NCBI GenBank assembly: GCA_903907985.1
Contig: CAIVQG010000069.1
Location: 1-64,000, forward strand
Direction of reading: 5' to 3'
Length of the DNA: 64,000 nucleotides
Origin: an uncultured delta proteobacterium
Lineage (GTDB): Bacteria; Desulfobacterota; Syntrophia; Syntrophales; Smithellaceae
The notes beneath the pieces were generated by a model, which saw nothing but the letters and a program-made list of their open reading frames with translations, was not told where the DNA came from and made no database searches. Each line of letters starts with the position of its first letter. The first letter of the stretch is position 1. Below, one piece after another: positions 1-64,000 of this stretch. The position numbers and the translations under genes were made by a program.

Positions 1-568
1 CCAACCTATTATGGTTCACAGAGGCTTGGGACATACTGAAATGAGGGCTCTATCGCCCAGGAAGCACTGAGTCCTCCTGCCTTCCTATGAATAACAAAAC
101 CATTATACATTATTCTATATACGAATTCATGGTAGGAGGAAGAACGCCATGGAAAAAGCTGCAAATAATTTTCCTATGGTCGGTCGGTGGTCATTCTCAC
201 ACTGTCCACAAACAAACGCTCTCTGATAGTTGAGGGTACTGATAATTACCGATAGAAGCATTGTTTAACTTTGCTGCAATTAAGTAAACTATCCCTGCCA
301 TTAGATCCCAAAACAATCAGTTGAATTTATTTTCATCAGGTGCTTTCTTTCGGATTTCTCTTGTGACTATTTGGATGAAATTTTTCAATCAGAGTAGTTT
401 TTTCATGCTTGGTCGGCGATTTGCGTAGAACATGAGAGCTTACATCGTAAAAAATAACTTGACTTGCAAGCTCAGTTTTCTTTAAAAAAGACCAGTTGGT
501 GATTTTCTTGCTATAAATATAAGTAAAAGAAAATTGTTGAAAAACTTTCCTTATTTGAAAGGTTCTTT
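1..568. other. Intergenic region, probably inside an integrated element
   Basis: No convincing gene is seen in these 568 bases. The only notable signal is a strong Shine-Dalgarno (AGGAGGAAG, about 134-142) in front of an ATG at 150 that opens a 25-codon reading frame ending at 227. It looks like the broken front of a gene rather than a functional peptide. The stretch is AT-rich and lies on the element side of the tRNA-Pro fragment at 1720-1744, so it may be decayed mobile DNA. Confidence 0.35.
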
Positions 569-1384
569 ATGGAGATTCCATACCGTTTTGATCCCTGCAC
601 AGAGGCAGAATACCTGGCGATAAAATTCCAGGAATCAAGAACATTTGTAATTATGGTTGGTTTTGCAACTTCGTTGTTGGCTGTTGCATTGTGGGTGTGG
701 GATTGGGTGATTGATCCGGCGCACGCCATGGATGCGCTTGGCTTGAGAATTATCATGGGAGCGATACTGCTTTTGTATCCTGTTGGCATACTGGCAGGGA
801 TAAAGAGGCATTTATTGCCCTGGTTCTTTTATGCGGTTGTTCTGACTACCCAGGCCGTTTTCCTCTATCATCTGAGCTTTTTGACCACTGGTCTCATCTA
901 TGGCATTGCGGGATTCATGTACTGGTTTATCCTACCCGTGTTTCTCGCGTTTCCCTACAGTACGACCAGCAGCATATTGGGATTTGTTGCCATTGCCGTC
1001 AATCCCAATATTCTTGTCTGGGCCGGAATGTCCACCAGCTTTGAACTTGCCAAATACAACATCATCATTTGGCCTACTTGCATCATTGTCATCTTTGCCG
1101 CTTTTATGCTGGATATTCTTTTCAGAAGCATATTCGTGCAGATGAATGAACGTAAAAAACTTATAATCGAAATTCAGGATTCAATTGCAACCGTAAAAAT
1201 TTTGAGAGGGCTCTTGCCGATATGTTGCTCATGCAAGAAGGTGCGTGACGATAAAGGCTACTGGAGCCAGATCGAGAACTATATTACAGAACATTCCGAG
1301 GCGGAATTCAGTCATGGTTTATGCCCGGACTGCTTGGAAAAGCTGTATCCGGAATATGGAAGAAAACAGAAGCCGGAGAAGTAA
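569..1384 (+). CDS. Six-helix membrane protein with C-terminal Cys-rich sensor-type tail
   Basis: The first 185 residues contain about six hydrophobic segments (near 26-48, 58-78, 83-103, 109-128, 132-153 and 163-185). They are followed by a short linker and a compact cytoplasmic tail. The tail begins LRGLLPICCSCKKVRDDKGY and ends with GLCPDCLEKLYP, giving two Cys pairs that could bind a metal. This tail is familiar as the C-terminal piece of many deltaproteobacterial PAS and histidine-kinase-like signalling proteins, but no kinase, PAS or cyclase domain is present here. It may be a stand-alone sensor or adaptor whose partner is elsewhere. The ATG at 569 follows TGAAAGG. The gene lies left of the tRNA-Pro fragment, hence probably in imported DNA. 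The function is not known. Confidence 0.7.
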   Translation: MEIPYRFDPCTEAEYLAIKFQESRTFVIMVGFATSLLAVALWVWDWVIDPAHAMDALGLRIIMGAILLLYPVGILAGIKRHLLPWFFYAVVLTTQAVFLYHLSFLTTGLIYGIAGFMYWFILPVFLAFPYSTTSSILGFVAIAVNPNILVWAGMSTSFELAKYNIIIWPTCIIVIFAAFMLDILFRSIFVQMNERKKLIIEIQDSIATVKILRGLLPICCSCKKVRDDKGYWSQIENYITEHSEAEFSHGLCPDCLEKLYPEYGRKQKPEK

Positions 1385-1719
1385 TTTAATAAATCGATAT
1401 TTCTTATACTTCATCCATTAACAAATGGCAAATAGATGTTACAGATTATCATTCATAATGATCAATCTTTTTCAAAGGCAGTAACGTGTTTAGTTCAGTC
1501 AATAACGGGTAATGAATACCAATCGAAAGAGTGGATGTACATCAAAATTACCGACCGCTTGACTTGAGGAAGGAGCCCTCAGGCTCAGTCACCCTTAATA
1601 ATCACCCTGGTCAATATTATAAAGACAGTGGCTGGGAAATAGACGGTTGCACTTTGGTTGCGGTTGCATTAAACACTTTCTAAGAAATTGATTATATATG
1701 TGATTTTTAAGTGGCAACG

Positions 1720-1744
1720 GGTTCAAATCCTCTCGCCCCGACCA
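1720..1744 (+). other. tRNA-Pro 3'-end fragment (probable attachment site)
   Basis: The bases are the T-loop, the 3' half of the T-stem and the acceptor end of a proline tRNA: GGTTCAAATCC, then TCTCGCCCCG, then A and CCA. The 3' acceptor strand CGCCCCG matches bacterial tRNA-Pro, whose 5' strand is CGGGGCG. No 5' half, D-arm or anticodon arm lies upstream, and the 5' T-stem strand is already degenerate. A 3'-only tRNA piece followed by the native terminator is the usual mark of site-specific integration into a tRNA gene. The direction puts the element, and the intact tRNA-Pro, to the left of the window. The gap from 1385 to 1719 otherwise shows only a small GAGCC/GGCTC hairpin near 1575. Confidence 0.7.
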
Positions 1745-1752
1745 GTTAAATT

Positions 1753-1790
1753 AAGAGCTTGCGGTTATTTCGCAAGCTCTTTTTATTTTT
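1753..1790 (+). terminator. Rho-independent terminator after the tRNA-Pro fragment
   Basis: A perfect 11-bp stem AAGAGCTTGCG/CGCAAGCTCTT with a 7-base loop is followed by TTTATTTTT. It sits 8 bases after the CCA end of the tRNA-Pro fragment, so it is most simply the original terminator of the tRNA-Pro gene, left with its 3' end after integration. Confidence 0.8.
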
Positions 1791-1840
1791 GGGGTGTGGT
1801 TTACCGTGCAGACCATTATTATTAATTTAAAATATTTCAG

Positions 1841-2776
1841 TTATTTGTTTTTTAACGATGCGCAATGCAACTCTCGGGGCTTTAACATCGCGTAGGCAAA
1901 ACGCATAACCGGTGTCGGGACATTGTGCTTTATGCCCAGACGTACTGCAGCACCGATCATTGATTCCAATTCGGAGGGCTTTCCGGATTCCACATCGCGC
2001 TGCATCGAAGGCTTGATGCCGGGTTCACCGCTGTCAATGAAAGCGAGTGTCTGGGCGGCAACATCAGCGTCCAGCTTTACACCGCTCGCCTTGGCCAAAG
2101 CAGACACCTCGTTTATGGCTTCAAGGAGTACGGCCCGCGCTTCCGGGACGTTGCGGTAATCTCCAAAAGTCATCCGGGTGAGGCTTCCTATAAGCATCAC
2201 CGGCGCAATAAATACAAATTTGGTCCAGAGAACTTTTAAGATATTGTCACACAATTCAACGGTGAATCCGGCTGCATTAAATGCGTCACAGACAAACTGG
2301 AGGCGCGACGTCGTTTGGCCGTTGAACTCACCCAACGCAATGCGGCGAAACTGACTATACTGGCCGATCACACCCGGCGCCTCCAGCGCAACAGAGCACC
2401 ACGTTGTCCCGCCGAGCATATGTTGCAATCCCACCACGGCGCCGATGCGATCTGCCGAATCTATGCCATTCTGAAGAGAAACAACCACAGTATTTGGTCC
2501 GATCAGAGGTTTGATCAACAGCGCTGCTTCATCTGTCTGATAAGTCTTGGTTGTAAAAAGAATGACGTCCGCAATTCCTGCTTTAGAAGGATTATGGGTT
2601 GCACTGGCCGGAAACACGGTAAAATCGCCATGGACACTTTTAACGATCAGGCCCTTCTCCCGAATGGTCTGAAGATGCGTCCCGCGGGCGATAAATGTAA
2701 CATCCTGACCGCTTCGGGAAAGCAGACCGCCATAATAGCCGCCGATACCACCTGTCCCCATAATAGCGAACTTCAT
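1841..2776 (-). CDS. panE: 2-dehydropantoate 2-reductase family protein (ketopantoate reductase)
   Basis: This 311-residue protein has the ApbA/PanE layout: an N-terminal Rossmann nucleotide-binding motif (MGTGGIGGYYGG, residues 6-17), the segment VVSLQNGID and an all-helical C-terminal half with KVLWTKFVFIAPV. PanE reduces ketopantoate to pantoate with NADPH in pantothenate/CoA synthesis. The family also contains reductases of other 2-oxoacids, so the substrate is not certain. The length is normal for PanE. It is the last gene of the minus-strand block after livKHMGF, about 130 bases behind livF. That position fits either a separate housekeeping gene or a 2-oxoacid reductase serving the amino-acid uptake operon. 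Confidence 0.75.
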   Translation of the reverse strand: MKFAIMGTGGIGGYYGGLLSRSGQDVTFIARGTHLQTIREKGLIVKSVHGDFTVFPASATHNPSKAGIADVILFTTKTYQTDEAALLIKPLIGPNTVVVSLQNGIDSADRIGAVVGLQHMLGGTTWCSVALEAPGVIGQYSQFRRIALGEFNGQTTSRLQFVCDAFNAAGFTVELCDNILKVLWTKFVFIAPVMLIGSLTRMTFGDYRNVPEARAVLLEAINEVSALAKASGVKLDADVAAQTLAFIDSGEPGIKPSMQRDVESGKPSELESMIGAAVRLGIKHNVPTPVMRFAYAMLKPRELHCASLKNK

Positions 2777-2907
2777 GTGTGCGTCCCCCTTTACTTTTTA
2801 TAGTTAAGGCATCTAAAATTAATTGATATTTACCATTCATTTGAGGCAATGCTTCACCGATTTGAAAAGCGGCTCAAATCATACCGTGGAATGTGCGGGG
2901 GAAGGGC

Positions 2908-3615
2908 TCAGCAACCGCCGAGATAGGCATGAATTACCTTTTCGTTATGCAACAGATTGGCGGAGGTGTCTTCCAGAACAATTCGTCCCGTTTCGAGCAC
3001 ATATCCCCTCTGGCTGATATCGAGGGCCATTTGTGCATTTTGTTCCACCAGCAGAATACTCGTGCCCTGTTTGTTTATCTCCGTAATAATATGAAAAATC
3101 TCCCGGACCAGAATGGGCGAAAGACCCATTGATGGTTCATCCATCAACAAGAGCTTAGGTTTGGCCATTAATGCTCTTCCCAAAGCCAACATTTGTTGTT
3201 CACCTCCGGAAAGATTTCCTGCCGGAAGTTCGGCCTTTGCCTGGAGTACGGGGAACCGGGCGAAGATGGCATTCATGTCCTCTTTCAGGCGGTTACTTTT
3301 TCTGGCAAATGCTCCCATTTCGAGATTTTCTCTTACTTTTAGCGTGGTAAGAATAGCCCTTCCTTCCGGGACTTGGATAATGCCGCCCCGGACAATCGCC
3401 TGAGGGGAATGTCCGGTTATAGGGCGCTTTTCATAGTTAATGTTCCCGCTGGTCATTTTCAACAAGCCGGAAATAGCATTCAGGGCTGTGCTTTTGCCCG
3501 CACCATTAGCACCGATAAGGGCTACGATCTCTCCTTCTTTGACATCGAGAGATATTCCTTGCAGCGCTTGGATGTGATCATAGTTTACGTAAACGTCTTT
3601 GAGTTCCAGGAGCAT
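2908..3615 (-). CDS. livF: Branched-chain amino acid ABC transporter ATPase LivF
   Basis: This is the second ATP-hydrolysing subunit of a Liv/HAAT importer. It has Walker A GANGAGKSTALNAI, the signature LSGGEQQMLALGRAL, Walker B LLLMDEPSMGL and the H-loop glutamine variant LLVEQNAQMAL that is typical of LivF. The start is set at the ATG giving MLLELKDV, four bases after the livG stop with GGAAAGGA upstream. A longer in-frame start exists at 3651 but would overlap livG. The length of 235 residues is usual. The gene is co-transcribed with livG, livM and livH upstream. Confidence 0.9.
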   Translation of the reverse strand: MLLELKDVYVNYDHIQALQGISLDVKEGEIVALIGANGAGKSTALNAISGLLKMTSGNINYEKRPITGHSPQAIVRGGIIQVPEGRAILTTLKVRENLEMGAFARKSNRLKEDMNAIFARFPVLQAKAELPAGNLSGGEQQMLALGRALMAKPKLLLMDEPSMGLSPILVREIFHIITEINKQGTSILLVEQNAQMALDISQRGYVLETGRIVLEDTSANLLHNEKVIHAYLGGC

Positions 3616-3619
3616 AATT

Positions 3620-4378
3620 TTAACAGGCGTCCTTTCCCAGATAAGCTTCAATTACCAGAGGATTGCACTTGACTTGTTCCGGTGTGCCCAAGGCGATCAA
3701 TTTCCCGAAATTCAGCACCGCTACCTGCTGGCACAAGCCCATCACAAATTTCATGTCATGTTCAATCAGGCAGATAGTGTAGCCCCGGTTGTTGATCTGC
3801 ACGATTTCGCCCATTAATTCTTCTGTCTCGGAGGGATTCATCCCGGCCGCTGGTTCGTCTACCAGAATCAACTTGGGTGAGGTGGCCAGTGCGCGGGCCA
3901 GTTCAAGTTTTCTTTGTTCCCCATAGGAAAGGCTTTCTGCTTGACGCTGCGCTTTACCGGTCAGATGAAAAATATCCAGTATCTCCATTGCTTTTTCGCG
4001 CATGACCTTCTCTTCCTGCCGCTGTATCGGTAGATTTAATAGCATTGCTACGGGAGAATAAGTGTAGAGGCAATGCATGCCAGCGAGTACGTTCTCCAGT
4101 AAAGATAATTCTTTAAAGATTCTGATATTCTGAAATGTTCGTCCCATTCCCCGTGCGGCAATTGACGAAGGAGAAAAATGGGTGATATCCGTTCCGTTAA
4201 AGATAACCTGCCCGTTTGTGGGACGGGAAAGGCCGCTGATTATATTAAACAGTGTGGTTTTGCCGGCACCATTCGGACCGATCAGACCGAAAATCAGCCC
4301 TTCCTCAACTTGCAGAGAGAGTGAGTCCAGTACCCGCAGTCCGCCAAAATCCTTGATTATGTTTTCCAGTTGCAGCAT
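3620..4378 (-). CDS. livG: Branched-chain amino acid ABC transporter ATPase LivG
   Basis: First ATPase of the importer, 252 residues. Walker A is GPNGAGKTTLFNII, the signature LSYGEQRKLELARAL, Walker B LILVDEPAAGMNPSE and the switch histidine lies in LIEHDMKFVMGLC. The insert GRTFQNIRIFKELSLLENV is characteristic of LivG. It sits 12 bases after livM and 4 bases before livF, so translation is probably coupled. The pair LivF/LivG forms the cytoplasmic ATPase dimer on LivH/LivM. Confidence 0.92.
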   Translation of the reverse strand: MLQLENIIKDFGGLRVLDSLSLQVEEGLIFGLIGPNGAGKTTLFNIISGLSRPTNGQVIFNGTDITHFSPSSIAARGMGRTFQNIRIFKELSLLENVLAGMHCLYTYSPVAMLLNLPIQRQEEKVMREKAMEILDIFHLTGKAQRQAESLSYGEQRKLELARALATSPKLILVDEPAAGMNPSETEELMGEIVQINNRGYTICLIEHDMKFVMGLCQQVAVLNFGKLIALGTPEQVKCNPLVIEAYLGKDAC

Positions 4379-4390
4379 TTTGTTTTCTCG

Positions 4391-5224
4391 TCAATCTTTC
4401 TTCTTCACCGTTATGATTCCATTGGGCAAGTAAATCACCACGAGAACCAGGATCAGGCCGTTGAGCGCCAGTCGGTACGGTCCTATAAATCTGAGCATTT
4501 CCGGCATAATGGTCAGGATTGTGCTGCCGACTAATGGCCCCCAGAATGTTCCAGTTCCGCCCAGAATGGCAAAGGTCAGTATATCTACGGCAAAGTCGAA
4601 TCCATATTCGCGCGGCGAAAGAAAAAAAGTGAAATGAGCATTCAGGCCGCCGGCTATGCCGGCGATAAAAGCCCCTATAGCAAAGGCCCACACCTTGAAC
4701 CAGGTTGTCTTGATTCCCATGACCGACGCTGCCACTTCATCTTCTCTAATTGCCTCCATCGCCCGACCGAACCGGGAATTCTTCAGCTTCAGAAAAAAAT
4801 ATATCAACACCCCCATTACCAAAAAGAGATGCCAGAGCTCTGTTTTGGGTGGCACGCCGTTCAATCCCACCGAACCACCGGTGATGCTAATATTCAAAAA
4901 GACTACCCGGACTACCTCACCAAAACCAAGCGTGGCCATGGCCAGATAAACGCCCGAGAGTCGCAAAGTTGGTGCGCCGATAATCAGGGCTACGAAGGCC
5001 GGCAGCATGCCACCGGCAAGCAGGGCGAGTCCGAAGGGTGCATTCAACTTCATAGTGAACAGGGCGGCGGTATAGGCGCCAATTCCCATAAAAGCAGCAT
5101 TTCCCAACGACAATTGTCCGCAGGCGAGCGTAATGTAGATCGAAAGCGCCAGCATGCCGTGCACCATGATGGTATAAAAAAGTGTATTATAGGTTTGCCA
5201 GAAGGACATTAAGAATTCTATCAT
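4391..5224 (-). CDS. livM: Branched-chain amino acid ABC transporter permease LivM
   Basis: Membrane subunit with the family segments YITLACGQLSLGNAAFMGIG near the N-terminus and GGTGTFWGPLVGS near the C-terminus, and about eight hydrophobic helices. The start chosen (MIEFLMSFWQTY, ATG at 5224) lies 7 bases after the livH stop with AAAGGATG upstream. An upstream ATG at 5344 would overlap livH by more than 100 bases and adds a Cys-rich non-LivM sequence, so it is rejected. The resulting 277 residues are short for LivM but typical of the compact form. Confidence 0.9.
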   Translation of the reverse strand: MIEFLMSFWQTYNTLFYTIMVHGMLALSIYITLACGQLSLGNAAFMGIGAYTAALFTMKLNAPFGLALLAGGMLPAFVALIIGAPTLRLSGVYLAMATLGFGEVVRVVFLNISITGGSVGLNGVPPKTELWHLFLVMGVLIYFFLKLKNSRFGRAMEAIREDEVAASVMGIKTTWFKVWAFAIGAFIAGIAGGLNAHFTFFLSPREYGFDFAVDILTFAILGGTGTFWGPLVGSTILTIMPEMLRFIGPYRLALNGLILVLVVIYLPNGIITVKKKD

Positions 5225-5231
5225 GCCGTCT

Positions 5232-6113
5232 TCATCCTTTCCGCTCGATATGGCTGCCGAATATGCCGGCCGGTCTGACCAGCAGGATGACAAACAGCAG
5301 GCCGAAGGAAATTGCATCGCGAAAATCAGAAGAAAGGTAAGCAACGCTCATTATCTCAGCAAAACCCAGAATTAATCCACCCAGCACAGCGCCCCTGATA
5401 TCTCCCATGCCGCCCAGAATGATCACTGCTATTCCCCGATGCATAATCGGTCCACCCATGAAAGCGTGAATGGCATTGAAATTGATTCCTGTCAACACTC
5501 CGGCGGCTCCGCCTAAAGCCGAAGCCGCAAAAGCAGTAAGCAGAAAAACCCGTTCTACCGGAATGCCAAGTAAAGCTGCTGTGCGGGGGCTTTCAGCAAC
5601 AGAGCGTACGGCTTTGCCCCATTTTGTTCTTTTCAGCAGGAAGATAATGATCATCATCAGGGAAAGGGCAACACCGACAATAATTATCTGTAACAAGGTC
5701 AGCTGTATAGCCCAAAAGTTGAAAGACGTGGCAGGCATGAAATCGAAGGGGAAACGATAAACCTCAGCGCCGAAGATACCCTGGGAAATACTGATGATAA
5801 TCGTGGCACAGCCAATGGTGGCGATCATCGGCGCCAGATGATGAAATTTTCTTTTTCTTAAAGGCCGAACGGCTACCAGATCTATCAGACAGCCGAGCAC
5901 TCCCGAGGCCATCATCCCGACCAGAATTGCGGTGATAGGGTTGGCATTAAATTTTGTAACAACCATAAGACCGGCAAATGCGCCAATCATGAAAACAGCG
6001 CCGTGGGCCAGGGTTACAATTTCCAGAACACCGAAGATCAGAGTAAACCCAATAGCGAAGAGGGCGTATACCGAACCCAAGGCCAGGGCATTGGCAAATT
6101 GTTGTAAAAACAC
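5232..6113 (-). CDS. livH: Branched-chain amino acid ABC transporter permease LivH
   Basis: Membrane subunit of 293 residues. The start MFLQQFANALALGSVYALFA and the motif LGGMGDIRGAVLGGLILG, which contacts the ATPase, are standard for LivH. It is separated from the broken livK by 193 bases that contain a long hairpin (6225-6260), and is followed closely by livM. Confidence 0.92.
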   Translation of the reverse strand: MFLQQFANALALGSVYALFAIGFTLIFGVLEIVTLAHGAVFMIGAFAGLMVVTKFNANPITAILVGMMASGVLGCLIDLVAVRPLRKRKFHHLAPMIATIGCATIIISISQGIFGAEVYRFPFDFMPATSFNFWAIQLTLLQIIIVGVALSLMMIIIFLLKRTKWGKAVRSVAESPRTAALLGIPVERVFLLTAFAASALGGAAGVLTGINFNAIHAFMGGPIMHRGIAVIILGGMGDIRGAVLGGLILGFAEIMSVAYLSSDFRDAISFGLLFVILLVRPAGIFGSHIERKG

Positions 6114-6224
6114 CTTTTCTACCTCAGTAAACCAGAATAAATACTAACAGTGAATACATAAAACCACTTACCCCGCATCTGCCCAAGGGCAAGGCGAATG
6201 ACAAATAGACCATATTTTAAACAT

Positions 6225-6260
6225 TGAAGGTTCCCCGCTTATTGTAGCGGGGAACCTTCA
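6225..6260 (-). promoter_or_regulatory. Intercistronic hairpin between livK and livH
   Basis: A perfect 15-bp inverted repeat (TGAAGGTTCCCCGCT paired with its complement, 6-base loop) lies in the livK-livH gap, without a good U-tract on either strand. Such hairpins behind periplasmic binding-protein genes commonly stabilise the upstream message and reduce read-through, so that the binding protein is made in excess over the membrane subunits. That role is inferred. Confidence 0.6.
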
Positions 6261-6306
6261 ATAAAACTGTAATTAAATCCAGCTGTTGCGGGGTGGTTGA
6301 TTAAAA

Positions 6307-7444
6307 TTATTCGGAAAAAATGGCAAACTTGCCTTTTTTAATGGTCAACACGCGTCCCTTCTGTTCAGCATCCCGGCTTGCGTTGAAAGAGAAAGTACCG
6401 CCCACGCCTTTGAAATTTTTAACCTTGGCCAGGGCATCACGCAATGCCGTTCTGTCCTTTTCCAGAGTGCCGGATAGTTTAACAGCCTTGATTCCTTCCG
6501 CCATAATGTAAAGTGCATCATAGGCCTGGGCAGCGAATTGATCCGGAGCCATGCCGTACTTTTTGGTGTAGGCCTTTACAAACGCCTGATTTTTCGGGCT
6601 AGGATCATCAAGAAACCAGGGACTGCCGCTGATGGAGCCTTCCGCAGCCTGACCTCCAATTTCAATAAGTTTTGCCGAGTTAAAAACCGTTGCCACCGAT
6701 AAATCTGACCTTGTTGGGTATTCCCAGTTTTCTGGCCTGCAGGATGATGTTCGATGCCTCTTCGACGAGGGCGCCACAGAAAACGGCGTCGGGGTTAAGA
6801 CTCTTGATCTTGGTGAGCTGAGCAGAAAAATCAATATCTCCCTTGGCAAAAGTCTCTGTGTCTACCACTTCCAGTTTTTCGGCTTTAATGGAACGCAGAA
6901 AGATTTCATAAGTGGACTTAGTCATGGAATCGTCATTGCCATAAATAATGGCGACTTTCTTCAGGCCGAGTTTTTTTGTCGCCACCTTAGTGACAATGGG
7001 CAGTATGTCGGCTTCCGCTACCGAATTACGGAAAACATAAGGGCCGATGGCTGTAATGCCCTCCGCTGTGTTGGAAGTGCCAAAGACGACCGTTTTTTGT
7101 TCATTGGCAAAAGGATCAGAGGCAAAGGCCGAATTGGAGAGGGTAGGGCCGAAGATAGCGAGCACTTTATCCTGGAAAATAAATTTTTTGAAGACGTTGA
7201 TCGCTTCTTCTTTCTTTGCCTGCTCATCTTCGATAACGAGGGCGATTTTGTTCCCTTTTATGCCGCCGGCCGCGTTTATTTCTTCGGAAGCGAGCACGAA
7301 GCCGTTTTTAATGGGCACGCCATACTTGGCAACAGGTCCCGTCAACGCCTCGGCAATACCAATCTTGATTTCCGCAGCCTGAGCTGTGAACGCCAAAGAT
7401 ATTATGACCGCAACAAAAACAAAAAATCTGATTAATAACTTCAT
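6307..7444 (-). pseudogene. livK: Branched-chain amino acid-binding protein LivK, frameshifted
   Basis: Periplasmic amino-acid-binding protein split by one base. The first frame (7444 to a TAA at 6680-6682) has a signal peptide ending LAFTAQAA, then KIGIAEALTGPVAKYG and the N-lobe, and ends ...FIGGNGF. The second frame continues the homology without a gap as NSAKLIEIGGQAAEG and runs to FAIFSE at 6307. Deleting one T from the five-T run at 6682-6686 restores a single protein of about 378 residues, the normal length. Possible explanations are a real pseudogene, a sequencing or assembly error in the homopolymer, or, less likely, a +1 shift at UUU-UAA-C. The start has a strong AAAGGAGG. The rest of the liv operon is intact, which argues for error or recent damage. 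Confidence 0.85.
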
Positions 7445-7530
7445 TTTTTCCTCCTTTAGTAAAACTGAGATATTGTTAACGTATGTTGGCTGATAACATA
7501 ATGGATAAGAACTTCCTTTTTCGATTTCGG

Positions 7531-7559
7531 AGTATACGAAGAGTCATCTTGTACGTCAA
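7531..7559 (-). promoter_or_regulatory. Sigma-70-type promoter of livKHMGF
   Basis: Reading the minus strand, TTGACG (7559-7554), a 17-base spacer and TATACT (7536-7531) form a near-consensus promoter about 90 bases upstream of the livK start. It faces away from the XRE regulator gene at 7882. The 437-base divergent region from 7445 to 7881 holds no gene. A TTGACA box lies at 7774-7779 facing the regulator, but without a well-placed -10. Confidence 0.75.
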
Positions 7560-7881
7560 GGAAATTTTAAAAGGGATTTTAAAAGCGATATTTTTCCGCC
7601 TTTGTCATTTCAAGTGATGTGAGAAATATTGATATTAATGAATTCAATATACATTAGGATTTCTTACATAAGTTCGGAATAGGACTTGTGCTAATTGCGA
7701 TAAAGTTTCCAGATCGTTAATCAAGTATTTTTTTCCAGGCAGTGCTAAAAGGCAGTACTGTTTGCAATTTCCCTTGACATGAAAATTTCGGCGGTGCATC
7801 ATATAACCAAGTAATGATGTAAATATTACAAATATGTCCTTTTCATAACCTGATCGAACCCCTGTCCATGGAGGTGCCAGG

Positions 7882-8484
7882 ATGTCCCAGGACGAACAAA
7901 AAAGCAATGCCGTTGCCGATTTAAAAATCGGCGGGAAAATCAAAGATCTCCGGGAAAAAAATTTTTATACTCTGCAGGATCTCACCGCAAAAACCGGACT
8001 TGCCAAATCGTTTCTGTCCGAAATAGAAGCTGATGAAATTATGCCGCCGGTAGCTACTCTGCTCAATCTGGCCAAAGCGCTACATGTTGGAATGGCCTAT
8101 TTCTTCAGGGATGAAGCACCGGCCGAGCAAATTTCCATTACTCATCCTCAAGATCGGGTAATAATAAAGCGCCGGCCACATCACCGGGAAGGTGAAGTTG
8201 ATTATATCTACGAGTCCCTCGAGGCTAGAATGCCCGGTAAGCATATGGAGCCGTTATTGGTCGAATTTGTCCCAATGAAGACGGCAGAGATGGTATTTAA
8301 CAGTCATGAGGGAGAAGAGTTTTTATTCCTTCTGAAGGGGAAAATAGAGTTTCGTACCAATGACAAAGTTGAAACCCTTTCTGTCGGTGATGCCCTCTAT
8401 TTTGATTCCAGTCAAAATCACAGTTTCCGCTCGCTGACGAAGTCGAAGGCGAAAGCCTTGGTGGTTGTTTGGAATAAAACATGA
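7882..8484 (+). CDS. XRE-family transcriptional regulator with C-terminal cupin domain
   Basis: The protein has 200 residues in two domains. An N-terminal helix-turn-helix of the XRE/Cro type spans about residues 15-75 (IKDLREKNFYTLQDLTAKTG then LAKSFLSEIEADEIMPPVAT). A C-terminal small-molecule-sensing cupin spans about 115-195 (HEGEEFLFLLKGKIEF, then VGDALYFDSSQNHSF). This architecture is common in regulators of amino-acid and 2-oxoacid metabolism (SutR/PuuR-like). It is divergent from the liv operon and starts 13 bases ahead of the oxidoreductase operon, so it probably controls one or both. GGAGG precedes the ATG. The ligand is not predictable from sequence. Confidence 0.88.
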   Translation: MSQDEQKSNAVADLKIGGKIKDLREKNFYTLQDLTAKTGLAKSFLSEIEADEIMPPVATLLNLAKALHVGMAYFFRDEAPAEQISITHPQDRVIIKRRPHHREGEVDYIYESLEARMPGKHMEPLLVEFVPMKTAEMVFNSHEGEEFLFLLKGKIEFRTNDKVETLSVGDALYFDSSQNHSFRSLTKSKAKALVVVWNKT

Positions 8485-8497
8485 TGAGGGTAAAGAG

Positions 8498-9064
8498 ATG
8501 ATCGAAATCCGTTTTCACGGCCGGGGCGGCCAGGGGACGGTGGTTGCCACCATTTTATTGGCTAAAGCATTTTTCCAGGCAGGCTATCAGGTCCAAAGTT
8601 TCCCTTTTTTCGGGGTGGAGCGGCGTGGTGCACCTGTGGAAGCGTATGTCCGTCTGGATAAAAAAAAGATTCTCTTGCGAACTAACGTAACCGAACCTGA
8701 TCATGTGGCGGTTCAGGATCAGACCCTCCTGCATAGCATCAATATCACCAGGGGGCTGAAGCCTTCGGGTTGGATACTGATCAATAGCCCGACCCTGCCC
8801 GTTGATTTACAGCCTTTTACCGGTTTTCAGCTTGCCCATGTGGATGCCAACCGGATTGCCCTTCAGCGCCGTCTGGGGACGCGAACTCATCCCATAGTAA
8901 ATACCTCCATGATCGGCGCTTTTGCGCGAATGCTGGAGATGCCGCCGCTTGCAGCTATTGCGGAAGCGATTCGTGAAGATTTTCCGGTCGAAACAGAAGC
9001 AATGCGTAATATTGATGCGGCACAGGAAGCCTATGCCGAAGTAAATATTGTGGGCAGAATATGA
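8498..9064 (+). CDS. 2-oxoacid:acceptor oxidoreductase, gamma subunit
   Basis: The first catalytic-complex gene encodes the gamma domain (pyruvate/ketoisovalerate oxidoreductase family). The motif FHGRGGQGTVVATILLAKAF at the N-terminus and FFGVERRGAPVEAYVRLD are diagnostic. The start MIEIRFHG is used, with GATGAGGGTAAAG just upstream. An in-frame ATG 33 bases earlier overlaps the regulator gene and adds unrelated residues. The 188-residue length is normal. The subunit helps to bind CoA and assembles with the alpha, beta and ferredoxin-like subunits encoded immediately downstream. Confidence 0.92.
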   Translation: MIEIRFHGRGGQGTVVATILLAKAFFQAGYQVQSFPFFGVERRGAPVEAYVRLDKKKILLRTNVTEPDHVAVQDQTLLHSINITRGLKPSGWILINSPTLPVDLQPFTGFQLAHVDANRIALQRRLGTRTHPIVNTSMIGAFARMLEMPPLAAIAEAIREDFPVETEAMRNIDAAQEAYAEVNIVGRI

Positions 9065-9086
9065 TGAGAAGATCGGGGCAATGATT

Positions 9087-10832
9087 ATGAATAAATATGT
9101 AAATCCCGACAACTTATACATTGCGCGCAGCTATCTTACCACAGAGAGCAATAAAACAGGATCATGGCGGTTTTTGCGTCCGTGCTACGATGAAAAAACA
9201 GCGCCCTGCAGCATTGCCTGTCCGGCCGGAGAAGACATTCCCCGGATTGAGATGATGGCTACGCAGGGGCTGTTCAAGGAAGCATGGGAAAAGATTTTAA
9301 TCGAAAATCCCTTTCCCTCTGTATGCGGGCGTGTCTGCTTCCATCCCTGTGAGGGAAGCTGCAACCGGCGGGATTTCGATTCCGCCGTGGCCATTCACAG
9401 TCTCGAGCGATTTATTGCCGATACGGCCATCCGCTACGGCATATCCCCAGAGTTGGAAAAGAAACCTTCCCGAAAACAAAGAATTGCTATTGTCGGTGCC
9501 GGTACGGCGGGACTTGCGGCGGCATGGTTCCTCTCCCTGCTTGGTTATTCCTGTGATGTTTTTGAAGCGTCGTCTGAAGTCGGAGGAGTCCTGCGCTGGG
9601 GAATACCTCTATACCGTCTGCCGCTTTCTGCACTCAGACATGATATTAAGCAGATCACAGAGCTGGGAGTTGCCATATTTACAGGCAAAAAGGTGAGCAA
9701 GGAGATGCTTTCGGAACTGAAGAAAAAATATGATGCCGTCTTTATAGGTTGCGGTCATAGCCTTGGAATGCCGCTTTCTGTACCCGGTGAAAATCTGTCA
9801 GGGGTCAGTGAGGGATTAGAGTTCCTGCGGCAAATCCGGGATGGTAAGTCCCCGGTTTGTTCAGGCGTGACTGCAATTATTGGCGGCGGTAATACGGCTG
9901 TCGATGTGGCGCGCAGTGTTGTCCGTTTGGGAGGGAAAGCTTTGCTGCTTTATCGCCGACGCCGTCAGGACATGCCCGCTTTAGCACTGGAAGTGGAAAT
10001 GGCTCTGGAAGAGGGAGTAGAACTAGAGGAACTTGTAGCCCCGGCGGTAATATCAGAAGAAAATGGCAAAATATTACTGACACTGCAGGAGATGAAAGTT
10101 GAGGGAGAGGAATGTGGCAGGGACCGTGTTATTGCCGCTACAGGAAAAAACCGCCAGGTGCGGGTTGAACGGATTTTGAAAGCAATTGGTATGCAGGCAT
10201 CGGAGTCATGGCAGCAGGCAGACAGAACGGACAATGAAATATTGACACTGAGCCATAGTGTATTGGATAGCCGGGGTCGGGAAGCCGTCATGGTTTTGGG
10301 CGGAGACATAGTCAATAAGACGAAAAGTGTGGTAGATGCTGTTGCATCCGGTAAACAGGCAGCCCTAGCTCTGGATATTCTTTTTCAGGAAGGAATCGAA
10401 GCTGTCGTTCCAAAACTGCAGGCTTGTTTGGTTGGGCCGGGCTCATCCCTTTCCATGGAAATATTCATGGGCGGAGAGCGGCGGTTGAGAAATAAGCATG
10501 TGGTCAGCTATGAGGAAATCAACACCGATTATTTCCGGTTCAGCCCACGGGTAACACAGCCCAGGCTGCTCAAGGAAGAAAGGATACAATCTTTTGAAGA
10601 AATCGATCTGAAAATATCCGCCCATATGGCCATGAAAGAGGCGGAACGTTGTTTCAACTGCGGTCTCTGTAACCAGTGCGATAACTGTTTCATCTTTTGC
10701 CCGGACACGTCAGTGATCTTGGGTAGGGATCATCAGGGACGGCATATCAATTATGACTATTGCAAAGGATGCGGCCTTTGCGTGGTGGAATGTCCTCGTA
10801 ATGCCATGTCACTGGGGGAGGAAAAATCATGA
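9087..10832 (+). CDS. GltD-like FAD/NAD(P) oxidoreductase fused to a ferredoxin (delta) domain, oxidoreductase subunit
   Basis: Three modules are seen. The N-terminal Cys-rich domain (CSIACPAGEDIP ... CGRVCFHPCEGSCNR) is of the glutamate-synthase-small-subunit/dihydropyrimidine-dehydrogenase type and carries iron-sulfur clusters. The middle holds FAD and NAD(P) Rossmann motifs (IVGAGTAGLAAAW and IIGGGNTAVDVAR). The C-terminus is a two-cluster ferredoxin (CNQCDNCFIFCP and CKGCGLCVVECP) equivalent to the delta subunit of pyruvate oxidoreductase. The fusion links the 2-oxoacid oxidation site to an NAD(P)H/flavin site, as in NAD-linked phenylglyoxylate oxidoreductase. The ATG at 9087 is chosen because the GGGG at 9075-9078 is at better spacing than for the ATG at 9081. 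The stop overlaps the next start (ATGA). Confidence 0.88.
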   Translation: MNKYVNPDNLYIARSYLTTESNKTGSWRFLRPCYDEKTAPCSIACPAGEDIPRIEMMATQGLFKEAWEKILIENPFPSVCGRVCFHPCEGSCNRRDFDSAVAIHSLERFIADTAIRYGISPELEKKPSRKQRIAIVGAGTAGLAAAWFLSLLGYSCDVFEASSEVGGVLRWGIPLYRLPLSALRHDIKQITELGVAIFTGKKVSKEMLSELKKKYDAVFIGCGHSLGMPLSVPGENLSGVSEGLEFLRQIRDGKSPVCSGVTAIIGGGNTAVDVARSVVRLGGKALLLYRRRRQDMPALALEVEMALEEGVELEELVAPAVISEENGKILLTLQEMKVEGEECGRDRVIAATGKNRQVRVERILKAIGMQASESWQQADRTDNEILTLSHSVLDSRGREAVMVLGGDIVNKTKSVVDAVASGKQAALALDILFQEGIEAVVPKLQACLVGPGSSLSMEIFMGGERRLRNKHVVSYEEINTDYFRFSPRVTQPRLLKEERIQSFEEIDLKISAHMAMKEAERCFNCGLCNQCDNCFIFCPDTSVILGRDHQGRHINYDYCKGCGLCVVECPRNAMSLGEEKS

Positions 10833-11998
10833 AACGGGTACTGGAAGGAAGCCATGCCGTGGCGGAAGCGGTAAGGCTGGCAAAAGTTCAGGTTATTTCC
10901 GCCTATCCCATCACGCCGCAAACCCATATTGTGGAGATTCTGTCCCAATACTGTACCAACGGGACGATGAAGGCAAAATTTCTGCGGGTGGAAAGCGAAC
11001 ATTCCTGTATGGCCGCACTGATCGGAGCCCAGAGTGTAGGTGTAAGAACATTTACTGCCACATCCGGGCAGGGATTAGCCCTAATGCATGAGCTGCTGCA
11101 CTGGGCAGCCGGCGCGCGGCTTCCTATCGTTATGGCGGAAGTCAACCGGGCGCTTGCCCCGGGGTGGAATATATGGGTGGACCAGACTGATAGCCTGGCA
11201 CAACGCGATACAGGCTGGATACAAATGTACTGCGAAGACGGACAGGAAGTTCTCGACTCGACCATTCAGGCTTTTCTTCTTGCCGAAACGGTAAATTTGC
11301 CCGTGATGATCGTTTTGGACGCCTTCTACCTTTCGCATACCTATGAACCGGTCGATGTGCCCGAGCCGGAAGAAGTGGATAGATTTCTGCCTCCTTTTGC
11401 TCCGAAATTTCAACTGGACACGGCGCAACCATGCGCTTTCGGCTCTCTGGTTGGTCCCGGCGACTATATGGATATGCGTTATCAGATTGCTCTGGCCATG
11501 GATGATGCCCTGATTAGATTTGGCGATGTTGAAGATGCTTTTGCCGCGTTATTCAACCGGCGTTATGGGCCGGTTGAAGCGATTGATTGTGCTGATGCCG
11601 AAATTATCTTCATTACATCGGGAACAGTGACGAGCACCTGCCGCCTCGCCCTTCAGGAGTTAAGGGCACAGGGAGAAAAGGCGGGAATCTTGAAGATTAA
11701 ATTATTCCGGCCCTTTCCTGTCGACAGGATCCGGAAAGAACTGCAGGCGGCGAAGAAAATTGCCGTCATCGATCGGAATTTTTCCTTTGGTGCCAGCGGA
11801 ATCTTTGCCCAGGAATTGAGGGCAGCTCTTTGTAACACGCCTCGCCATCCTGTTGTATTCGGTTATGTGGCGGGCATCGGGGGACGGGACGTAACACCGG
11901 AGCTACTGAAGGAGATATACTGGCTGACGAAAAACAGCGAGGTTCCACAAAAGGAAAGTATCTGGATGGGCATACAAGAGGTGAAATATGCCGACTGA
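10829..11998 (+). CDS. 2-oxoacid:acceptor oxidoreductase, alpha subunit
   Basis: A 389-residue alpha subunit with the pyrimidine-binding domain (GSHAVAEAVRLAKVQVISAY then PITPQTHIVEILS) followed by RVESEHSCMAALIGAQSVG and a C-terminal transketolase-like domain (KIKLFRPFPVDRIRKEL). It overlaps the upstream gene by ATGA and the beta gene by 11 bases, so the four genes are one translationally coupled unit. Pyruvate, 2-oxoisovalerate, indolepyruvate and phenylglyoxylate enzymes share these motifs. The neighbouring liv operon favours a branched-chain or other amino-acid-derived 2-oxoacid, but this is inference. Confidence 0.92.
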   Translation: MKRVLEGSHAVAEAVRLAKVQVISAYPITPQTHIVEILSQYCTNGTMKAKFLRVESEHSCMAALIGAQSVGVRTFTATSGQGLALMHELLHWAAGARLPIVMAEVNRALAPGWNIWVDQTDSLAQRDTGWIQMYCEDGQEVLDSTIQAFLLAETVNLPVMIVLDAFYLSHTYEPVDVPEPEEVDRFLPPFAPKFQLDTAQPCAFGSLVGPGDYMDMRYQIALAMDDALIRFGDVEDAFAALFNRRYGPVEAIDCADAEIIFITSGTVTSTCRLALQELRAQGEKAGILKIKLFRPFPVDRIRKELQAAKKIAVIDRNFSFGASGIFAQELRAALCNTPRHPVVFGYVAGIGGRDVTPELLKEIYWLTKNSEVPQKESIWMGIQEVKYAD

Positions 11999-12869
11999 TG
12001 TTTTAGACCGGGAATTGGTTCATTCGGGACATGTAGGATGTCCCGGCTGTGGGGCTACGATTGCCATGCGTTTTGTGCTCAAAGCGCTGGGAGAAAAGAC
12101 CATTATGGTTCTGCCTGCATGTTGCTGGTCAGTGATTGCCGGGCCATATCCGCAATCAGCATTAAAGATTCCCGTGCTCCATGCGGCTTTTGAAACCGGC
12201 GGAGCAACGGCCACCGGGGTGCGAGCCGCCTTGGACATGAAGGGCGACACAGAAACAACTGTGCTCACGTGGGCGGGTGATGGCGGAACTTTTGATATTG
12301 GTTTTCAGTCACTCTCCGGTGCCGTAGAGCGCGACGAGAATTTCATTTATGTTTGCTATGACAATGAGGCCTATATGAATACAGGCGTTCAGCGCAGTTC
12401 TTCCACACCTTACGGTGCCTGGACGACTACGACAACAGGTAAGGACTGGAAAAAACTACGGAAGAAAAATATAGTTGAGGCGCTGGTAGCTCACCGGATT
12501 CCCTATGCGGCCACAGCCAGTATCGCCTTTCCCGAAGACTTGCTCCGCAAAGCTCAGAAGGCAAAAAATATGAAGGGGTCCAGGTTTCTGCACATTTATG
12601 CGAGTTGCCCTACGGGCTGGCGCATTCCCTCGGAGATGTCTATTAAGATTGCCCGAATGGCAGTTCAGACAAATATCTTCCCTTTATATGAAGTGGAAGA
12701 AGGCCTTAGATATACCATCAATTACAGACCAAAGGAATATCTTGTGCGGGAGTATTTCCGGCTCCAGGGACGCTTCAAGCATCTAACTGAAAAGGATCTT
12801 GACCAGATCCAGCAGATGGTCAACGAAGACTGGGAATTGCTTCTGCGCAAAGCCGGTGAACACGTTTAA
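11988..12869 (+). CDS. 2-oxoacid:acceptor oxidoreductase, beta (TPP-binding) subunit
   Basis: Thiamine-diphosphate subunit of 293 residues. The N-terminal GHVGCPGCGATIA and LPACCWS supply the cysteines that bind a 4Fe-4S cluster. WAGDGGTFDIGFQSLSGAVE followed by CYDNEAYMNTG is the TPP/Mg motif. It ends the operon, and no gene for a separate ferredoxin follows. The protein catalyses decarboxylation of the 2-oxoacid on TPP and passes electrons to the cluster-containing subunit encoded two genes upstream. Confidence 0.93.
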   Translation: MPTDVLDRELVHSGHVGCPGCGATIAMRFVLKALGEKTIMVLPACCWSVIAGPYPQSALKIPVLHAAFETGGATATGVRAALDMKGDTETTVLTWAGDGGTFDIGFQSLSGAVERDENFIYVCYDNEAYMNTGVQRSSSTPYGAWTTTTTGKDWKKLRKKNIVEALVAHRIPYAATASIAFPEDLLRKAQKAKNMKGSRFLHIYASCPTGWRIPSEMSIKIARMAVQTNIFPLYEVEEGLRYTINYRPKEYLVREYFRLQGRFKHLTEKDLDQIQQMVNEDWELLLRKAGEHV

Positions 12870-13069
12870 AATGATGATAAAATAATGGTTATCGATTGAT
12901 TATGGGAACAACCTTCTCTGAATTTATGATTAAAATAAAGGAACTGGGGAGCAGAATACGCTTTTTAGAATTATGTTGACACAGAAAACTCCAATCCTTT
13001 ATACTCCAATTATACTACATATTAACAGCGGCAGATTTATAGCGCATAATTTATCACTAGACTGAGCCG

Positions 13070-13165
13070 CCGTTCAAAAACAGCCCGAGCATAAATTATT
13101 GCAAACGGCATAAGGAACCGTAACGAAATAGAGAAAAAGAACAGATAATTTCGTAACGGCTCCTA
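13070..13165 (+). repeat. Intergenic MITE-like repeat, copy A
   Basis: First of four related repeats. It begins CCGTTCAAAAACA, contains CGGCATAAGGAACCG and TAACGAAAT, and ends ATTTCGTAACGGCTCCTA. Bases 13113-13129 and 13148-13164 form a hairpin of 17 positions with 2 mismatches. The left part is the most degenerate of the four. It lies in the 357-base gap between the oxidoreductase operon and cstA, which holds no gene. Confidence 0.75.
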
Positions 13166-13226
13166 CACTGGTTTTTTCTTTCACTTTTAATTTTTCTACT
13201 GAAAACTTGAAAAAGGAGGAAGGGAT

Positions 13227-15038
13227 ATGAATGCAGTGACTCTTGTATTTGTTTCATTGTGCGTTTTTGCAATTGCTTATCGGTTCTACGGTCTATTTAT
13301 TGCCAATAAAGTCTTGGGCCTCAAGCCGGAAGTGGCCACACCAGCCATTGCTATGGCTGACGGCCACGATTATGTTAAAACCAACAAGTTCGTGCTCTTT
13401 GGTCATCATTTCGCAGCCATTGCTGCTGCCGGCCCCTTGCTTGGTCCGGTGCTGGCTGCCCAATTCGGCTATTTGCCCGGCGCTCTCTGGATAATTATCG
13501 GTTGTGTCTTGGCCGGAGCCGTGCACGATATGGTTGTTCTTTTTGCCTCAGTAAGGCATAAGGGGCAGAGTCTTTCCAAGATAGCAGAAAGCGAAATTGG
13601 CAAAGCTGCCGGCGCTGTTGCTTCCGTAGCTTTTCTCTTTATTCTGATTTTAACACTTGCCGGTCTTTCCATTGCCGTTGTTAATGCTATGTTTGAAAGT
13701 GCTTGGGGAACTTTTACCGTTTTTGCTACTATGCCGATTGCTTTCCTGATGGGAATCTACATGTACAAAATACGCCCCGGTGATGTAAAAGGCGCCAGCA
13801 TTATGGGTGTAGTCCTGCTTTTTATAGCTATTCTCGTCGGACCTTATGTTGCGGCCAGCCCAACATGGTCGTCAATATTTACTCTTTCGAAAAAACAAAT
13901 TTCTGTGATTATTCCTATTTACGGATTTATTGCTTCGGTGCTTCCGGTATGGATGCTTTTATGTCCGCGTGACTATCTTTCTACTTACTTGAAAATCGGG
14001 ACAATTGTGATGCTGGCTGCCGGAATATTCATTGTCCGTCCTGATTTTCAGATGGCTGCATTAACGCCATATATCCATGGCGGAGGGCCGGTGATTCCCG
14101 GGCCCGTATATCCATTCGTTATGATAACGATAGCCTGCGGAGCGCTTTCCGGTTTTCATGCCATCATTGGTTCGGGAACAACACCAAAAATGATTGGTAA
14201 CGAACGCGATATTCTATTTATCGGTTATGGTGCCATGTTAGTTGAAGGATTCGTTGCCATCATGGCCTTAGTTGCAGCCTGTGTGCTGGTACCGGCAGAC
14301 TATTTCGCCATTAATGCGGCACCGGCGGCCTTTGCCAAGCTGGGAATTGCACCTGTTAACCTGCCCGACTTAGCCGCGCAGGTCGGTGAAAAATTACAGG
14401 GCAGGCCGGGCGGCGCAGTGTCACTGGCTGTCGGCATGGCTTATATTTTTTCCGCTGTGCCCTTCATGAAAGGCTTGATGTCTTACTGGTATCATTTTGT
14501 TATTATGTTTGAAGCGGTATTTATTTTAACGGCTGTGGACACCGGAACACGTGTTGGCCGGTTCCTCCTACAGGAAATGATTGGCAGAGTTATCCCGAAA
14601 TTTAATGAAAAACGCTGGATTCCCGGCATCGTCATAACCAGCTTCCTGTTCACCGGCTCCTGGGGCTATCTGGTCTATACCGGAGATATTGCCACAATCT
14701 GGCCGTTGTTTGGTATGAGCAATCAGCTTCTTGCCGCCAGTGCTTTAATAATCGGGACAACTATGCTGCTGAGGATGGGAAAACTGAAGTATGCATGGAT
14801 AACCGCTGTACCGGGAATTATTATGGCTGTTACAACCTTATATGCCGGCTATCTGAACATCACTACGAACTATTTGCCCGGCGGGAAATATCTGCTTGCC
14901 GTGCTCTCGGTCATTGTGATGGTTCTGATCATTATTGTCTTATTCGCCGCTGCAAAACGCTGTTATGATCTTCTGCAGATGAAGAATCCGGTGAAAGACA
15001 GGTATGGTGATTTTGTGCTGGAAGTAGTCAAAGAATGA
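13227..15038 (+). CDS. cstA: Carbon starvation protein CstA family transporter
   Basis: A 603-residue polytopic membrane protein with the CstA start (VFVSLCVFAIAYRFYGLFIA), the signature FGHHFAAIAAAGPLLGPVLA and GALSGFHAIIGSGTTPKM. About 16 hydrophobic segments can be counted. CstA/BtsT proteins import peptides or pyruvate when carbon is short. This version is shorter than the E. coli form (about 700) and matches the compact type. A strong AAAGGAGGAAGG precedes the ATG. The universal stress protein gene follows 29 bases later, suggesting a starvation-linked operon. Confidence 0.93.
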   Translation: MNAVTLVFVSLCVFAIAYRFYGLFIANKVLGLKPEVATPAIAMADGHDYVKTNKFVLFGHHFAAIAAAGPLLGPVLAAQFGYLPGALWIIIGCVLAGAVHDMVVLFASVRHKGQSLSKIAESEIGKAAGAVASVAFLFILILTLAGLSIAVVNAMFESAWGTFTVFATMPIAFLMGIYMYKIRPGDVKGASIMGVVLLFIAILVGPYVAASPTWSSIFTLSKKQISVIIPIYGFIASVLPVWMLLCPRDYLSTYLKIGTIVMLAAGIFIVRPDFQMAALTPYIHGGGPVIPGPVYPFVMITIACGALSGFHAIIGSGTTPKMIGNERDILFIGYGAMLVEGFVAIMALVAACVLVPADYFAINAAPAAFAKLGIAPVNLPDLAAQVGEKLQGRPGGAVSLAVGMAYIFSAVPFMKGLMSYWYHFVIMFEAVFILTAVDTGTRVGRFLLQEMIGRVIPKFNEKRWIPGIVITSFLFTGSWGYLVYTGDIATIWPLFGMSNQLLAASALIIGTTMLLRMGKLKYAWITAVPGIIMAVTTLYAGYLNITTNYLPGGKYLLAVLSVIVMVLIIIVLFAAAKRCYDLLQMKNPVKDRYGDFVLEVVKE

Positions 15039-15067
15039 GAACAGCTCAATAATAGAGGGGAGGAGCT

Positions 15068-15571
15068 ATGGAAATAAATAAAATAGTTTTTGCGACAGAT
15101 TTTTCCGCCGGTTCTAATTATACGGCGCCTTATGCGGCGGAAATGGCCCGCAAGTTTAGTGCAAAGCTCTATGTCATTCATGTCATTCAGGACACAGAAA
15201 AAATGACATCCTGGTATGCTCCCAAAGTTAACATGAAAGAGCTGGAAAAGGCCATGGAGGAAAAATCACAAAAGGAGCTGCAATTATGCTGCACAACAGG
15301 GTTTGGTGATTATAAAAACGTCGAATACCATTTGCTGAAAGGCGCTCCCTATGAACAGATATTGAAGTTTCAGCAGGATAACAAAGCAGACTTGATTGTA
15401 ATCGGTACCGTCGGCGGACACAATACCGGCAAGAAAAATGTGTTTGGCAGCACGGCAGACAGGGTCGTAAAAAAAGCCCTCTGCCCCGTATTAACGGTTT
15501 CACTGCCCGCTAACGAAGCAGCAGAAAGTACCGATCCCCGGTTGTGCAGTAGCGGAGAAATAAGATTGTAA
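15068..15571 (+). CDS. Universal stress protein, UspA family, ATP-binding type
   Basis: A single Usp domain in 167 residues, starting INKIVFATDFSAGSNYTAPY. The C-terminal nucleotide loop follows the G-2x-G-9x-G-S pattern (GTVGGHNTGKKNVFGST), so the protein should bind ATP like the MJ0577 class. The last 20 residues extend past the fold. AGGGGAGGAG precedes the ATG. It follows cstA closely and is ended by a hairpin at 15582-15619, so the two genes are probably co-expressed under starvation. Confidence 0.92.
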   Translation: MEINKIVFATDFSAGSNYTAPYAAEMARKFSAKLYVIHVIQDTEKMTSWYAPKVNMKELEKAMEEKSQKELQLCCTTGFGDYKNVEYHLLKGAPYEQILKFQQDNKADLIVIGTVGGHNTGKKNVFGSTADRVVKKALCPVLTVSLPANEAAESTDPRLCSSGEIRL

Positions 15572-15581
15572 CGATTAAGTC

Positions 15582-15619
15582 ACAAGGAGGGCGGTGGTTA
15601 AATAGCCTGCCCTCCTTGT
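15582..15619 (+). terminator. Hairpin terminator after the uspA-type gene
   Basis: Perfect 11-bp stem ACAAGGAGGGC/GCCCTCCTTGT with a 16-base loop, 10 bases after the stop. The run after it (AAAATATT) is a poor U-tract, so it may be an mRNA-stabilising or factor-dependent end rather than a classic terminator. Confidence 0.55.
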
Positions 15620-15679
15620 AAAATATTGCCGGAGCAAATACAGGCTCAGAGACGGCATTAAAGCAAGCGGGAATAAAAT

Positions 15680-15889
15680 ATGGGATGTTGTGAATTTGAA
15701 TTACTGGAATTAAGTCAGTATCGGGTTGTGTCAAAGGTAAAAAATCAGCATAGGACTAAAAACTTTCGCGACAAAATACGCTGCTGTCAGTGCAACGAAA
15801 TAATCAAACATGAATTTTTGAAAAAAAATATCCTTGGATTTGCCGTGCGAATCAACTGCCCTGGTTGCGGCTGGAAATTTGAAGGGTAG
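15680..15889 (+). CDS. Small zinc-ribbon-like protein, unknown function
   Basis: 69 residues with CC at 3-4, CCQC around residue 35 and NCPGCGWKF at the end, which gives a CxxC...CxxC arrangement able to bind zinc. The last part resembles short zinc ribbons used in nucleic-acid or protein contacts. AGCGGGAA lies about 8 bases before the ATG. No family name is recognised. It sits between the uspA-type gene and the 2-hydroxyacid dehydrogenase in the same direction, 42 bases ahead of the latter. Confidence 0.5.
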   Translation: MGCCEFELLELSQYRVVSKVKNQHRTKNFRDKIRCCQCNEIIKHEFLKKNILGFAVRINCPGCGWKFEG

Positions 15890-15930
15890 TATAGATGATA
15901 TGCTCGTAAGAACAAGGAATGGTGACCAGG

Positions 15931-16881
15931 ATGAAAAAGCCAATTAAAATAGTGTTTCTGGATACCGTAACGGTTGGTGAAGCGGATAACCTCCCGGCTA
16001 TTCAAGCGCAGGGAGAGTATGACGGCTACACGTTCACTCTACCGCAGGAGCGCATTGAGCGCATAAAAGGGCATAATGTCGTCCTCACGAACAAAGTGGT
16101 TATTGACCGCGAAGTGATTGATGAATGCCCCGGGATTGAACTGATCTGCGTCGTCGCCACTGGCATGAATAATATTGATCTGGAATATGCCGCTGAAAAA
16201 GGAATTACCGTAAAAAATGTCGCCGGATATTCTACCGAATCGGTGACCCAGAGCACTTTTTCCATGCTCTTCTATTTATTACACAGCAGCGCCTACTATG
16301 ATAACTACGTCAAATCAGGAGCGTACGCCAGAAGCTTGGTGTTCACACACCTGGACCGTGTGTTCTGGGAATTAAAAAACAAGCTCTTCGGGATTATTGG
16401 AATGGGAACCATCGGCAAAAGAATCGCCCAGGTCGCCGAAGCTTTTGGCGCACGTGTTGCGTATTACTCGACATCGGGGAAAAACCTGGAAGGGACAGGC
16501 TACCCGCATCTGCCGCTCGATGAATTGTTGAGCACTGCCGATGTAGTATCCATTCACTGCCCACTGAACATTGATACGCGTAATTTGCTTAACGAAGCCC
16601 GGATTCAACTGATGAAACCATCAGCTTTTCTGCTGAATATGGGCAGGGGAGGTATTGTGGATGAACTGGCCCTGGCGCGGGCCATCGATGACAATCGCAT
16701 TGCCGGAGCAGCAATGGACGTGTTGTCTGCCGAGCCGATTTTCGGTGATAACCCCCTTCTGGCGGTTCGCAATCGCCATAAGCTTTTCATTACACCGCAC
16801 ATTGCCTGGGCAAGCAGGGAAGCCAGACATTTGCTGATAAAAATAACGGCCGAAAATATCCGCAGTCATTTTGCGAAATAG
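15931..16881 (+). CDS. D-isomer-specific 2-hydroxyacid dehydrogenase (glycerate/hydroxypyruvate type)
   Basis: An NAD-dependent oxidoreductase of about 316 residues. The nucleotide fold carries FGIIGMGTIGKRIAQVAEAF. The catalytic Arg lies in NMGRGGIVDE, the acidic residue in DVLSAEPI and the His in ITPHIAWAS, so all three active-site residues of the family are present. The sequence is nearest to glycerate dehydrogenase/hydroxypyruvate reductase (HprA-like), but the substrate cannot be fixed. The start at 15931 is preferred because AAGGA lies 12 bases upstream. An ATG at 15919 is almost touching it. The tandem flavodoxin gene follows after 42 bases, probably in one transcript. Confidence 0.88.
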   Translation: MKKPIKIVFLDTVTVGEADNLPAIQAQGEYDGYTFTLPQERIERIKGHNVVLTNKVVIDREVIDECPGIELICVVATGMNNIDLEYAAEKGITVKNVAGYSTESVTQSTFSMLFYLLHSSAYYDNYVKSGAYARSLVFTHLDRVFWELKNKLFGIIGMGTIGKRIAQVAEAFGARVAYYSTSGKNLEGTGYPHLPLDELLSTADVVSIHCPLNIDTRNLLNEARIQLMKPSAFLLNMGRGGIVDELALARAIDDNRIAGAAMDVLSAEPIFGDNPLLAVRNRHKLFITPHIAWASREARHLLIKITAENIRSHFAK

Positions 16882-16923
16882 CAGATTTAAGTTATCTCAT
16901 TATACAAAGGAAGGGTAAAGTCC

Positions 16924-18303
16924 ATGAACGTCGTCGTCTTAAACGGTAGCCCCAAAGGGGAGCTTGGTGTAACCCTCCAGTACGTGCGTTTTGTGGAGAA
17001 GAAATTCCCGCAGCATTCATTCAGATATTTCTCCATTGCCCAAAATATCAAACGGCTGGAAAAAGATGAAGCAGCATTTCGGGAAGTCATCGACTCAGTG
17101 CAAGGGGCGGATGCCGTGTTATGGTCCTTCCCCTTGTATTTCATGCTGGTCTGCGCACAGTACAAACGCTTTATCGAATTGATCTTTGAGCGGCATCAGC
17201 AAACGGCCTTTGCGGGAAAATATGCCGCCTCGCTTTCCACATCGGTACATTTTTTTGATCATACCGCCCACAACTATATCCATGCAATTTGCGACGACCT
17301 GCGAATGAAATATACAGGAGCCTATTCTGCGGGCATGTATGATCTGATGCTTAAAACGGAACGAGAGCGCTGGCTTACCTTTGTGCAATTATTCTTTGAT
17401 TCTGTGTCGCGGCAGATCCCTGTAGCGCCGGTTTATCCGCCCTTGCCGACTGCCACTTTTGTCTTTCAGACCGGAGCTTCCAAGGCTGCACTTGATGCAG
17501 GCGGTAAAAAAATTCTGGTGATCAAGGATGGACAAGACGAGGTGGGGAATATTAACGCCATGATAAAATCGTTGACGGGAAACTTCCGCACCGACCTGGA
17601 AGTTATCAGTCTGACGGATATTGATATCAAGGGAGGTTGCCTGGGATGCTGCAAATGTGGGCTGGACAACGTCTGCGACTACGAGGGGAAAGACGGCTTT
17701 ATCGATTTTTACAATGAAAAAGTGAAAAAAGCGGATGTTGTGGTTTTTGCCGGCGCTATCCACGACCGTTATCTTTCTGCCAAGTGGAAAACATTTTTTG
17801 ACCGTTCTTTCTTCAATACCCATATGCCCACACTTATCGGCAAACAGATTGCGTTTCTGATTGCGGGGCCATTGGGACAGATCCCCAATCTCCGCCAAAT
17901 CATGGAATGCTATGCAGAATTTCAGGAAACAAATCTGGCGGGCATTGTCACAGATGAAGTAGAAAGTGCCGAACAAATAGATTTACTGCTGACCGAATTG
18001 GCCGGAAAGCTCGTCTTCCCGATAGTGGCTGGTTTCAGGCCTCCCATGACTTTTCTGGGTGTAGGTGGCCGGAAGATATTTCGGGATGAGGTTTATGGAA
18101 TGCTGCGTTTTGTTTTCCAGGCGGATCACCGTTATTATAAGAAGCACGGACTTTATGATTTCCCACAGAAGAATTACAAGGCGCGGCGCATGAATTTGCT
18201 GATGACCTTGCTCACTAAGCTCCCGTTTTTTAGGAAACAGTTTCTGAAGAAGCTCAAGGAAGAGATGGTTAAGCCTTTGCGCCATGTCGCAGATCATAAG
18301 TAA
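16924..18303 (+). CDS. Tandem flavodoxin-fold NAD(P)H-dependent oxidoreductase-like protein
   Basis: 459 residues that read as two flavodoxin-like domains. The first starts VVVLNGSPKGELGVTLQYVR, an FMN phosphate-loop motif, and continues to about residue 180. The second starts near residue 195 (KILVIKDGQDEVGNINAMIK), contains a four-Cys segment GGCLGCCKCGLDNVC, and has DVVVFAGAIHDRYLSAKWKT where flavin binds. A basic C-terminal tail of about 90 residues follows. The Cys cluster is typical of iron-sulfur flavoproteins, but only in the second half. In the second domain the phosphate loop is degenerate, so perhaps only the first binds FMN. AAGGAAGGG precedes the ATG and a terminator follows. Confidence 0.75.
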   Translation: MNVVVLNGSPKGELGVTLQYVRFVEKKFPQHSFRYFSIAQNIKRLEKDEAAFREVIDSVQGADAVLWSFPLYFMLVCAQYKRFIELIFERHQQTAFAGKYAASLSTSVHFFDHTAHNYIHAICDDLRMKYTGAYSAGMYDLMLKTERERWLTFVQLFFDSVSRQIPVAPVYPPLPTATFVFQTGASKAALDAGGKKILVIKDGQDEVGNINAMIKSLTGNFRTDLEVISLTDIDIKGGCLGCCKCGLDNVCDYEGKDGFIDFYNEKVKKADVVVFAGAIHDRYLSAKWKTFFDRSFFNTHMPTLIGKQIAFLIAGPLGQIPNLRQIMECYAEFQETNLAGIVTDEVESAEQIDLLLTELAGKLVFPIVAGFRPPMTFLGVGGRKIFRDEVYGMLRFVFQADHRYYKKHGLYDFPQKNYKARRMNLLMTLLTKLPFFRKQFLKKLKEEMVKPLRHVADHK

Positions 18304-18412
18304 AATCACTTTTAACAAGCGACATCCGGCGTTGCGGCACCATTATCCGCTTGTTGTTGTGCCAGACAACATGGGTTCGAATGTTTATGCGCTCCACACA
18401 GTTAATTTAATT

Positions 18413-18450
18413 AAGGGGTTACGCTTTTAATGTAACCCCTTATCATTTTT
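18413..18450 (+). terminator. Rho-independent terminator
   Basis: Stem AAGGGGTTAC/GTAACCCCTT (10 bp, 9-base loop, 18413-18441) is followed by ATCATTTTT. It closes the 15.9-18.3 kb block. Between it and the stop at 18303 a second, weaker stem CAAGCG/CGCTTG spans about 18316-18351. Confidence 0.8.
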
Positions 18451-18542
18451 GCGCATCGGCTTCGTGTTGTGGTTTTGATAATTTTAGTGTAAATTCGCCC
18501 TCAATTTCGTTGATGTGGTAATAAAAGAAAAGAAAGATAATA

Positions 18543-19574
18543 ATGCTTCACTATTTTTCTCCGAAAAAAGGAATTTTATTATTTTCTGTAATCGTTTTTA
18601 TTTTAAACGCTTGCAGTTATGTTGTGCAGCCGCAGGAAAGCAATTGTATTGCATATCGGGCGGCCTTTGATGTTGGATCCGCAACAACAAAAATGAAGGT
18701 CGCCAGAGTGAATAAATGTCTTCAAAAGAATGAAGCAATTATTTATAAAAATGAGATAAAGGTTCCCTATGCGGAAAATAAACGTTCGGGTTTCTTTAGT
18801 CAGGAAATACGAAACACTGGAACTATTGCTCTCCAGAAATTAAAAGATGAAGCTATTAACAATAGGGCCGAGGTTTTTTCAGGGGTGGCAACAGAGTCTT
18901 TCCGACAAGCATCCGACACAATGGAGTTTCTCAGGGAAGTTCAAGAGAAAACAGGAATATCAATAAAACTTATTGATCAGGATCAGGAAGCAATTTTGGG
19001 CTATCTGGCGGCCTGCGATGCTTTCCCCGATAGTACCCGGAATGTTATTGTCTGGGATATCGGCGGCGCTTCAATGCAAATGATATTACGGAAGAAGAAC
19101 AGAGAATTTTTGATTTATCGCGGGATAATTGCTTCCATTTCTTTTAAAGAAAAGATATTAGTGCAAATTATGCAGCAAAAACCGGAAAAACATTTGTCGC
19201 CTAATCCCATTGGCAAAGAAAATCTAAAAAAGGCAACAGAAATAGCCTCGGCTGCTGCCGGGGATGTACCGGAAGATATAAGAAATGTTTTTAGTGAGCC
19301 CAATACCGTAATTTTGGGTATTGGCGGTGTGCATAACGAAAGTATAAAAAAGCAGCTAAAGTCCAACGCCCGCTATACTCAGGAAGAATTAATTGATGCA
19401 CTGAACGCGAGGATAGGATTAAACGATAAGGATATTGGCGGGCAGTATGCGGATACGGAAATTTCCAATATGATTTTAGTTTTAGGTTTTATGGAAAAAC
19501 TGGGGATAAAAGAAGTCATTCCGGTTAATGTAAATTTGGCCGATGGTGTACTGATTGAACCGGCTTTTTGGTAA
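18543..19574 (+). CDS. Putative lipoprotein of the Ppx/GppA phosphatase family
   Basis: 343 residues. The N-terminus has a basic start, the hydrophobic core GILLFSVIVFIL and a lipobox-like LNAC with the cysteine at about residue 23, so export and lipid attachment are predicted. The rest follows the Ppx/GppA exopolyphosphatase fold: AFDVGSATTKMKVA (phosphate loop 1), GVATESFRQASD, LIDQDQEAILGY, IVWDIGGASMQMIL (phosphate loop 2) and ILGIGGVHNES. Known Ppx/GppA enzymes are cytoplasmic and hydrolyse polyphosphate or pppGpp. The loop DIGGASMQ is close to the DLGGASTQ of apyrases. A periplasmic phosphatase acting on polyphosphate or nucleotides is inferred. It is followed 36 bases later by a DUF4337 gene. 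Confidence 0.75.
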   Translation: MLHYFSPKKGILLFSVIVFILNACSYVVQPQESNCIAYRAAFDVGSATTKMKVARVNKCLQKNEAIIYKNEIKVPYAENKRSGFFSQEIRNTGTIALQKLKDEAINNRAEVFSGVATESFRQASDTMEFLREVQEKTGISIKLIDQDQEAILGYLAACDAFPDSTRNVIVWDIGGASMQMILRKKNREFLIYRGIIASISFKEKILVQIMQQKPEKHLSPNPIGKENLKKATEIASAAAGDVPEDIRNVFSEPNTVILGIGGVHNESIKKQLKSNARYTQEELIDALNARIGLNDKDIGGQYADTEISNMILVLGFMEKLGIKEVIPVNVNLADGVLIEPAFW

Positions 19575-19610
19575 ATTAAATCAATATTATGTTCAGGGGG
19601 TATTTTATTT

Positions 19611-20150
19611 ATGGCGGAAGAACCAAAAGAACAATGGCTTAATTATCTTGCACTGACAACGGTTATCCTGGCAGTCTGTGCGACACTTTCCACGTTTAAA
19701 GGCGCTGGTTACTCCACGCGTTCAGTCCTGTCCCAGACGCAAGCGGCTAATCAATGGGCTTACTACCAGTCCAAGAGCATAAAGGGTTATTTATATGAAA
19801 ACCAGAAAGAATCAATGGAATTAGAACTTAAACAAAATAAAGCGAAATTTCCCAAAGTATTACAGGATGAATATGAGGGGAAAATAGATGCCTATAATCA
19901 AAAATTAAAACGGTACGATGAAGAAAAGGCAGTAATTTCCAAAGAAGCAAAAAAATTAGAATCCATTCGGGATGAAGCGCAAAAGCACTCTCAGGCCTTC
20001 GGTCTGGCCGTGATATTTTTACAAATTGCCATATTGCTGTCTTCTATTGCCGCCTTACTAAAGAAAAAATCTGTATGGATTCTGGGTGTGAGTACCGGAG
20101 CTGTGGGGTTAGTTTATTTTGCCAATGGATTTCTATTGTTTATTCCTTAA
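19611..20150 (+). CDS. DUF4337 family membrane protein
   Basis: 179 residues. An N-terminal hydrophobic segment (NYLALTTVILAVCATLSTF) is followed by SQTQAANQWAYYQSKSIKGY, which is diagnostic for DUF4337. A charged helical middle (about 75-130, probably a coiled coil) and two C-terminal membrane segments come next. GGGGG precedes the ATG at a usual distance. The role is unknown. It probably shares a transcript with the upstream lipoprotein gene, which might link the two at the envelope. Confidence 0.85.
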   Translation: MAEEPKEQWLNYLALTTVILAVCATLSTFKGAGYSTRSVLSQTQAANQWAYYQSKSIKGYLYENQKESMELELKQNKAKFPKVLQDEYEGKIDAYNQKLKRYDEEKAVISKEAKKLESIRDEAQKHSQAFGLAVIFLQIAILLSSIAALLKKKSVWILGVSTGAVGLVYFANGFLLFIP

Positions 20151-20160
20151 CAAAGTTAAA

Positions 20161-20197
20161 ATTGGGTATTGGGCAAATATATCGCCCAATACCCAAT
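20161..20197. terminator. Bidirectional hairpin between convergent genes
   Basis: Perfect 14-bp inverted repeat ATTGGGTATTGGGC with its complement and a 9-base loop, between the DUF4337 stop (20150) and the end of the phosphomannomutase gene (20233). U-rich runs are weak on both sides. Confidence 0.65.
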
Positions 20198-20232
20198 AAA
20201 CATAAGCCATTCAGCAAGAAGATAAATAAATT

Positions 20233-21570
20233 TTAAATATTAAGCAGACCTTCTACTTCCCTTCGAATCAATTGCAGCCTATCGAGAGAAGAAGCTTCGA
20301 AACGTAACACTATCACCGGTTGTGTATTGGAAGAGCGGACAAGCGCCCAGCCATCTGCAAAGGGAATGCGCACACCATCAATATCGATCAGGCCGGGAGT
20401 GTTCCGGTAGTGTTTTTTTATATTATTGACAATAGCAGCTTTTTTATCATCCGGGCAATCAATACGAATTTCCGGTGTGGCATAAGTTTGCGGCACATCG
20501 GCCAGAAGTGAACTGATCTTTTCTCCCGTCTGGGAAAGTATTTCCAGAAGCCGCAAAGCGGCATAAATGGCATCATCATAACCAAAGTAACGATCGGCGA
20601 AAAAGATATGTCCGCTCATTTCTCCGCCCAAAACAGCTCCTTCTTCTTTCATCTTGGCTTTGATCAGGGAATGTCCGGCTTTCCACATAATAGGATGGCC
20701 GGAGTGTTTTTTAATATCATCATATAAAACCTGCGAACACTTTACTTCGCCGATAATTGTGGAATCAGGTTTTGCCCGGAGAATATAACGCGCAAAGAGC
20801 AAAAGCAATTTATCCCCCCAGATGATTTCACCTGTATCGCTGATAACGCCGATGCGATCGGCATCGCCGTCAAAGGCAATTCCTAAATCAGCCTTGTCTT
20901 CCCGTACGAGTCTGATTAGTTCGGTTAAATTTTCTTCTACGGTCGGATCAGGAAAGTGATGAGGGAAATTGCCATCCGGCTCACCAAAGATGGAAGTAAC
21001 ATCACATCCCAGGCGTTTCAGCAGGGGAAGGGCAAAACGTCCCCCCACTCCATTGCCGGAATCGACAACAACTTTCAGCTTTTTATTAATGGAAACATTT
21101 TCGAAAAGATAGTTTTCATATTCTACAGAAATATCCTTGCTTTTTGCTATGGCCTGACCAGTCGAATATTGGCCTTTTTCGATAATTTTTCTTAAATCCT
21201 GAATTCTATCGCCATAAATTGTGTCATTACCAAGGCATATTTTAAAACCGTTAAACTCCGGTGGATTATGGCTGCCCGTGACCATTACGCCGCCGTCTGT
21301 TTTCAGATGACGTATAGAAAAGTAGAGCATGGGGGTAGCACAAAGTCCAATATCAATTGTTTCAATACCGCAGGAACTGAGACCTTTGATTAAGAAATTG
21401 TGGTAAGCATCAGAACTCAATCGGCAGTCACGGCCAATAGACATAGTCTTAATATTATGTAGTTTTGCATATGTGCCAATTGCCCGGCCTAAGTCGAAAA
21501 CAAATTCTTCATTTAAATCCTGGTTGACGATACCTCGGACATCATATTCTCTAAAGACATGGGGATTCAT
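20233..21570 (-). CDS. Phosphomannomutase/phosphoglucomutase
   Basis: Alpha-D-phosphohexomutase of 445 residues that interconverts hexose 1- and 6-phosphates for cell-surface sugar synthesis. It has the phosphoserine loop VMVTGSHNPPEFNG, the metal loop FDGDADRIGV, the sugar loop GGEMSGH and the C-terminal phosphate-binding RSSNTQPVIVLRFEA. The N-terminus HVFREYDVRGIV is of the AlgC/ManB bacterial type. The ATG at 21570 is used with GAGGAAA 9-10 bases upstream. A GTG nine bases earlier is also in frame. It stands alone on the minus strand. Confidence 0.92.
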   Translation of the reverse strand: MNPHVFREYDVRGIVNQDLNEEFVFDLGRAIGTYAKLHNIKTMSIGRDCRLSSDAYHNFLIKGLSSCGIETIDIGLCATPMLYFSIRHLKTDGGVMVTGSHNPPEFNGFKICLGNDTIYGDRIQDLRKIIEKGQYSTGQAIAKSKDISVEYENYLFENVSINKKLKVVVDSGNGVGGRFALPLLKRLGCDVTSIFGEPDGNFPHHFPDPTVEENLTELIRLVREDKADLGIAFDGDADRIGVISDTGEIIWGDKLLLLFARYILRAKPDSTIIGEVKCSQVLYDDIKKHSGHPIMWKAGHSLIKAKMKEEGAVLGGEMSGHIFFADRYFGYDDAIYAALRLLEILSQTGEKISSLLADVPQTYATPEIRIDCPDDKKAAIVNNIKKHYRNTPGLIDIDGVRIPFADGWALVRSSNTQPVIVLRFEASSLDRLQLIRREVEGLLNI

Positions 21571-21702
21571 AAATACCACTTTCCTCGGAACATTAAATTG
21601 ATAAAACCTATCTTTTTCGTGGCGGGAGTATAGGAAAAGATCATCTGTGTGTCAATCACAAATACTGGACAGAAGATGTACGCCATGATGGATAATATTT
21701 AC

Positions 21703-23106
21703 CTATATTTTAGTTGCATTCTCCATGATTTTATTTTTGAGTTCGGGTTTATCGAGCAGATCGGTCGTGTATGTCCCGGAGAGGAAATCCTCATCTTCCA
21801 GGACTGCTTTGTGCAGCGGAACAGTCGTCTTGAGACCTGTGATGCGCAATTCTCCTAGTGCCCGCCTCATGTGGGCTATGGATTCATCGCGCCCTCTGCC
21901 CCACGTCATTAATTTCATGAGCAGTGAATCATAATAAAATGGAACAGTGTAGCCTTCGTAAATTCCCTCATCGATCCGGATAGAGGGCCCCAGTGGATAA
22001 CGAAGTTTTGTAATTGTGCCCGGTGACGGCAGGAAAGTGACTGGGTCCTCCGCGTTGATCCGGCATTCCATGGCATGCCGCTTCAGGATAATTTCGTCCT
22101 GGCTGATATCGAGCTGATTGCCCGCCGCGATCTTGATCTGCTGTTTGACGATATCAATTCCCGCTGCAATTTCTGTAATGCAATGCTCGACTTGCAGCCG
22201 CGAGTTTATCTCGTTGAAATAAAACTCCCGGGGGTTACCTGGCACATAGAAGAACTCAACTGTCAAGGCTCCTACATAATTCAAGCTCAAGGCCACGTCG
22301 ATTGCCGCCGCACCCATCTTCATCCGCAAAAAGGGGGTTAGGACGGAGCAGGGGGATTCTTCAATGAGCTTTTGAAACCTGCGTTGCACTGAACAATCCC
22401 TGTCCCCTAAGTGAATAACATTGCCGAACTGATCGGCCAGTATCTGAAATTCTACGTGTTTGACTCCGGTGAGATACTTTTCAATGTAGAAGCCGGAAAG
22501 ACCGAAAGCTTTCCGGCCCCGGGATTTTGCGACATCGACCGCCCTGTCCAGCTCCTTTTGATCCCTGGCAATCATGATACCAATTCCGCCGCCCGCGCCG
22601 GATGGCTTAACAACAACGGGATAGCCGATTTCAGCGGCGATCTCGCGCGCTTGATTGATACCCTGCGGACCGGTATCGTTAATGGCCTCATCCGAACCGG
22701 GGGTTACGGGAATATTAATCATCTTCATCAATTGCCGGGCGCGGTTTTTCGGTTTGGCTTTGTACATACATTCACTCGAGGGGCCGATAATCGTTATCCC
22801 GCGGCTTTCGGCTTTTTCGAAAAATTCAGGATTTTCGGAAAGAAATCCATATCCGGGGTGAATGGCTTCGGCGCCGCAGCGTTCAGCCGTATCCAGTACT
22901 TTTTCAATATTGAGATAACTTAGCAATGCTTCCGGCGGGCCGATTTCGTATGCTTCATCAGCCAGATGGACATGCAGAGAATTGGCGTCCACTTCGGAAT
23001 AAATAGTCGCCGTCCGGATACCCATATCCTGACAAGTGCGGATAATGCGAACGGCTATTTCGCCGCGATTGGCAATACATATTTTTTTGAATGTTTTGCT
23101 CACCAT
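21703..23106 (-). CDS. accC: Biotin carboxylase (acetyl-CoA or pyruvate carboxylase subunit A type)
   Basis: 467-residue ATP-grasp enzyme that carboxylates biotin with bicarbonate and ATP. Seen are KKICIANRGEIAVRIIRTCQ, HPGYGFLSENPEF, VKPSGAGGGIGIMIA, GVKHVEFQILAD, DRDCSVQRRFQKLIEESPC and NEINSRLQVEHCITE, so the ATP, bicarbonate and biotin sites are complete. The usual MGDK is replaced by AKPK, which keeps the lysine. No carrier (BCCP) or carboxyltransferase gene is adjacent, so the partner is unknown: AccB/AccA/AccD, or PycB elsewhere. GGAGGG is very close to the ATG, so the GTG at codon 2 could also start translation. Confidence 0.88.
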   Translation of the reverse strand: MVSKTFKKICIANRGEIAVRIIRTCQDMGIRTATIYSEVDANSLHVHLADEAYEIGPPEALLSYLNIEKVLDTAERCGAEAIHPGYGFLSENPEFFEKAESRGITIIGPSSECMYKAKPKNRARQLMKMINIPVTPGSDEAINDTGPQGINQAREIAAEIGYPVVVKPSGAGGGIGIMIARDQKELDRAVDVAKSRGRKAFGLSGFYIEKYLTGVKHVEFQILADQFGNVIHLGDRDCSVQRRFQKLIEESPCSVLTPFLRMKMGAAAIDVALSLNYVGALTVEFFYVPGNPREFYFNEINSRLQVEHCITEIAAGIDIVKQQIKIAAGNQLDISQDEIILKRHAMECRINAEDPVTFLPSPGTITKLRYPLGPSIRIDEGIYEGYTVPFYYDSLLMKLMTWGRGRDESIAHMRRALGELRITGLKTTVPLHKAVLEDEDFLSGTYTTDLLDKPELKNKIMENATKI

Positions 23107-23138
23107 TCCCTCCTGGAATTAATCCGTAATGTTAGCAT

Positions 23139-23981
23139 CTATCGGCTGTTCCCGGAAATATAAGTTTTAGATAAGACTTTTTTAATTATAGAAGATGAAG
23201 AAGGGGTTGGCAAACTATCATCAGAAATGATACGTAAAAAATTAATTATGATATAAAAAGTAGCACCCCAAAGGATTTCCTGCTCTCCCCGGTCATCGGT
23301 GAGCCTAATACAGGGAAATTGATTATTATAAATTGGGTTGCCAAACGGTGTTTCAATTTCCAGTTGTGCATATTTGGAGCCGTCAAAGAAAGTACTGACT
23401 GGGATTTCTAATATTTTTTCCACTTCTGAATTTAATTTAAATTCAAAACGTTCAGTTGTAAGACATACTAAAGGGAAAATTGTCCGGGCAATAAGGGCTA
23501 ATGAATAACAGGGCAGGGCACCTAAAAATGAAACTTTGAAGGGATTTAAGCCAATTTCTTCCCATGCTTCCCTTGCAGCATTACTCAGAAAAAGACGAAT
23601 TAAATTTATTGAATCTTTATCGTGATGGGACGTGGCGGTGGCTATTTGTTGATACAATGAATGCAATAAACCTGTTGTGAAAATATTGCTGAGAATTTTA
23701 TCGGTGACCGGATGAAGCATGCCCCCGGGACAACTGATATCACCGGCTTGAGAGACTCTGCTGGAGCGTTTAATAAGTTGAAAAACATATTCGGAATTGC
23801 CGGAACTTAATTGTTTGTAATTCAACAACAGGACAACACCGGCAGCAAGTTGAGGTGTAGTTGCCGGAGAAGAATATTTAATTTGCCGGTACTTTTCTTT
23901 GTAATCAATAAGTATTGACGATAGTTTGTTGACTATAAAAGAGGGGAGTATCTCTTTCTGCTGGAAAATTTTGATATCCAT
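23139..23981 (-). CDS. Nudix hydrolase, CoA-pyrophosphatase-like, with a split Nudix box
   Basis: 280 residues. The segment RSSRVSQAGDISCPGGMLHP and, after an unusually long insert, AAREAWEEIGLNP form the two halves of a Nudix box, which cleaves nucleoside-diphosphate linkages. In normal CoA pyrophosphatases (NudL/CoAse) the two halves are about ten residues apart. Here about 45 residues of helical, polar sequence (SNIFTTGLLHSLYQQIATAT and on) separate them. The REAWEE metal-binding core is intact. A hydrophobic C-terminal half follows. The gene is AT-rich and lies between the biotin carboxylase and the YheT-type hydrolase genes. Confidence 0.75.
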   Translation of the reverse strand: MDIKIFQQKEILPSFIVNKLSSILIDYKEKYRQIKYSSPATTPQLAAGVVLLLNYKQLSSGNSEYVFQLIKRSSRVSQAGDISCPGGMLHPVTDKILSNIFTTGLLHSLYQQIATATSHHDKDSINLIRLFLSNAAREAWEEIGLNPFKVSFLGALPCYSLALIARTIFPLVCLTTERFEFKLNSEVEKILEIPVSTFFDGSKYAQLEIETPFGNPIYNNQFPCIRLTDDRGEQEILWGATFYIIINFLRIISDDSLPTPSSSSIIKKVLSKTYISGNSR

Positions 23982-24044
23982 TAAAATCCTGAAATCAAAT
24001 CAATTATACTCTTCAAAAACTAGAGTGGCGAAGTCTGTTGTTGG

Positions 24045-25037
24045 CTAATAACTTTTATTTATTATTGCGGCAATTCTTTCCTGATGCCAGCAGTTTAAAG
24101 GGAACAAGTCCAGAAATCCACAATGACCACCGAATTTTTGCCATGATATCTGAACATATTTATTTTCCTGCAACTTTTGAAAATCATCCAGCGGAATAAC
24201 CGGATCATCCTCGGCGATGAATATAGTAACCGGTAAATTAAAATTTTGAAAGAACTCATTATCTAAAGTATATAAATTGAAATAGTCGCGGTAGGAAGGA
24301 TAATCGGGGAAATAGGACATCATTGCTTCCGTTAAATCCATACAGGTTTTAGCTTGCAGCAGTTTGCCGAAATCATATTTATGCGGGAAAAGACGCTGTT
24401 TGTTTATCAAGGATCGTTTCCATTTCAGTAAAAAATATTTACGATAAAAGAAGAGCCCATTGTCGATGGCCAGAGTTGTTTTATAAGGATCAATCGGCGG
24501 GCTGATAGCGAATACATGTTTTAATCCGTTTACCGGAATCTGAGAATGTTTCCGACCAATCCGCAGGGCGAAATTTGCTCCTAAAGAGAAGCCGATAATA
24601 TACACAGGTGAATTACCGGCGGTCTTGGCCAATTGACTTATCGCTTCGAATGTTTCTTCAATAAGTGCACCATGAAAAAGGTCTTCATTTAAATGATGGG
24701 AATTCCCATGATCTCGGAGATTCAGACGGCAAATGGAAAAACCAAGGTTGTAAAAATAAATTCCTGCGGCCTGTATATAAGCGGAAGAAGAGGAACCTTC
24801 CCATCCATGCATTAAAATGATTAAACCCTTAGAATTTACCTGCGGGGATAAAAAGGAAAGCAACCGGGAACCACTGGATGTGGTAATTATTTTTTCCTGA
24901 GATGTAGCCAGTAGAGAATTTTTACCAAGGACACGCAGACGGGAACTGGCAAGAATTGATTGCAGATGGCGATTCCGAATAAACACGGAAGGTTTAAATT
25001 TAAAATCGCCTGATTCTGTATTGTTCTTATTAATCAT
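24045..25037 (-). CDS. Alpha/beta hydrolase, YheT family
   Basis: 330 residues. The N-terminal motif RNRHLQSILASS is a hallmark of YheT/ABHD1-type hydrolases. The oxyanion segment is LMHGWEGSSSS, the nucleophile elbow GFSLGANFALRIG, the acid lies in AEDDPVIPLDD and the His in FGGHCGFLD, so the catalytic triad is complete. These proteins are probable esterases or lipases of unknown substrate. The gene lies directly behind the tRNA-Met terminator on the same strand. Confidence 0.87.
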   Translation of the reverse strand: MINKNNTESGDFKFKPSVFIRNRHLQSILASSRLRVLGKNSLLATSQEKIITTSSGSRLLSFLSPQVNSKGLIILMHGWEGSSSSAYIQAAGIYFYNLGFSICRLNLRDHGNSHHLNEDLFHGALIEETFEAISQLAKTAGNSPVYIIGFSLGANFALRIGRKHSQIPVNGLKHVFAISPPIDPYKTTLAIDNGLFFYRKYFLLKWKRSLINKQRLFPHKYDFGKLLQAKTCMDLTEAMMSYFPDYPSYRDYFNLYTLDNEFFQNFNLPVTIFIAEDDPVIPLDDFQKLQENKYVQISWQKFGGHCGFLDLFPLNCWHQERIAAIINKSY

Positions 25038-25047
25038 TTGTTATAAT

Positions 25048-25078
25048 AAAAAAGGGCTTGAGGACATTCCCAAACCCT
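25048..25078 (-). terminator. Terminator of the tRNA-Met gene
   Basis: On the minus strand AGGGTTTG and CAAGCCCT pair (8 bp with one wobble, extended by two further pairs across a bulge) and a run of six T follows. It begins 10 bases after the tRNA CCA end. Confidence 0.75.
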
Positions 25079-25087
25079 GTTTGATTT

Positions 25088-25164
25088 TGGTGGCGGTGCC
25101 CTGATTTGAACAGGGGACACTACGGATATGAGCCGTATGCTCTAACCAGCTGAGCTACACCGCC
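25088..25164 (-). tRNA. tRNA-Met (CAT anticodon), elongator type
   Basis: A 77-base cloverleaf with encoded CCA. The acceptor GGCGGTG pairs with CACCGCC. The D-arm is GCTC-AGCTGGTTA-GAGC, the anticodon stem TACGG/CCGTA with loop CTCATAT gives CAT at positions 34-36, and the T-arm is CCCTG-TTCAAAT-CAGGG. The body resembles elongator tRNA-Met. The formal alternative is tRNA-Ile with a lysidine-modified CAT, but the acceptor and D-arm fit Met better. Confidence 0.93.
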
Positions 25165-25227
25165 GCTCTAAGATAAAACAAATTATGAACGACGCTCTAT
25201 ATAGAACCGCATTAATTTTGTCAATAA

Positions 25228-26922
25228 CTATTGATTGACTGTGTCCAGTTTATAAACAACAATCACACTTTTGTCTCTTATTGATGAACCTACTGATAAA
25301 ACTAACGCCAGAACCAATTCCGGTTTGCCGTCATTGTCGATATCTTTGAAGACGTAATCGGCGACATAGCCATTAATTTTTTTCGTTCTCCAGTTTTCGG
25401 CCATACCTAAACCATCCCATTCTAAATTGTATATTTCGCTGGAGGTGAACATTTTCGCATTCTTTAGTAAACGACCGGAAGCTGATGAGTTTTTAACAAT
25501 AATCAGTTCTTTTTTCCCACCTTTATTAATGTCATAAGTAAGAATCCGTAAATTAACATAAGCGCGCTTTTCATATTCAGTTGATGTGGTGTCTTTATCT
25601 GCACTTTGGATAAGGTTATTACTACCGCCGAACTCTTCATCTCCTCGCCAGATAAGGTCATCATTTTTAAAGCCAAAAGAAAAAATCTGGTTCAAGGGTT
25701 TAGTGGTTTTTCGGAAAATACATATATGGTCTAAATCATCTAGGGCAATAATTTTATCATCACTGCCACCTGTGCCAAAATTATCCATGATTACCCCATA
25801 AATAGACAAGCCTCGGGGTATTTTCATTCTTTGATCCTCGATAAACTTGCCGTTTCTCCAGATCATTTCATAAATTTGTGTATCAAATATTTGACCAAAA
25901 CCGTACGACTGACATAGTAGCAGGGGAATTCCTGAAGGTGTATCAATTACCCGTAAAAACCACTTTAAATCAGAAGCTATCTTTTCATATTTCCCATCTT
26001 TGAATTCTAAAACGAAGGAATCAAGAGTTGAGCCATTAACAGATGTGACAAAGATTTGCTTCATGCCGCTTCTCTTGATGTCCGCTATGTCAACAGATAA
26101 ATATTTGTCGTATTGGTTCCCTTCAATTTTTTGTAAAAGTCGTAATTCAGTGTCCAACTTCTGGTAAATGTAAATATTATGATCATCAATTGTAACTACT
26201 TCATTTTTGCCATCACCGTTGACATCACCGATGTCCATGCCTTTAAATTCAGTTGTAAATTGTTGGCTCATCCAGAAACCCTTGCGTTTAAAGGGATCAT
26301 CCGGAGCATTAATATAGTCGGTATTAATTATGGAAGTCAGCGTTCCTTTTTTACCTGATTTCATTCCGGCAATTATCAGGGATTCCCGTGATACTCCTGA
26401 AGCAACCGATGGTTTTGCAGCAGCAGATGGTGCGGCAATTTGTGGATCAGTACCTAGAATATGCTGTACAATTCTTTGTGAAAAATCATTAACTTTGGGA
26501 ATAACTTCATCCATGTTGGGAGATTGAGTAAAAAAACCGACATCGGATTTGGCAGATGCAATATCGACCAATTTGCCATCGACGCTGATACTATTGCCAA
26601 TTTTTGTTATACTGCCCCAAACAACATAATCGGATTTTAATTTTTTGCCGATGCTGTATACTTCTGCTAAAGAAATATCTTTAATCTTTGATATTTTCAA
26701 TTCATCCGCAATGGTATCTTTAGCTGTTACCTCAATTTTATTGGAAACTGCAATCCGTGTGATGAGCATATCCTGTATTCCCTGTCGGACATATTCGATA
26801 TTTTCAGAACTATTCAAAGTGAATGGCAAAACAGTTATTACATTCTTATCTTTTGCCCAAAGTGTTCCTGCTGACATCAGGATAATTATTAAATAAATCA
26901 TATATTTAAAGATTTTATTCAT
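25228..26922 (-). CDS. Exported protein with TolB-N-like domain and FG-GAP/VCBS repeats
   Basis: The ATG at 26922 is chosen because AAGGAG sits 7 bases upstream. It opens a signal peptide (about residues 1-25, ending LMSAGTLWAK). Residues 30-160 (VITVLPFTLNSSENIEYV and IAVSNKIEVTAKDTI) resemble the small alpha/beta domain of TolB/FlgO-like proteins that assess outer-membrane components. After a Pro/Ala/Ser linker come propeller-like repeats with calcium-binding-type loops (DIGDVNGDGKNEVV, VFKDIDNDGKPELVL). A secreted or envelope scaffold is likely. 564 residues. It is monocistronic between tRNA-Met and the CoA-transferase gene. Confidence 0.72.
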   Translation of the reverse strand: MNKIFKYMIYLIIILMSAGTLWAKDKNVITVLPFTLNSSENIEYVRQGIQDMLITRIAVSNKIEVTAKDTIADELKISKIKDISLAEVYSIGKKLKSDYVVWGSITKIGNSISVDGKLVDIASAKSDVGFFTQSPNMDEVIPKVNDFSQRIVQHILGTDPQIAAPSAAAKPSVASGVSRESLIIAGMKSGKKGTLTSIINTDYINAPDDPFKRKGFWMSQQFTTEFKGMDIGDVNGDGKNEVVTIDDHNIYIYQKLDTELRLLQKIEGNQYDKYLSVDIADIKRSGMKQIFVTSVNGSTLDSFVLEFKDGKYEKIASDLKWFLRVIDTPSGIPLLLCQSYGFGQIFDTQIYEMIWRNGKFIEDQRMKIPRGLSIYGVIMDNFGTGGSDDKIIALDDLDHICIFRKTTKPLNQIFSFGFKNDDLIWRGDEEFGGSNNLIQSADKDTTSTEYEKRAYVNLRILTYDINKGGKKELIIVKNSSASGRLLKNAKMFTSSEIYNLEWDGLGMAENWRTKKINGYVADYVFKDIDNDGKPELVLALVLSVGSSIRDKSVIVVYKLDTVNQ

Positions 26923-27039
26923 GTTTATCTCCTTTTGTAAAGGTCCATATCCGTTTAGAATACTCGGGACTTCTAACATTTAAAAAATGATAATTCAAGG
27001 CTCATTTATGTTTAGAAATGTTAATGGAGGGGGGGCTGT

Positions 27040-28929
27040 CTAGCCAGGCGTAGTTGAAGACGTCACATCTTCCAAAAAATTAATGGTTAGATGATAAACA
27101 CCTGATTTAAATTTTGACTGAACAGTAAAGGGCAATTTTTCGTAAACTTTAAGCATAGCTTTATTATCACAAAGTACATCAGCGGAAAAACCGGTAATTC
27201 CCTGCTCACCAGAATACTTGATAAGCATTTCCAGTATAAATGATGCTATCCCGCGGCCTACGAATTTTTCATCAACAACAAATGCCGTATCGGCCAGAGA
27301 ATTATCCTGGTGGCGGCTGTAACGTCCTTCAGCAATTATTTCCTCTCTTCCCGCTTCTTCAGTAACGCCGACGATAGACATGTTGCGCCGGTAATCAACA
27401 TTGACATATTCCTGCATTTTGGAATGAGGCATAGTTTTAATGGGACTGAAATAACGGTAAAATACTGTATCATCGGAAAAACGATAAAAAAGCCGCCGCA
27501 TTGCTTCTTCATCGGAAGGCTTAATAGCGCGGAAAGAAACTTTCATGCCATCGGAAAATTTATGTGTTGTGGCTATTTTCTCAGGATAAAAATGGCCGGA
27601 GTCCTGAAGGTAAATTTGATCGGCATAAATAATTCTGGCTTCTCTGGCCATCTGAACTAACTCGGCCCGATCATCCGGATGGGCAATGTCGATCAGGGCT
27701 TGTGCTCTTTCACGGACCGATTTGCCGAAAAAAGATGCAATGCCGTATTCAGTTACAATCAAATCCAACGATTCTCTTGTCGTGAATTGGTTAGGGAAAT
27801 TATCAACGGAAAGCAAAATATTGGATTCATTTTTCAGGTTGCGGCTGGGTAATGCAAAAATTGCTCTTCCTCCTCTGGAGCGTTCAGAACCGGTAAAGAG
27901 TTCCTGAATCTGCCCGGGGCCGGCGGTAACATTCCTTTTGCCGACATGGAGAGCAATGTTTCCGGTAAGATCAATTTTTCGTGCCGGTAAAATAACAACA
28001 AGTTTGTCAATTAAACCAATCTTTAAATGATCAGCAATTAGATCAATGCCTTGAAATTCAATAAGAGGATTATTGTGCAGCCACTGCATTAGTTCTGGAG
28101 TTCCCTGGGCATAGGCAGTCAAAGATTTTCCCGGAAAAGATTTTTTCTTCTTATTGGTAACCGCACCGCATTTTATTAAATCCATTAATACATCAGTGAA
28201 TGTATAGGTATGAATTCCCAGATGTCGTTTATGCTGTAAATGCTTGCCTAGCGCCTCGTAGAGTGATCCGGTGAAAAAGGAAAGGCAACTGCCATCATCA
28301 ATAATTGAGGCAATATTAGCGGCAATTTTGTCTATCACGGAATCAACCGGCCACCGGGGAAAGTACATCAATGGTTCGGTTGCTTTTATTAAATAATGGA
28401 AATCATTGACATGAACAAAGGTATCGCCCATTGTTCGGGGTACATTTTCATTAATTTCACCAATAACGAGAAACGCCTTTTGCATTGCATGCTTGGCAAT
28501 GTCCACAGCTAAGCCCAGACTCGCAAAACCGGCATCATCCGGTGGTGAAATCTGGACAAAAGCGACATCAACTTTTAGTGTGCCGGAAGCAATAAGACGA
28601 GGTATATTGGAAAACTGACAGGGAATCATGTCAACAAAACCTGCAGTAATAGCTTTACTGGCCAGCCATCCGGAAAAGAAAGTTTTTAAACGAAATTTTA
28701 GTTTATTTTGGGAAGTGCTTAAGGAAACAACATCACCCAGGCTGATAAGCTGGATTAACTCCAGATCGCTTAAATTAGCCATCTGTGCGGAAAAGAGATG
28801 TTTTACAAGTGTACGTGGCTCCGCAACTCCCGTTCCCAGGAAAATACTCATGCCTGGTTCAATGCCGGACATTGCAACGGAAGGTGCTACTATTTTTTGT
28901 TTCCACTCAGGGTCAGGTTTTTTTTGCAT
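27040..28929 (-). CDS. Acetyl-CoA hydrolase/transferase fused to a GNAT acetyltransferase
   Basis: 629 residues. Residues 1-440 are a class I CoA-transferase of the acetyl-CoA hydrolase/4-hydroxybutyrate CoA-transferase family (GMSIFLGTGVAEPRTLVKHL, VAFVQISPPDDAGFASLGLA, GRNV-type KRNVTAGPGQIQEL). The glutamate in IVTEYGIASFFGKSVRERAQ is the expected active-site residue. Residues 465-625 are a GNAT domain (SFRAIKPSDEEAMRRLFYRF and KFVGRGIASFILEMLIKYS, the acetyl-CoA loop). Fusions of this sort occur in other deltaproteobacteria. The second domain may acetylate the first or another protein in response to acetyl-CoA. Product specificity is not known. Confidence 0.87.
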   Translation of the reverse strand: MQKKPDPEWKQKIVAPSVAMSGIEPGMSIFLGTGVAEPRTLVKHLFSAQMANLSDLELIQLISLGDVVSLSTSQNKLKFRLKTFFSGWLASKAITAGFVDMIPCQFSNIPRLIASGTLKVDVAFVQISPPDDAGFASLGLAVDIAKHAMQKAFLVIGEINENVPRTMGDTFVHVNDFHYLIKATEPLMYFPRWPVDSVIDKIAANIASIIDDGSCLSFFTGSLYEALGKHLQHKRHLGIHTYTFTDVLMDLIKCGAVTNKKKKSFPGKSLTAYAQGTPELMQWLHNNPLIEFQGIDLIADHLKIGLIDKLVVILPARKIDLTGNIALHVGKRNVTAGPGQIQELFTGSERSRGGRAIFALPSRNLKNESNILLSVDNFPNQFTTRESLDLIVTEYGIASFFGKSVRERAQALIDIAHPDDRAELVQMAREARIIYADQIYLQDSGHFYPEKIATTHKFSDGMKVSFRAIKPSDEEAMRRLFYRFSDDTVFYRYFSPIKTMPHSKMQEYVNVDYRRNMSIVGVTEEAGREEIIAEGRYSRHQDNSLADTAFVVDEKFVGRGIASFILEMLIKYSGEQGITGFSADVLCDNKAMLKVYEKLPFTVQSKFKSGVYHLTINFLEDVTSSTTPG

Positions 28930-28935
28930 AGTTTT

Positions 28936-29595
28936 TTAAATTTTCACTGGTATAACATAAAATAATACAGATATAAAATGACAAACACTGCCGGCAAGAA
29001 CAAATAAATGCCAGATAGCATGATTAAACGGTAGTTTTTTCCAGGCATAAAAGATTGTTCCCAAAGTATAAGCCAGCCCGCCGGCGACAAGCCAGGCAAG
29101 GCCGCCTTCGGGCAGTGTCTGATAAAGAGGCTTAATGGCTAGAATAATCAGCCAGCCCATTACAATATAGGCGATTGTAGAAACAATTTCAAAGCGGTTA
29201 ACAAAGAAAGCCTTAAATATAATTCCTAAAATAGTCAAAGACCAGACGACGGCGAAAATTGCCCAGCCTAATGTTCCCCGGACAATAATAATCAAAAACG
29301 GCGTATATGTGCCGGCAATTAAAACATAAATGCAGGAATGGTCGATAATTCTAAAAATTCTTTTGATATTTGGTCTTTGGAAACTATGATAAAGTGTTGA
29401 TGCCGTGTAAAGTAACACAAGGGAGATGCCAAAAACAGTACAACTGACAATATGGCTGGCCTGTCCGTAAATGCTGGACAAAACTATTAATAAAACCAGT
29501 CCGGCTGCACTGACCAGCAGGCCTGCTCCATGAGTCACGCTGTTCATAATTTCTTCTGCTAGACTATATTGAGCTATTTCTTGTGATTGTGACAT
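28936..29595 (-). CDS. trhA: Hemolysin III family membrane protein (TrhA/YqfA-like)
   Basis: 219 residues with seven predicted membrane helices of the PAQR/HlyIII superfamily. The conserved metal-site residues are visible: the Ser/His in NSVTHGAGLL, LYHSF, the Asp/His in DHSCIYVLIAGTYTPF, and a pair of His near the end (FNHAIWHLFVLAGSVCHF). Members of the family influence membrane fluidity and homeostasis in bacteria. It is 6 bases from the CoA-transferase gene and probably in the same transcript. Confidence 0.9.
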   Translation of the reverse strand: MSQSQEIAQYSLAEEIMNSVTHGAGLLVSAAGLVLLIVLSSIYGQASHIVSCTVFGISLVLLYTASTLYHSFQRPNIKRIFRIIDHSCIYVLIAGTYTPFLIIIVRGTLGWAIFAVVWSLTILGIIFKAFFVNRFEIVSTIAYIVMGWLIILAIKPLYQTLPEGGLAWLVAGGLAYTLGTIFYAWKKLPFNHAIWHLFVLAGSVCHFISVLFYVIPVKI

Positions 29596-29683
29596 TCTTC
29601 TTTATACCATATTTGCGAATATTAAGTTTAGTTATGTTTTGGGCTGCAAATTGTCAATTATTATTTGACCGTTAGATTAATTC

Positions 29684-29712
29684 TTGACTGAATACCAGAA
29701 GTCGTAATAATG
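29684..29712 (+). promoter_or_regulatory. Candidate sigma-70 promoter upstream of purB
   Basis: TTGACT (29684-29689), 17 bases, then ATAATG (29707-29712), about 80 bases before the purB GTG. The divergent gap to the hemolysin III gene (196 bases) has no other strong signal. Confidence 0.4.
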
Positions 29713-29791
29713 ATAAGGGCGATATTTAATATAGATAATCATGTTTCATGATTTGGGTTACAGATTATAAATTAACTTTAAGGAGAACAAT

Positions 29792-31093
29792 GTGATACCA
29801 AGATATTCACGGGAGAAGATGGTAAGTATCTGGAGCCCGGAAAACAGATATCAAAAATGGCTCGATGTGGAAATATTTGCCTGTGAAGCAATGGTGAAGT
29901 TGGGGAACGTTCCCGCAAGCGCGATCAAAACCATTAAAGAAAAAGCAGTGATTAATGTTGCACGCATCGATGAAATTGAAAAAATTACTAAACATGATGT
30001 TATCGCCTTTTTAACTTCCATTACTGAAAAAGTGGGAGAAGATGGACGTTTTTTACATATGGGCATGACTTCATCCGATGTTCTGGATACCTCCTATGCC
30101 GTCCAATTGAAGGAGGCTGCGGAAATTCTTCTGGCTGATATCGATGATCTTCTAGTTGTTTTAAAGAAAAAAGCTTATGAGCACAAAAAAACTTTGATGA
30201 TCGGTCGTTCGCACGGTATTCATGCGGAACCGATCACTTTCGGCCTGAAGATGGCTCTCTGGTATCAGGAAATGCAACGTAACCGCCTGCGTCTGCTTAA
30301 TGCCAAAGAATCAGTATGCACCGGGAAAATATCCGGAGCTGTCGGGACGTTTTCTTTTATTGATCCTTCTGTCGAAGAATATGTTTGCAGTCAGCTTGGT
30401 TTAAAAGCGGCGCCGGTTTCTTCCCAAATCGTTCAGCGTGACCGGCATGCGGAATTCTTTACAACTTTAGCCATTATTGCATCATCAATTGATAAGTTTG
30501 CTCAGGAAATCAGGCTGCTCCAGAGAACGGAAGTAAGGGAAGTCGAAGAATATTTTTCACCGGGTCAGAAAGGTTCTTCGGCCATGCCTCATAAACGTAA
30601 TCCGGTGCTGTCGGAAAATTTATCCGGACTGGCCAGGTTGATGCGTTCTTATGCGGTTGCGGCGCTGGAAGATATTGCGCTCTGGCATGAAAGAGACATC
30701 AGTCACTCGTCAGTGGAAAGAGTCATCGGGCCGGATGCCACGGTCACGCTGGATTTTATGCTGGGACGGTTTACCGGTATGATGGATAAGCTCGTCGTGT
30801 ATTCGGAAAGAATGCTCAATAACTTGAATATGACCCATGGAGTTATTTTCTCGCAGATGGTTTTATTGACCTTGATTGAAAAAGGGACAACCAGAGAAGA
30901 TGCCTATTCTATTGTTCAGCGCAATGCCATGAAGTCATGGGAAGAAGGTGTGGAATTCAAAATCCTGCTGCAAAAAGATCCAGGAGTCGCTGAATATCTG
31001 AAAGAGGATGACTTGGCGTCGATTTTCAATGTTAATAATTTTTTAAAAAATTTAGATTTCATCTTTAAGCGTGTATTCGGAGAAGAAAAGTAA
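29792..31093 (+). CDS. purB: Adenylosuccinate lyase
   Basis: 433-residue fumarase/aspartase superfamily enzyme that removes fumarate from SAICAR and adenylosuccinate in purine synthesis. It has MIPRYSREKMVSIWSPENRY at the N-terminus, FLHMGMTSSDVLDTSYA, GRSHGIHAEPITFG and the signature SAMPHKRNPVLSEN. It begins with GTG, with AAGGAGAA 5-6 bases upstream. An ATG two bases earlier runs into TGA and is not the start. It stands alone, convergent with nadB. Confidence 0.96.
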   Translation: MIPRYSREKMVSIWSPENRYQKWLDVEIFACEAMVKLGNVPASAIKTIKEKAVINVARIDEIEKITKHDVIAFLTSITEKVGEDGRFLHMGMTSSDVLDTSYAVQLKEAAEILLADIDDLLVVLKKKAYEHKKTLMIGRSHGIHAEPITFGLKMALWYQEMQRNRLRLLNAKESVCTGKISGAVGTFSFIDPSVEEYVCSQLGLKAAPVSSQIVQRDRHAEFFTTLAIIASSIDKFAQEIRLLQRTEVREVEEYFSPGQKGSSAMPHKRNPVLSENLSGLARLMRSYAVAALEDIALWHERDISHSSVERVIGPDATVTLDFMLGRFTGMMDKLVVYSERMLNNLNMTHGVIFSQMVLLTLIEKGTTREDAYSIVQRNAMKSWEEGVEFKILLQKDPGVAEYLKEDDLASIFNVNNFLKNLDFIFKRVFGEEK

Positions 31094-31108
31094 AATTGTT
31101 ATAAGGGA

Positions 31109-32698
31109 TTATTCTTTGATTATAATTGTATCTGTGTTCATTTCATCATGCGTTGCCGGATAATCAATATTGTAGTGCAAGCCACGGCTCTCTTTGCGCA
31201 GGCTGGCGCTGCTGGTAATCAGTTTAGCAACAATTGTAATGTTCCGCAGTTCGATAAGGTCTTTGGTTACCTTATAATTTCTGTAGTAGTCGTCAATTTC
31301 TTTTTGAATGAGTTCAATTCTTCTCACCGCACGTTCCAATCTCTTATTTGACCGGACAATACCGACATAATTCCACATACAGCGGCGAACTTCATCCCAG
31401 TTATGAGTGACAACAACACTATCATCACTCTCTGTCGTTCCACTGGAATCCCAGGGAGCAATAAAAATTTCACTTTGCCGAGTATGGGCAAAGTCTTCAG
31501 ATATTTTTGTGCAGACCCGATGAGCATAAACAACAGCTTCCAGAAGGGAATTGCTGGCCAGACGATTAGCACCGTGCAATCCGGTGCAGGAAGCTTCACC
31601 GCAGGCAAAGAGCTGAGGAATAGAAGTTTCTCCATAAGCATTTACGGCAACGCCGCCACAGATATAATGAGCAGCAGGAACAACAGGAATGGGGTCTTTA
31701 CTGATATCGATGCCGAATTCCAGACATTTGTTGTAAATATTGGGAAAGCGGTTGACTAGAAAATCGCGATCGCGATGCGTGATGTCCAGTAGAACATATT
31801 CATCACCGGATTTCTTTATCTCCGTATCAATTGCTTTGGCAACTATATCACGCGGAGCTAGGCTTTTCATGGAATGATATTTATCCATGAAAGGGGAACC
31901 GTTTTTCAGCTTTAGAATTCCCCCTTCGCCTCGTACCGCTTCACTGATTAAAAAAGCTTTAGCATCAGGATGATAAAGGCAGGTAGGGTGAAACTGAATG
32001 AATTCCATATTGGCGATTTGCGCCCCGGCGCGATAAGCCATAGCGATGCCATCTCCGGTAGCAATATCCGGGTTGGTAGTAATTAAATAAACTTTACCGG
32101 CTCCGCCCGTGGATAAAATTGTATATTTGGCGCGGTAGGTGTGAATATCACTGTTGTTTATATCCAGAACATAGGCGCCGAGGCAGCGCAAAGGTTCAAC
32201 GGCAGGGATTTTTTCCATGATCAAATCGATGCCGATATGATTTTCATAAATAACAACATTCTGCAGGCTGGCCACTTTTTCATGTAGCGCCCTTTCAATC
32301 TCATGGCCAGTAAGGTCTTTTGCGTGTAAAACCCGCCGGTGAGAATGGCCGCCTTCCCGACCTAAATCATAAGGGTAGGGTGGGTTTTCGGATTTGGTAA
32401 ATTTCACACCCCACTCAATTAGCTCGGCAATACGGGGCGGCGCCTCTCTGACAATGAATTCCACTACATCTTTTTTGCAAAGGCCGGCACCGCAAATTAA
32501 AGTATCGTTTATATGCTCGGTAAAACTGTCTGTATTATCGGTAACGGCAGCAATGCCGCCTTGGGCATAATTGGTATTGGATTCCGTTTTTTCTTTTTTG
32601 GTAACAATAGCAACACTGCCTAGAGCCGAAGCTTTAATAGCCAGGCTGAGTCCGGCGATCCCGCTGCCGATTATTAAAAAGTCAGTTTTAAATTCCAT
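31109..32698 (-). CDS. nadB: L-aspartate oxidase
   Basis: 529 residues; an FAD enzyme that oxidises aspartate to iminoaspartate in NAD synthesis. Motifs are FLIIGSGIAGLSLAIKASAL (FAD), ESNTNYAQGGIAAVTD, GREGGHSHRRVLHAKDLTG and CGEASCTGLHGANRLASNSL. In anaerobes this enzyme uses fumarate in place of oxygen as acceptor. No nadA or nadC gene is close. The C-terminal helical domain is present and the length is normal. Confidence 0.95.
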   Translation of the reverse strand: MEFKTDFLIIGSGIAGLSLAIKASALGSVAIVTKKEKTESNTNYAQGGIAAVTDNTDSFTEHINDTLICGAGLCKKDVVEFIVREAPPRIAELIEWGVKFTKSENPPYPYDLGREGGHSHRRVLHAKDLTGHEIERALHEKVASLQNVVIYENHIGIDLIMEKIPAVEPLRCLGAYVLDINNSDIHTYRAKYTILSTGGAGKVYLITTNPDIATGDGIAMAYRAGAQIANMEFIQFHPTCLYHPDAKAFLISEAVRGEGGILKLKNGSPFMDKYHSMKSLAPRDIVAKAIDTEIKKSGDEYVLLDITHRDRDFLVNRFPNIYNKCLEFGIDISKDPIPVVPAAHYICGGVAVNAYGETSIPQLFACGEASCTGLHGANRLASNSLLEAVVYAHRVCTKISEDFAHTRQSEIFIAPWDSSGTTESDDSVVVTHNWDEVRRCMWNYVGIVRSNKRLERAVRRIELIQKEIDDYYRNYKVTKDLIELRNITIVAKLITSSASLRKESRGLHYNIDYPATHDEMNTDTIIIKE

Positions 32699-32811
32699 GA
32701 TAAAATAACCTTTATTATTAATAAAGTAGAAAAGTTTATTTACAAATTGCCTTTCCTTTTATATATAGGAAAATCTTTTTTGGCAAAGAAATAATTAGAA
32801 ATGGAAATTTA

Positions 32812-33807
32812 ATGCTGGTTTTAGGAATTGAATCATCTTGTGATGAAACGGCGGCGGCGGTAATCGATAGCGGGAAAATGCGATCCTCAGTGATTGCTTC
32901 GCAAATCAAAGATCACAGTAAATATGGTGGCGTAGTGCCGGAAATTGCCTCCCGCAAACATATTGAAGCAATAAATATGGTAATACAGGAAGCATTGGCC
33001 AATGCTCAGGTGACACTCAATGAGATTGAGGGCATTGCTGTAACCCGCGGTCCCGGGCTCATTGGATCATTGTTAATCGGCTTATCTACAGCTAAAGCCC
33101 TGGCTTATGCGTTAAATATTCCTCTGGTCGGTGTTAATCATCTGGAAGGGCACATTGCCGCATCATTTCTTGCCGAAAAACCTCCGACATTTCCTTTTTG
33201 TGCTCTGGTTGTCTCCGGTGGTCATACGAATGTTTATCTGGTTAAAAATTATCATGATTTTATTTTACTGGGTCAGACGCGGGACGACGCCGCCGGTGAA
33301 GCTTTTGATAAGGCGGCAAAACTGCTTAATCTGGGCTATCCCGGTGGAGTGGTTATCGATAAATTGGCTAAACTTGGTAATCCGCAAGCTGTAACATTTC
33401 CCCGGGCAATGAAAGACTCTCCTGATTTTAGCTTTAGTGGTTTAAAAACTTCGTTATTAACGATGCTTAAAAAACGTGGCCGTGATTTTGAAGAAAGCCA
33501 ATTGCCGGATGTAGTTGCGAGCTATCAGGAAGCAATAGTAGATGTGCTGGTAGAAAAAACAATCCGGGCGGCTCAAAATAATAAGATTGACCGAATTGTT
33601 GTTTGCGGCGGTGTCGCCGCCAACGGAAGGTTGCGTGAGAGATTTGCTGTTGCGGCGGATGCCGGGAAAATGGAATTGTTCATTCCGCCAATCATCTTAT
33701 GTACGGACAATGCTGCCATGATTGCAGCTATTGGGGAGATTATGTTGAAGAATGGTCGTAGCGATTCGCTGGATTTGAATGCTGTATCTCGTTGGCCATT
33801 AGTTTAG
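32812..33807 (+). CDS. tsaD: tRNA N6-adenosine threonylcarbamoyltransferase TsaD
   Basis: 331 residues, essential for the t6A modification of ANN-decoding tRNAs. The N-terminus VLGIESSCDETAAAVID, the metal site HLEGHIAASFL (HxxxH), VVSGGHTNVYLV and the C-terminal CGGVAANGRLRERF are all canonical. It is followed 5 bases later by rsmA, so the two genes are probably co-transcribed. It is divergent from nadB. Confidence 0.97.
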   Translation: MLVLGIESSCDETAAAVIDSGKMRSSVIASQIKDHSKYGGVVPEIASRKHIEAINMVIQEALANAQVTLNEIEGIAVTRGPGLIGSLLIGLSTAKALAYALNIPLVGVNHLEGHIAASFLAEKPPTFPFCALVVSGGHTNVYLVKNYHDFILLGQTRDDAAGEAFDKAAKLLNLGYPGGVVIDKLAKLGNPQAVTFPRAMKDSPDFSFSGLKTSLLTMLKKRGRDFEESQLPDVVASYQEAIVDVLVEKTIRAAQNNKIDRIVVCGGVAANGRLRERFAVAADAGKMELFIPPIILCTDNAAMIAAIGEIMLKNGRSDSLDLNAVSRWPLV

Positions 33808-33811
33808 TCAT

Positions 33812-34666
33812 ATGACTTCACCAAAAGAAATCATTCAGCATTATGGAATTAAGCCCCGCAAAAAACTAGGCCAATCTTTTCTTCTGGATCAAAACATTAT
33901 CAAAAGAATAGCTACCGCCGCCCGCATTACGAAAGACGATATTGTGGTGGAAATTGGCGCAGGCATCGGTGTCCTAACGGAATGTCTGGCGCAGCAATCC
34001 CGAAAAATAATAGCGGTGGAATTAGACGAAAATTTAGTCGGGGTATTGAAAGAAAAATTGGCCGGTTTAGATAATGTTGAGGTTCATTCAGGTGATATAT
34101 TGAAATTTGATTTCAATTCAATATCAATTACATATAATAGTAAAATTAAAGTAGTAGGTAACGTACCTTATAACATATCCAGTCCATTAATTTTCCGGTT
34201 ATTAACATTTCGTTCTGTCATTGATGATTTTATTCTCATGCTGCAAAAAGAAGTTGTTGAGCGTCTGGTTGCGGTCCCGAATAATAAAAGTTATGGCGTA
34301 CCTTCGGTACTTTTGCAGATGTTTGCCGCAGTGGAGAAAATATTTGATGTTCCGGCTACATGTTTTTTTCCGCAGCCGAAAGTTGAATCGGCAGTTATTA
34401 GAGGGGCTTTTCTGGATAAACCTGTAATGGAACTAACTGATGCAGCTTTTTTTACACAAGTGGTTAAGGCCTCGTTTGCCCAGCGCCGCAAAATGTTAAA
34501 CAATAACTTGAAGTCTGCGATATTTATGGAAAAAATATCTGCCACGGATTTAAAATTTGCGCTGGACAAAGCCGGAATCGATGGCCGGAGAAGGGGAGAA
34601 ACCCTGACAATTGCCGAATTTGGTCATCTCAGTAATATTTTGCAACAGCAGCAAAAAAGGATTTAA
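33812..34666 (+). CDS. rsmA: 16S rRNA (adenine1518-N6/adenine1519-N6)-dimethyltransferase RsmA
   Basis: 284 residues. It starts with KPRKKLGQSFLLDQNIIKRI, has the SAM loop VEIGAGIGVLTECLA and the catalytic NVPYNISSPLIF (N-x-P-Y). It adds four methyl groups to the 3' end hairpin of 16S rRNA. It sits directly after tsaD. The carboxyl half is typical (GRRRGETLTIAEFGHLSN). Confidence 0.96.
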   Translation: MTSPKEIIQHYGIKPRKKLGQSFLLDQNIIKRIATAARITKDDIVVEIGAGIGVLTECLAQQSRKIIAVELDENLVGVLKEKLAGLDNVEVHSGDILKFDFNSISITYNSKIKVVGNVPYNISSPLIFRLLTFRSVIDDFILMLQKEVVERLVAVPNNKSYGVPSVLLQMFAAVEKIFDVPATCFFPQPKVESAVIRGAFLDKPVMELTDAAFFTQVVKASFAQRRKMLNNNLKSAIFMEKISATDLKFALDKAGIDGRRRGETLTIAEFGHLSNILQQQQKRI

Positions 34667-34812
34667 TAACGCTCTGCAGACTGGGTGGCAAATTCCTATA
34701 GAATATTCTTCCATTGACAGAACAGAGCGCTTAACCTATACTCACAAACAACAAAAAAATATCATAACATATCAATTCATTATCAATTGTAATAAATATA
34801 AAGGAGATTAAA

Positions 34813-35268
34813 GTGTCTGTAATTGGCGAAAATATCGATGCATATTGCTTAAAATGTAAAATGGTACTTGCTCACGTTATCATGTTCAAGGTTGGTGAAA
34901 CCGTGAACAAGGTCAAATGTAATACCTGCGCTGCGGAACACAAATACCGTCCTGAAAAAACGGCGGCGAAAAAAACCACTGTCCCCAAGGTTAGCAGGCC
35001 GCTAACGCTCAAAGAAACAATGGCGAAAAGGGCTGCTGCAGCTAAAGTCCAGGATAATAATGCTCCAATGAAGTGGGACCTCAGAAACCGCAGCAGGGAC
35101 AGCGCAACGACTGTCAAAGATTACTCAATTCACAATCAATATCGTTCTAAAGATGTAGTTAATCATTCCGTTTTCGGTTTGGGTTATGTTGAGCGTATCG
35201 TTTCTGATAAGAGTATGGATGTCTTATTTAGTGACGCCGTAAAATTAATGGCAATGAATATCACTTAA
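34813..35268 (+). CDS. Hypothetical zinc-ribbon protein with CarD-like short tail
   Basis: 151 residues starting with GTG (AAGGAG 7 bases upstream). The N-terminus has CLKCKMVLAHV and KVKCNTCAAEHKY, two CxxC pairs that can form a zinc ribbon. A basic Ala/Lys-rich linker (about 50-85) follows. The last third (HSVFGLGYVERIVSDKSMDV then LFSDAVKLMAMN) resembles the beta-barrel segment of CarD/RapA-type transcription factors that read VFGxGxV. A nucleic-acid or RNA-polymerase-associated role is a guess. Small proteins of this type recur in deltaproteobacteria but I cannot name a family. Confidence 0.7.
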   Translation: MSVIGENIDAYCLKCKMVLAHVIMFKVGETVNKVKCNTCAAEHKYRPEKTAAKKTTVPKVSRPLTLKETMAKRAAAAKVQDNNAPMKWDLRNRSRDSATTVKDYSIHNQYRSKDVVNHSVFGLGYVERIVSDKSMDVLFSDAVKLMAMNIT

Positions 35269-35322
35269 GATTTAAGAGAATGAACCATCTAATCCTTTTG
35301 GTTTAATTTCTTTATTTTTCCC

Positions 35323-35352
35323 TTGACTTTTCTCAGCCATTTGCAATATATG
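35323..35352 (+). promoter_or_regulatory. Promoter of the attenuated liv/CoA-ligase operon
   Basis: TTGACT (35323-35328), 18 bases, TATATG (35347-35352). The predicted start is at about 35359, just before the AAGAGG (35361-35366) of the leader ORF at 35378. This leaves a transcript of about 160 bases before the terminator at 35481-35518. Confidence 0.6.
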
Positions 35353-35377
35353 CCGCAGTTAAGAGGTTGTTATAAAT

Positions 35378-35461
35378 ATGAATAAAAAAATATTTTCTCA
35401 TCAGGCAGCTTTTTTTTATTTTTTTAGCTTTAGCGCCAGGGTCTGCCTGACAGGATCATGA
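35378..35461 (+). CDS. Candidate phenylalanine-rich leader peptide (attenuator)
   Basis: A 27-codon ORF starting ATG at 35378 (MNKKIFSHQAA...) with AAGAGG 11 bases upstream, ending TGA at 35459-35461. Codons 12-18 (35411-35431) read FFYFFSF: five Phe and one Tyr in seven codons, like the E. coli pheL (FFFAFFF) and pheM (FRFFFYF) leaders. A stem TCAGGCAG (35401-35408) with CTGCCTGA (35443-35450) can form around the Phe codons. CTGCC can alternatively pair with GGCAG at 35487-35491, in the 5' arm of the terminator at 35481. This gives the mutually exclusive arrangement of amino-acid attenuators. The caveat is that a T-rich run gives Phe codons by chance. The rest of the gap 35269-35569 holds only the promoter and terminator. 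Confidence 0.55.
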   Translation: MNKKIFSHQAAFFYFFSFSARVCLTGS

Positions 35462-35480
35462 CCAGTAACTAGGGAAATGA

Positions 35481-35518
35481 ACCGTGGGCAGCTGAGTAAC
35501 AGCCCACGGTTTTTTTTT
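35481..35518 (+). terminator. Strong rho-independent terminator/attenuator ahead of the second liv operon
   Basis: Stem ACCGTGGGC (35481-35489) with GCCCACGGT (35502-35510), 12-base loop, then eight T. It lies between the promoter at 35323 and the start of the substrate-binding protein gene at 35570. If functional it must be bypassed for the operon to be expressed from that promoter, and no second clear promoter is seen between it and 35570. Confidence 0.85.
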
Positions 35519-35569
35519 GCCGTAAATTTAGGCAAAGTGGTAATGAAAAGCATATAATGAGGAGGGGAA

Positions 35570-36772
35570 ATGAAAAAGATTAATGTTCTGACCGTAATTA
35601 TGGCCGTAGTTTTCTTGCTAGCAGGCTTTACAACAGGGCAAGCTAAAACAATTAAAGTTGGAGCAGCAATTAACATGACCGGGCCGGCTTCGAGCTGGGG
35701 CCAGTTTCATGAAAAAGGCCAGCGCGATTATTTCCGCTATATCAATGATGTTAAAGGTGGTGTGTCCGGCAATAAGATCGAAATGATCTCCGTGGATACA
35801 GCCTACAAAGTGCCTGAAGCTGTTGCCGCCGTCCAGAAATTTGCCCTCCAGGATAAAGTGGATATGATTGCCACCTGGGGTGCAGGTGAAGGCCTGGCTG
35901 CAAAGCCGATAGTCCAAAAATATAAAATACCCACAATCAATTATTCGACCAGTTGGGAAATTCTAGAAAAACCCTTTGAATATATGTATCTGCCTTTCGG
36001 CAGCTATAAAATGGATTGTCATGCCGTTTTGGAATATGTCAGAGCAATCCATAAAGGAAAAGATGCACCCAAAGTTGGCCTGCTTACCTATAATAATGCC
36101 TATGGCCGGTCAATTCATGAACCAAGCAAGGAATATGCAGCAAAGCTGAAAATCAACATCGTGGCCATTGAAGAATTTCCCCCGAAGACAGTCGATCTGA
36201 ACACGGAATTGCTGCGCCTGCAAAAAGCCGGCGCTGAATATATATTTATCCAAATGTTGCCGTCCGCCATTATCACCGCTTTCAAGAGTGCTGATCGCAT
36301 TAATTATAGTCCGTTGTTTTTGGGAACATGGACATCAACTGACCCTGATTTCTTTAAAATGAGCAAGGGATTAATTCGCGATCGCTTTTTAATTCAATTC
36401 CCGGGTGCTCTGCCAACGGATAAATCAGAAGGTATGAAGGTGATGAAGGAACTATGGAAACGTTACAAAACAGTGGAAAAATTTGATGCTTCTTATTGGG
36501 AAGGGGTCGCGGTTGGTATGATCATGGAGAGAGCCTTTATCCGTGCTTATGAAAAAACTAAAAACATCAATCCGGAAACAATTAACGCGGCTATGGAATC
36601 ATTTAGAAATGAAGATTTTGGTGGTCTGATACCTAAAGTTACTTATACTAAAGATGATCATGGTGCATCATTCACTGCCCGTATGGTTAAAGTCACGGAA
36701 GACGGAAGATATGTGCCATTAACTAATTTTTACGTGCCGGGCAAGGATAAAATTAAACTGTTCAAACAGTAA
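35570..36772 (+). CDS. ABC transporter substrate-binding protein, Liv/HAAT type
   Basis: 400 residues with a signal peptide (cleavage near residue 26, after TTGQA) and a periplasmic-binding-protein type I fold: KVGAAINMTGPASSWGQFHE, KVGLLTYNNAYGRS. The ligand family (branched-chain amino acids, aromatic acids, amides) cannot be settled from sequence. The genes downstream encode two CoA ligases, so the cargo is probably a carboxylic acid that is activated after uptake. GAGGAGGGG precedes the ATG. It is the first gene behind the candidate attenuator and is followed by a LivG-type ATPase gene after 45 bases. Confidence 0.85.
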   Translation: MKKINVLTVIMAVVFLLAGFTTGQAKTIKVGAAINMTGPASSWGQFHEKGQRDYFRYINDVKGGVSGNKIEMISVDTAYKVPEAVAAVQKFALQDKVDMIATWGAGEGLAAKPIVQKYKIPTINYSTSWEILEKPFEYMYLPFGSYKMDCHAVLEYVRAIHKGKDAPKVGLLTYNNAYGRSIHEPSKEYAAKLKINIVAIEEFPPKTVDLNTELLRLQKAGAEYIFIQMLPSAIITAFKSADRINYSPLFLGTWTSTDPDFFKMSKGLIRDRFLIQFPGALPTDKSEGMKVMKELWKRYKTVEKFDASYWEGVAVGMIMERAFIRAYEKTKNINPETINAAMESFRNEDFGGLIPKVTYTKDDHGASFTARMVKVTEDGRYVPLTNFYVPGKDKIKLFKQ

Positions 36773-36817
36773 ATTAACTGTGAAGATGTTTTATTATGAT
36801 CTTCCAGAAGGATTTTC

Positions 36818-37645
36818 ATGAAAGCTTTTCGTGGCCGGCCGTCAATATTCAGCAGCCGGCGAGAAGAAGATAAAAAAGCAGAATTGGTAATTAAAGATTT
36901 GCGTTTGAACTTTGGCGGCGTTATTGCGGTCAAGGATGTCGATCTTAATGTCCATACCGGAGAATTGATGGCTATTATCGGTCCTAATGGAGCCGGTAAG
37001 ACCAGTTTGCTCAACTGTATTACCGGCTTTTACCATCCTCAAAAAGGGCAGATTATTTTCAACGGTCAGGATATTACCAACCTCCATACGCATGAACTGG
37101 TTTCGGTTGGAATTGGCAGGACATTTCAGAACATAGAATTATTTCCGGGAATGACAGTACTGGCCAATATGACTTTGGCACGCCATATTCATTGCAATTA
37201 CAGTTTTCTTCGTTCCTGTTTATTTTCCGGGGCGGTAAAAAAAGAAGAAATCCGGCATCGGCAAATTCTGGAAGAAATAATCGATTTTCTGGAAATGCAA
37301 CCCATCCGTAAAAAAACTGTAGGATCTCTGCCCTATGGAATGATGAAAAGAGTAGAATTGGGAAGGGCTCTGGCTCTGGAACCCCGTTTGCTCATTTTAG
37401 ATGAACCTTTTGCCGGAATGAATCTGGAAGAAAAAGAAGATATGGTTCGTTTCCTCTTGGAATTAAATCAAACTTGGGGACTGACGATGATTTTAGTTGA
37501 ACATGACATGTCCATTGTCATGAGCATTTCCCAGCGCATTATGGTCTTAAATTTTGGCGAAAAACTGGGTGAAGGCTCGCCTGAGGAAATCAGCAACCAT
37601 CCGGAAGTAATTAAAGCCTATCTGGGTGATGTTGATACTTTGTAG
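36818..37645 (+). CDS. Liv/HAAT-type ABC transporter ATPase, LivG-like
   Basis: 275 residues with Walker A GPNGAGKTSLLNCI, the LivG insert GIGRTFQNIELFPGM, signature LPYGMMKRVELGRAL (a deviant of LSYG), Walker B LLILDEPFAGMN and switch VEHDMSIVM. It carries an N-terminal extension of about 20 residues compared with the first LivG. Order and spacing place it in one operon with the genes before and after. Confidence 0.88.
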   Translation: MKAFRGRPSIFSSRREEDKKAELVIKDLRLNFGGVIAVKDVDLNVHTGELMAIIGPNGAGKTSLLNCITGFYHPQKGQIIFNGQDITNLHTHELVSVGIGRTFQNIELFPGMTVLANMTLARHIHCNYSFLRSCLFSGAVKKEEIRHRQILEEIIDFLEMQPIRKKTVGSLPYGMMKRVELGRALALEPRLLILDEPFAGMNLEEKEDMVRFLLELNQTWGLTMILVEHDMSIVMSISQRIMVLNFGEKLGEGSPEEISNHPEVIKAYLGDVDTL

Positions 37646-37685
37646 AAAGATAGATTACAATAGGCGGAATAGCTTGGATTTCACG

Positions 37686-39596
37686 ATGCAAAAACACATG
37701 GACAGTTACAATACGCTTCCCCAAATACTAGCCGGAAATTTCTCTACATATGGCGATACAAAAACAGCCATCAGGGACAAAGCATATGGTATCTGGCAGA
37801 AATACAGCTGGACAGATTATTATCGTTATATGGAGAAGACTGCGGCCGGATTTGCGGCCCTGAAACTCAAGCGCGGCGATGCTGTTTGTCTGATCGTTGA
37901 GAATCATCCGGAATGGTTATTTTCGGCAGCGGCTGCCCACGCTCTGGGTGCAACAACACTAAATTTATTTACATCATCTGTAGCCGAAGAATTAAGCACA
38001 TCTATCATACGTATTCATTGCCCGATTGTTGTGGTGCAGGATCAGGAGCAAGCCGATAAGCTACTGGAAATAAAAGATAAGGTACCGTTCATTCGGAAAG
38101 TTGTTTACATAGATCCCACGGGAATGACTTCTTACGAGAATGATCCCTGGCTGATGAGCTATGCCCAACTGCTGGAAAACGGTGAAAAATATCTTCAGGG
38201 AAATGAAAATTTCATTGCAGAAGAAATAAACAAAGGACGGCCTGATGATATTGCCGTAATGATTCAGACTTCAGGAACGACCGGCATTCCCAAGTTAGCC
38301 ATGCTTTCCCATCGCAATTTGATTTCCATCGCCCTGCAATGGACAGAGGCAAATAATATTCAGCCTGCGGAAAACTGGATATCGATATCTCCTCCGGCCT
38401 GGATTGTCGATCAAATGTGGTGCCTGGGTATTGCCCTGCAAAGTGCCATGACCATTAATTTCCCCGAAACAGCCGAAACAGTGCTGGAAGATTTTCGTGA
38501 TATCGGCCCATCAATAATCATAACATCGTCGCGCTTCTGGGAGGACATGGCTTCCAGTATTCGGGTTAAAATATCTGATGCCGGTTGGTTGAAGAGAAAT
38601 TTATTTTACCTCGCTGAATCGGTTGGCAAAACAGTCGTCGAAAAAACTGCTAAGAAGATCAAAATTAATTTTTCATTGAATGTTTTATATAAATTAATGT
38701 CATTTCTGGTTTACCGCCCTCTTTTGGATCGCCTGGGCTGTTCCCACTTTCGCAGTGCTTTCACCGGGGGCCACCCTATCAGTCCGGATGTCATTCTTTT
38801 CTTCCGCGCCATTGGTTTGAATCTCAAACAATGTTATGGTTTGACGGAAGCCGGTGGTATCTTCCAGATCCAGCCGGATAATGAAGTTAAGCTGGAAACT
38901 GTCGGAAAACCATTGCCGCAGACTGAAGTAAAAATTGCCGATGATCAGGAAGTTCTGGTGAAAAGCCTGGCTAATTTTTCAGGCTATTATAATGATTATG
39001 AGACAACACAGAATGCTTTTCTTGATGGCTGGCTGAAAACAGGTGATGCCGGTTACATTGATGTCGATGGCCATTTACTGATAATCGGCCGCAAAGAAGA
39101 TATCATCCGCAATAAAAGCGGCGAAGCTTTTTCGCCAGATTTTATTGAAACCCGTTTGAAGTTCAGCCCATATATTAAAGAAGCAGTTATATTTGGTGAG
39201 AGTCGGCCTTTCATAACCGCAATGATCAACATCGATTTGGGAAACGTCGGCAACTGGGCGGAAGAACGGATGATTCCTTATACAACTTATATGGATCTTG
39301 CGCAGCAGCCGGCAGTCGAAGAATTGATCTTAAAAGAAGTAAGGAAGGTTAACGAGCAACTTCCCAATTTGATGAAACTCAAAACGTTTATTCTGCTTTA
39401 CAAATTACTCGATGCTGATGAAGAAGAGCTTACCCGCACCGGTAAGGTAAGGCGGCGTTTTGTTTACGGGCTGTATATTAAAATTATTGAGGCTATGTAC
39501 CATAATGAAAAAAATGTTCGGGTACAGGGTAAGGTGCGTTACCGTGACGGCCGTATCGGTGAAATTGAAACAACGGTAAACATAATTCAGGTATGA
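37686..39596 (+). CDS. AMP-forming acyl-CoA synthetase embedded in the transport operon
   Basis: About 636 residues from the ATG at 37686. An earlier in-frame start at 37626 overlaps livG and adds a non-conserved stretch. The adenylate-forming motifs are QTSGTTGIPKLAMLSHRN (P-loop), KQCYGLTEAGGIFQ, LKTGDAGYIDVDGHLLIIGR and KEDIIRNKSGEAF. The C-terminal catalytic lysine lies in LTRTGKVRRRF. The family is long-chain fatty-acyl-CoA ligase-like but also includes aryl and other acyl-CoA ligases. It is placed between the ATPase and permease genes, so CoA activation is coupled to import. A MITE-like repeat starts four bases after the stop. Confidence 0.87.
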   Translation: MQKHMDSYNTLPQILAGNFSTYGDTKTAIRDKAYGIWQKYSWTDYYRYMEKTAAGFAALKLKRGDAVCLIVENHPEWLFSAAAAHALGATTLNLFTSSVAEELSTSIIRIHCPIVVVQDQEQADKLLEIKDKVPFIRKVVYIDPTGMTSYENDPWLMSYAQLLENGEKYLQGNENFIAEEINKGRPDDIAVMIQTSGTTGIPKLAMLSHRNLISIALQWTEANNIQPAENWISISPPAWIVDQMWCLGIALQSAMTINFPETAETVLEDFRDIGPSIIITSSRFWEDMASSIRVKISDAGWLKRNLFYLAESVGKTVVEKTAKKIKINFSLNVLYKLMSFLVYRPLLDRLGCSHFRSAFTGGHPISPDVILFFRAIGLNLKQCYGLTEAGGIFQIQPDNEVKLETVGKPLPQTEVKIADDQEVLVKSLANFSGYYNDYETTQNAFLDGWLKTGDAGYIDVDGHLLIIGRKEDIIRNKSGEAFSPDFIETRLKFSPYIKEAVIFGESRPFITAMINIDLGNVGNWAEERMIPYTTYMDLAQQPAVEELILKEVRKVNEQLPNLMKLKTFILLYKLLDADEEELTRTGKVRRRFVYGLYIKIIEAMYHNEKNVRVQGKVRYRDGRIGEIETTVNIIQV

Positions 39597-39600
39597 TAAG

Positions 39601-39720
39601 CCGTTGTTCAAAAATAACTTAGTCTTGCCACCCGCATGGGTGGTCAAATAAACGCTGGGAACGGCATAAGGAGCCGTAACGAAATACAGGAAAGAATAGG
39701 TTATTTCGAAACGGCTCCTA
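39601..39720 (+). repeat. Intergenic MITE-like repeat, copy B (inside an operon)
   Basis: The clearest copy: CCGTTGTTCAAAAATAACTT at the left, GCATGGGTGGTCAAATAA in the middle, AACGGCATAAGG and GCCGTAACGAAATA, ending TTATTTCGAAACGGCTCCTA. The last part pairs with 39669-39686 as an 18-position hairpin with 2 mismatches. It fills the gap between the synthetase and livH genes and must be transcribed with them. Confidence 0.85.
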
Positions 39721-39733
39721 AAAGGATTTTAAA

Positions 39734-40612
39734 ATGGATTTTTTTCTTCAGCTCCTGGTAAATGGCGTTTGTGTCGGGCTTCTCTATGGAATATCAGCCA
39801 TGGGGTTCGTGATGATTTTTAAATCATCCAGTGTGTTGAACTTTGCCCATGGTGAACTTCTGGCGCTGGGAGCTTTCTTTTTCTTAGCTTTGATTACCTG
39901 GGCCGGCTTGCCTGTTTTAATCGCTTTTATTCTGACGCTGGTCGGTTGCTTCATTCTGGGATTTTTAATTGAAAAATTCTTTTTAAGGCCGCTCATCGGT
40001 GAAAAACTGATTTTTGTTATTATGCTTACGGTAGGTCTTGCGGCCATGTTCAAAGGGCTTATTTTACTTATCTGGGGCGGTAATTTGCATACTTATCCTG
40101 ATTTTTTGCCGGAATCATTGGCACTGAAATTGGGCGCAATCTATATCGCACCAGTTTATTCAGCTACTCTGGTCATTAGCGTCCTGTTCCTGGTTCTGTT
40201 TGGATTATTTTTTAAAAAATCGGCACAGGGAATATACATGCGCTCAGTGGCCGATAATCAAAAAGCCGCTTTATCCCTGGGAGTTCATGTCCGGCGAGTA
40301 TTTGCCTTATCCTGGGCAATTGCTGCTCTCGTTGCTAGTATGAGCGGTATCGTCTTGGGAATTATTAATGGTGTTAATGTCCACGATTTGAGTTCTATCG
40401 GGCTAAAAGTATTTCCGGTGGTTATCTTAGGCGGGCTCGATAGCATCGGTGGCGCTATTATCGGTGGTATAATTATCGGCTTGCTGGAGACTTTTACCGG
40501 TGGCTATTTATCGCCGTCATTGCGTGATGTAGTGCCTTATATTGTTCTGGTCTTTATTTTACTGGTTAAACCTTATGGCCTGTTTGGTCTTGTGGAAATT
40601 GAGAGGGTATAG
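39734..40612 (+). CDS. Liv/HAAT-type ABC transporter permease, LivH-like
   Basis: 292 residues, about eight helices, with FLQLLVNGVCVGLLYGISAM and the ATPase-contact segment LGGLDSIGGAIIGGIIIGL. AAAAGGA lies 7 bases before the ATG, just after the end of repeat copy B. The stop is immediately followed by the ATG of the next gene. Confidence 0.9.
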   Translation: MDFFLQLLVNGVCVGLLYGISAMGFVMIFKSSSVLNFAHGELLALGAFFFLALITWAGLPVLIAFILTLVGCFILGFLIEKFFLRPLIGEKLIFVIMLTVGLAAMFKGLILLIWGGNLHTYPDFLPESLALKLGAIYIAPVYSATLVISVLFLVLFGLFFKKSAQGIYMRSVADNQKAALSLGVHVRRVFALSWAIAALVASMSGIVLGIINGVNVHDLSSIGLKVFPVVILGGLDSIGGAIIGGIIIGLLETFTGGYLSPSLRDVVPYIVLVFILLVKPYGLFGLVEIERV

Positions 40613-41683
40613 ATGAGGAAATTTTCGTTTCATCCCTGCGGTAATTATCGCGAAGATTATGCTCAGGAACTGAACATATTTGATACTGATTATGGCCGGG
40701 TTTGTCTGGGGCTGTTTCTGGTTTTGCTTTTTTTCGTAACCCCTTTAACAGTCAGCCCTTATATGCTCTATATTCTGAATACTATCGGCATAGCTGCTAT
40801 TGCTGCCATTGGGCTGAATATTCTTATCGGTTATACCGGACTAATATCGCTGGGACATGGCGCTTTTTTCGGTGTTGGCGCCTATGCAGCGGCCATATTA
40901 GCTACTCGCGTGGGGCTCGATTTTTATCTGGCCATACCGGCCGCCGGTATCATAACAGCACTTGTCGGCATGATTATCGGAATTCCTTCCGGACGTTTGA
41001 AGGGTCTGTATTTAACGATTGCCACCCTGGCCGGCCAATTTATCATCGAATACGTTCTTATCCATTGGGACAGTATGACTCAGGGAACAATGGGTATTAC
41101 CATTCCTCCAGCGAAAATTATGCAATGGGAAATAGCGGGAGATAAGTCTTTTTTCTTTCTGATCTTCTTTTGCCTTGTTTTAATGACCTGGTTTGCCGTT
41201 AATGTCATGCGCAGCAAGTATGGACGAGCTTTTATTGCCATTCGGGATAATGACCGGGCGGCCGAAGGCATGGGTATTCCAATTTTTAAATATAAACTAC
41301 TATCTTTTGCCATGAGCTCTTTTTATGCCGGTTTTGCCGGAGCGCTCTGGGCATATTATATGGTCAGCGTAACCGCCGAACCTTTTAATTTGAGCCTATC
41401 CGTAGAATTTATTGCCATGGTTATAATTGGCGGTATGGGCAATATTCCCGGAGCAATATTCGGAGCTACATTTATCACGCTACTTAATGAACTGCTGCGC
41501 TACATTACCGGCTTTCTCATGAATATCGGCGTTGTAACAAGTTCCGGTTTAAATATGGCGCCGTTGCGCGAATTTGTTTTTGGATTATCCATCGTTTTGT
41601 TTATTTTATTGGAACCACGAGGCATTGCCGAAATATGGAGAATAGTGCGCTCCAACTTTAGGCTGTGGCCATTTTCATATTAG
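40613..41683 (+). CDS. Liv/HAAT-type ABC transporter permease, LivM-like
   Basis: 356 residues, longer than the first LivM because of an N-terminal soluble stretch of about 30 residues. It has LNILIGYTGLISLGHGAFFG and GGMGNIPGAIFGATFI. It begins directly at the LivH stop, so the two permeases are translationally coupled. Confidence 0.9.
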   Translation: MRKFSFHPCGNYREDYAQELNIFDTDYGRVCLGLFLVLLFFVTPLTVSPYMLYILNTIGIAAIAAIGLNILIGYTGLISLGHGAFFGVGAYAAAILATRVGLDFYLAIPAAGIITALVGMIIGIPSGRLKGLYLTIATLAGQFIIEYVLIHWDSMTQGTMGITIPPAKIMQWEIAGDKSFFFLIFFCLVLMTWFAVNVMRSKYGRAFIAIRDNDRAAEGMGIPIFKYKLLSFAMSSFYAGFAGALWAYYMVSVTAEPFNLSLSVEFIAMVIIGGMGNIPGAIFGATFITLLNELLRYITGFLMNIGVVTSSGLNMAPLREFVFGLSIVLFILLEPRGIAEIWRIVRSNFRLWPFSY

Positions 41684-41790
41684 AAAACTAGCATTTTCTT
41701 TTTGTAAAAAGTAAATGCTTAAGTTTTCTTATCCCGCAAAGCGGGGTTAGTGAATTAGAAATTATCCTGTTTATTGGTTTAAGGTAAATT

Positions 41791-42591
41791 ATGGGTGAAA
41801 TACTTTTACAAATAAATAATATATCTGTTGTATATTCAGATGTTATACAGGTATTAAAAGGTGTTTCTTTAAGTGTGGAAAAGGGGCATATAGTATCTCT
41901 TCTGGGTAGCAACGGCGCCGGGAAAACAACTACCTTAAAGGCCGTATCCGGTTTACTCAAACCGGAGAATGGAGAAGTAACGGATGGTGAAATTATTTTT
42001 CAAGGTAAGAACATCCAGAATCAAGCGCCGGAACACATAACACGTCAGGGAATCATTCAAGTTTTGGAAGGCCGTCAGCCCTTCAAATATTTAACGATTG
42101 AAGAAAATTTGCGGGTAGGAACAGCAACGCGGGCGGGAAAGCCCTATAAACAGGACTTGGAGATGGTTTATAATTATTTTCCGGCCCTGGTGCAAAGAAG
42201 AAAATCATTAGCCGGATACTGTAGTGGCGGTGAATTGCAGATGCTGGTTATCGGCCGGGCTTTGATGGCACATCCTAAGCTTTTAATGCTCGATGAACCA
42301 TCGTTGGGATTGGCCCCTCTTGTCGTCAAAGAAATATTTCAAATCATTAAAAAAATTAACGAAGATCAAGGCGCTACCATCATCTTAGTGGAGCAAAACG
42401 CCAACATGGCGCTCCAGGTTGCCCATTACGGTTATGTTATGGAAAACGGCAAGATCATGATGGAAGGAACAGCCAAAGAATTATCCGAAAATCCGGATGT
42501 CAAAGAATTTTACCTGGGCATGGCCGCCTCCGGTATCGCCAAGTCTTATAAAGACGTTAAATCCTACAAGCGACGCAAACGCTGGTTATGA
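41791..42591 (+). CDS. Liv/HAAT-type ABC transporter ATPase, LivF-like
   Basis: 266 residues with Walker A GSNGAGKTTTLKAV, signature CSGGELQMLVIGRAL, Walker B LLMLDEPSLGL and LVEQNANMAL, plus a basic C-terminal tail. The spacer before it (41684-41790) has a short CCCGCAAAGCGGG hairpin at 41733-41745. The 171-base gap behind it has a TTCGCC/GGCGAA hairpin near 42619 but no obvious terminator, so the ligase gene at 42763 may still be in the operon. Confidence 0.9.
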   Translation: MGEILLQINNISVVYSDVIQVLKGVSLSVEKGHIVSLLGSNGAGKTTTLKAVSGLLKPENGEVTDGEIIFQGKNIQNQAPEHITRQGIIQVLEGRQPFKYLTIEENLRVGTATRAGKPYKQDLEMVYNYFPALVQRRKSLAGYCSGGELQMLVIGRALMAHPKLLMLDEPSLGLAPLVVKEIFQIIKKINEDQGATIILVEQNANMALQVAHYGYVMENGKIMMEGTAKELSENPDVKEFYLGMAASGIAKSYKDVKSYKRRKRWL

Positions 42592-42762
42592 TACCATTCA
42601 GCTTGGAAGTATTCGCCAAGAAGGCGAAAATTCCCGGCGTGGTAGATTTTTAATTTTGTATACGCATCCCTAAGGGATTGCGCTTCCCGGTCTGCGGACA
42701 ACTTTGTGTTAGCATGTATTCTTTATACAAAAAATTAATTATAATAAACAAAAAGGAAACCT

Positions 42763-44016
42763 ATGAGCCGCTTATTTGATGATAAAGAATCGTGGACGAG
42801 AGAAGAAAGAAAAACAAAGCAAGACCAGAGTCTATCTAATATGGTAAGTCTAGGCTATGAGAAATCACCCCGTATAAAGCAAATATTCGACACGCATAAA
42901 ATCAATCCGCTCAATATTAAATCAAGGGAAGATTTGGAAGTGCTGCCGGTTACCTCGAGGGAAAAGCTGGTGGACATGGAGCTCCAGGACCAGCCTTTTG
43001 CGAGTCTGCAAAATCCTGATATAAAAATTGACCGGATTTTTACATCACCGGGTCCTGTTTATGAACCGCATCTTTCCGAAACGGATTATCTCTGGGCACG
43101 GGCCTATCATGCAGCAGGCATTGGCCCCGATGATATCGCCCTTTGCGCTTTTTCTTATCACCTGGTGGCGGCAGGTCTAACTTTCCACAGCGGTTTGCGC
43201 AAAGTAGGCGCCACGGTAGTTCCTTCCGGGGCATCATCATCGCAGATGCAGGTACAATTGATTAAAGATTTAAAGGTTACTGCTTATACGGGCACACCCA
43301 GTTTTCTTATGTCTATTATCAGCAAAGCTCAAGAGTTGAGCTTTGATTTTAAGAAAGATTTTGGTGTGAAAAAAGCCTGTTTTGCCGCGGAACCGCTGTT
43401 TCCGGATATGCGCCGGAAATTTGAAGAAGAATACGGTATTGATACATATCAAATGTACGGAGCGACCGAAGTAGGCGATGTTGCCTACGAATGCAGCGAG
43501 AAAAAGGGCTGGCATATCTGCGAAGAAACTATTGTGGAAATAGTTGATCCAGAGACCGGCCGCAATGTTGCAGCGGGTGAGCTAGGTGAAATTGTTGTTA
43601 CCCGCCTCAATGATATTTTCTTCTTGCTGCGCTTTGGAACCGGGGATTTATCGCGCCTGATTGCCGAGCATTGTCCCTGCGGACGCACATCTTACCGGTT
43701 GGCCGGAATTGCCGGCAGGGTAGGGGATGCCGTCAAAGTACGGGGTATGTTTATAGCCCCCAGCCAGTTAAAGATGATTCAAGCAAAATTTAACAATTTG
43801 CCCATACAGGCAATTGTAACCAGAGAAGGTCATGCAGATCGTCTGAAACTGCGGCTGGAAAAGATTTCTCCGGAAATGGGTGATGAAAAATGGGAAACCG
43901 GATTTAAAAAATATTTTCAGGAAATCTGCACAGTGAAGATTGATCAAATAGAATACGTATCGGCAGGTACGATTAAACCGGAAGAGAAACTACTGGTTGA
44001 TTTGCGGAAGTGGTAA
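42763..44016 (+). CDS. Phenylacetate-CoA ligase-like (PaaK family) adenylate-forming enzyme
   Basis: 417 residues with the PaaK layout: ARAYHAAGIGPDDIALCAFS, YQMYGATEVGDVAYEC, HICEETIVEIVDPETG, LLRFGTGDLSRL, a CPCGRT zinc-like pair and AGRVGDAVKVRGMFIAPSQL. Instead of the usual SSGTTGxP P-loop it has FTSPGPVYEPH, so nucleotide handling may differ from classical PaaK. PaaK activates phenylacetate with ATP and CoA. With its deviant P-loop the true substrate is uncertain. As the last gene of the liv operon, it points to an aromatic or short-chain acid. AAAGGAAA precedes the ATG. Confidence 0.82.
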   Translation: MSRLFDDKESWTREERKTKQDQSLSNMVSLGYEKSPRIKQIFDTHKINPLNIKSREDLEVLPVTSREKLVDMELQDQPFASLQNPDIKIDRIFTSPGPVYEPHLSETDYLWARAYHAAGIGPDDIALCAFSYHLVAAGLTFHSGLRKVGATVVPSGASSSQMQVQLIKDLKVTAYTGTPSFLMSIISKAQELSFDFKKDFGVKKACFAAEPLFPDMRRKFEEEYGIDTYQMYGATEVGDVAYECSEKKGWHICEETIVEIVDPETGRNVAAGELGEIVVTRLNDIFFLLRFGTGDLSRLIAEHCPCGRTSYRLAGIAGRVGDAVKVRGMFIAPSQLKMIQAKFNNLPIQAIVTREGHADRLKLRLEKISPEMGDEKWETGFKKYFQEICTVKIDQIEYVSAGTIKPEEKLLVDLRKW

Positions 44017-44359
44017 GTTTTTCCATTTGCTTTTTGCCTAATCGATAGGCATCTATTATTGATATTATCCACAAAAGAACAATAAGCAGCAGAATTAAAG
44101 AAAGCTTGTTTGAATTTATTGCTTTTGTCGAATCCATAGACAGCTTGATAACAGTAGCTACATCTGCTGTTCCTTTTGGGAAAGGATTGGCCTTTAAAAT
44201 ATTATACGCAACTTGAGTTATCGTCCAACAAAGCGACAACATGCCCGCCAGAACAGTTAGAATAAATATAAGGCCACGTTTATATTTTTTTAAATAAAAA
44301 TGCCCCCAGCCGGGAAAGAGCAAGGCATTGTAAAGTGCTGCGCGAGTTGCCAAATTCAT
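43973..44359 (-). CDS. Small membrane protein, unknown function
   Basis: 128 residues with a conserved-looking N-terminus (LYNALLFPGWGHFYLKKYKR), three hydrophobic segments (near 27-52 and 82-103, plus the partial one at the start), and a basic tail. Proteins with P-G-W/L-GHFY turns resemble the TM2-type small membrane proteins. It overlaps the end of the PaaK-like gene by 44 bases in convergent orientation. It lies 45 bases upstream of recJ, possibly in one transcript with it. Confidence 0.7.
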   Translation of the reverse strand: MNLATRAALYNALLFPGWGHFYLKKYKRGLIFILTVLAGMLSLCWTITQVAYNILKANPFPKGTADVATVIKLSMDSTKAINSNKLSLILLLIVLLWIISIIDAYRLGKKQMEKLTTSANQPVVSLPV

Positions 44360-44404
44360 ATATCGTTCCTCCCTGCATTAATAAAAGTTAAAAAGATGAG
44401 CTAA

Positions 44405-46144
44405 TCAAGAGAGAATTGTCACATCCTTCATCTTTAATTGAATGTCAGAAGAACCATTCCATTGATTAATTTGCGGAGTAAAAACAATATCAAGATTAGC
44501 GCCGGCAACTGCCTTCTGGTGGCGTCCCATAGTAAACCAAATGGAGTTGCACGTCATGCCGTTACTGGAAAGACACATTTTTAAATGATTATTGCCGACA
44601 ATCGTTGGCGAAGAAACTTTAATGTTACGGGCGCACAGCACCGGTTCAGGATTCATGCTGCCAAAAGGCGCCAGCATTTGCATCTGGTTGATAAAATTCA
44701 AGTTTATGTCTTTGAGTTGGCATTCGGAATCGATAATTGTTTGAGACACAAGATCAGTGAATTGACCGCTGTCGCGGATTATATCATCCAACAAAATAGT
44801 AAATTCGGCAACATCGTCTTCCTTGATGGAAATACCGGCGGCATGATTATGCCCGCCATAGGAAAGCAATAGGGAAGCGCACTGCTGAATCCCCTTATAA
44901 ATATTAAAATCAGAGATGCTGCGGCCAGATCCTTTGCCAATGCCATCTTTCAGGCTGATAACAAAAGCCGGACGGCTGAAAAGATCAACCAGACGGGAGG
45001 CAACAATACCGACAACCCCCGGATGCCATCTGTCCGAGGCAAAAACTAAAGCATTCATTTTTTCGAAGTCAGGGTTGTTACTGATTTTTGCCAGTATTTC
45101 ATGCAGGATAATTTTTTCCATTGATTGCCGCCGGCGGTTGTAAGTATCCAGTTTAGCCGCGAGCATTCTGGCCTCTTCCATGTCTTCTGTCAAAAGCAGG
45201 GCCACTGCATCCAACGGCGAGGCAATGCGTCCTGAAGCATTTATGCGCGGAATAAGGCAAAAGGAGGCTTTGAAGGAATCAATAATCTGACCATCGATAC
45301 CGCTGATCTCTTTGAGTGCTTTAATTCCTGGACGCTTCCCTTCAGTGATTAACTCCAAACCGATTTTGGCAAATATCCTGTTCTCGTCGATTAGCGGTGC
45401 AATGTCACCAATAGTACCCAGAGCGACAATATCCAAATATTCTTTTAAATTAGGATAATCTTCATTCTTCCAGAAGCCTTCTTTCCGTAAACTGCCGCGT
45501 AACGCAATCAGGAAATTATAAGCTATCCCTACACCAGCAAGATCTTTGAATGGAAAAGAACAGTCTTCCCGCTTGGGATTGATATTGGCAACAGATGGTG
45601 GCAGAGCACCGGAGATCGCATGATGGTCTAAAACAATAGTATCTATTCCCAGGGTGTGGGCATAGGCAATCTGCGCGTGGTCGGAAATTCCGCAGTCCAC
45701 CGTAATAATCAACCGGACATCGTCGCTTTTAAATTTGTCGATAGCCGGATTTTTTAAACCGTAACCTTCCTGGATTCGGTCAGGGATATAGTAAGTAACA
45801 TCGGGAGTTATTTCTTTAATGAATTTATATAGGATGACTACAGAAGTTATGCCATCAGCATCATAATCACCATATATTAAAATCTTTTCGTGATCGTGAA
45901 TAGCTTTCAGCAGGCGTGAAATACCCGCTTTCATATCCTTCATTAAAAAAGGGCTATACAAGTCATTGAGCGAAGGCTGCAGATAATGGCGGACATCTTC
46001 CATATCCAGAAAATCCCGATTGGCAAGGATTTGAGAGATAATCGGGTGGATACCCAATTCATTATTTAATGAATATTCTATATCTTTATTTAGATTATTC
46101 TTGATTTTCCATTGTGTTGCCGGCAGAGATTTTTCTATAGTCAT
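44405..46144 (-). CDS. recJ: Single-stranded-DNA-specific exonuclease RecJ
   Basis: 579 residues of the DHH phosphoesterase family. Catalytic motifs are IYGDYDADGITS, VLDHHAISGALPP and the DHHA1-domain GGHNHAAGISI. It degrades single-stranded DNA 5' to 3' in recombination and mismatch repair. Length and domain order are normal. Repeat copy C lies just upstream of its start. The start ATG at 46144 is followed by MTIEKSLPATQWKI. Confidence 0.94.
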   Translation of the reverse strand: MTIEKSLPATQWKIKNNLNKDIEYSLNNELGIHPIISQILANRDFLDMEDVRHYLQPSLNDLYSPFLMKDMKAGISRLLKAIHDHEKILIYGDYDADGITSVVILYKFIKEITPDVTYYIPDRIQEGYGLKNPAIDKFKSDDVRLIITVDCGISDHAQIAYAHTLGIDTIVLDHHAISGALPPSVANINPKREDCSFPFKDLAGVGIAYNFLIALRGSLRKEGFWKNEDYPNLKEYLDIVALGTIGDIAPLIDENRIFAKIGLELITEGKRPGIKALKEISGIDGQIIDSFKASFCLIPRINASGRIASPLDAVALLLTEDMEEARMLAAKLDTYNRRRQSMEKIILHEILAKISNNPDFEKMNALVFASDRWHPGVVGIVASRLVDLFSRPAFVISLKDGIGKGSGRSISDFNIYKGIQQCASLLLSYGGHNHAAGISIKEDDVAEFTILLDDIIRDSGQFTDLVSQTIIDSECQLKDINLNFINQMQMLAPFGSMNPEPVLCARNIKVSSPTIVGNNHLKMCLSSNGMTCNSIWFTMGRHQKAVAGANLDIVFTPQINQWNGSSDIQLKMKDVTILS

Positions 46145-46172
46145 TATTAATTCTTTTAATTTTTGTCTTTGT

Positions 46173-46273
46173 TAGGGACCGTTACAAAATAACTATCAAA
46201 TTCCCAGACATTTCGTTACGGCCCCTTATGCCGGTTACGATATTACAATGATATAGTTATTGTTGAACAACGG
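46173..46273 (-). repeat. Intergenic MITE-like repeat, copy C
   Basis: In reverse orientation it reads CCGTTGTTCAACAATAACTA, then CCGGCATAAGGGGCCG and TAACGAAAT, ending AGTTATTTTGTAACGGTCCC. Its two ends are inverted copies of each other: CCGTTGTTCAACAATAACTA against CCGTTACAAAATAACTA. It lies 28 bases upstream of recJ. The 279-base gap to the DUF4911 gene is otherwise empty and very AT-rich. Confidence 0.82.
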
Positions 46274-46423
46274 TTTGGTCATCATATCAAGGTTGACCTC
46301 GATGTCAAGTTTTCATTATTTATTTTAAAAGATAATGTTTTTAAAATATATACATTTATGTTGTAAATCAATTAATTAGCCTCTGGTTCTTGATCTTTAA
46401 AAGTATAAATGCTAATTTAAAAT

Positions 46424-46648
46424 ATGATAAAAAAATGGTTTAAACTAAAACGAAACAACATTGCGCAGGTTCAATTTATTATTGAAGGATATGAGGGAAT
46501 GGCCACGGTAACAACTGTGGATCCTCATACAGCAATAATTCAAATATCTATTATACCGGATTTTCTTCAGGAAGTAATCAATCTCCTGGAAAACCTGAAA
46601 AACAAATATCACCTGGAAGAAATCGAATATTATACGGCAAATATTTAA
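46424..46648 (+). CDS. DUF4911 family small protein
   Basis: 74 residues with VQFIIEGYEGMATVTTVDPH and IIPDFLQEVINLLENL, the pattern of DUF4911, a small alpha/beta protein of unknown role in deltaproteobacteria. It is 13 bases upstream of the next gene, so probably co-transcribed. Confidence 0.8.
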   Translation: MIKKWFKLKRNNIAQVQFIIEGYEGMATVTTVDPHTAIIQISIIPDFLQEVINLLENLKNKYHLEEIEYYTANI

Positions 46649-46661
46649 AGGCTCAAATCTT

Positions 46662-47456
46662 ATGCTCATGCTCACCCATACATATATTTTACAGAATATC
46701 CTGAGTATCGCTGGTATCAGCAATTATAATTTAGATATTTTCGTTTATAATATAGTGCCGGATTTACTGACTATTCATCCTGATATCAGTTCTCGACAAA
46801 CTCATCAAATTAAAAGACTGCAGGAAACTCCACCTCTTTATCCGAAAGCAGCCTATATAATGTTCCATCTGCTGGTTGATGATCTGTCCCACTTTGGCAA
46901 AATCTGTCCCGGTATACATGATGAATTTAACCCGGATTCTCATGGTTATTCTTACATAAAGGGAAAACCATTAATTAATTCGCTTCTGGATTTTCAAAAG
47001 AAAGTTAACAAGGAAATATCTTATAACGAAGCGGCTTACCGTTCTCATTTGATTGTGGAAATGATTTATGATCTGGCAATTATCGATCATATTAACAAAA
47101 ATCATACAATTGAGTTATTAAGGGATGCTATTTGTACTACAACAGACGGGGATATGGAAGAATTTACCGCCACAATCAACTGGCTCTATAGTTTGGGCAA
47201 AACGGAAATTCGCGAAGTGATGCAAAGAGCTCAATCTTACCTGACTGAAGATAAAATTAAGAAAACAATGACTATTGAAGGCCGAATTCGACTTTATGCA
47301 TTCAAATTCGGCCTTCCGATTGATGAACAATTATATCTTGCGGGCATTAAAAATATATTTCTTCAAGCAAGAGAATTACTCGATGACAACGAAATCTTTC
47401 TTAGGGAAACTGCTGAAGCTGTAAAAAAATACGGCTGGTTGCCGCCTATTACATAG
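46662..47456 (+). CDS. Conserved hypothetical protein, mostly helical
   Basis: 264 residues, predicted all-helical and soluble, with many His residues in its front half: [35 protein letters not shown] and [13 protein letters not shown]. This His/Asp pattern is like zinc-dependent phospholipase C or HD-type hydrolases, but I do not recognise the exact family. The ATG at 46668 is an alternative start. Its 3' end overlaps the rpmB gene on the other strand by 8 bases. Confidence 0.6.
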
Positions 47457-47646
47457 CCTTTTTCACGAAGCCCGAACGGATGCAACGTGTACATACTTTT
47501 ACTCTCTTAACCGCTCCCGATTTCTCGTTAACACAGCGCAATTTTTGCAGATTTGGGTACCACGTAGTTTTGGTTTTATTGTTGGCATGGCTGACGCTGT
47601 TGCCAATGGACGGTTTTTTACCGCAAACTTCACAAATACGAGACAT
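47449..47646 (-). CDS. rpmB: 50S ribosomal protein L28
   Basis: 65 residues. [20 protein letters not shown] and [14 protein letters not shown] carry two CxxC pairs, so this is the zinc-binding (C+) form of L28, which sits in the large ribosomal subunit. The sequence between, [13 protein letters not shown], is typical. It is a single gene, as usual for L28 outside rpmBG operons. Confidence 0.96.
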
Positions 47647-47721
47647 GAAAAAATCCTCCTAGAAAATGTGCGTCGTTACTAAACTATAAGACGTTATAAT
47701 GCAAGCATTTTTTTCGGTTTA

Positions 47722-49029
47722 TTAATCTTTCATCGAAGGAGGTTGACCCGTTGCCTCCAAAACACGCAACCATACGTCTCCGTGCGGATCAATTTTCCGG
47801 CGGGAGACAGCTGCGCTCAAAGGCAGGTGAACATATTCACTTTTCATCAGGGCAACTAAAAGACCAGTTTTACCGGCCATGGCGGCATGAACGGCATCCT
47901 GTCCGAGTGAACTACAATAAATGCTGTCCGAAGCATTGGCCGGCACGGAGCGTATCATATAACTGGGTTCGATATATTTTAAATTAATTTCCTGGTTAAT
48001 ATTTAAAAAATACTTTTCAATTTCATTTTTTAAAAAGATACCGACATCGTACAAACGTAGATTCCCGGAAGGATCGGTTTCAACCGGATCATCAATCTGT
48101 CGCATAATGTTCTGACCTGCGCCTTCCGCCACCAGAACTACAGCATGGCCACGAGATTCAAGACGCTTTTCCAGTGACATGAGAAATCCGTTCTTACCTT
48201 CCAGAGCAAAAGGAACTTCCGGGATTAGAACAAAATTAGTATCATTTTGGGCAAGTGCGGCATTAGCGGCAATATGGCCGGAGAGCCTGCCCATGATCTT
48301 AATCAGCCCTATGCCGTTTACGGCACCTTTGGCTTCCACATGGGCACATTGAATAGCATGAACCGTTTGGGCTATTGCGGTATCAAAGCCAAATGATTTT
48401 TCGATCAGATTAAGATCATTATCAATTGTTTTGGGGATACCGACAACGGCAATCTTTAAATTACGTTTCAGCATTCGGTCTGATATCTCCTGTACAGCCC
48501 GCATAGTGCCGTCACCACCAATACAAAAAAGAATATCTATTCGCGAATCCGAGAGCGATTTTATGATATTATCAATGTCTTGATGCCCTCGCGAACAGGA
48601 GAGAATGCTTCCGCCGATATGGGTTATATCTTTGACAATTTCCGGTGAAAGCTGGACTGTTTTATGTCCGTATTCCGGAATTAAACCTCTGAAGCCATAT
48701 TTGATGCCGCAGATATTTTTTACGCCGTAGCGGTAATAAAGCTCCATGGTAATTGACCGAATAACGTCATTAATGCCCGGGCAGAGACCGCCACAAGTGA
48801 CAATAGCTGCTTTTGTCCGACTTGGCTGGAAAAATATTTTCTTGCGGGGACCCGCCAATTCTATGGAGAGGGGCAGACCTTGTCGATTTTCACTTTCTGC
48901 ATAACTATCGAGATAACAATTAAATAATAAGCGTTTGTTGTCCGGGGTGAAATTGGCAATATCCAGCGGCGAGTCAATTTCTCTTGGTCCTAAATCTGCT
49001 ATAGCAAAATTCGAAATTGGAGAAATCAT
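47722..49029 (-). CDS. pfkA: 6-phosphofructokinase, group III/plant-type
   Basis: 435 residues. The phosphate loop reads TCGGLCPGINDVIRSI, the nucleotide site IGGDGTMRAVQEI and the fructose-6-phosphate site VGIPKTIDNDLNLIEKSFGF. In E. coli numbering position 104 is Gly, as in ATP enzymes, and 124 is Lys, as in PPi enzymes. This combination is known in ATP-dependent plant-like and trypanosomal PFKs. ATP is thus the likely donor, though PPi is not excluded. N- and C-terminal extensions match the group. Repeat copy D lies behind its start. Confidence 0.88.
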   Translation of the reverse strand: MISPISNFAIADLGPREIDSPLDIANFTPDNKRLLFNCYLDSYAESENRQGLPLSIELAGPRKKIFFQPSRTKAAIVTCGGLCPGINDVIRSITMELYYRYGVKNICGIKYGFRGLIPEYGHKTVQLSPEIVKDITHIGGSILSCSRGHQDIDNIIKSLSDSRIDILFCIGGDGTMRAVQEISDRMLKRNLKIAVVGIPKTIDNDLNLIEKSFGFDTAIAQTVHAIQCAHVEAKGAVNGIGLIKIMGRLSGHIAANAALAQNDTNFVLIPEVPFALEGKNGFLMSLEKRLESRGHAVVLVAEGAGQNIMRQIDDPVETDPSGNLRLYDVGIFLKNEIEKYFLNINQEINLKYIEPSYMIRSVPANASDSIYCSSLGQDAVHAAMAGKTGLLVALMKSEYVHLPLSAAVSRRKIDPHGDVWLRVLEATGQPPSMKD

Positions 49030-49046
49030 GATTAATCCTTTTTTAT

Positions 49047-49192
49047 TAGGAGCCGTTACAAAATGGCCATTACATTTCTAGGCCCATTATGCCGTTCTCA
49101 GCATTTATTTGACCACCCATGCAGGTCTTGTGACCTCGCGTGACATTTAGGTTATCAGGTTATGGCAAGATTAAGTTTTTTTTCCACAACGG
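49047..49192 (-). repeat. Intergenic MITE-like repeat, copy D (longest)
   Basis: In reverse orientation: CCGTTGTGGAAAAAAAACTT then AATCTTGCCA, GCATGGGTGGTCAAATAAAT, GAACGGCATAATGGGCC and ATTTTGTAACGGCTCCTAA. It shares CTTRRTCTTGCCA and GCATGGGTGGTCAAATAA with copy B and has about 25 extra bases between them. Its first bases overlap the end of the flavin-oxidoreductase-like gene (49171-49192). Confidence 0.82.
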
Positions 49193-50622
49193 CCAATTAC
49201 TCTCGACGCAGCATTAGTGCCAGATATTATTTCTCCCTCAAAACCGGCGTCAGTCAATAATGATGCACCGGTCAGATATACATTCTTAAAACGGGTTTTG
49301 TTGGTTCGGGCTGCCAATCCGGTAATAAAAGAACGCCTTATCTTATATTTAGGATTAAAAACGCTGTGAGATATTTTAGATAGTTCGATCGATTTTTCCA
49401 GATCAAAAAATTCTATATTCTCTTTTAAAAAGGGAAGAAAATATTCCAGACGGTCAATAATTGATGAAGCTGTAGCTGTTAGGTTTTCCTGGGACCATTG
49501 CTCAGGATCAGGAGACAAAAATACCGTCGCTGTGAGCGGCGCCTTATTGGCAGCGGGCATTGTTTCATCTTCCGGCATACTATATTCCAGAATAATCAGA
49601 TTGTTATCGAAAATGTTTTTCTGAACGTCAGAAACCACGGCCAGATGATGCGCCATTTTTTCCGGAATACATTTACGGGCGCAGCCCAGATGAATTGTAA
49701 AAGGTAAATGCGTCGCTTTAATCGGGCTAATCCAGTCCCCAAAATTGATTTTCTTTTTACCGGCGAGCAATAAGTGCATGGAATCCCACATTGTGCTCAC
49801 AATCAAATATTTTGCTGAAATACTGGAGTTATTGCCAGCTTTATCGGCAATGTCTAATGTAATCGAATTTCCTTTATGTACATTTAATATTTCGCAACTA
49901 CTCAAATACAATCCGTTTTTCGATTCCAGTTTTTTAATTAGGGAATTAAAAAGAACTTGTTTGCCTTGTGGGAAATAATAAATACCCCGAAAAGGGGTAC
50001 AATGCTGAAAGCTGGAAGAAAAACTGTCTTGATTGGTAATAGTATTGCCGAGCAAAGCTTCCTGGGCTTCAAATACTTTTTTTAAAGAAATATTATGGCT
50101 TAAAAGGCTTTTGAATTTAGCTTTTTCAAATTGATGTATAAATAACGATGGCATCATCTTTAAAAAGTTATAATAATCCTTTATGCTCAGGGGCTGAATA
50201 AACGGATGATTATGTAACCAATCGCCGAAGATTTTACATTTTTTAAAGGCTGATTCATAGAAAGCGTTAATCTCCTGGGCATATTCTGGAAACTCTCTGG
50301 CCATTTCATTGACCAGTGCTTCTTTTTCATTGAAAAAATCGATCCTGTGTTCCGGCAATATGATTTGATAAGCAGGGTTTAATAATCTGCTTTCCCTTTC
50401 AATGGGCGGGATATCCAGTTCTGCTAAAAGAGAAAGACATGTCTGGTTTAATCCAAAACCACTCAGCGGTGTCGGGTCGATATTAAATGCAAAGTCATCG
50501 AATAAATGAAAACCGCCGGTGCCACGCTCTGCCACCAGAACAGTATTTAATCCATAACTTGCAGCAACAGCTGCTGCTACATGGGAAGAAAGATCATCAC
50601 CGATAACTATTAAATCATGCAT
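49171..50622 (-). CDS. FAD-dependent oxidoreductase-like (phytoene desaturase/carotenoid-type fold)
   Basis: 483 residues. The N-terminus reads DLIVIGDDLSSHVAAAVAAS, a degenerate form of the GxGxxG dinucleotide motif, followed by a VLVAERG strand. The C-terminus (NVYLTGASLLTDAGFEGEII) has the second FAD contact of the phytoene-desaturase/amine-oxidase superfamily. The middle is helical and poorly conserved. With the first glycine motif broken, FAD binding may be lost, or the protein is a divergent subfamily. It overlaps the DUF523 gene by 8 bases. The last codons and stop come from repeat copy D. Confidence 0.72.
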   Translation of the reverse strand: MHDLIVIGDDLSSHVAAAVAASYGLNTVLVAERGTGGFHLFDDFAFNIDPTPLSGFGLNQTCLSLLAELDIPPIERESRLLNPAYQIILPEHRIDFFNEKEALVNEMAREFPEYAQEINAFYESAFKKCKIFGDWLHNHPFIQPLSIKDYYNFLKMMPSLFIHQFEKAKFKSLLSHNISLKKVFEAQEALLGNTITNQDSFSSSFQHCTPFRGIYYFPQGKQVLFNSLIKKLESKNGLYLSSCEILNVHKGNSITLDIADKAGNNSSISAKYLIVSTMWDSMHLLLAGKKKINFGDWISPIKATHLPFTIHLGCARKCIPEKMAHHLAVVSDVQKNIFDNNLIILEYSMPEDETMPAANKAPLTATVFLSPDPEQWSQENLTATASSIIDRLEYFLPFLKENIEFFDLEKSIELSKISHSVFNPKYKIRRSFITGLAARTNKTRFKNVYLTGASLLTDAGFEGEIISGTNAASRVIGRCGKKT

Positions 50623-51058
50623 GCAATTTATCTAATTCCTCTGATGATAAAATGGCAAACCCTTCACTTTTAAGTAAGGCACAAGTAACTCCCATTCCGG
50701 CGACCAGATTTTTACCCTGGTAAAGGTGATGCACTGCACAGGATGGGCTACGCTCCTTTAAAATTATCCGTTCAACATTGTACTGTCGGGCAATTTTTAA
50801 TACCTCTGTCGCTCCCCGGATAAATTCTGCAGTTACATCAATACCCGAAGCGTTGATGACTCTGGCCCGATTATTCAAAACATCAAATCCGTTTCCGTCA
50901 ATAATTTGTGCCGGTTCACGCGGTGTTGGAAGCCCTCCCAGTTGTTCCGGACAAACGGCAATCAGATCCGGCAAATTCATTAATTGCTTTTCTGGCGGAT
51001 AGCATTGACCGTCCCAGCGGCATTTCCGGCCTAAGAGACAAGTGCTTACAACAATCAT
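50615..51058 (-). CDS. DUF523 family protein
   Basis: 147 residues with VSTCLLGRKCRWDGQCYPPE near the N-terminus, VCPEQLGGLPTPREPAQII and SPSCAVHHLYQG. The conserved Cys residues are characteristic of DUF523, also found fused to DUF1722. Its biochemical role is not established. It overlaps the flavoprotein gene by 8 bases, so the two are translationally coupled. The gap to purN holds three small hairpins. Confidence 0.85.
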   Translation of the reverse strand: MIVVSTCLLGRKCRWDGQCYPPEKQLMNLPDLIAVCPEQLGGLPTPREPAQIIDGNGFDVLNNRARVINASGIDVTAEFIRGATEVLKIARQYNVERIILKERSPSCAVHHLYQGKNLVAGMGVTCALLKSEGFAILSSEELDKLHA

Positions 51059-51071
51059 GGTTAATCAACCA

Positions 51072-51159
51072 CCTCGCAGCAAGCTGTCGAGGTATGAAAT
51101 GAACTACATTATATCGCAGCAAGCTGCGGAGAATTAACGCTCGTCCCGCAGCAGCGGGA
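51072..51159. repeat. Cluster of three short GCAGC-type palindromes
   Basis: Three hairpin motifs stand in a row between the DUF523 and purN genes: CCTCGCAGCAAGCTGTCGAGG without its outer base at 51072-51092, CGCAGCAAGCTGCG at 51115-51128 and TCCCGCAGCAGCGGGA at 51144-51159. The last touches the purN stop. The similar CCCGCAAAGCGGG occurs at 41733. They look like small dispersed palindromic units and may act as transcript ends. Confidence 0.6.
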
Positions 51160-51825
51160 TTAAAAACCTGTCAAAGAGGGGTTATGTAATGCCATTAAAG
51201 GTGTTTCTGAAGCATCTTTAATGTGGACCTTCCGCCCTGTAATTATAATCTTACCATCAGCAAAATATTGAATTGCCTGGGGATATATCCGGTGTTCTTC
51301 CTTTAAGATACGGGCAGCCAGAGTTTCTCTGGTGTCATCCTGTAACACGGGGACAACACTTTGAATAATAATCGGTCCGGTATCGACTCCTTCATCAACA
51401 AAGTGTACGGTACAGCCGGAAAATTTTACACCGTATTCGAAAGCATCTTTTTGGCCGTGAGTACCCGGAAAGGAAGGCAAAAGGGCAGGGTGAATATTAA
51501 TTATCTTCTGAGGAAATGCTTTCAGGAAAGCAGAGGTAAGGATACGCATGAAACCGGCCAGAACAACCAGATCAATTTCATTATTTCTTAAAATTTGAAT
51601 TAATTCCTCATCAAAATCTTCTCTGGTTCTGAAATCGTCATGCTTTAAAACGGTAACTGGCAGGCCATGTTTTTGTGCTCTGGTTATTCCAAAGGAATGA
51701 GGGTTATTACAGATGACTATCTTGATTGTCGCGGTTAGTGCGCCTTTTTCGATATTATCAATGATCGATTGGAGATTGGAGCCGCTGCCGGAAATTAACA
51801 CTCCCAGTTTCAATGGTTGGGTCAT
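51160..51825 (-). CDS. purN: Phosphoribosylglycinamide formyltransferase
   Basis: 221 residues. It transfers a formyl group from 10-formyl-tetrahydrofolate to GAR. Motifs are LISGSGSNLQSIIDN, LAGFMRILTSAFLKAF, INIHPALLPSFPG (N and His of the active site) and VHFVDEGVDTGPIIIQ (Asp). It follows purM after 61 bases on the same strand, the common purM-purN order. Confidence 0.96.
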   Translation of the reverse strand: MTQPLKLGVLISGSGSNLQSIIDNIEKGALTATIKIVICNNPHSFGITRAQKHGLPVTVLKHDDFRTREDFDEELIQILRNNEIDLVVLAGFMRILTSAFLKAFPQKIINIHPALLPSFPGTHGQKDAFEYGVKFSGCTVHFVDEGVDTGPIIIQSVVPVLQDDTRETLAARILKEEHRIYPQAIQYFADGKIIITGRKVHIKDASETPLMALHNPSLTGF

Positions 51826-51886
51826 TTTTTTACCATCAATGTTGATGTGCTCTTAGAAAATCGTATAATTAAATATTCCAATATCG

Positions 51887-52936
51887 TCAAGTTTCGCTGA
51901 AACAAACCAAAGATTGTTTTCTCTCTCTTTTTTCCACAGCACCGATTAAATATGCCTTTTCGCCTAACACTTCTAACCGATGAATGACTTCTGCAGATTC
52001 TTTTTCCGGAACAACAATCATCATTCCGATCCCCATATTGAAAACACGGAACATTTCCTTTTCATCAACCTTGCCTATTTCTTTGATGACTTGGAAAATT
52101 GGCGGTATATCCCAACTGTTTTTAGAAATCACGCAACGACAGGACTGGGGAATTATCCGGGGAATATTATCGTAGAAGCCGCCACCGGTTATATGCACTA
52201 GGCCTTTGATGTTGAAATTCTTAAAAAGGTTGAGCAGTGGCTTTACATAGATCCTTGTGGGCTCTAAAAGTTCCAGGCCAACCGTTTTTTCTAAACCGGA
52301 GACTTTGTCGGTAACCTGTAGTTTGCCCTTATCGAGCAAAACTTTGCGGGCCAGAGAGAAACCATTGCTATGCAAACCGCTGGAAGCAACTCCGATCACC
52401 CGGTCATTAACGCTGATTGCTGAACCATCGATAAGCTTTTCTGATTCAACTACGCCGACACAAAAGCCAGCCAGGTCATATTCACCGTTTTTATAAAAAC
52501 CGGGCATTTCTGCGGTTTCACCACCAATTAATGTACAGCCGGCCTGCTTGCATCCCGCAACAATACCTTCGACAATTTTCACGCTTTTTTCTAATTCTAT
52601 TTTGCCCGTTGCCAGATAGTCCAGAAAGAAAAGCGGTTCGGCACCTTGAACTACGACATCATTGACAGACATGGCAACAAGATCAATGCCGATAGTATCA
52701 TGTTTATCCATTAATTGAGCAATTTTGAGTTTGGTTCCTACACCGTCGGTGGATGAAACCAGGATTGGATTTTTATATTTACCGGAGTCAAAGCGAAAAA
52801 GTCCACCAAAACCTCCTATTCCGGAAACAACTTCTTTCCGCGCCGTTGTTTTAATGAACGGTTTGATTCGTTCGATAAAATCATTGGCAGTATCAATATC
52901 GACGCCTGAATTTTTATAGGTAGATTTAGTTGGCAT
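51887..52936 (-). CDS. purM: Phosphoribosylformylglycinamidine cyclo-ligase
   Basis: 349 residues; closes the imidazole ring of AIR with ATP. It contains SSTDGVGTKLKIAQ, LIGGETAEMPGFY, SGLHSNGFSLARKVL and VHITGGGFYDNIPRI. Its start is at 52936, divergent from recG. The 141-base gap in between should hold both promoters. Confidence 0.96.
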   Translation of the reverse strand: MPTKSTYKNSGVDIDTANDFIERIKPFIKTTARKEVVSGIGGFGGLFRFDSGKYKNPILVSSTDGVGTKLKIAQLMDKHDTIGIDLVAMSVNDVVVQGAEPLFFLDYLATGKIELEKSVKIVEGIVAGCKQAGCTLIGGETAEMPGFYKNGEYDLAGFCVGVVESEKLIDGSAISVNDRVIGVASSGLHSNGFSLARKVLLDKGKLQVTDKVSGLEKTVGLELLEPTRIYVKPLLNLFKNFNIKGLVHITGGGFYDNIPRIIPQSCRCVISKNSWDIPPIFQVIKEIGKVDEKEMFRVFNMGIGMMIVVPEKESAEVIHRLEVLGEKAYLIGAVEKRERKQSLVCFSET

Positions 52937-53107
52937 ATTACCCCATATGATTATTGCTTTTTGATAAAGTTAATGCTGGCTCATCTAACGTAAATAAGCA
53001 TTTAAGTCAATCATTCCTTGCGCAAATAAAATATATTTGTTAACTAAATTTGTCAATTGCCTAATAATAATTAAGGTTTGTCAACTCCAATCGTTGCGGT
53101 GCTGCAA

Positions 53108-55564
53108 ATGGAATCATTTAAAAATATTCTGCAAAAAATTGAACAACCGCTGCATTTTTCTTCTCAAAACAATTTTAAAAATTTAGCCCATATTAAAGAT
53201 TTGGGAAAATCTCTTTCGAACTTGTCGTTGATGTTGAAAAGTTCACGGCCTTCAGGTCTCCAGGATAATTCATTAACAATGATGGACGAATTATTAACTC
53301 TATTTTCCGATTACGATGGACTCGAACTGGAAATGAGAAAACAAAAGATTGAAAAAGCAACAGGATTATTAGATCAGCTCAAAACAGCCGTTCAGTTAAT
53401 TGAGGCGTCAAGCCAGCTGCATGATGAAAAAGCATTCCAAAGAATAGCGGATTTGAAGGAGACACTGGCCAAACTGTCGCTTCCGGTACAATATTTAAAA
53501 GGCGTAGGACCGAAGATGGCGCAGCGTTTCGGTGCAAAAAAAATTGATAATGTGGAAGATTTACTCTTATTCCTGCCGCGCACTTATGAAGACAGACGGG
53601 AAATAAAAAAAATTAATCGCTTGGAAACTGGAAAATATCAAACAGTCATGGGGAAAGTAATTCTGACCGAATATAAATATTACGGCAAAAGACGTATTCT
53701 GGAAATTACAATCAGCGATAATACAGCCAATCTCACAGCCAAATGGTTCAAAGGCCAGACTTCCTATCTTTTGGGCTTTTTCAAGAAAGGAGCAAATGTA
53801 ATTTTCACAGGCAATGTAACGCCCAATTACCTGGGCCGTGCTATGATCCATCCTGACTATGAAATATTGGACGACAATGACGAAGAAAATCTTCTTAATT
53901 TCAAACGAATCGTTCCCGTTTATTCCGAAACGGAAGGACTGCATCAAAAATACATGCGTAAAGTTATGCATCAGGCTTTGGCTAATTATGCACGCTACTT
54001 TATTTCGCCAATTCCGCCAGAAATTTGCCGCAAGCGCAATTTAATCGATCTGCAAACCGCAATCAGATCGATACATTTTCCGGAAAATAATGAAAATCTG
54101 GAGGATTATAATCTCCAACGCTCCGCCGCTCATTACCGCTTAATTTATGATGAGTTCTTTTTTTTCCAAATGGGTATGGCCATAAAAAAATCAGGGTGGA
54201 CTCTGGAGAAGGGAATCAGTTTCAAAACTCAGACTAATGTGCTGGAGAAATTTATTTCCAGTTTACCCTTTTCGTTGACTGCAGCACAAAGCAGGGTGAT
54301 GAATGAAATACTGACGGATATGGCCAAAGACACAGCGATGAACCGGCTTTTACAGGGAGATGTAGGCAGCGGTAAAACCATTGTATCAATGGCGGCCTTA
54401 ATCATTGCCTGCGAGAATAATTATCAGGCGGCAATGATGGCGCCTACGGAAATCTTAGCCAAACAGCATTACCGGAATATTAACGAATGGGCGGTCAATC
54501 TGGGATTGAACGTTGTTTTACTTACCGGCAGCATGAATACGGCAGATCGAAAAGAAGCTCTCGAACAGATTAATTCCGGCTGCGCCAATATCATCATCGG
54601 AACTCATGCCCTCATTCAGGAGGATGTTGATTATCATAAACTGGGACTGGTTGTTATAGATGAACAACACCGTTTTGGCGTTATGCAGCGGGCAACACTG
54701 CGGAATAAAGGAATTGATGCCGATGTGCTGGTAATGACCGCAACACCTATTCCTCGCACACTGGCGATGACGGTTTATGGCGATCTGGATGTATCGGTAA
54801 TCGATGAGATGCCTCCCGGGAAAATACCGGTAGCGACAACAGTCATGGGTGAAAATAAGCGCGACAAAGTTTATTCGATCATAGCCTCGGAACTGGACCA
54901 TGGCCATCAGACCTTCATCGTTTACCCGCTGGTGGAACAATCCGAAAATCTGGATTTAAAAGACGCAACAAATATGGCCGCTCATCTGCAGAAAGATATT
55001 TTTCCCGATTATAAAGTCGGCCTGATTCACGGCAAAATGAAGGATAAGGAAAAAGATGCGGTGATGCAGGCATTTCAGGAAAACGAAATTCATATTCTTG
55101 TGGCGACAACAGTCATTGAGGTGGGCATCGACATACCAATGGCATCGTTGATGGTTATTGAACATGCGGAGCGCTTCGGCCTTTCGCAACTACATCAACT
55201 GCGGGGCAGGGTAGGCCGAAGAGATATTCCTTCCCGTTGTATTTTGCTCGCCGATTATGCCCGTTCTGATGTCGCCCGTAAGAGACTCAAGATTATGGAA
55301 AAAACAACAGATGGCTTTGCTCTGGCTGAAGAAGATTTGGCCATTCGTGGTCCCGGTGATTTTTTGGGTACCCGACAATCGGGCTTGCCCGATTTCCGCA
55401 TCGCCAGCATTATCCGCGATGCCCGAATTTTAAACGATGCCAAAGAAGACGCATTTGCCTTAGCAGCCCGCGACCAATTTTTGGAAAAGCCCGAACACTT
55501 AATTTTGCGGGAGACACTGCTCTGGAAATGGCAAGGCAAGCTGGATTTGGCCAGGACAGTATGA
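53108..55564 (+). CDS. recG: ATP-dependent DNA helicase RecG
   Basis: About 818 residues. It drives reversal of stalled forks and branch migration. The N-terminal extension precedes a wedge/OB domain (LKGVGPKMAQRFGAKK). The helicase motifs are LTAAQSRVMNEIL, GDVGSGKTIVSMAAL (Walker A), VVIDEQHRFGVMQR (DEQH), MTATPIPRTLAMTV, ATTVIEVGIDIPMASL and QLRGRVGRRDIPSRCILL. The longer N-terminus, about 130 residues before the wedge domain, is typical of deltaproteobacterial RecG. No good Shine-Dalgarno is seen at the ATG 53108. A TTG at 53078 with AAGG just before it is an alternative that adds ten residues. Confidence 0.95.
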   Translation: MESFKNILQKIEQPLHFSSQNNFKNLAHIKDLGKSLSNLSLMLKSSRPSGLQDNSLTMMDELLTLFSDYDGLELEMRKQKIEKATGLLDQLKTAVQLIEASSQLHDEKAFQRIADLKETLAKLSLPVQYLKGVGPKMAQRFGAKKIDNVEDLLLFLPRTYEDRREIKKINRLETGKYQTVMGKVILTEYKYYGKRRILEITISDNTANLTAKWFKGQTSYLLGFFKKGANVIFTGNVTPNYLGRAMIHPDYEILDDNDEENLLNFKRIVPVYSETEGLHQKYMRKVMHQALANYARYFISPIPPEICRKRNLIDLQTAIRSIHFPENNENLEDYNLQRSAAHYRLIYDEFFFFQMGMAIKKSGWTLEKGISFKTQTNVLEKFISSLPFSLTAAQSRVMNEILTDMAKDTAMNRLLQGDVGSGKTIVSMAALIIACENNYQAAMMAPTEILAKQHYRNINEWAVNLGLNVVLLTGSMNTADRKEALEQINSGCANIIIGTHALIQEDVDYHKLGLVVIDEQHRFGVMQRATLRNKGIDADVLVMTATPIPRTLAMTVYGDLDVSVIDEMPPGKIPVATTVMGENKRDKVYSIIASELDHGHQTFIVYPLVEQSENLDLKDATNMAAHLQKDIFPDYKVGLIHGKMKDKEKDAVMQAFQENEIHILVATTVIEVGIDIPMASLMVIEHAERFGLSQLHQLRGRVGRRDIPSRCILLADYARSDVARKRLKIMEKTTDGFALAEEDLAIRGPGDFLGTRQSGLPDFRIASIIRDARILNDAKEDAFALAARDQFLEKPEHLILRETLLWKWQGKLDLARTV

Positions 55565-55701
55565 GATTATTTTTATGAACATGACTTTATCAGAGCAAGG
55601 CATATCCCCGCCGTTTAACTAATTGACTTTTTTCCGAAATATGCTATCTTCCGCCGAAGTGAAAAACTCCCCTAAATTATTAAAAACAGGAGCACAAGCC
55701 A

Positions 55702-57201
55702 ATGAAGTTATTTGTTAAAAAGGGAAAACTCCAGGATATTAAAAGCCAGGCCGTTATATTAGCCTTATTTCAAGATCAAAAAGAATTGACCGGAACTTCA
55801 TTAGTAATTGATCAGCGCAGTAGTGGATTAATCACCGAATTAATAAATAATGGCGATTTCACAGCCAAACCGTCGCAAATAGCAGTAGTTTATACCCACG
55901 GGGTAATTCCGGCGCAAAGAATAGCCCTGGTCGGTTTAGGGAAAAAAAGCGAAATTAATCTGGAAAAAATTCGGGCGGCTTTCAGTAAAGTGATGCAGCA
56001 TTTGCGCAGTATGAATATTAAAGAAACGGCGACTTCCATAGAATTAAATATCCTCCCCGGGAAAACAGATAAAAATGTGCAGGCAATGGTTGAAGGTGCA
56101 CTACTGGGCCTTTATCAATATACTCCCTACAAAACGGTGGGACGCGAAGATATCAAGGAGATGGAGCAATTCACTATAGTCGCCGGAGAAGAGGAATATT
56201 CAATTATCGAGTCTGCAGTTAAAATTGCCCAAATAATTACCGGGGGTGTTTACTTTGCCCGAGACCTTATTTCGGCTCCTTCCAATGAAATGACGCCATC
56301 CATTATGGCGCAGAAGGCAGAAGGAATCGCCCGGAGAAAAAACGTCACCTGCCAGGTATTGGATCGGGCTAAAATGAAGAAAATGGGAATGAATGCCCTT
56401 CTTGGAGTGGCTGCGGGAAGTAACGAAGAGCCCAGGTTCATTGTCCTAGAATATTCCGGGAGCTCGAAAAGCAAAGCGCCGGTTGTTCTTGTGGGCAAAG
56501 GTTTGACCTTTGACAGTGGTGGAATCAGTATCAAACCGGCGGAGAAAATGGATGAAATGAAGTCGGATATGTCCGGTGGTGCAGCAGTTATGGCAACGAT
56601 TATGGTGGCTGCTGATCTGAAACTGCCGCTGAATATTATCGGACTAATACCGGCCACGGAAAATATGCCCAGCGGTAGTGCCTATAAACCGGGAGATATT
56701 TTAAAATCATATTCGGGCAAAACTATCGAAATTATCAATACGGACGCTGAAGGCCGCTTAATTCTGGCGGATGCTCTTCATTATGCCTCTAAATATAAAC
56801 CTGCGGCGATCATTGACGTTGCCACTCTGACCGGAGCTTGTGTTATTGCACTGGGTGACGATGTTATAGGAATGCTGGGGACTGACGATAATCTTAAAGA
56901 AAAAATTACTAAGGCCGCACAGGATACAGGTGAGTTTGTCTGGGAGCTGCCCTTGTGGGAAAACTATTATGAGCTTATTAAGAGCGACATTGCGGATTAT
57001 AAAAACAGCGGAGGGCGAGTCGCCGGAACAATTACCGCTGCCGCATTTTTAAGTAAATTCATTGGTGATTATCCCTGGGTTCATTTAGACATTGCCGGTC
57101 CTGCCTGGAGTAGCAAAGACAAGTCTTATGTCCCGAAAGGAGCATCAGGAGTAGCGGTACGCCTGCTTACGGAATATCTGCGTAACTGTACTTCAAAATA
57201 A
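55702..57201 (+). CDS. pepA: Leucyl aminopeptidase
   Basis: 499-residue M17 aminopeptidase. The catalytic domain has VGKGLTFDSGGISIKPAEKM (metal Lys/Asp), MKSDMSGGAAVMATI and NTDAEGRLILADALHYA. The N-terminal half is the PepA-type regulatory domain, which in E. coli also binds DNA. It removes N-terminal residues from peptides. Two oligopeptide-ABC ATPase genes follow at 4 and 11 bases, so peptide import and cleavage are probably linked. Confidence 0.96.
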   Translation: MKLFVKKGKLQDIKSQAVILALFQDQKELTGTSLVIDQRSSGLITELINNGDFTAKPSQIAVVYTHGVIPAQRIALVGLGKKSEINLEKIRAAFSKVMQHLRSMNIKETATSIELNILPGKTDKNVQAMVEGALLGLYQYTPYKTVGREDIKEMEQFTIVAGEEEYSIIESAVKIAQIITGGVYFARDLISAPSNEMTPSIMAQKAEGIARRKNVTCQVLDRAKMKKMGMNALLGVAAGSNEEPRFIVLEYSGSSKSKAPVVLVGKGLTFDSGGISIKPAEKMDEMKSDMSGGAAVMATIMVAADLKLPLNIIGLIPATENMPSGSAYKPGDILKSYSGKTIEIINTDAEGRLILADALHYASKYKPAAIIDVATLTGACVIALGDDVIGMLGTDDNLKEKITKAAQDTGEFVWELPLWENYYELIKSDIADYKNSGGRVAGTITAAAFLSKFIGDYPWVHLDIAGPAWSSKDKSYVPKGASGVAVRLLTEYLRNCTSK

Positions 57202-57204
57202 AAT

Positions 57205-58191
57205 ATGCCGCCTCTACTGGAAATAAAAGAATTAATAACCGTATTTGATACGAATCGCGGCAGAATAAAAGCAGTTGATGGTGTTTCTTTGAGTTTGCAA
57301 CCTGGAGAAACATTAGGCATTGTCGGCGAATCTGGGTGTGGGAAAACCATGCTGGCACTGTCGATAATGCGGTTAATTCCCGCCAATGGCAGTATTATCA
57401 ACGGTTCAATATTTTTTCAGGGACAGGATTTATTAAAATTGTCTGCCGAAGAAATTCGCAGCAAGCGGGGCAATGAAATCGCCATGGTCTTTCAGGAGCC
57501 CATGACTTCACTTAATCCGGTTATTCGTATTGGCGAACAGATTGCTGAAGCGATCAGACTGCATCAAAATCTTCCCGCTAAACAGGCGCTTGCTTTGAGC
57601 ATTGAGCAATTACGGGAAGTAGGAATCCCCGATCCGGAAAGAAGAGCACAAGATTACCCGCATCAACTGAGCGGCGGAATGAGGCAGCGGGTAATGGTGG
57701 CAATGGCCATGTCTTGTCATCCCCGCTTACTTCTGGCCGATGAACCCACTACGGCATTGGATGTAACCATTCAGGCTCAGATTCTGGATTTGATTTCTGA
57801 TCTCAAAGAGAAAAATAATATGGCGGTTATTCTCATTACCCATGATCTCGGGATTGTTGCCCAGACGGCGGAAAATGTGGCCGTAATGTATGCCGGAAAA
57901 ATTGTGGAAAATTCCCAGGTCAATGAAATATTTGCCAATCCGCTGCATCCTTACACTAAAGGGTTGATCGCTTCTCTGCCGGCCAGCTGCAGCAATGACA
58001 GGCAAGAACATCTTGAAACTATTCCCGGTTCGGTCCCCAGTTTATATAATCTTGCGGCAGGATGCAGTTTTCGTGAGAGATGCTCTTGGGCCGAAACTCT
58101 TTGTGCTGAGCAAGATCCTGAGTTGAGAGAAATTAAATCCGGTCATTTTGTGGCCTGCTGGATCGCTCAACAAACAAAGAAATTAAATTAG
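57205..58191 (+). CDS. Oligopeptide/dipeptide ABC transporter ATPase, OppD/DppD type
   Basis: 328 residues. Walker A is GESGCGKTMLALSIMRL, the signature LSGGMRQRVMVAMAM and Walker B LLLADEPTTALDVTIQ. The C-terminal oligopeptide-transporter domain carries the Cys cluster GCSFRERCSWAETLC. It starts three bases after the pepA stop. No permease or binding-protein gene is beside it, so the partner subunits are encoded elsewhere. Confidence 0.92.
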   Translation: MPPLLEIKELITVFDTNRGRIKAVDGVSLSLQPGETLGIVGESGCGKTMLALSIMRLIPANGSIINGSIFFQGQDLLKLSAEEIRSKRGNEIAMVFQEPMTSLNPVIRIGEQIAEAIRLHQNLPAKQALALSIEQLREVGIPDPERRAQDYPHQLSGGMRQRVMVAMAMSCHPRLLLADEPTTALDVTIQAQILDLISDLKEKNNMAVILITHDLGIVAQTAENVAVMYAGKIVENSQVNEIFANPLHPYTKGLIASLPASCSNDRQEHLETIPGSVPSLYNLAAGCSFRERCSWAETLCAEQDPELREIKSGHFVACWIAQQTKKLN

Positions 58192-58201
58192 GAAGCATAT
58201 A

Positions 58202-59179
58202 ATGCCTGATCTTCTTGTTGATATTCAGAAATTAAATAAAAAATATACGCTCACAAGCGGTATGTTCAATTCTAAAAACAGAGTTGTTGATGCAGTTAAT
58301 GATGTGAATTTAAAAATATTTAAAGGAGAAACATTAGGTCTGGTCGGGGAATCTGGTTGCGGAAAATCAACACTGGCCCGCCTGATAACAAGGCTGGAAA
58401 AACCATCGTCCGGTTTTATCAGCTTCAAAGGAGAAAATATAAATTCTTATAACAGCAAATCCCTGAAAGCATACCGCCGGAATGTCCAGTTGATATTTCA
58501 GGACCCATATTCTTCTCTCAACCCTCGCAAATCGGCTGCTGTTATAATTAAAGAACCGTTAACTATTCATCACATCGGCGATAGAAATACCCGCAGTAAA
58601 TCGGTATTGGAATTAATGGCGAAAGTCGGCTTAAGTGCTGAACAGGCTAATCGCTATCCACACGAATTCAGTGGGGGACAGAGACAACGCATTGGAATTG
58701 CGCGGGCACTTATTCTCCGGCCGGAAATGATTGTCGCTGACGAACCTGTCTCCGCCCTGGATGTATCTATTCAGGCACAAATATTAAATTTACTCAAAGA
58801 TTTAAAACAGGACTTTGGTTTGACATATTTGTTTGTTTCTCACGATCTTAATGTGATCCGCCATATGTCTGATCGCATTGCGGTGATGTATTTGGGCCAA
58901 ATTGTTGAACTGGCGCAAAATCACGATATTTATGATTACCCGCTCCATCCTTACACGCAAATGCTGCTTGCGGCTGTACCGTCCTGCGACCGGCAGAAGA
59001 AGGGAAAAAAAGTCGCAATAAAAGGCGAAGCGAGGATTGAAGGTGCACGAGGATGTAATTTCAAAAACCGCTGTCTTTATAAATTGCCGGTTTGTGAGGA
59101 GCAGCAGCCCGTTTTGAAGGATATAAATAATAAAAGATTTTGTGCTTGCCATTTAGTGTCTGCAAAAGAGGAAGAATGA
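58202..59179 (+). CDS. Oligopeptide/dipeptide ABC transporter ATPase, OppF/DppF type
   Basis: 325 residues. Walker A GESGCGKSTLARLI, the signature FSGGQRQRIGIARAL, Walker B VADEPVSALDVSIQA and the terminal Cys domain GCNFKNRCLYKLPVCEEQQP. It pairs with the preceding OppD-type ATPase. The stop overlaps the next gene's start region (ATGATG). Confidence 0.92.
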   Translation: MPDLLVDIQKLNKKYTLTSGMFNSKNRVVDAVNDVNLKIFKGETLGLVGESGCGKSTLARLITRLEKPSSGFISFKGENINSYNSKSLKAYRRNVQLIFQDPYSSLNPRKSAAVIIKEPLTIHHIGDRNTRSKSVLELMAKVGLSAEQANRYPHEFSGGQRQRIGIARALILRPEMIVADEPVSALDVSIQAQILNLLKDLKQDFGLTYLFVSHDLNVIRHMSDRIAVMYLGQIVELAQNHDIYDYPLHPYTQMLLAAVPSCDRQKKGKKVAIKGEARIEGARGCNFKNRCLYKLPVCEEQQPVLKDINNKRFCACHLVSAKEEE

Positions 59180-59796
59180 TGAGGGAAGAACAGGTTTATA
59201 TAAAAAACAATGAACTGCTGATTGAAGGATTATTAAATAAATCGTCGGAAGACAAGGGGGTTGTTATTTGCCATCCACATTCTTTAATGGGCGGCTCTAT
59301 GCATAATAACGTTGTGCAAGCAATTCAGGAGGCTTTTGCCGCAGAAAAATATTCCACACTGAGATTTAATTTCCGGGGTGTTGGCGCAAGCACAGGAATT
59401 TATGATGAGGGAAGAGGGGAGCAGGAAGATATTTATGCCGCCTGTAAATATTTACAGAGTATTGGAATATCAAAAATAACTTTTGCCGGCTATTCTTTTG
59501 GCTCCTGGGTTGGTTCAAAAATTATTGAAAGAGCTGATCATCCTTTTGCTGCCGCTATATTTATTTCGCCACCCATTAGTTATTTCGATTTTGATTTTAC
59601 AAAATTAACGAATAGAATTGATCTGATCATTTGCGGAAACAATGATCAGTTCTGCAATATCGCAGTTTTAAAAAAACAAATAGAAAGTCTTAATTCTGAT
59701 TTAATAATAATTCCCTATACAGACCATTTTTATATCGAAAAAGAAAGTGAGATAATTAATATTTTACATTCCAGTTTAAATAACGAAAAAAATTAA
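59179..59796 (+). CDS. Alpha/beta hydrolase
   Basis: About 205 residues. Motifs are VICHPHSLMGGSMHNNVVQA, FNFRGVGASTGIYDEGRGEQ, the nucleophile elbow AGYSFGSWVGSKI, ICGNNDQFCN and YTDHFYIEKE, giving Ser, Asp and His. This belongs to the small HPHPxxGG group of alpha/beta hydrolases of unknown substrate. The start could be the ATG at 59176 or 59179; the latter has better spacing to GAGG. It ends the pepA-opp operon. Confidence 0.85.
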   Translation: MREEQVYIKNNELLIEGLLNKSSEDKGVVICHPHSLMGGSMHNNVVQAIQEAFAAEKYSTLRFNFRGVGASTGIYDEGRGEQEDIYAACKYLQSIGISKITFAGYSFGSWVGSKIIERADHPFAAAIFISPPISYFDFDFTKLTNRIDLIICGNNDQFCNIAVLKKQIESLNSDLIIIPYTDHFYIEKESEIINILHSSLNNEKN

Positions 59797-59844
59797 CAAA
59801 ATTATAAAAAAAGCTTGATTTTAAAAAAAATAGATGTTAGTTAT

Positions 59845-59989
59845 CACGCTAAAGCATGTTAGCCCTGAATTTGTCAGGGAGTGTAAAGTGTAATGTTTAT
59901 TAGGAAGTAGTTAGTGCTAAGTTTCACAAGAAAGAAAATTAACCGCTGAGAATTCTTGAATTAAGAAAGAGAATTCGTGCGGTTTTTTT
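59845..59989 (+). promoter_or_regulatory. Candidate leader RNA or small RNA ending in a terminator upstream of the cold shock gene
   Basis: After a weak promoter (TTGATT near 59815, then TAGTTA) the sequence can form CCCTGA-ATTTG-TCAGGG (about 59871-59887). It then forms a strong terminator-like stem at 59941-59984 (AACCGC/GCGGTT enclosing GAATTCT/AGAATTC) with seven T following. The cold shock start lies 59 bases beyond. Either a small RNA ends here, or the cold shock mRNA is attenuated by this hairpin. No known family is recognised. Confidence 0.5.
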
Positions 59990-60047
59990 GTTTCTGGCAG
60001 GAATCAACCTGTTTGGAAATGAATATTTGAAAGGAGGGTTTTTAACT

Positions 60048-60248
60048 GTGGCAGAAGGAAAAGTAAAGTGGTTCAACGAGAAGAAGGGGTTTGGTTTCAT
60101 TGAAAACGATGAAGGTGGCGATGTATTTGTTCATTATAGCGCTATCGCAGGAACCGGATTCAAAACTCTTTATGAGGGTCAGAGAATTCGTTTTGACATT
60201 GAGCAGGGCAATAAAGGTCCCAGCGCAACCAATGTACAACCACTGTAA
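60048..60248 (+). CDS. cspA: Cold shock protein (CspA family)
   Basis: 66 residues from a GTG that follows AAAGGAGGG at normal distance. The single cold shock domain carries [16 protein letters not shown] (RNP1) and [10 protein letters not shown] (RNP2), so it binds single-stranded RNA and DNA and melts secondary structure. An upstream in-frame ATG at 59988 would add non-homologous residues and is rejected. A terminator-like hairpin lies in its leader and another directly after the stop. Confidence 0.95.
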
Positions 60249-60280
60249 TATTTAATTAATCAAAGCTGAATCTAAATTAA

Positions 60281-60309
60281 AATGCCCCTGTTTAAGGGGC
60301 ATTTTTTTT
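60281..60309. terminator. Terminator between cold shock gene and MATE transporter
   Basis: Stem AATGCCCC/GGGGCATT (8 bp, 7-base loop) followed by TTTTTTTT on the plus strand, 33 bases after the cold shock stop and 10 bases before the end of the convergent MATE gene. The A-run on the left (TTAAAAT) is weak, so it mainly serves the plus strand. Confidence 0.85.
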
Positions 60310-60319
60310 GAATGATTGA

Positions 60320-61666
60320 TTAAGAATAAGTATCAAACCGGCGAAGTTCTTTTTTTGCCCAGTATAAAATTGCAAAAAAAGCAATTATGTTGGCAAGCGG
60401 TAATGCCAGCCAGGCGCCAAAAAGACCGAACCGCGAAGAGAAAACAATCAGTAACGGAATAAGTAAAAGAACATCGCGGAAGAAAAGTAAAACCATGGCT
60501 AGATTTCCCTTACCCAGACCCATAAACATGTTGATGAAAATTAATGTTGGCGCCATAAATATTAAAACGGAAACATAAAGACGCAACGCTGTTGTGGCGA
60601 TTGCGGTGAGTGCCGGATCATTAGAGAAAATCCCGACAATCGATTCGGCATATATTTCTAATATAACTGAAGAGACTACAGCAATGGCAATTGCTAATTT
60701 CAATGCAACAACCACAGATTCTTTCAGACGCCCATAAAGTCTGGCTCCTTCGCTGTATCCGACAATAGGCATTAAGCCAAAACCAATCCCGAATAGAATC
60801 ATGGTCACAAGGCCGTTTACTCGAAAACAGATTCCCAGAGAAGCTATAGCTAGCGAACCGAACTGCGATAGTGTGTGATTGTAAATAACTAAAACGAGAC
60901 TAACGATCATATTAATAACGATTGACGGGAATCCGGTGGAGTAGATTGATTTAATTATGTTTATATTTGGGATCAGATATTGCCATTTAAGATCATAAAT
61001 CGATGTTTTTAATAACATGAAATAAACGGAGAAGATGCTTGCTACAAATTGGGCAATAACAGAGGCTAGTGCTGCGCCTTTAATTCCCATGGCAGGGAAG
61101 GGGCCAATACCGAAAATTAACAACGGATCGAGAATGGCACTGATAATTGAAGAAATCAGGACGACCCACATAGATAAAAGTGGTCTTCCCTCAGCTCTTA
61201 ATAAATTGTTGGACATCATCGAAAAGAAAAGAAAAGGTGAACTGAACGCAACAATAATCAAATAATCACGACAAAGAGGCATTATTTCCGCACTTGCGCC
61301 AAAAAAGCGGAGAATGTAGTCATGAAAGATCAGAATTACCATAATCATGACAAGTCCGAAAAACAGGGAAAGGGTAAAAATATGGCCGGCGGCCTGCTTT
61401 GCTCGGAATAAATTACCTGCGCCAAACATCCTCGCTGAAAATGAGCCGGCGCCAACACCGGTGCCGATACCGATAGCGGCAAAAATCATTTGAATGGGGA
61501 AACAAATTGTAAGTGCGGCCAGAGCATGGGAACTTAATCTGGCCAGCCAGAAAGTATCAATGAAATTGTAAAGAGACATGGCCACCATTGCGATCATAGA
61601 TGGCCAGCTCATTTTAATAATCAAAGGGAAGATTGCTTCCTTGCGTAGATCCAGTCGTTTGTTCAT
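60320..61666 (-). CDS. MATE family efflux transporter
   Basis: 448 residues with twelve predicted helices in two related halves. MSWPSMIAMVAMSLYNFIDT at the N-terminus, GIGTGVGAGSFSARMFGAGN and YSEGARLYGR are typical of the DinF/NorM/MATE superfamily of cation-coupled drug or metabolite exporters. Substrate is unknown. It stands alone between the cold shock gene and miaA. Confidence 0.92.
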   Translation of the reverse strand: MNKRLDLRKEAIFPLIIKMSWPSMIAMVAMSLYNFIDTFWLARLSSHALAALTICFPIQMIFAAIGIGTGVGAGSFSARMFGAGNLFRAKQAAGHIFTLSLFFGLVMIMVILIFHDYILRFFGASAEIMPLCRDYLIIVAFSSPFLFFSMMSNNLLRAEGRPLLSMWVVLISSIISAILDPLLIFGIGPFPAMGIKGAALASVIAQFVASIFSVYFMLLKTSIYDLKWQYLIPNINIIKSIYSTGFPSIVINMIVSLVLVIYNHTLSQFGSLAIASLGICFRVNGLVTMILFGIGFGLMPIVGYSEGARLYGRLKESVVVALKLAIAIAVVSSVILEIYAESIVGIFSNDPALTAIATTALRLYVSVLIFMAPTLIFINMFMGLGKGNLAMVLLFFRDVLLLIPLLIVFSSRFGLFGAWLALPLANIIAFFAILYWAKKELRRFDTYS

Positions 61667-61747
61667 TTATTTTCAGCCGGTAATGGTAAAATAAAATTAA
61701 TTATTGTATTACATTTCATTAATGACAGATAAATTCAAGGCAATATA

Positions 61748-62662
61748 ATGGCGAATAATCTGATAATTATTCTGGGAGCGACTGCTTCAGGCAAGACGAA
61801 ACTGTCTGTTCGCCTGGCCTATGATTTAAAAGGTGAAATAATCTCGGCAGATTCCCGTCAAGTATATAAAGGACTGGATATTGGTACCGGCAAAGATTTG
61901 CAGGAATATAATATCAATGGCTTTAATATGCCATATTATTTAATCGATATTATCAATCCCCGGGAAGAATTTAATCTCTTTGCATTCCAGACCCGATTTT
62001 ATGAAGTATACTCCGCTCTAATCCGAAGAAACTCTTTGCCTGTTGTGGTTGGCGGCACCGGACTTTATTTGGAGTCAATAATTCTTAATTATCAGTTGCC
62101 GCCGGCGCCACCGGATCAGGAATTGAGAGACTATTTGCAAACTAAATCAATAGAAGAATTACAAAATAATCTCCTCGCCATGAAGCCACAACTTCATAAT
62201 AAGACGGATATCGAGGATAAAGACAGATTAATTCGGGCAATAGAGATAGAAAAAGCACGCCTGCGCCAACCTGCTGAAATATTCAATCGGCCGAATGCAA
62301 ATGCAACTGTATTCGGTATACGCTGGGAGAGATCAGTGCTACGCAAACGCATTACAACCAGGTTAACACAAAGATTGGAACAGGGAATGATAGAGGAAGT
62401 AAAAGCGCTGCATATTTCCGGATTGTCCTGGGCAAGACTCGATAGTTTTGGTTTAGAGTATCGTTATGTTTCTCAGTATCTGCAAGGGCAAATCACTTAT
62501 CCGGATATGTTTGCAAAACTAAATACCAGTATTCATCAATTTGCGAAACGTCAGGAAACGTGGTTTCGACGGATGGAAAGAAAGGGAATAACAATTAATT
62601 GGATTAACGGAGATGATTATAATTTGTTAAAAGAAAGTGTAATTAAATATTGGAATGACTAA
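61748..62662 (+). CDS. miaA: tRNA dimethylallyltransferase MiaA
   Basis: 304 residues; adds the isopentenyl group to A37 of tRNAs reading UNN codons. P-loop LGATASGKTKLSVRLA, ISADSRQVYKGLDIGTG (where GTAK is usual), and VVGGTGLYLESII. The C-terminal QFAKRQETWFRR is canonical. It overlaps the next gene by 8 bases (ATGACTAA). Confidence 0.96.
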   Translation: MANNLIIILGATASGKTKLSVRLAYDLKGEIISADSRQVYKGLDIGTGKDLQEYNINGFNMPYYLIDIINPREEFNLFAFQTRFYEVYSALIRRNSLPVVVGGTGLYLESIILNYQLPPAPPDQELRDYLQTKSIEELQNNLLAMKPQLHNKTDIEDKDRLIRAIEIEKARLRQPAEIFNRPNANATVFGIRWERSVLRKRITTRLTQRLEQGMIEEVKALHISGLSWARLDSFGLEYRYVSQYLQGQITYPDMFAKLNTSIHQFAKRQETWFRRMERKGITINWINGDDYNLLKESVIKYWND

Positions 62663-64000
62663 ACCTTCTTCATTAAATCAATACCTGCAAAACTATTCAG
62701 TTGCTGACGGATGGAAGTTGATTGCCGGAAATACAGACAACATATCTCAGGTGGTGGTAATACCTGCGTTTGCCGAAAAGAATATGCTTTTATACACCCT
62801 GGCTTCTCTTGCTCAAAATATGCCGGCATCATTAGATTATTCATTTGTCTTATGTGTAATCAATAATAAGAAAAATTCTGCGGACGAAGTAAAAATAAAT
62901 AATCAACAGACGCTGGAATATCTTCAGGCATTGGTGAACAAAAAGATACAGAGAGATCGAAATCTAAATCAAGGATTAAAAGACATTATGCAACTTATTG
63001 CCGATTCAGGATTAAGACTCGGATATATTGATGCCTCGTCAGCAGGACAGGAAGTACCTGATGAAGAGGGTGGAGTAGGAATGGCGCGCAAGATTGGGAT
63101 GGATAGGGCGCTAATTCTACTGTCGAATAGCTCCTCCCCTAAAACGAATATTTTAAGTCTTGATGCCGATACCTTAGTACAAAGCAATTATCTGACTGCA
63201 TTGAAAGATTGCTTTATTAACAAAGTAAAAACGGCGATTGTTGCTTACGAGCATCAGGAACCAGACCTTGATGAAGAAAGAGCGGCAATGTATTGCTATG
63301 AAATATTCTTGCGTTACTGGATATTAGGATTGAGATATGCAAAATCTCCTTATGCTTTTCATTCAATAGGCTCGGCAATGGCTTGTTCTACTGATGCTTA
63401 TCTGGATGTCCGGGGAATGAACCGGCGCGAAGCAGGTGAGGACTTTTATTTTCTTAACAAGCTGGCCAAGATCGGAAAGATAAATTATGTTAAAAAAACA
63501 TGTGTCTTTCCATCATCACGGGCATCTCAGCGCGTTCCCTTTGGAACGGGCAAGAGAATACAAAGATTTTTGACGCACGAGCAGGAAGAATATGTCCTGT
63601 ATGATCCGCAGATATTCGAAATATTGGCAAAATGGCTTGAGCTCATGGAAAAGCCGTTCCACTATACTGAAGACGAAATCATGAAAAATGCCGGATTGAT
63701 TCATCCGTTACTCGCCTCTTTTTTAACCGATTCTTCCTTTGAACAGGCATGGAAAAGAGTACGCCGCAATGTTAAAGATGAGGACACATTGATTAAGCAG
63801 TTTCACTGCTGGTTTGATGGTTTCAAAACATTAAAACTGATTAATTATTTATCACGAGAATTTTATCCGCCTGTCAATATGTTTGCAGCCTTGGAGAATA
63901 TCTTGAAAATGCAGAAAATAGTTATTTCTGAATGTATATTAGCGGCCAATCATCCGGATTTAGCCCGGCAGCAAAAGATCATCCAATATTTGCGCCAAAT
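62655..64000 (+). CDS. Glycosyltransferase-like protein, cut by the window end
   Basis: An uninterrupted frame of more than 448 codons runs from the ATG at 62655, which overlaps the miaA stop, to the last base of the window. The front has VVVIPAFAEKNMLLYTLASL, the start of a GT-A/GT2-type nucleotide-sugar fold. ILSLDADTLVQSNYL around residue 160 gives the DxD metal motif, and NRREAGEDFYFLNKL supplies an acidic active-site-like ED. The long C-terminal helical part is not recognisable. The fold assignment is by motif and the substrate is unknown. It shares a transcript with miaA. Confidence 0.75.
   Translation, partial: MTKPSSLNQYLQNYSVADGWKLIAGNTDNISQVVVIPAFAEKNMLLYTLASLAQNMPASLDYSFVLCVINNKKNSADEVKINNQQTLEYLQALVNKKIQRDRNLNQGLKDIMQLIADSGLRLGYIDASSAGQEVPDEEGGVGMARKIGMDRALILLSNSSSPKTNILSLDADTLVQSNYLTALKDCFINKVKTAIVAYEHQEPDLDEERAAMYCYEIFLRYWILGLRYAKSPYAFHSIGSAMACSTDAYLDVRGMNRREAGEDFYFLNKLAKIGKINYVKKTCVFPSSRASQRVPFGTGKRIQRFLTHEQEEYVLYDPQIFEILAKWLELMEKPFHYTEDEIMKNAGLIHPLLASFLTDSSFEQAWKRVRRNVKDEDTLIKQFHCWFDGFKTLKLINYLSREFYPPVNMFAALENILKMQKIVISECILAANHPDLARQQKIIQYLRQ

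Follow-up and report, generated by a model that had tools for sequence, protein, structure and literature searches.

We analysed a 64,000-nucleotide stretch of DNA (the window) from a Smithella-like genome, with Smithella and Smithellaceae MAGs as its relatives (Smithellaceae, Syntrophales, Thermodesulfobacteriota). An operon spans positions 35570-44016 of its forward strand. The first structural gene encodes a Liv-type solute-binding protein (SBP; 35570-36772) with a Peripla_BP_6 domain. Family scans identified the genes behind it, all on the forward strand, as a LivG-type ATPase (36818-37645), a FadD-like, AMP-forming acyl-CoA ligase of 656 aa (37626-39596), a LivH-type permease (39734-40612), a LivM-type permease (40613-41683), a LivF-type ATPase (41791-42591) and a PaaK-like enzyme of the phenylacetate-CoA ligase family (42763-44016). 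With a Peripla_BP_6 SBP, two BPD_transp_2 permeases and two LivG/LivF-type ATPases, the transporter is a Liv/HAAT-type ABC importer. The first-pass annotation had described an operon with two CoA ligases. The AMP ligase is indeed conserved between livG and livH, but the PaaK-like gene is a variable member of the operon: the operon loci fetched from the three other genomes of the genus contain no match to it. At 194.8 bits it also falls below the 646.3-bit cut-off of the PaaK equivalog TIGR02155, and we refer to it as PaaK-like. The conserved target of the leader described here is SBP-LivG-AMP ligase-LivH-LivM-LivF.

The leader region lies immediately upstream of the SBP gene. A promoter can be read from the sequence at 35323-35352, with a -35 box TTGACT (35323-35328), an 18-nt spacer and a -10 box TATATG (35347-35352). 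It had been described as near-consensus; the promoter is present where it was placed, but its boxes match the consensus at 5/6 and 4/6 positions, respectively, and it was missed by a consensus scan of the window. By eye, a TTGACT-17/18-TATA arrangement recurs upstream of the leaders of relatives. The consensus scan called an internal promoter at 35529-35558, from which transcription would start a few bases before the first structural gene. Downstream of the 35323-35352 promoter, a Shine-Dalgarno sequence (AAGAGG, 35361-35366) precedes a leader-peptide ORF of 27 codons, MNKKIFSHQAAFFYFFSFSARVCLTGS (35378-35461), which starts with ATG at 35378, ends with TGA at 35459-35461 and reads FFYFFSF at codons 12-18 (35411-35431). 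A further short ORF, overlapping the first at ATGA (35458), was weighed as translationally coupled and rejected; its length varies, and many distant leaders have no ATG at this place. Directly upstream of the leader is a 151-aa ORF (34813-35268) that has no match in Pfam or NCBIfam.

Four RNA strands can be recognized in and behind the leader ORF. Strand 1, TCAGGCAG (35401-35408), pairs at 8/8 positions with CTGCCTGA (35443-35450), a part of strand 2, GGTCTGCCTGA (35440-35450), to give a pause or protector stem. Strand 2 can instead pair through CTGCCT (35443-35448) with strand 3, GGGCAG (35486-35491), to give an antiterminator of 6 bp that is identified by comparison and folding. Strand 3 overlaps the 5′ arm of an intrinsic terminator (strand 3:4; 35480-35518), recognized from sequence, folding and covariation, whose arms AACCGTGGGC (35480-35489) and GCCCACGGTT (35502-35511) run into a T9 tract at 35510-35518. 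Strand 2 is inside the footprint of a ribosome standing at the leader stop codon. The Shine-Dalgarno sequence, the ORF with its Phe run, the 1:2 stem, the alternative CTGCC/GGCAG pairing and a strong terminator before the first structural gene had all been proposed in the first-pass annotation, and each was found at its position.

We interpret this arrangement as a ribosome-mediated transcription attenuator that responds to charged tRNA-Phe, a reading to which we assign a probability of about 0.88. RNA polymerase would transcribe the leader with a ribosome following. With ample Phe-tRNA, the ribosome would reach the stop codon at 35459 and cover strand 2, the terminator would form, and transcription would stop before the operon. 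When Phe-tRNA is scarce, the ribosome would stall at codons 12-18 and cover strand 1; strand 2 would then be free to pair with strand 3, no terminator would form, and the Liv-importer/acyl-CoA-ligase operon would be transcribed. The Phe-rich ORF and the terminator together thus probably switch the operon on when Phe is short, with readthrough expected to depend on Phe-tRNA. Given the Tyr codons mixed into many of the Phe runs, the specificity may be for Phe/Tyr rather than for Phe.

The leader is conserved with its operon. Orthologues of the SBP gene (E ≤ 1e−100) were found in 44/51 Smithellaceae genomes, and the leader lies upstream of the orthologue in 44/44 of these. A covariance model built from 60 leaders matches (E ≤ 1e−15) in 44/44 genomes that have the SBP orthologue and in 1/7 that do not. 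The sequence upstream of the leader varies between relatives, and in one group the end of a citrate-synthase-like reading frame is seen there by eye. The neighbourhood changes while the leader and the operon stay together. Leaders also precede SBP orthologues that are 65-80% identical in other Syntrophales and other Thermodesulfobacteriota. Across the 67 leaders read, from Syntrophales and beyond, Phe makes up 23% of residues, and at least four Phe are present in 66/67; the exception, L032, has its Phe run in a different frame. The Phe run, the reading frame, the stop position, the strand-2/strand-3 pairing and the terminator are kept and the remainder diverges.

The leaders fall into two classes. 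Those of class A are built like the window's own, ending ...FFSF...VCLxxS*, and most of the relatives in this class have AGAGG or GAGG as the Shine-Dalgarno sequence. Class B (13/67; L099-L101, L103, L105-L108, L110-L112, L122 and L125) comprises ORFs of 13-20 codons that end in FFFF(F)G/D/V/C, with the stop directly before strand 2. Because class B leaders have no Shine-Dalgarno sequence and their ATG is close behind the promoter, they may be translated from leaderless mRNA. Two Smithellaceae leaders depart from the usual build and retain the Phe run: a deletion removes strand 1 in L026, and a frame offset places the stop within strand 2 in L032. Lack of the ORF or of its Phe run in orthologues, which the first-pass annotation had named as refuting an attenuator, is confined to a few distant ones. 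Five orthologues (L097, L117, L119, L121, L128) have no recognizable leader, which appears to have been lost or never to have been present.

The spacing of the leader elements points to translation of the ORF. Between the TTTAGCTTT motif and the GTC codon of strand 2 the distance is 9, 12, 15 or 18 in 43/44 leaders, so that it differs by multiples of 3, and is 14 in the remaining one. From the GTC to the stop codon the distance is 18 nt in 48/50 class A leaders, and the distance from stop to terminator is not limited to one phase. The fixed GTC-to-stop distance means that a terminating ribosome would always cover strand 2, as attenuation requires. The leaders therefore have what is expected of the ORF of a ribosome-mediated attenuator, namely frame-preserving spacing, a start, a Shine-Dalgarno sequence (except in class B) and a fixed stop, together with a run of Phe codons at the stall position.

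A terminator whose 5′ arm has an alternative upstream pairing, the other hallmark of such attenuators, is also seen in the alignments. For the terminator, aligned over 60 sequences, 99.1% of cells are paired and 52 cells are changed on both sides, and its covariation is higher than in any of the 500 shuffles or any slid control. The covariation of the strand 2:3 pairing (93.9% paired) likewise lies above 500/500 shuffles and every slid control, with no more than two pairs altered on both sides, e.g., GGTCTGCC/GGCAGACC to GGTCTACC/GGTAGACC. A column shuffle of the 31 unique strand-2/strand-3 combinations gave 91.0% paired against 89.9%, with 194/5000 shuffles at least as high; this test is weak because the strand-2/strand-3 core barely varies, and the alignment-based test is the stronger one. 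Within the genus of the window, erosion has left the antiterminator with 6-7/9 pairs. The strand 1:2 stem is seen in the Smithellaceae and absent from more distant leaders, and its covariation is near background. The first-pass annotation had named conservation of the Phe codons, both alternative stems and the terminator, with compensatory changes, as what would support an attenuator. The Phe run, strands 2 and 3 and the terminator are kept in orthologues. Compensatory changes are clear for the terminator and less so for the 2/3 pairing, but the 1:2 stem does not extend beyond the Smithellaceae.

Folding of single sequences is less informative. The fold of the window's leader is moderately unusual (z −1.9), and the main evidence is for this reason comparative. 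Since the terminator always wins when strand 4 is present, the antiterminator was folded with strand 4 omitted. The predicted fold is then strand 2:3, with z −3.9 to −5.3 in L094, L099 and L105; in the window's own leader this fold is weak and not unusual (z −0.9).

The same covariance model was used to find further leader sites in this genome and in others. On contig C22 of the same genome, a Phe/Tyr/Trp leader, MDRKLNANIGFYGYWFYTYFASVCPLLRRTC (L189, ~58589-58744), precedes aroF-aroB-pheA-aroD/E-aroA-aroK-aroC-tyrA, where DAHP synthase and prephenate dehydratase were named by family scans and the remainder by sequence reading. Leaders of this F/Y/W type and of the same build were read before aroF (DAHP synthase) in ~15 other Syntrophales genomes. 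A second importer operon of the genome, SBP-LivH-LivM-LivG-LivF-PaaK (L188, G000:C41:66900-85325), has a Tyr-rich leader, ...RNYYGYYYYCTIRY... (~C41:67180-67341). Six genomes from three genera have a clear Tyr leader, three more have a shorter Tyr-containing ORF, and in most other genomes examined the leader was altered or not recognized. Two weaker matches in the genome, both on the minus strand, are an NGWWWWN leader before trpE (L186, G000:C45:50632-50714; E 0.28) and a VRVLVVVL leader before ilvB (L183, G000:C30:55477-55552; E 0.007); despite the weak scores, the codons of both are telling. In other genomes, aroK-aroC (L248, L251) and an aldolase-type gene of the aromatic pathway (L247, L250) stand behind aromatic leaders, as judged by sequence reading. 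Phe leaders of the same build also precede another acyl-CoA ligase in other genomes (L161-L164); in L162 the leader frame continues without a stop into the ligase. The codon content of the leaders follows the function of the downstream genes, and nothing argues more strongly for codon sensing. At the level of sequence, the earlier proposal that charged tRNA-Phe controls readthrough is thus well supported, both by what orthologous leaders keep (the Phe run, the frame, the pairing of strands 2 and 3, and the terminator) and by the codon-matched sister leaders.

That a chance ORF simply overlies a constitutive terminator is a reading invited by the AT-rich region with its T-runs and by the modest single-sequence fold. 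However, a small ORF that has five or more Phe among seven codons and is followed by a strong terminator within 90 nt occurs once in the 64-kb window, at the leader itself, and in none of 40 copies of the window randomised by a first-order Markov model. Without the terminator, such Phe-run ORFs number 3 in the window against a mean of 0.45 in the copies. Together with 67 leaders conserved with frame-preserving spacing, these counts leave chance with practically no probability, and the comparative data refute it. The Phe-rich peptide could also act as an arrest peptide or as a sensor of another ligand (a drug, or membrane state) rather than through codon starvation, a reading for which the conserved C-terminus V-C-L-x-x-S before the stop speaks. 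This C-terminus is, however, accounted for by strand 2 (GTC TGC CTG) and the fixed stop distance, and class B leaders are entirely without it. The order and number of Phe and Tyr vary freely, and in sister leaders Phe gives way to Tyr, Trp or Val/Leu in keeping with the pathway encoded behind them. We regard peptide arrest as highly improbable.

Two other alternatives accept the attenuator or the operon and differ in what they serve. Tyr stands within the run of many leaders, e.g., FYFYFFSF, and Liv-type SBPs bind many ligands (PMC3223731), so that the leader could be a general aromatic (Phe and Tyr) sensor and the operon a broad aromatic importer. Pure Phe runs (FFFFFG/D) in more distant leaders, class B above all, and the separate Tyr-rich leader on a different Liv/PaaK operon of the same genome make this unlikely. 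A catabolic operon for fatty or phenyl acids, with Phe attenuation incidental or of opposite logic, would agree with the FadD-like character of the conserved ligase. Liv importers adjoining acyl-CoA ligases are also a usual layout in degraders of aromatic compounds. Attenuation would nevertheless turn such an operon off when Phe is plentiful, which is ill-suited to Phe catabolism, and the other leaders of this build mostly precede biosynthetic operons; we consider a catabolic role distinctly unlikely.

An attenuator for charged tRNA-Phe is of a known kind. The E. coli pheL (pheA) and pheM (pheST) leaders share the short Phe-rich ORF, the alternative 2:3 and 3:4 pairings, the terminator before the first gene and the logic of ribosome position. 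They differ in host (gammaproteobacteria, against Syntrophales of the Thermodesulfobacteriota here) and in target (Phe synthesis or tRNA charging, against a Liv importer with an acyl-CoA ligase), and the leader here is without an Rfam match. Rfam gave no known leader or riboswitch over the window at the gathering threshold and no leader family over 35300-35575 at E up to 10, and the T-box covariance model had no match in either search. We know of no Phe leader for the livK RNA motif (RF01744). That motif, a candidate cis-regulatory RNA of Pseudomonadales linked by name to livK, and the Leu/phe leader of Lactococcus lactis (RF01743), an amino-acid leader attenuator outside Proteobacteria and in a different lineage from the present one, are both listed in PMC2864571; neither covariance model matches here. 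An RNA-regulon survey covered His, Trp, Thr and Leu operon leaders, which share translation-coupled attenuation; it supposed that such motifs may have arisen in gammaproteobacteria and found their targets to be mostly biosynthetic (PMC3766115). Here, by contrast, many leaders in Syntrophales and other Thermodesulfobacteriota stand before an importer operon. A search of the open-access literature found no report of this Phe leader element, and absence there is no proof. The target, the lineage and the paired Phe and Tyr importer operons are new to us.

If the operon is on at low Phe, it should feed Phe supply and not Phe breakdown. It would probably supply Phe or a precursor, either by taking up Phe itself or by importing a phenyl acid and activating it to a CoA ester from which Phe is made. 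Plain Phe import would be the simpler explanation, but would leave the conserved ligase unexplained. IOR-type enzymes of anaerobes carry out reductive carboxylation of aryl-CoA. A plausible candidate route is the import of phenylacetate, its conversion to the CoA ester and carboxylation by indolepyruvate:ferredoxin oxidoreductase (IOR) to phenylpyruvate. IorA/IorB genes are present elsewhere in the genome, without a leader, and none were found in the fetched operon loci. Prephenate dehydratase is present too, so the usual route also yields Phe. Phenyl acids arise from Phe in anaerobic digesters (PMC6368962). For the Tyr operon, the closest solved structures to the SBP are Rhodopseudomonas SBPs, with 4jb0, which we take to be CouP, among the matches. 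CouP, a LivK-family protein, has nanomolar affinity for coumarates and 4-hydroxyphenylpyruvate (PMC3610893). The PaaK of this operon is close to true PaaK (544 bits, under the 646 cut-off).

On this basis we tentatively suggest, with well under even confidence, that Syntrophales have two parallel operons for import and activation under amino-acid-specific attenuation. In one, Phe codons in the leader would go with phenyl acids; in the other, Tyr codons would go with hydroxyphenyl acids. At Phe/Tyr shortage, phenylacetate or 4-hydroxyphenylacetate would be salvaged via the CoA ester, indolepyruvate:ferredoxin oxidoreductase, the aryl pyruvate and transamination. The leaders conserved as a set in Syntrophales are of Phe, Tyr, Trp, Phe/Tyr/Trp and Val/Leu type, and two targets of this set are importers coupled to CoA ligases. 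Other Thermodesulfobacteriota also have leaders of the Phe and aromatic types. Because the leader codons name the amino acid tied to a Liv-type importer that is otherwise unassignable, such leaders could predict cargo. The synthesis of Phe and Tyr from phenyl acids by syntrophic bacteria becomes a testable question.
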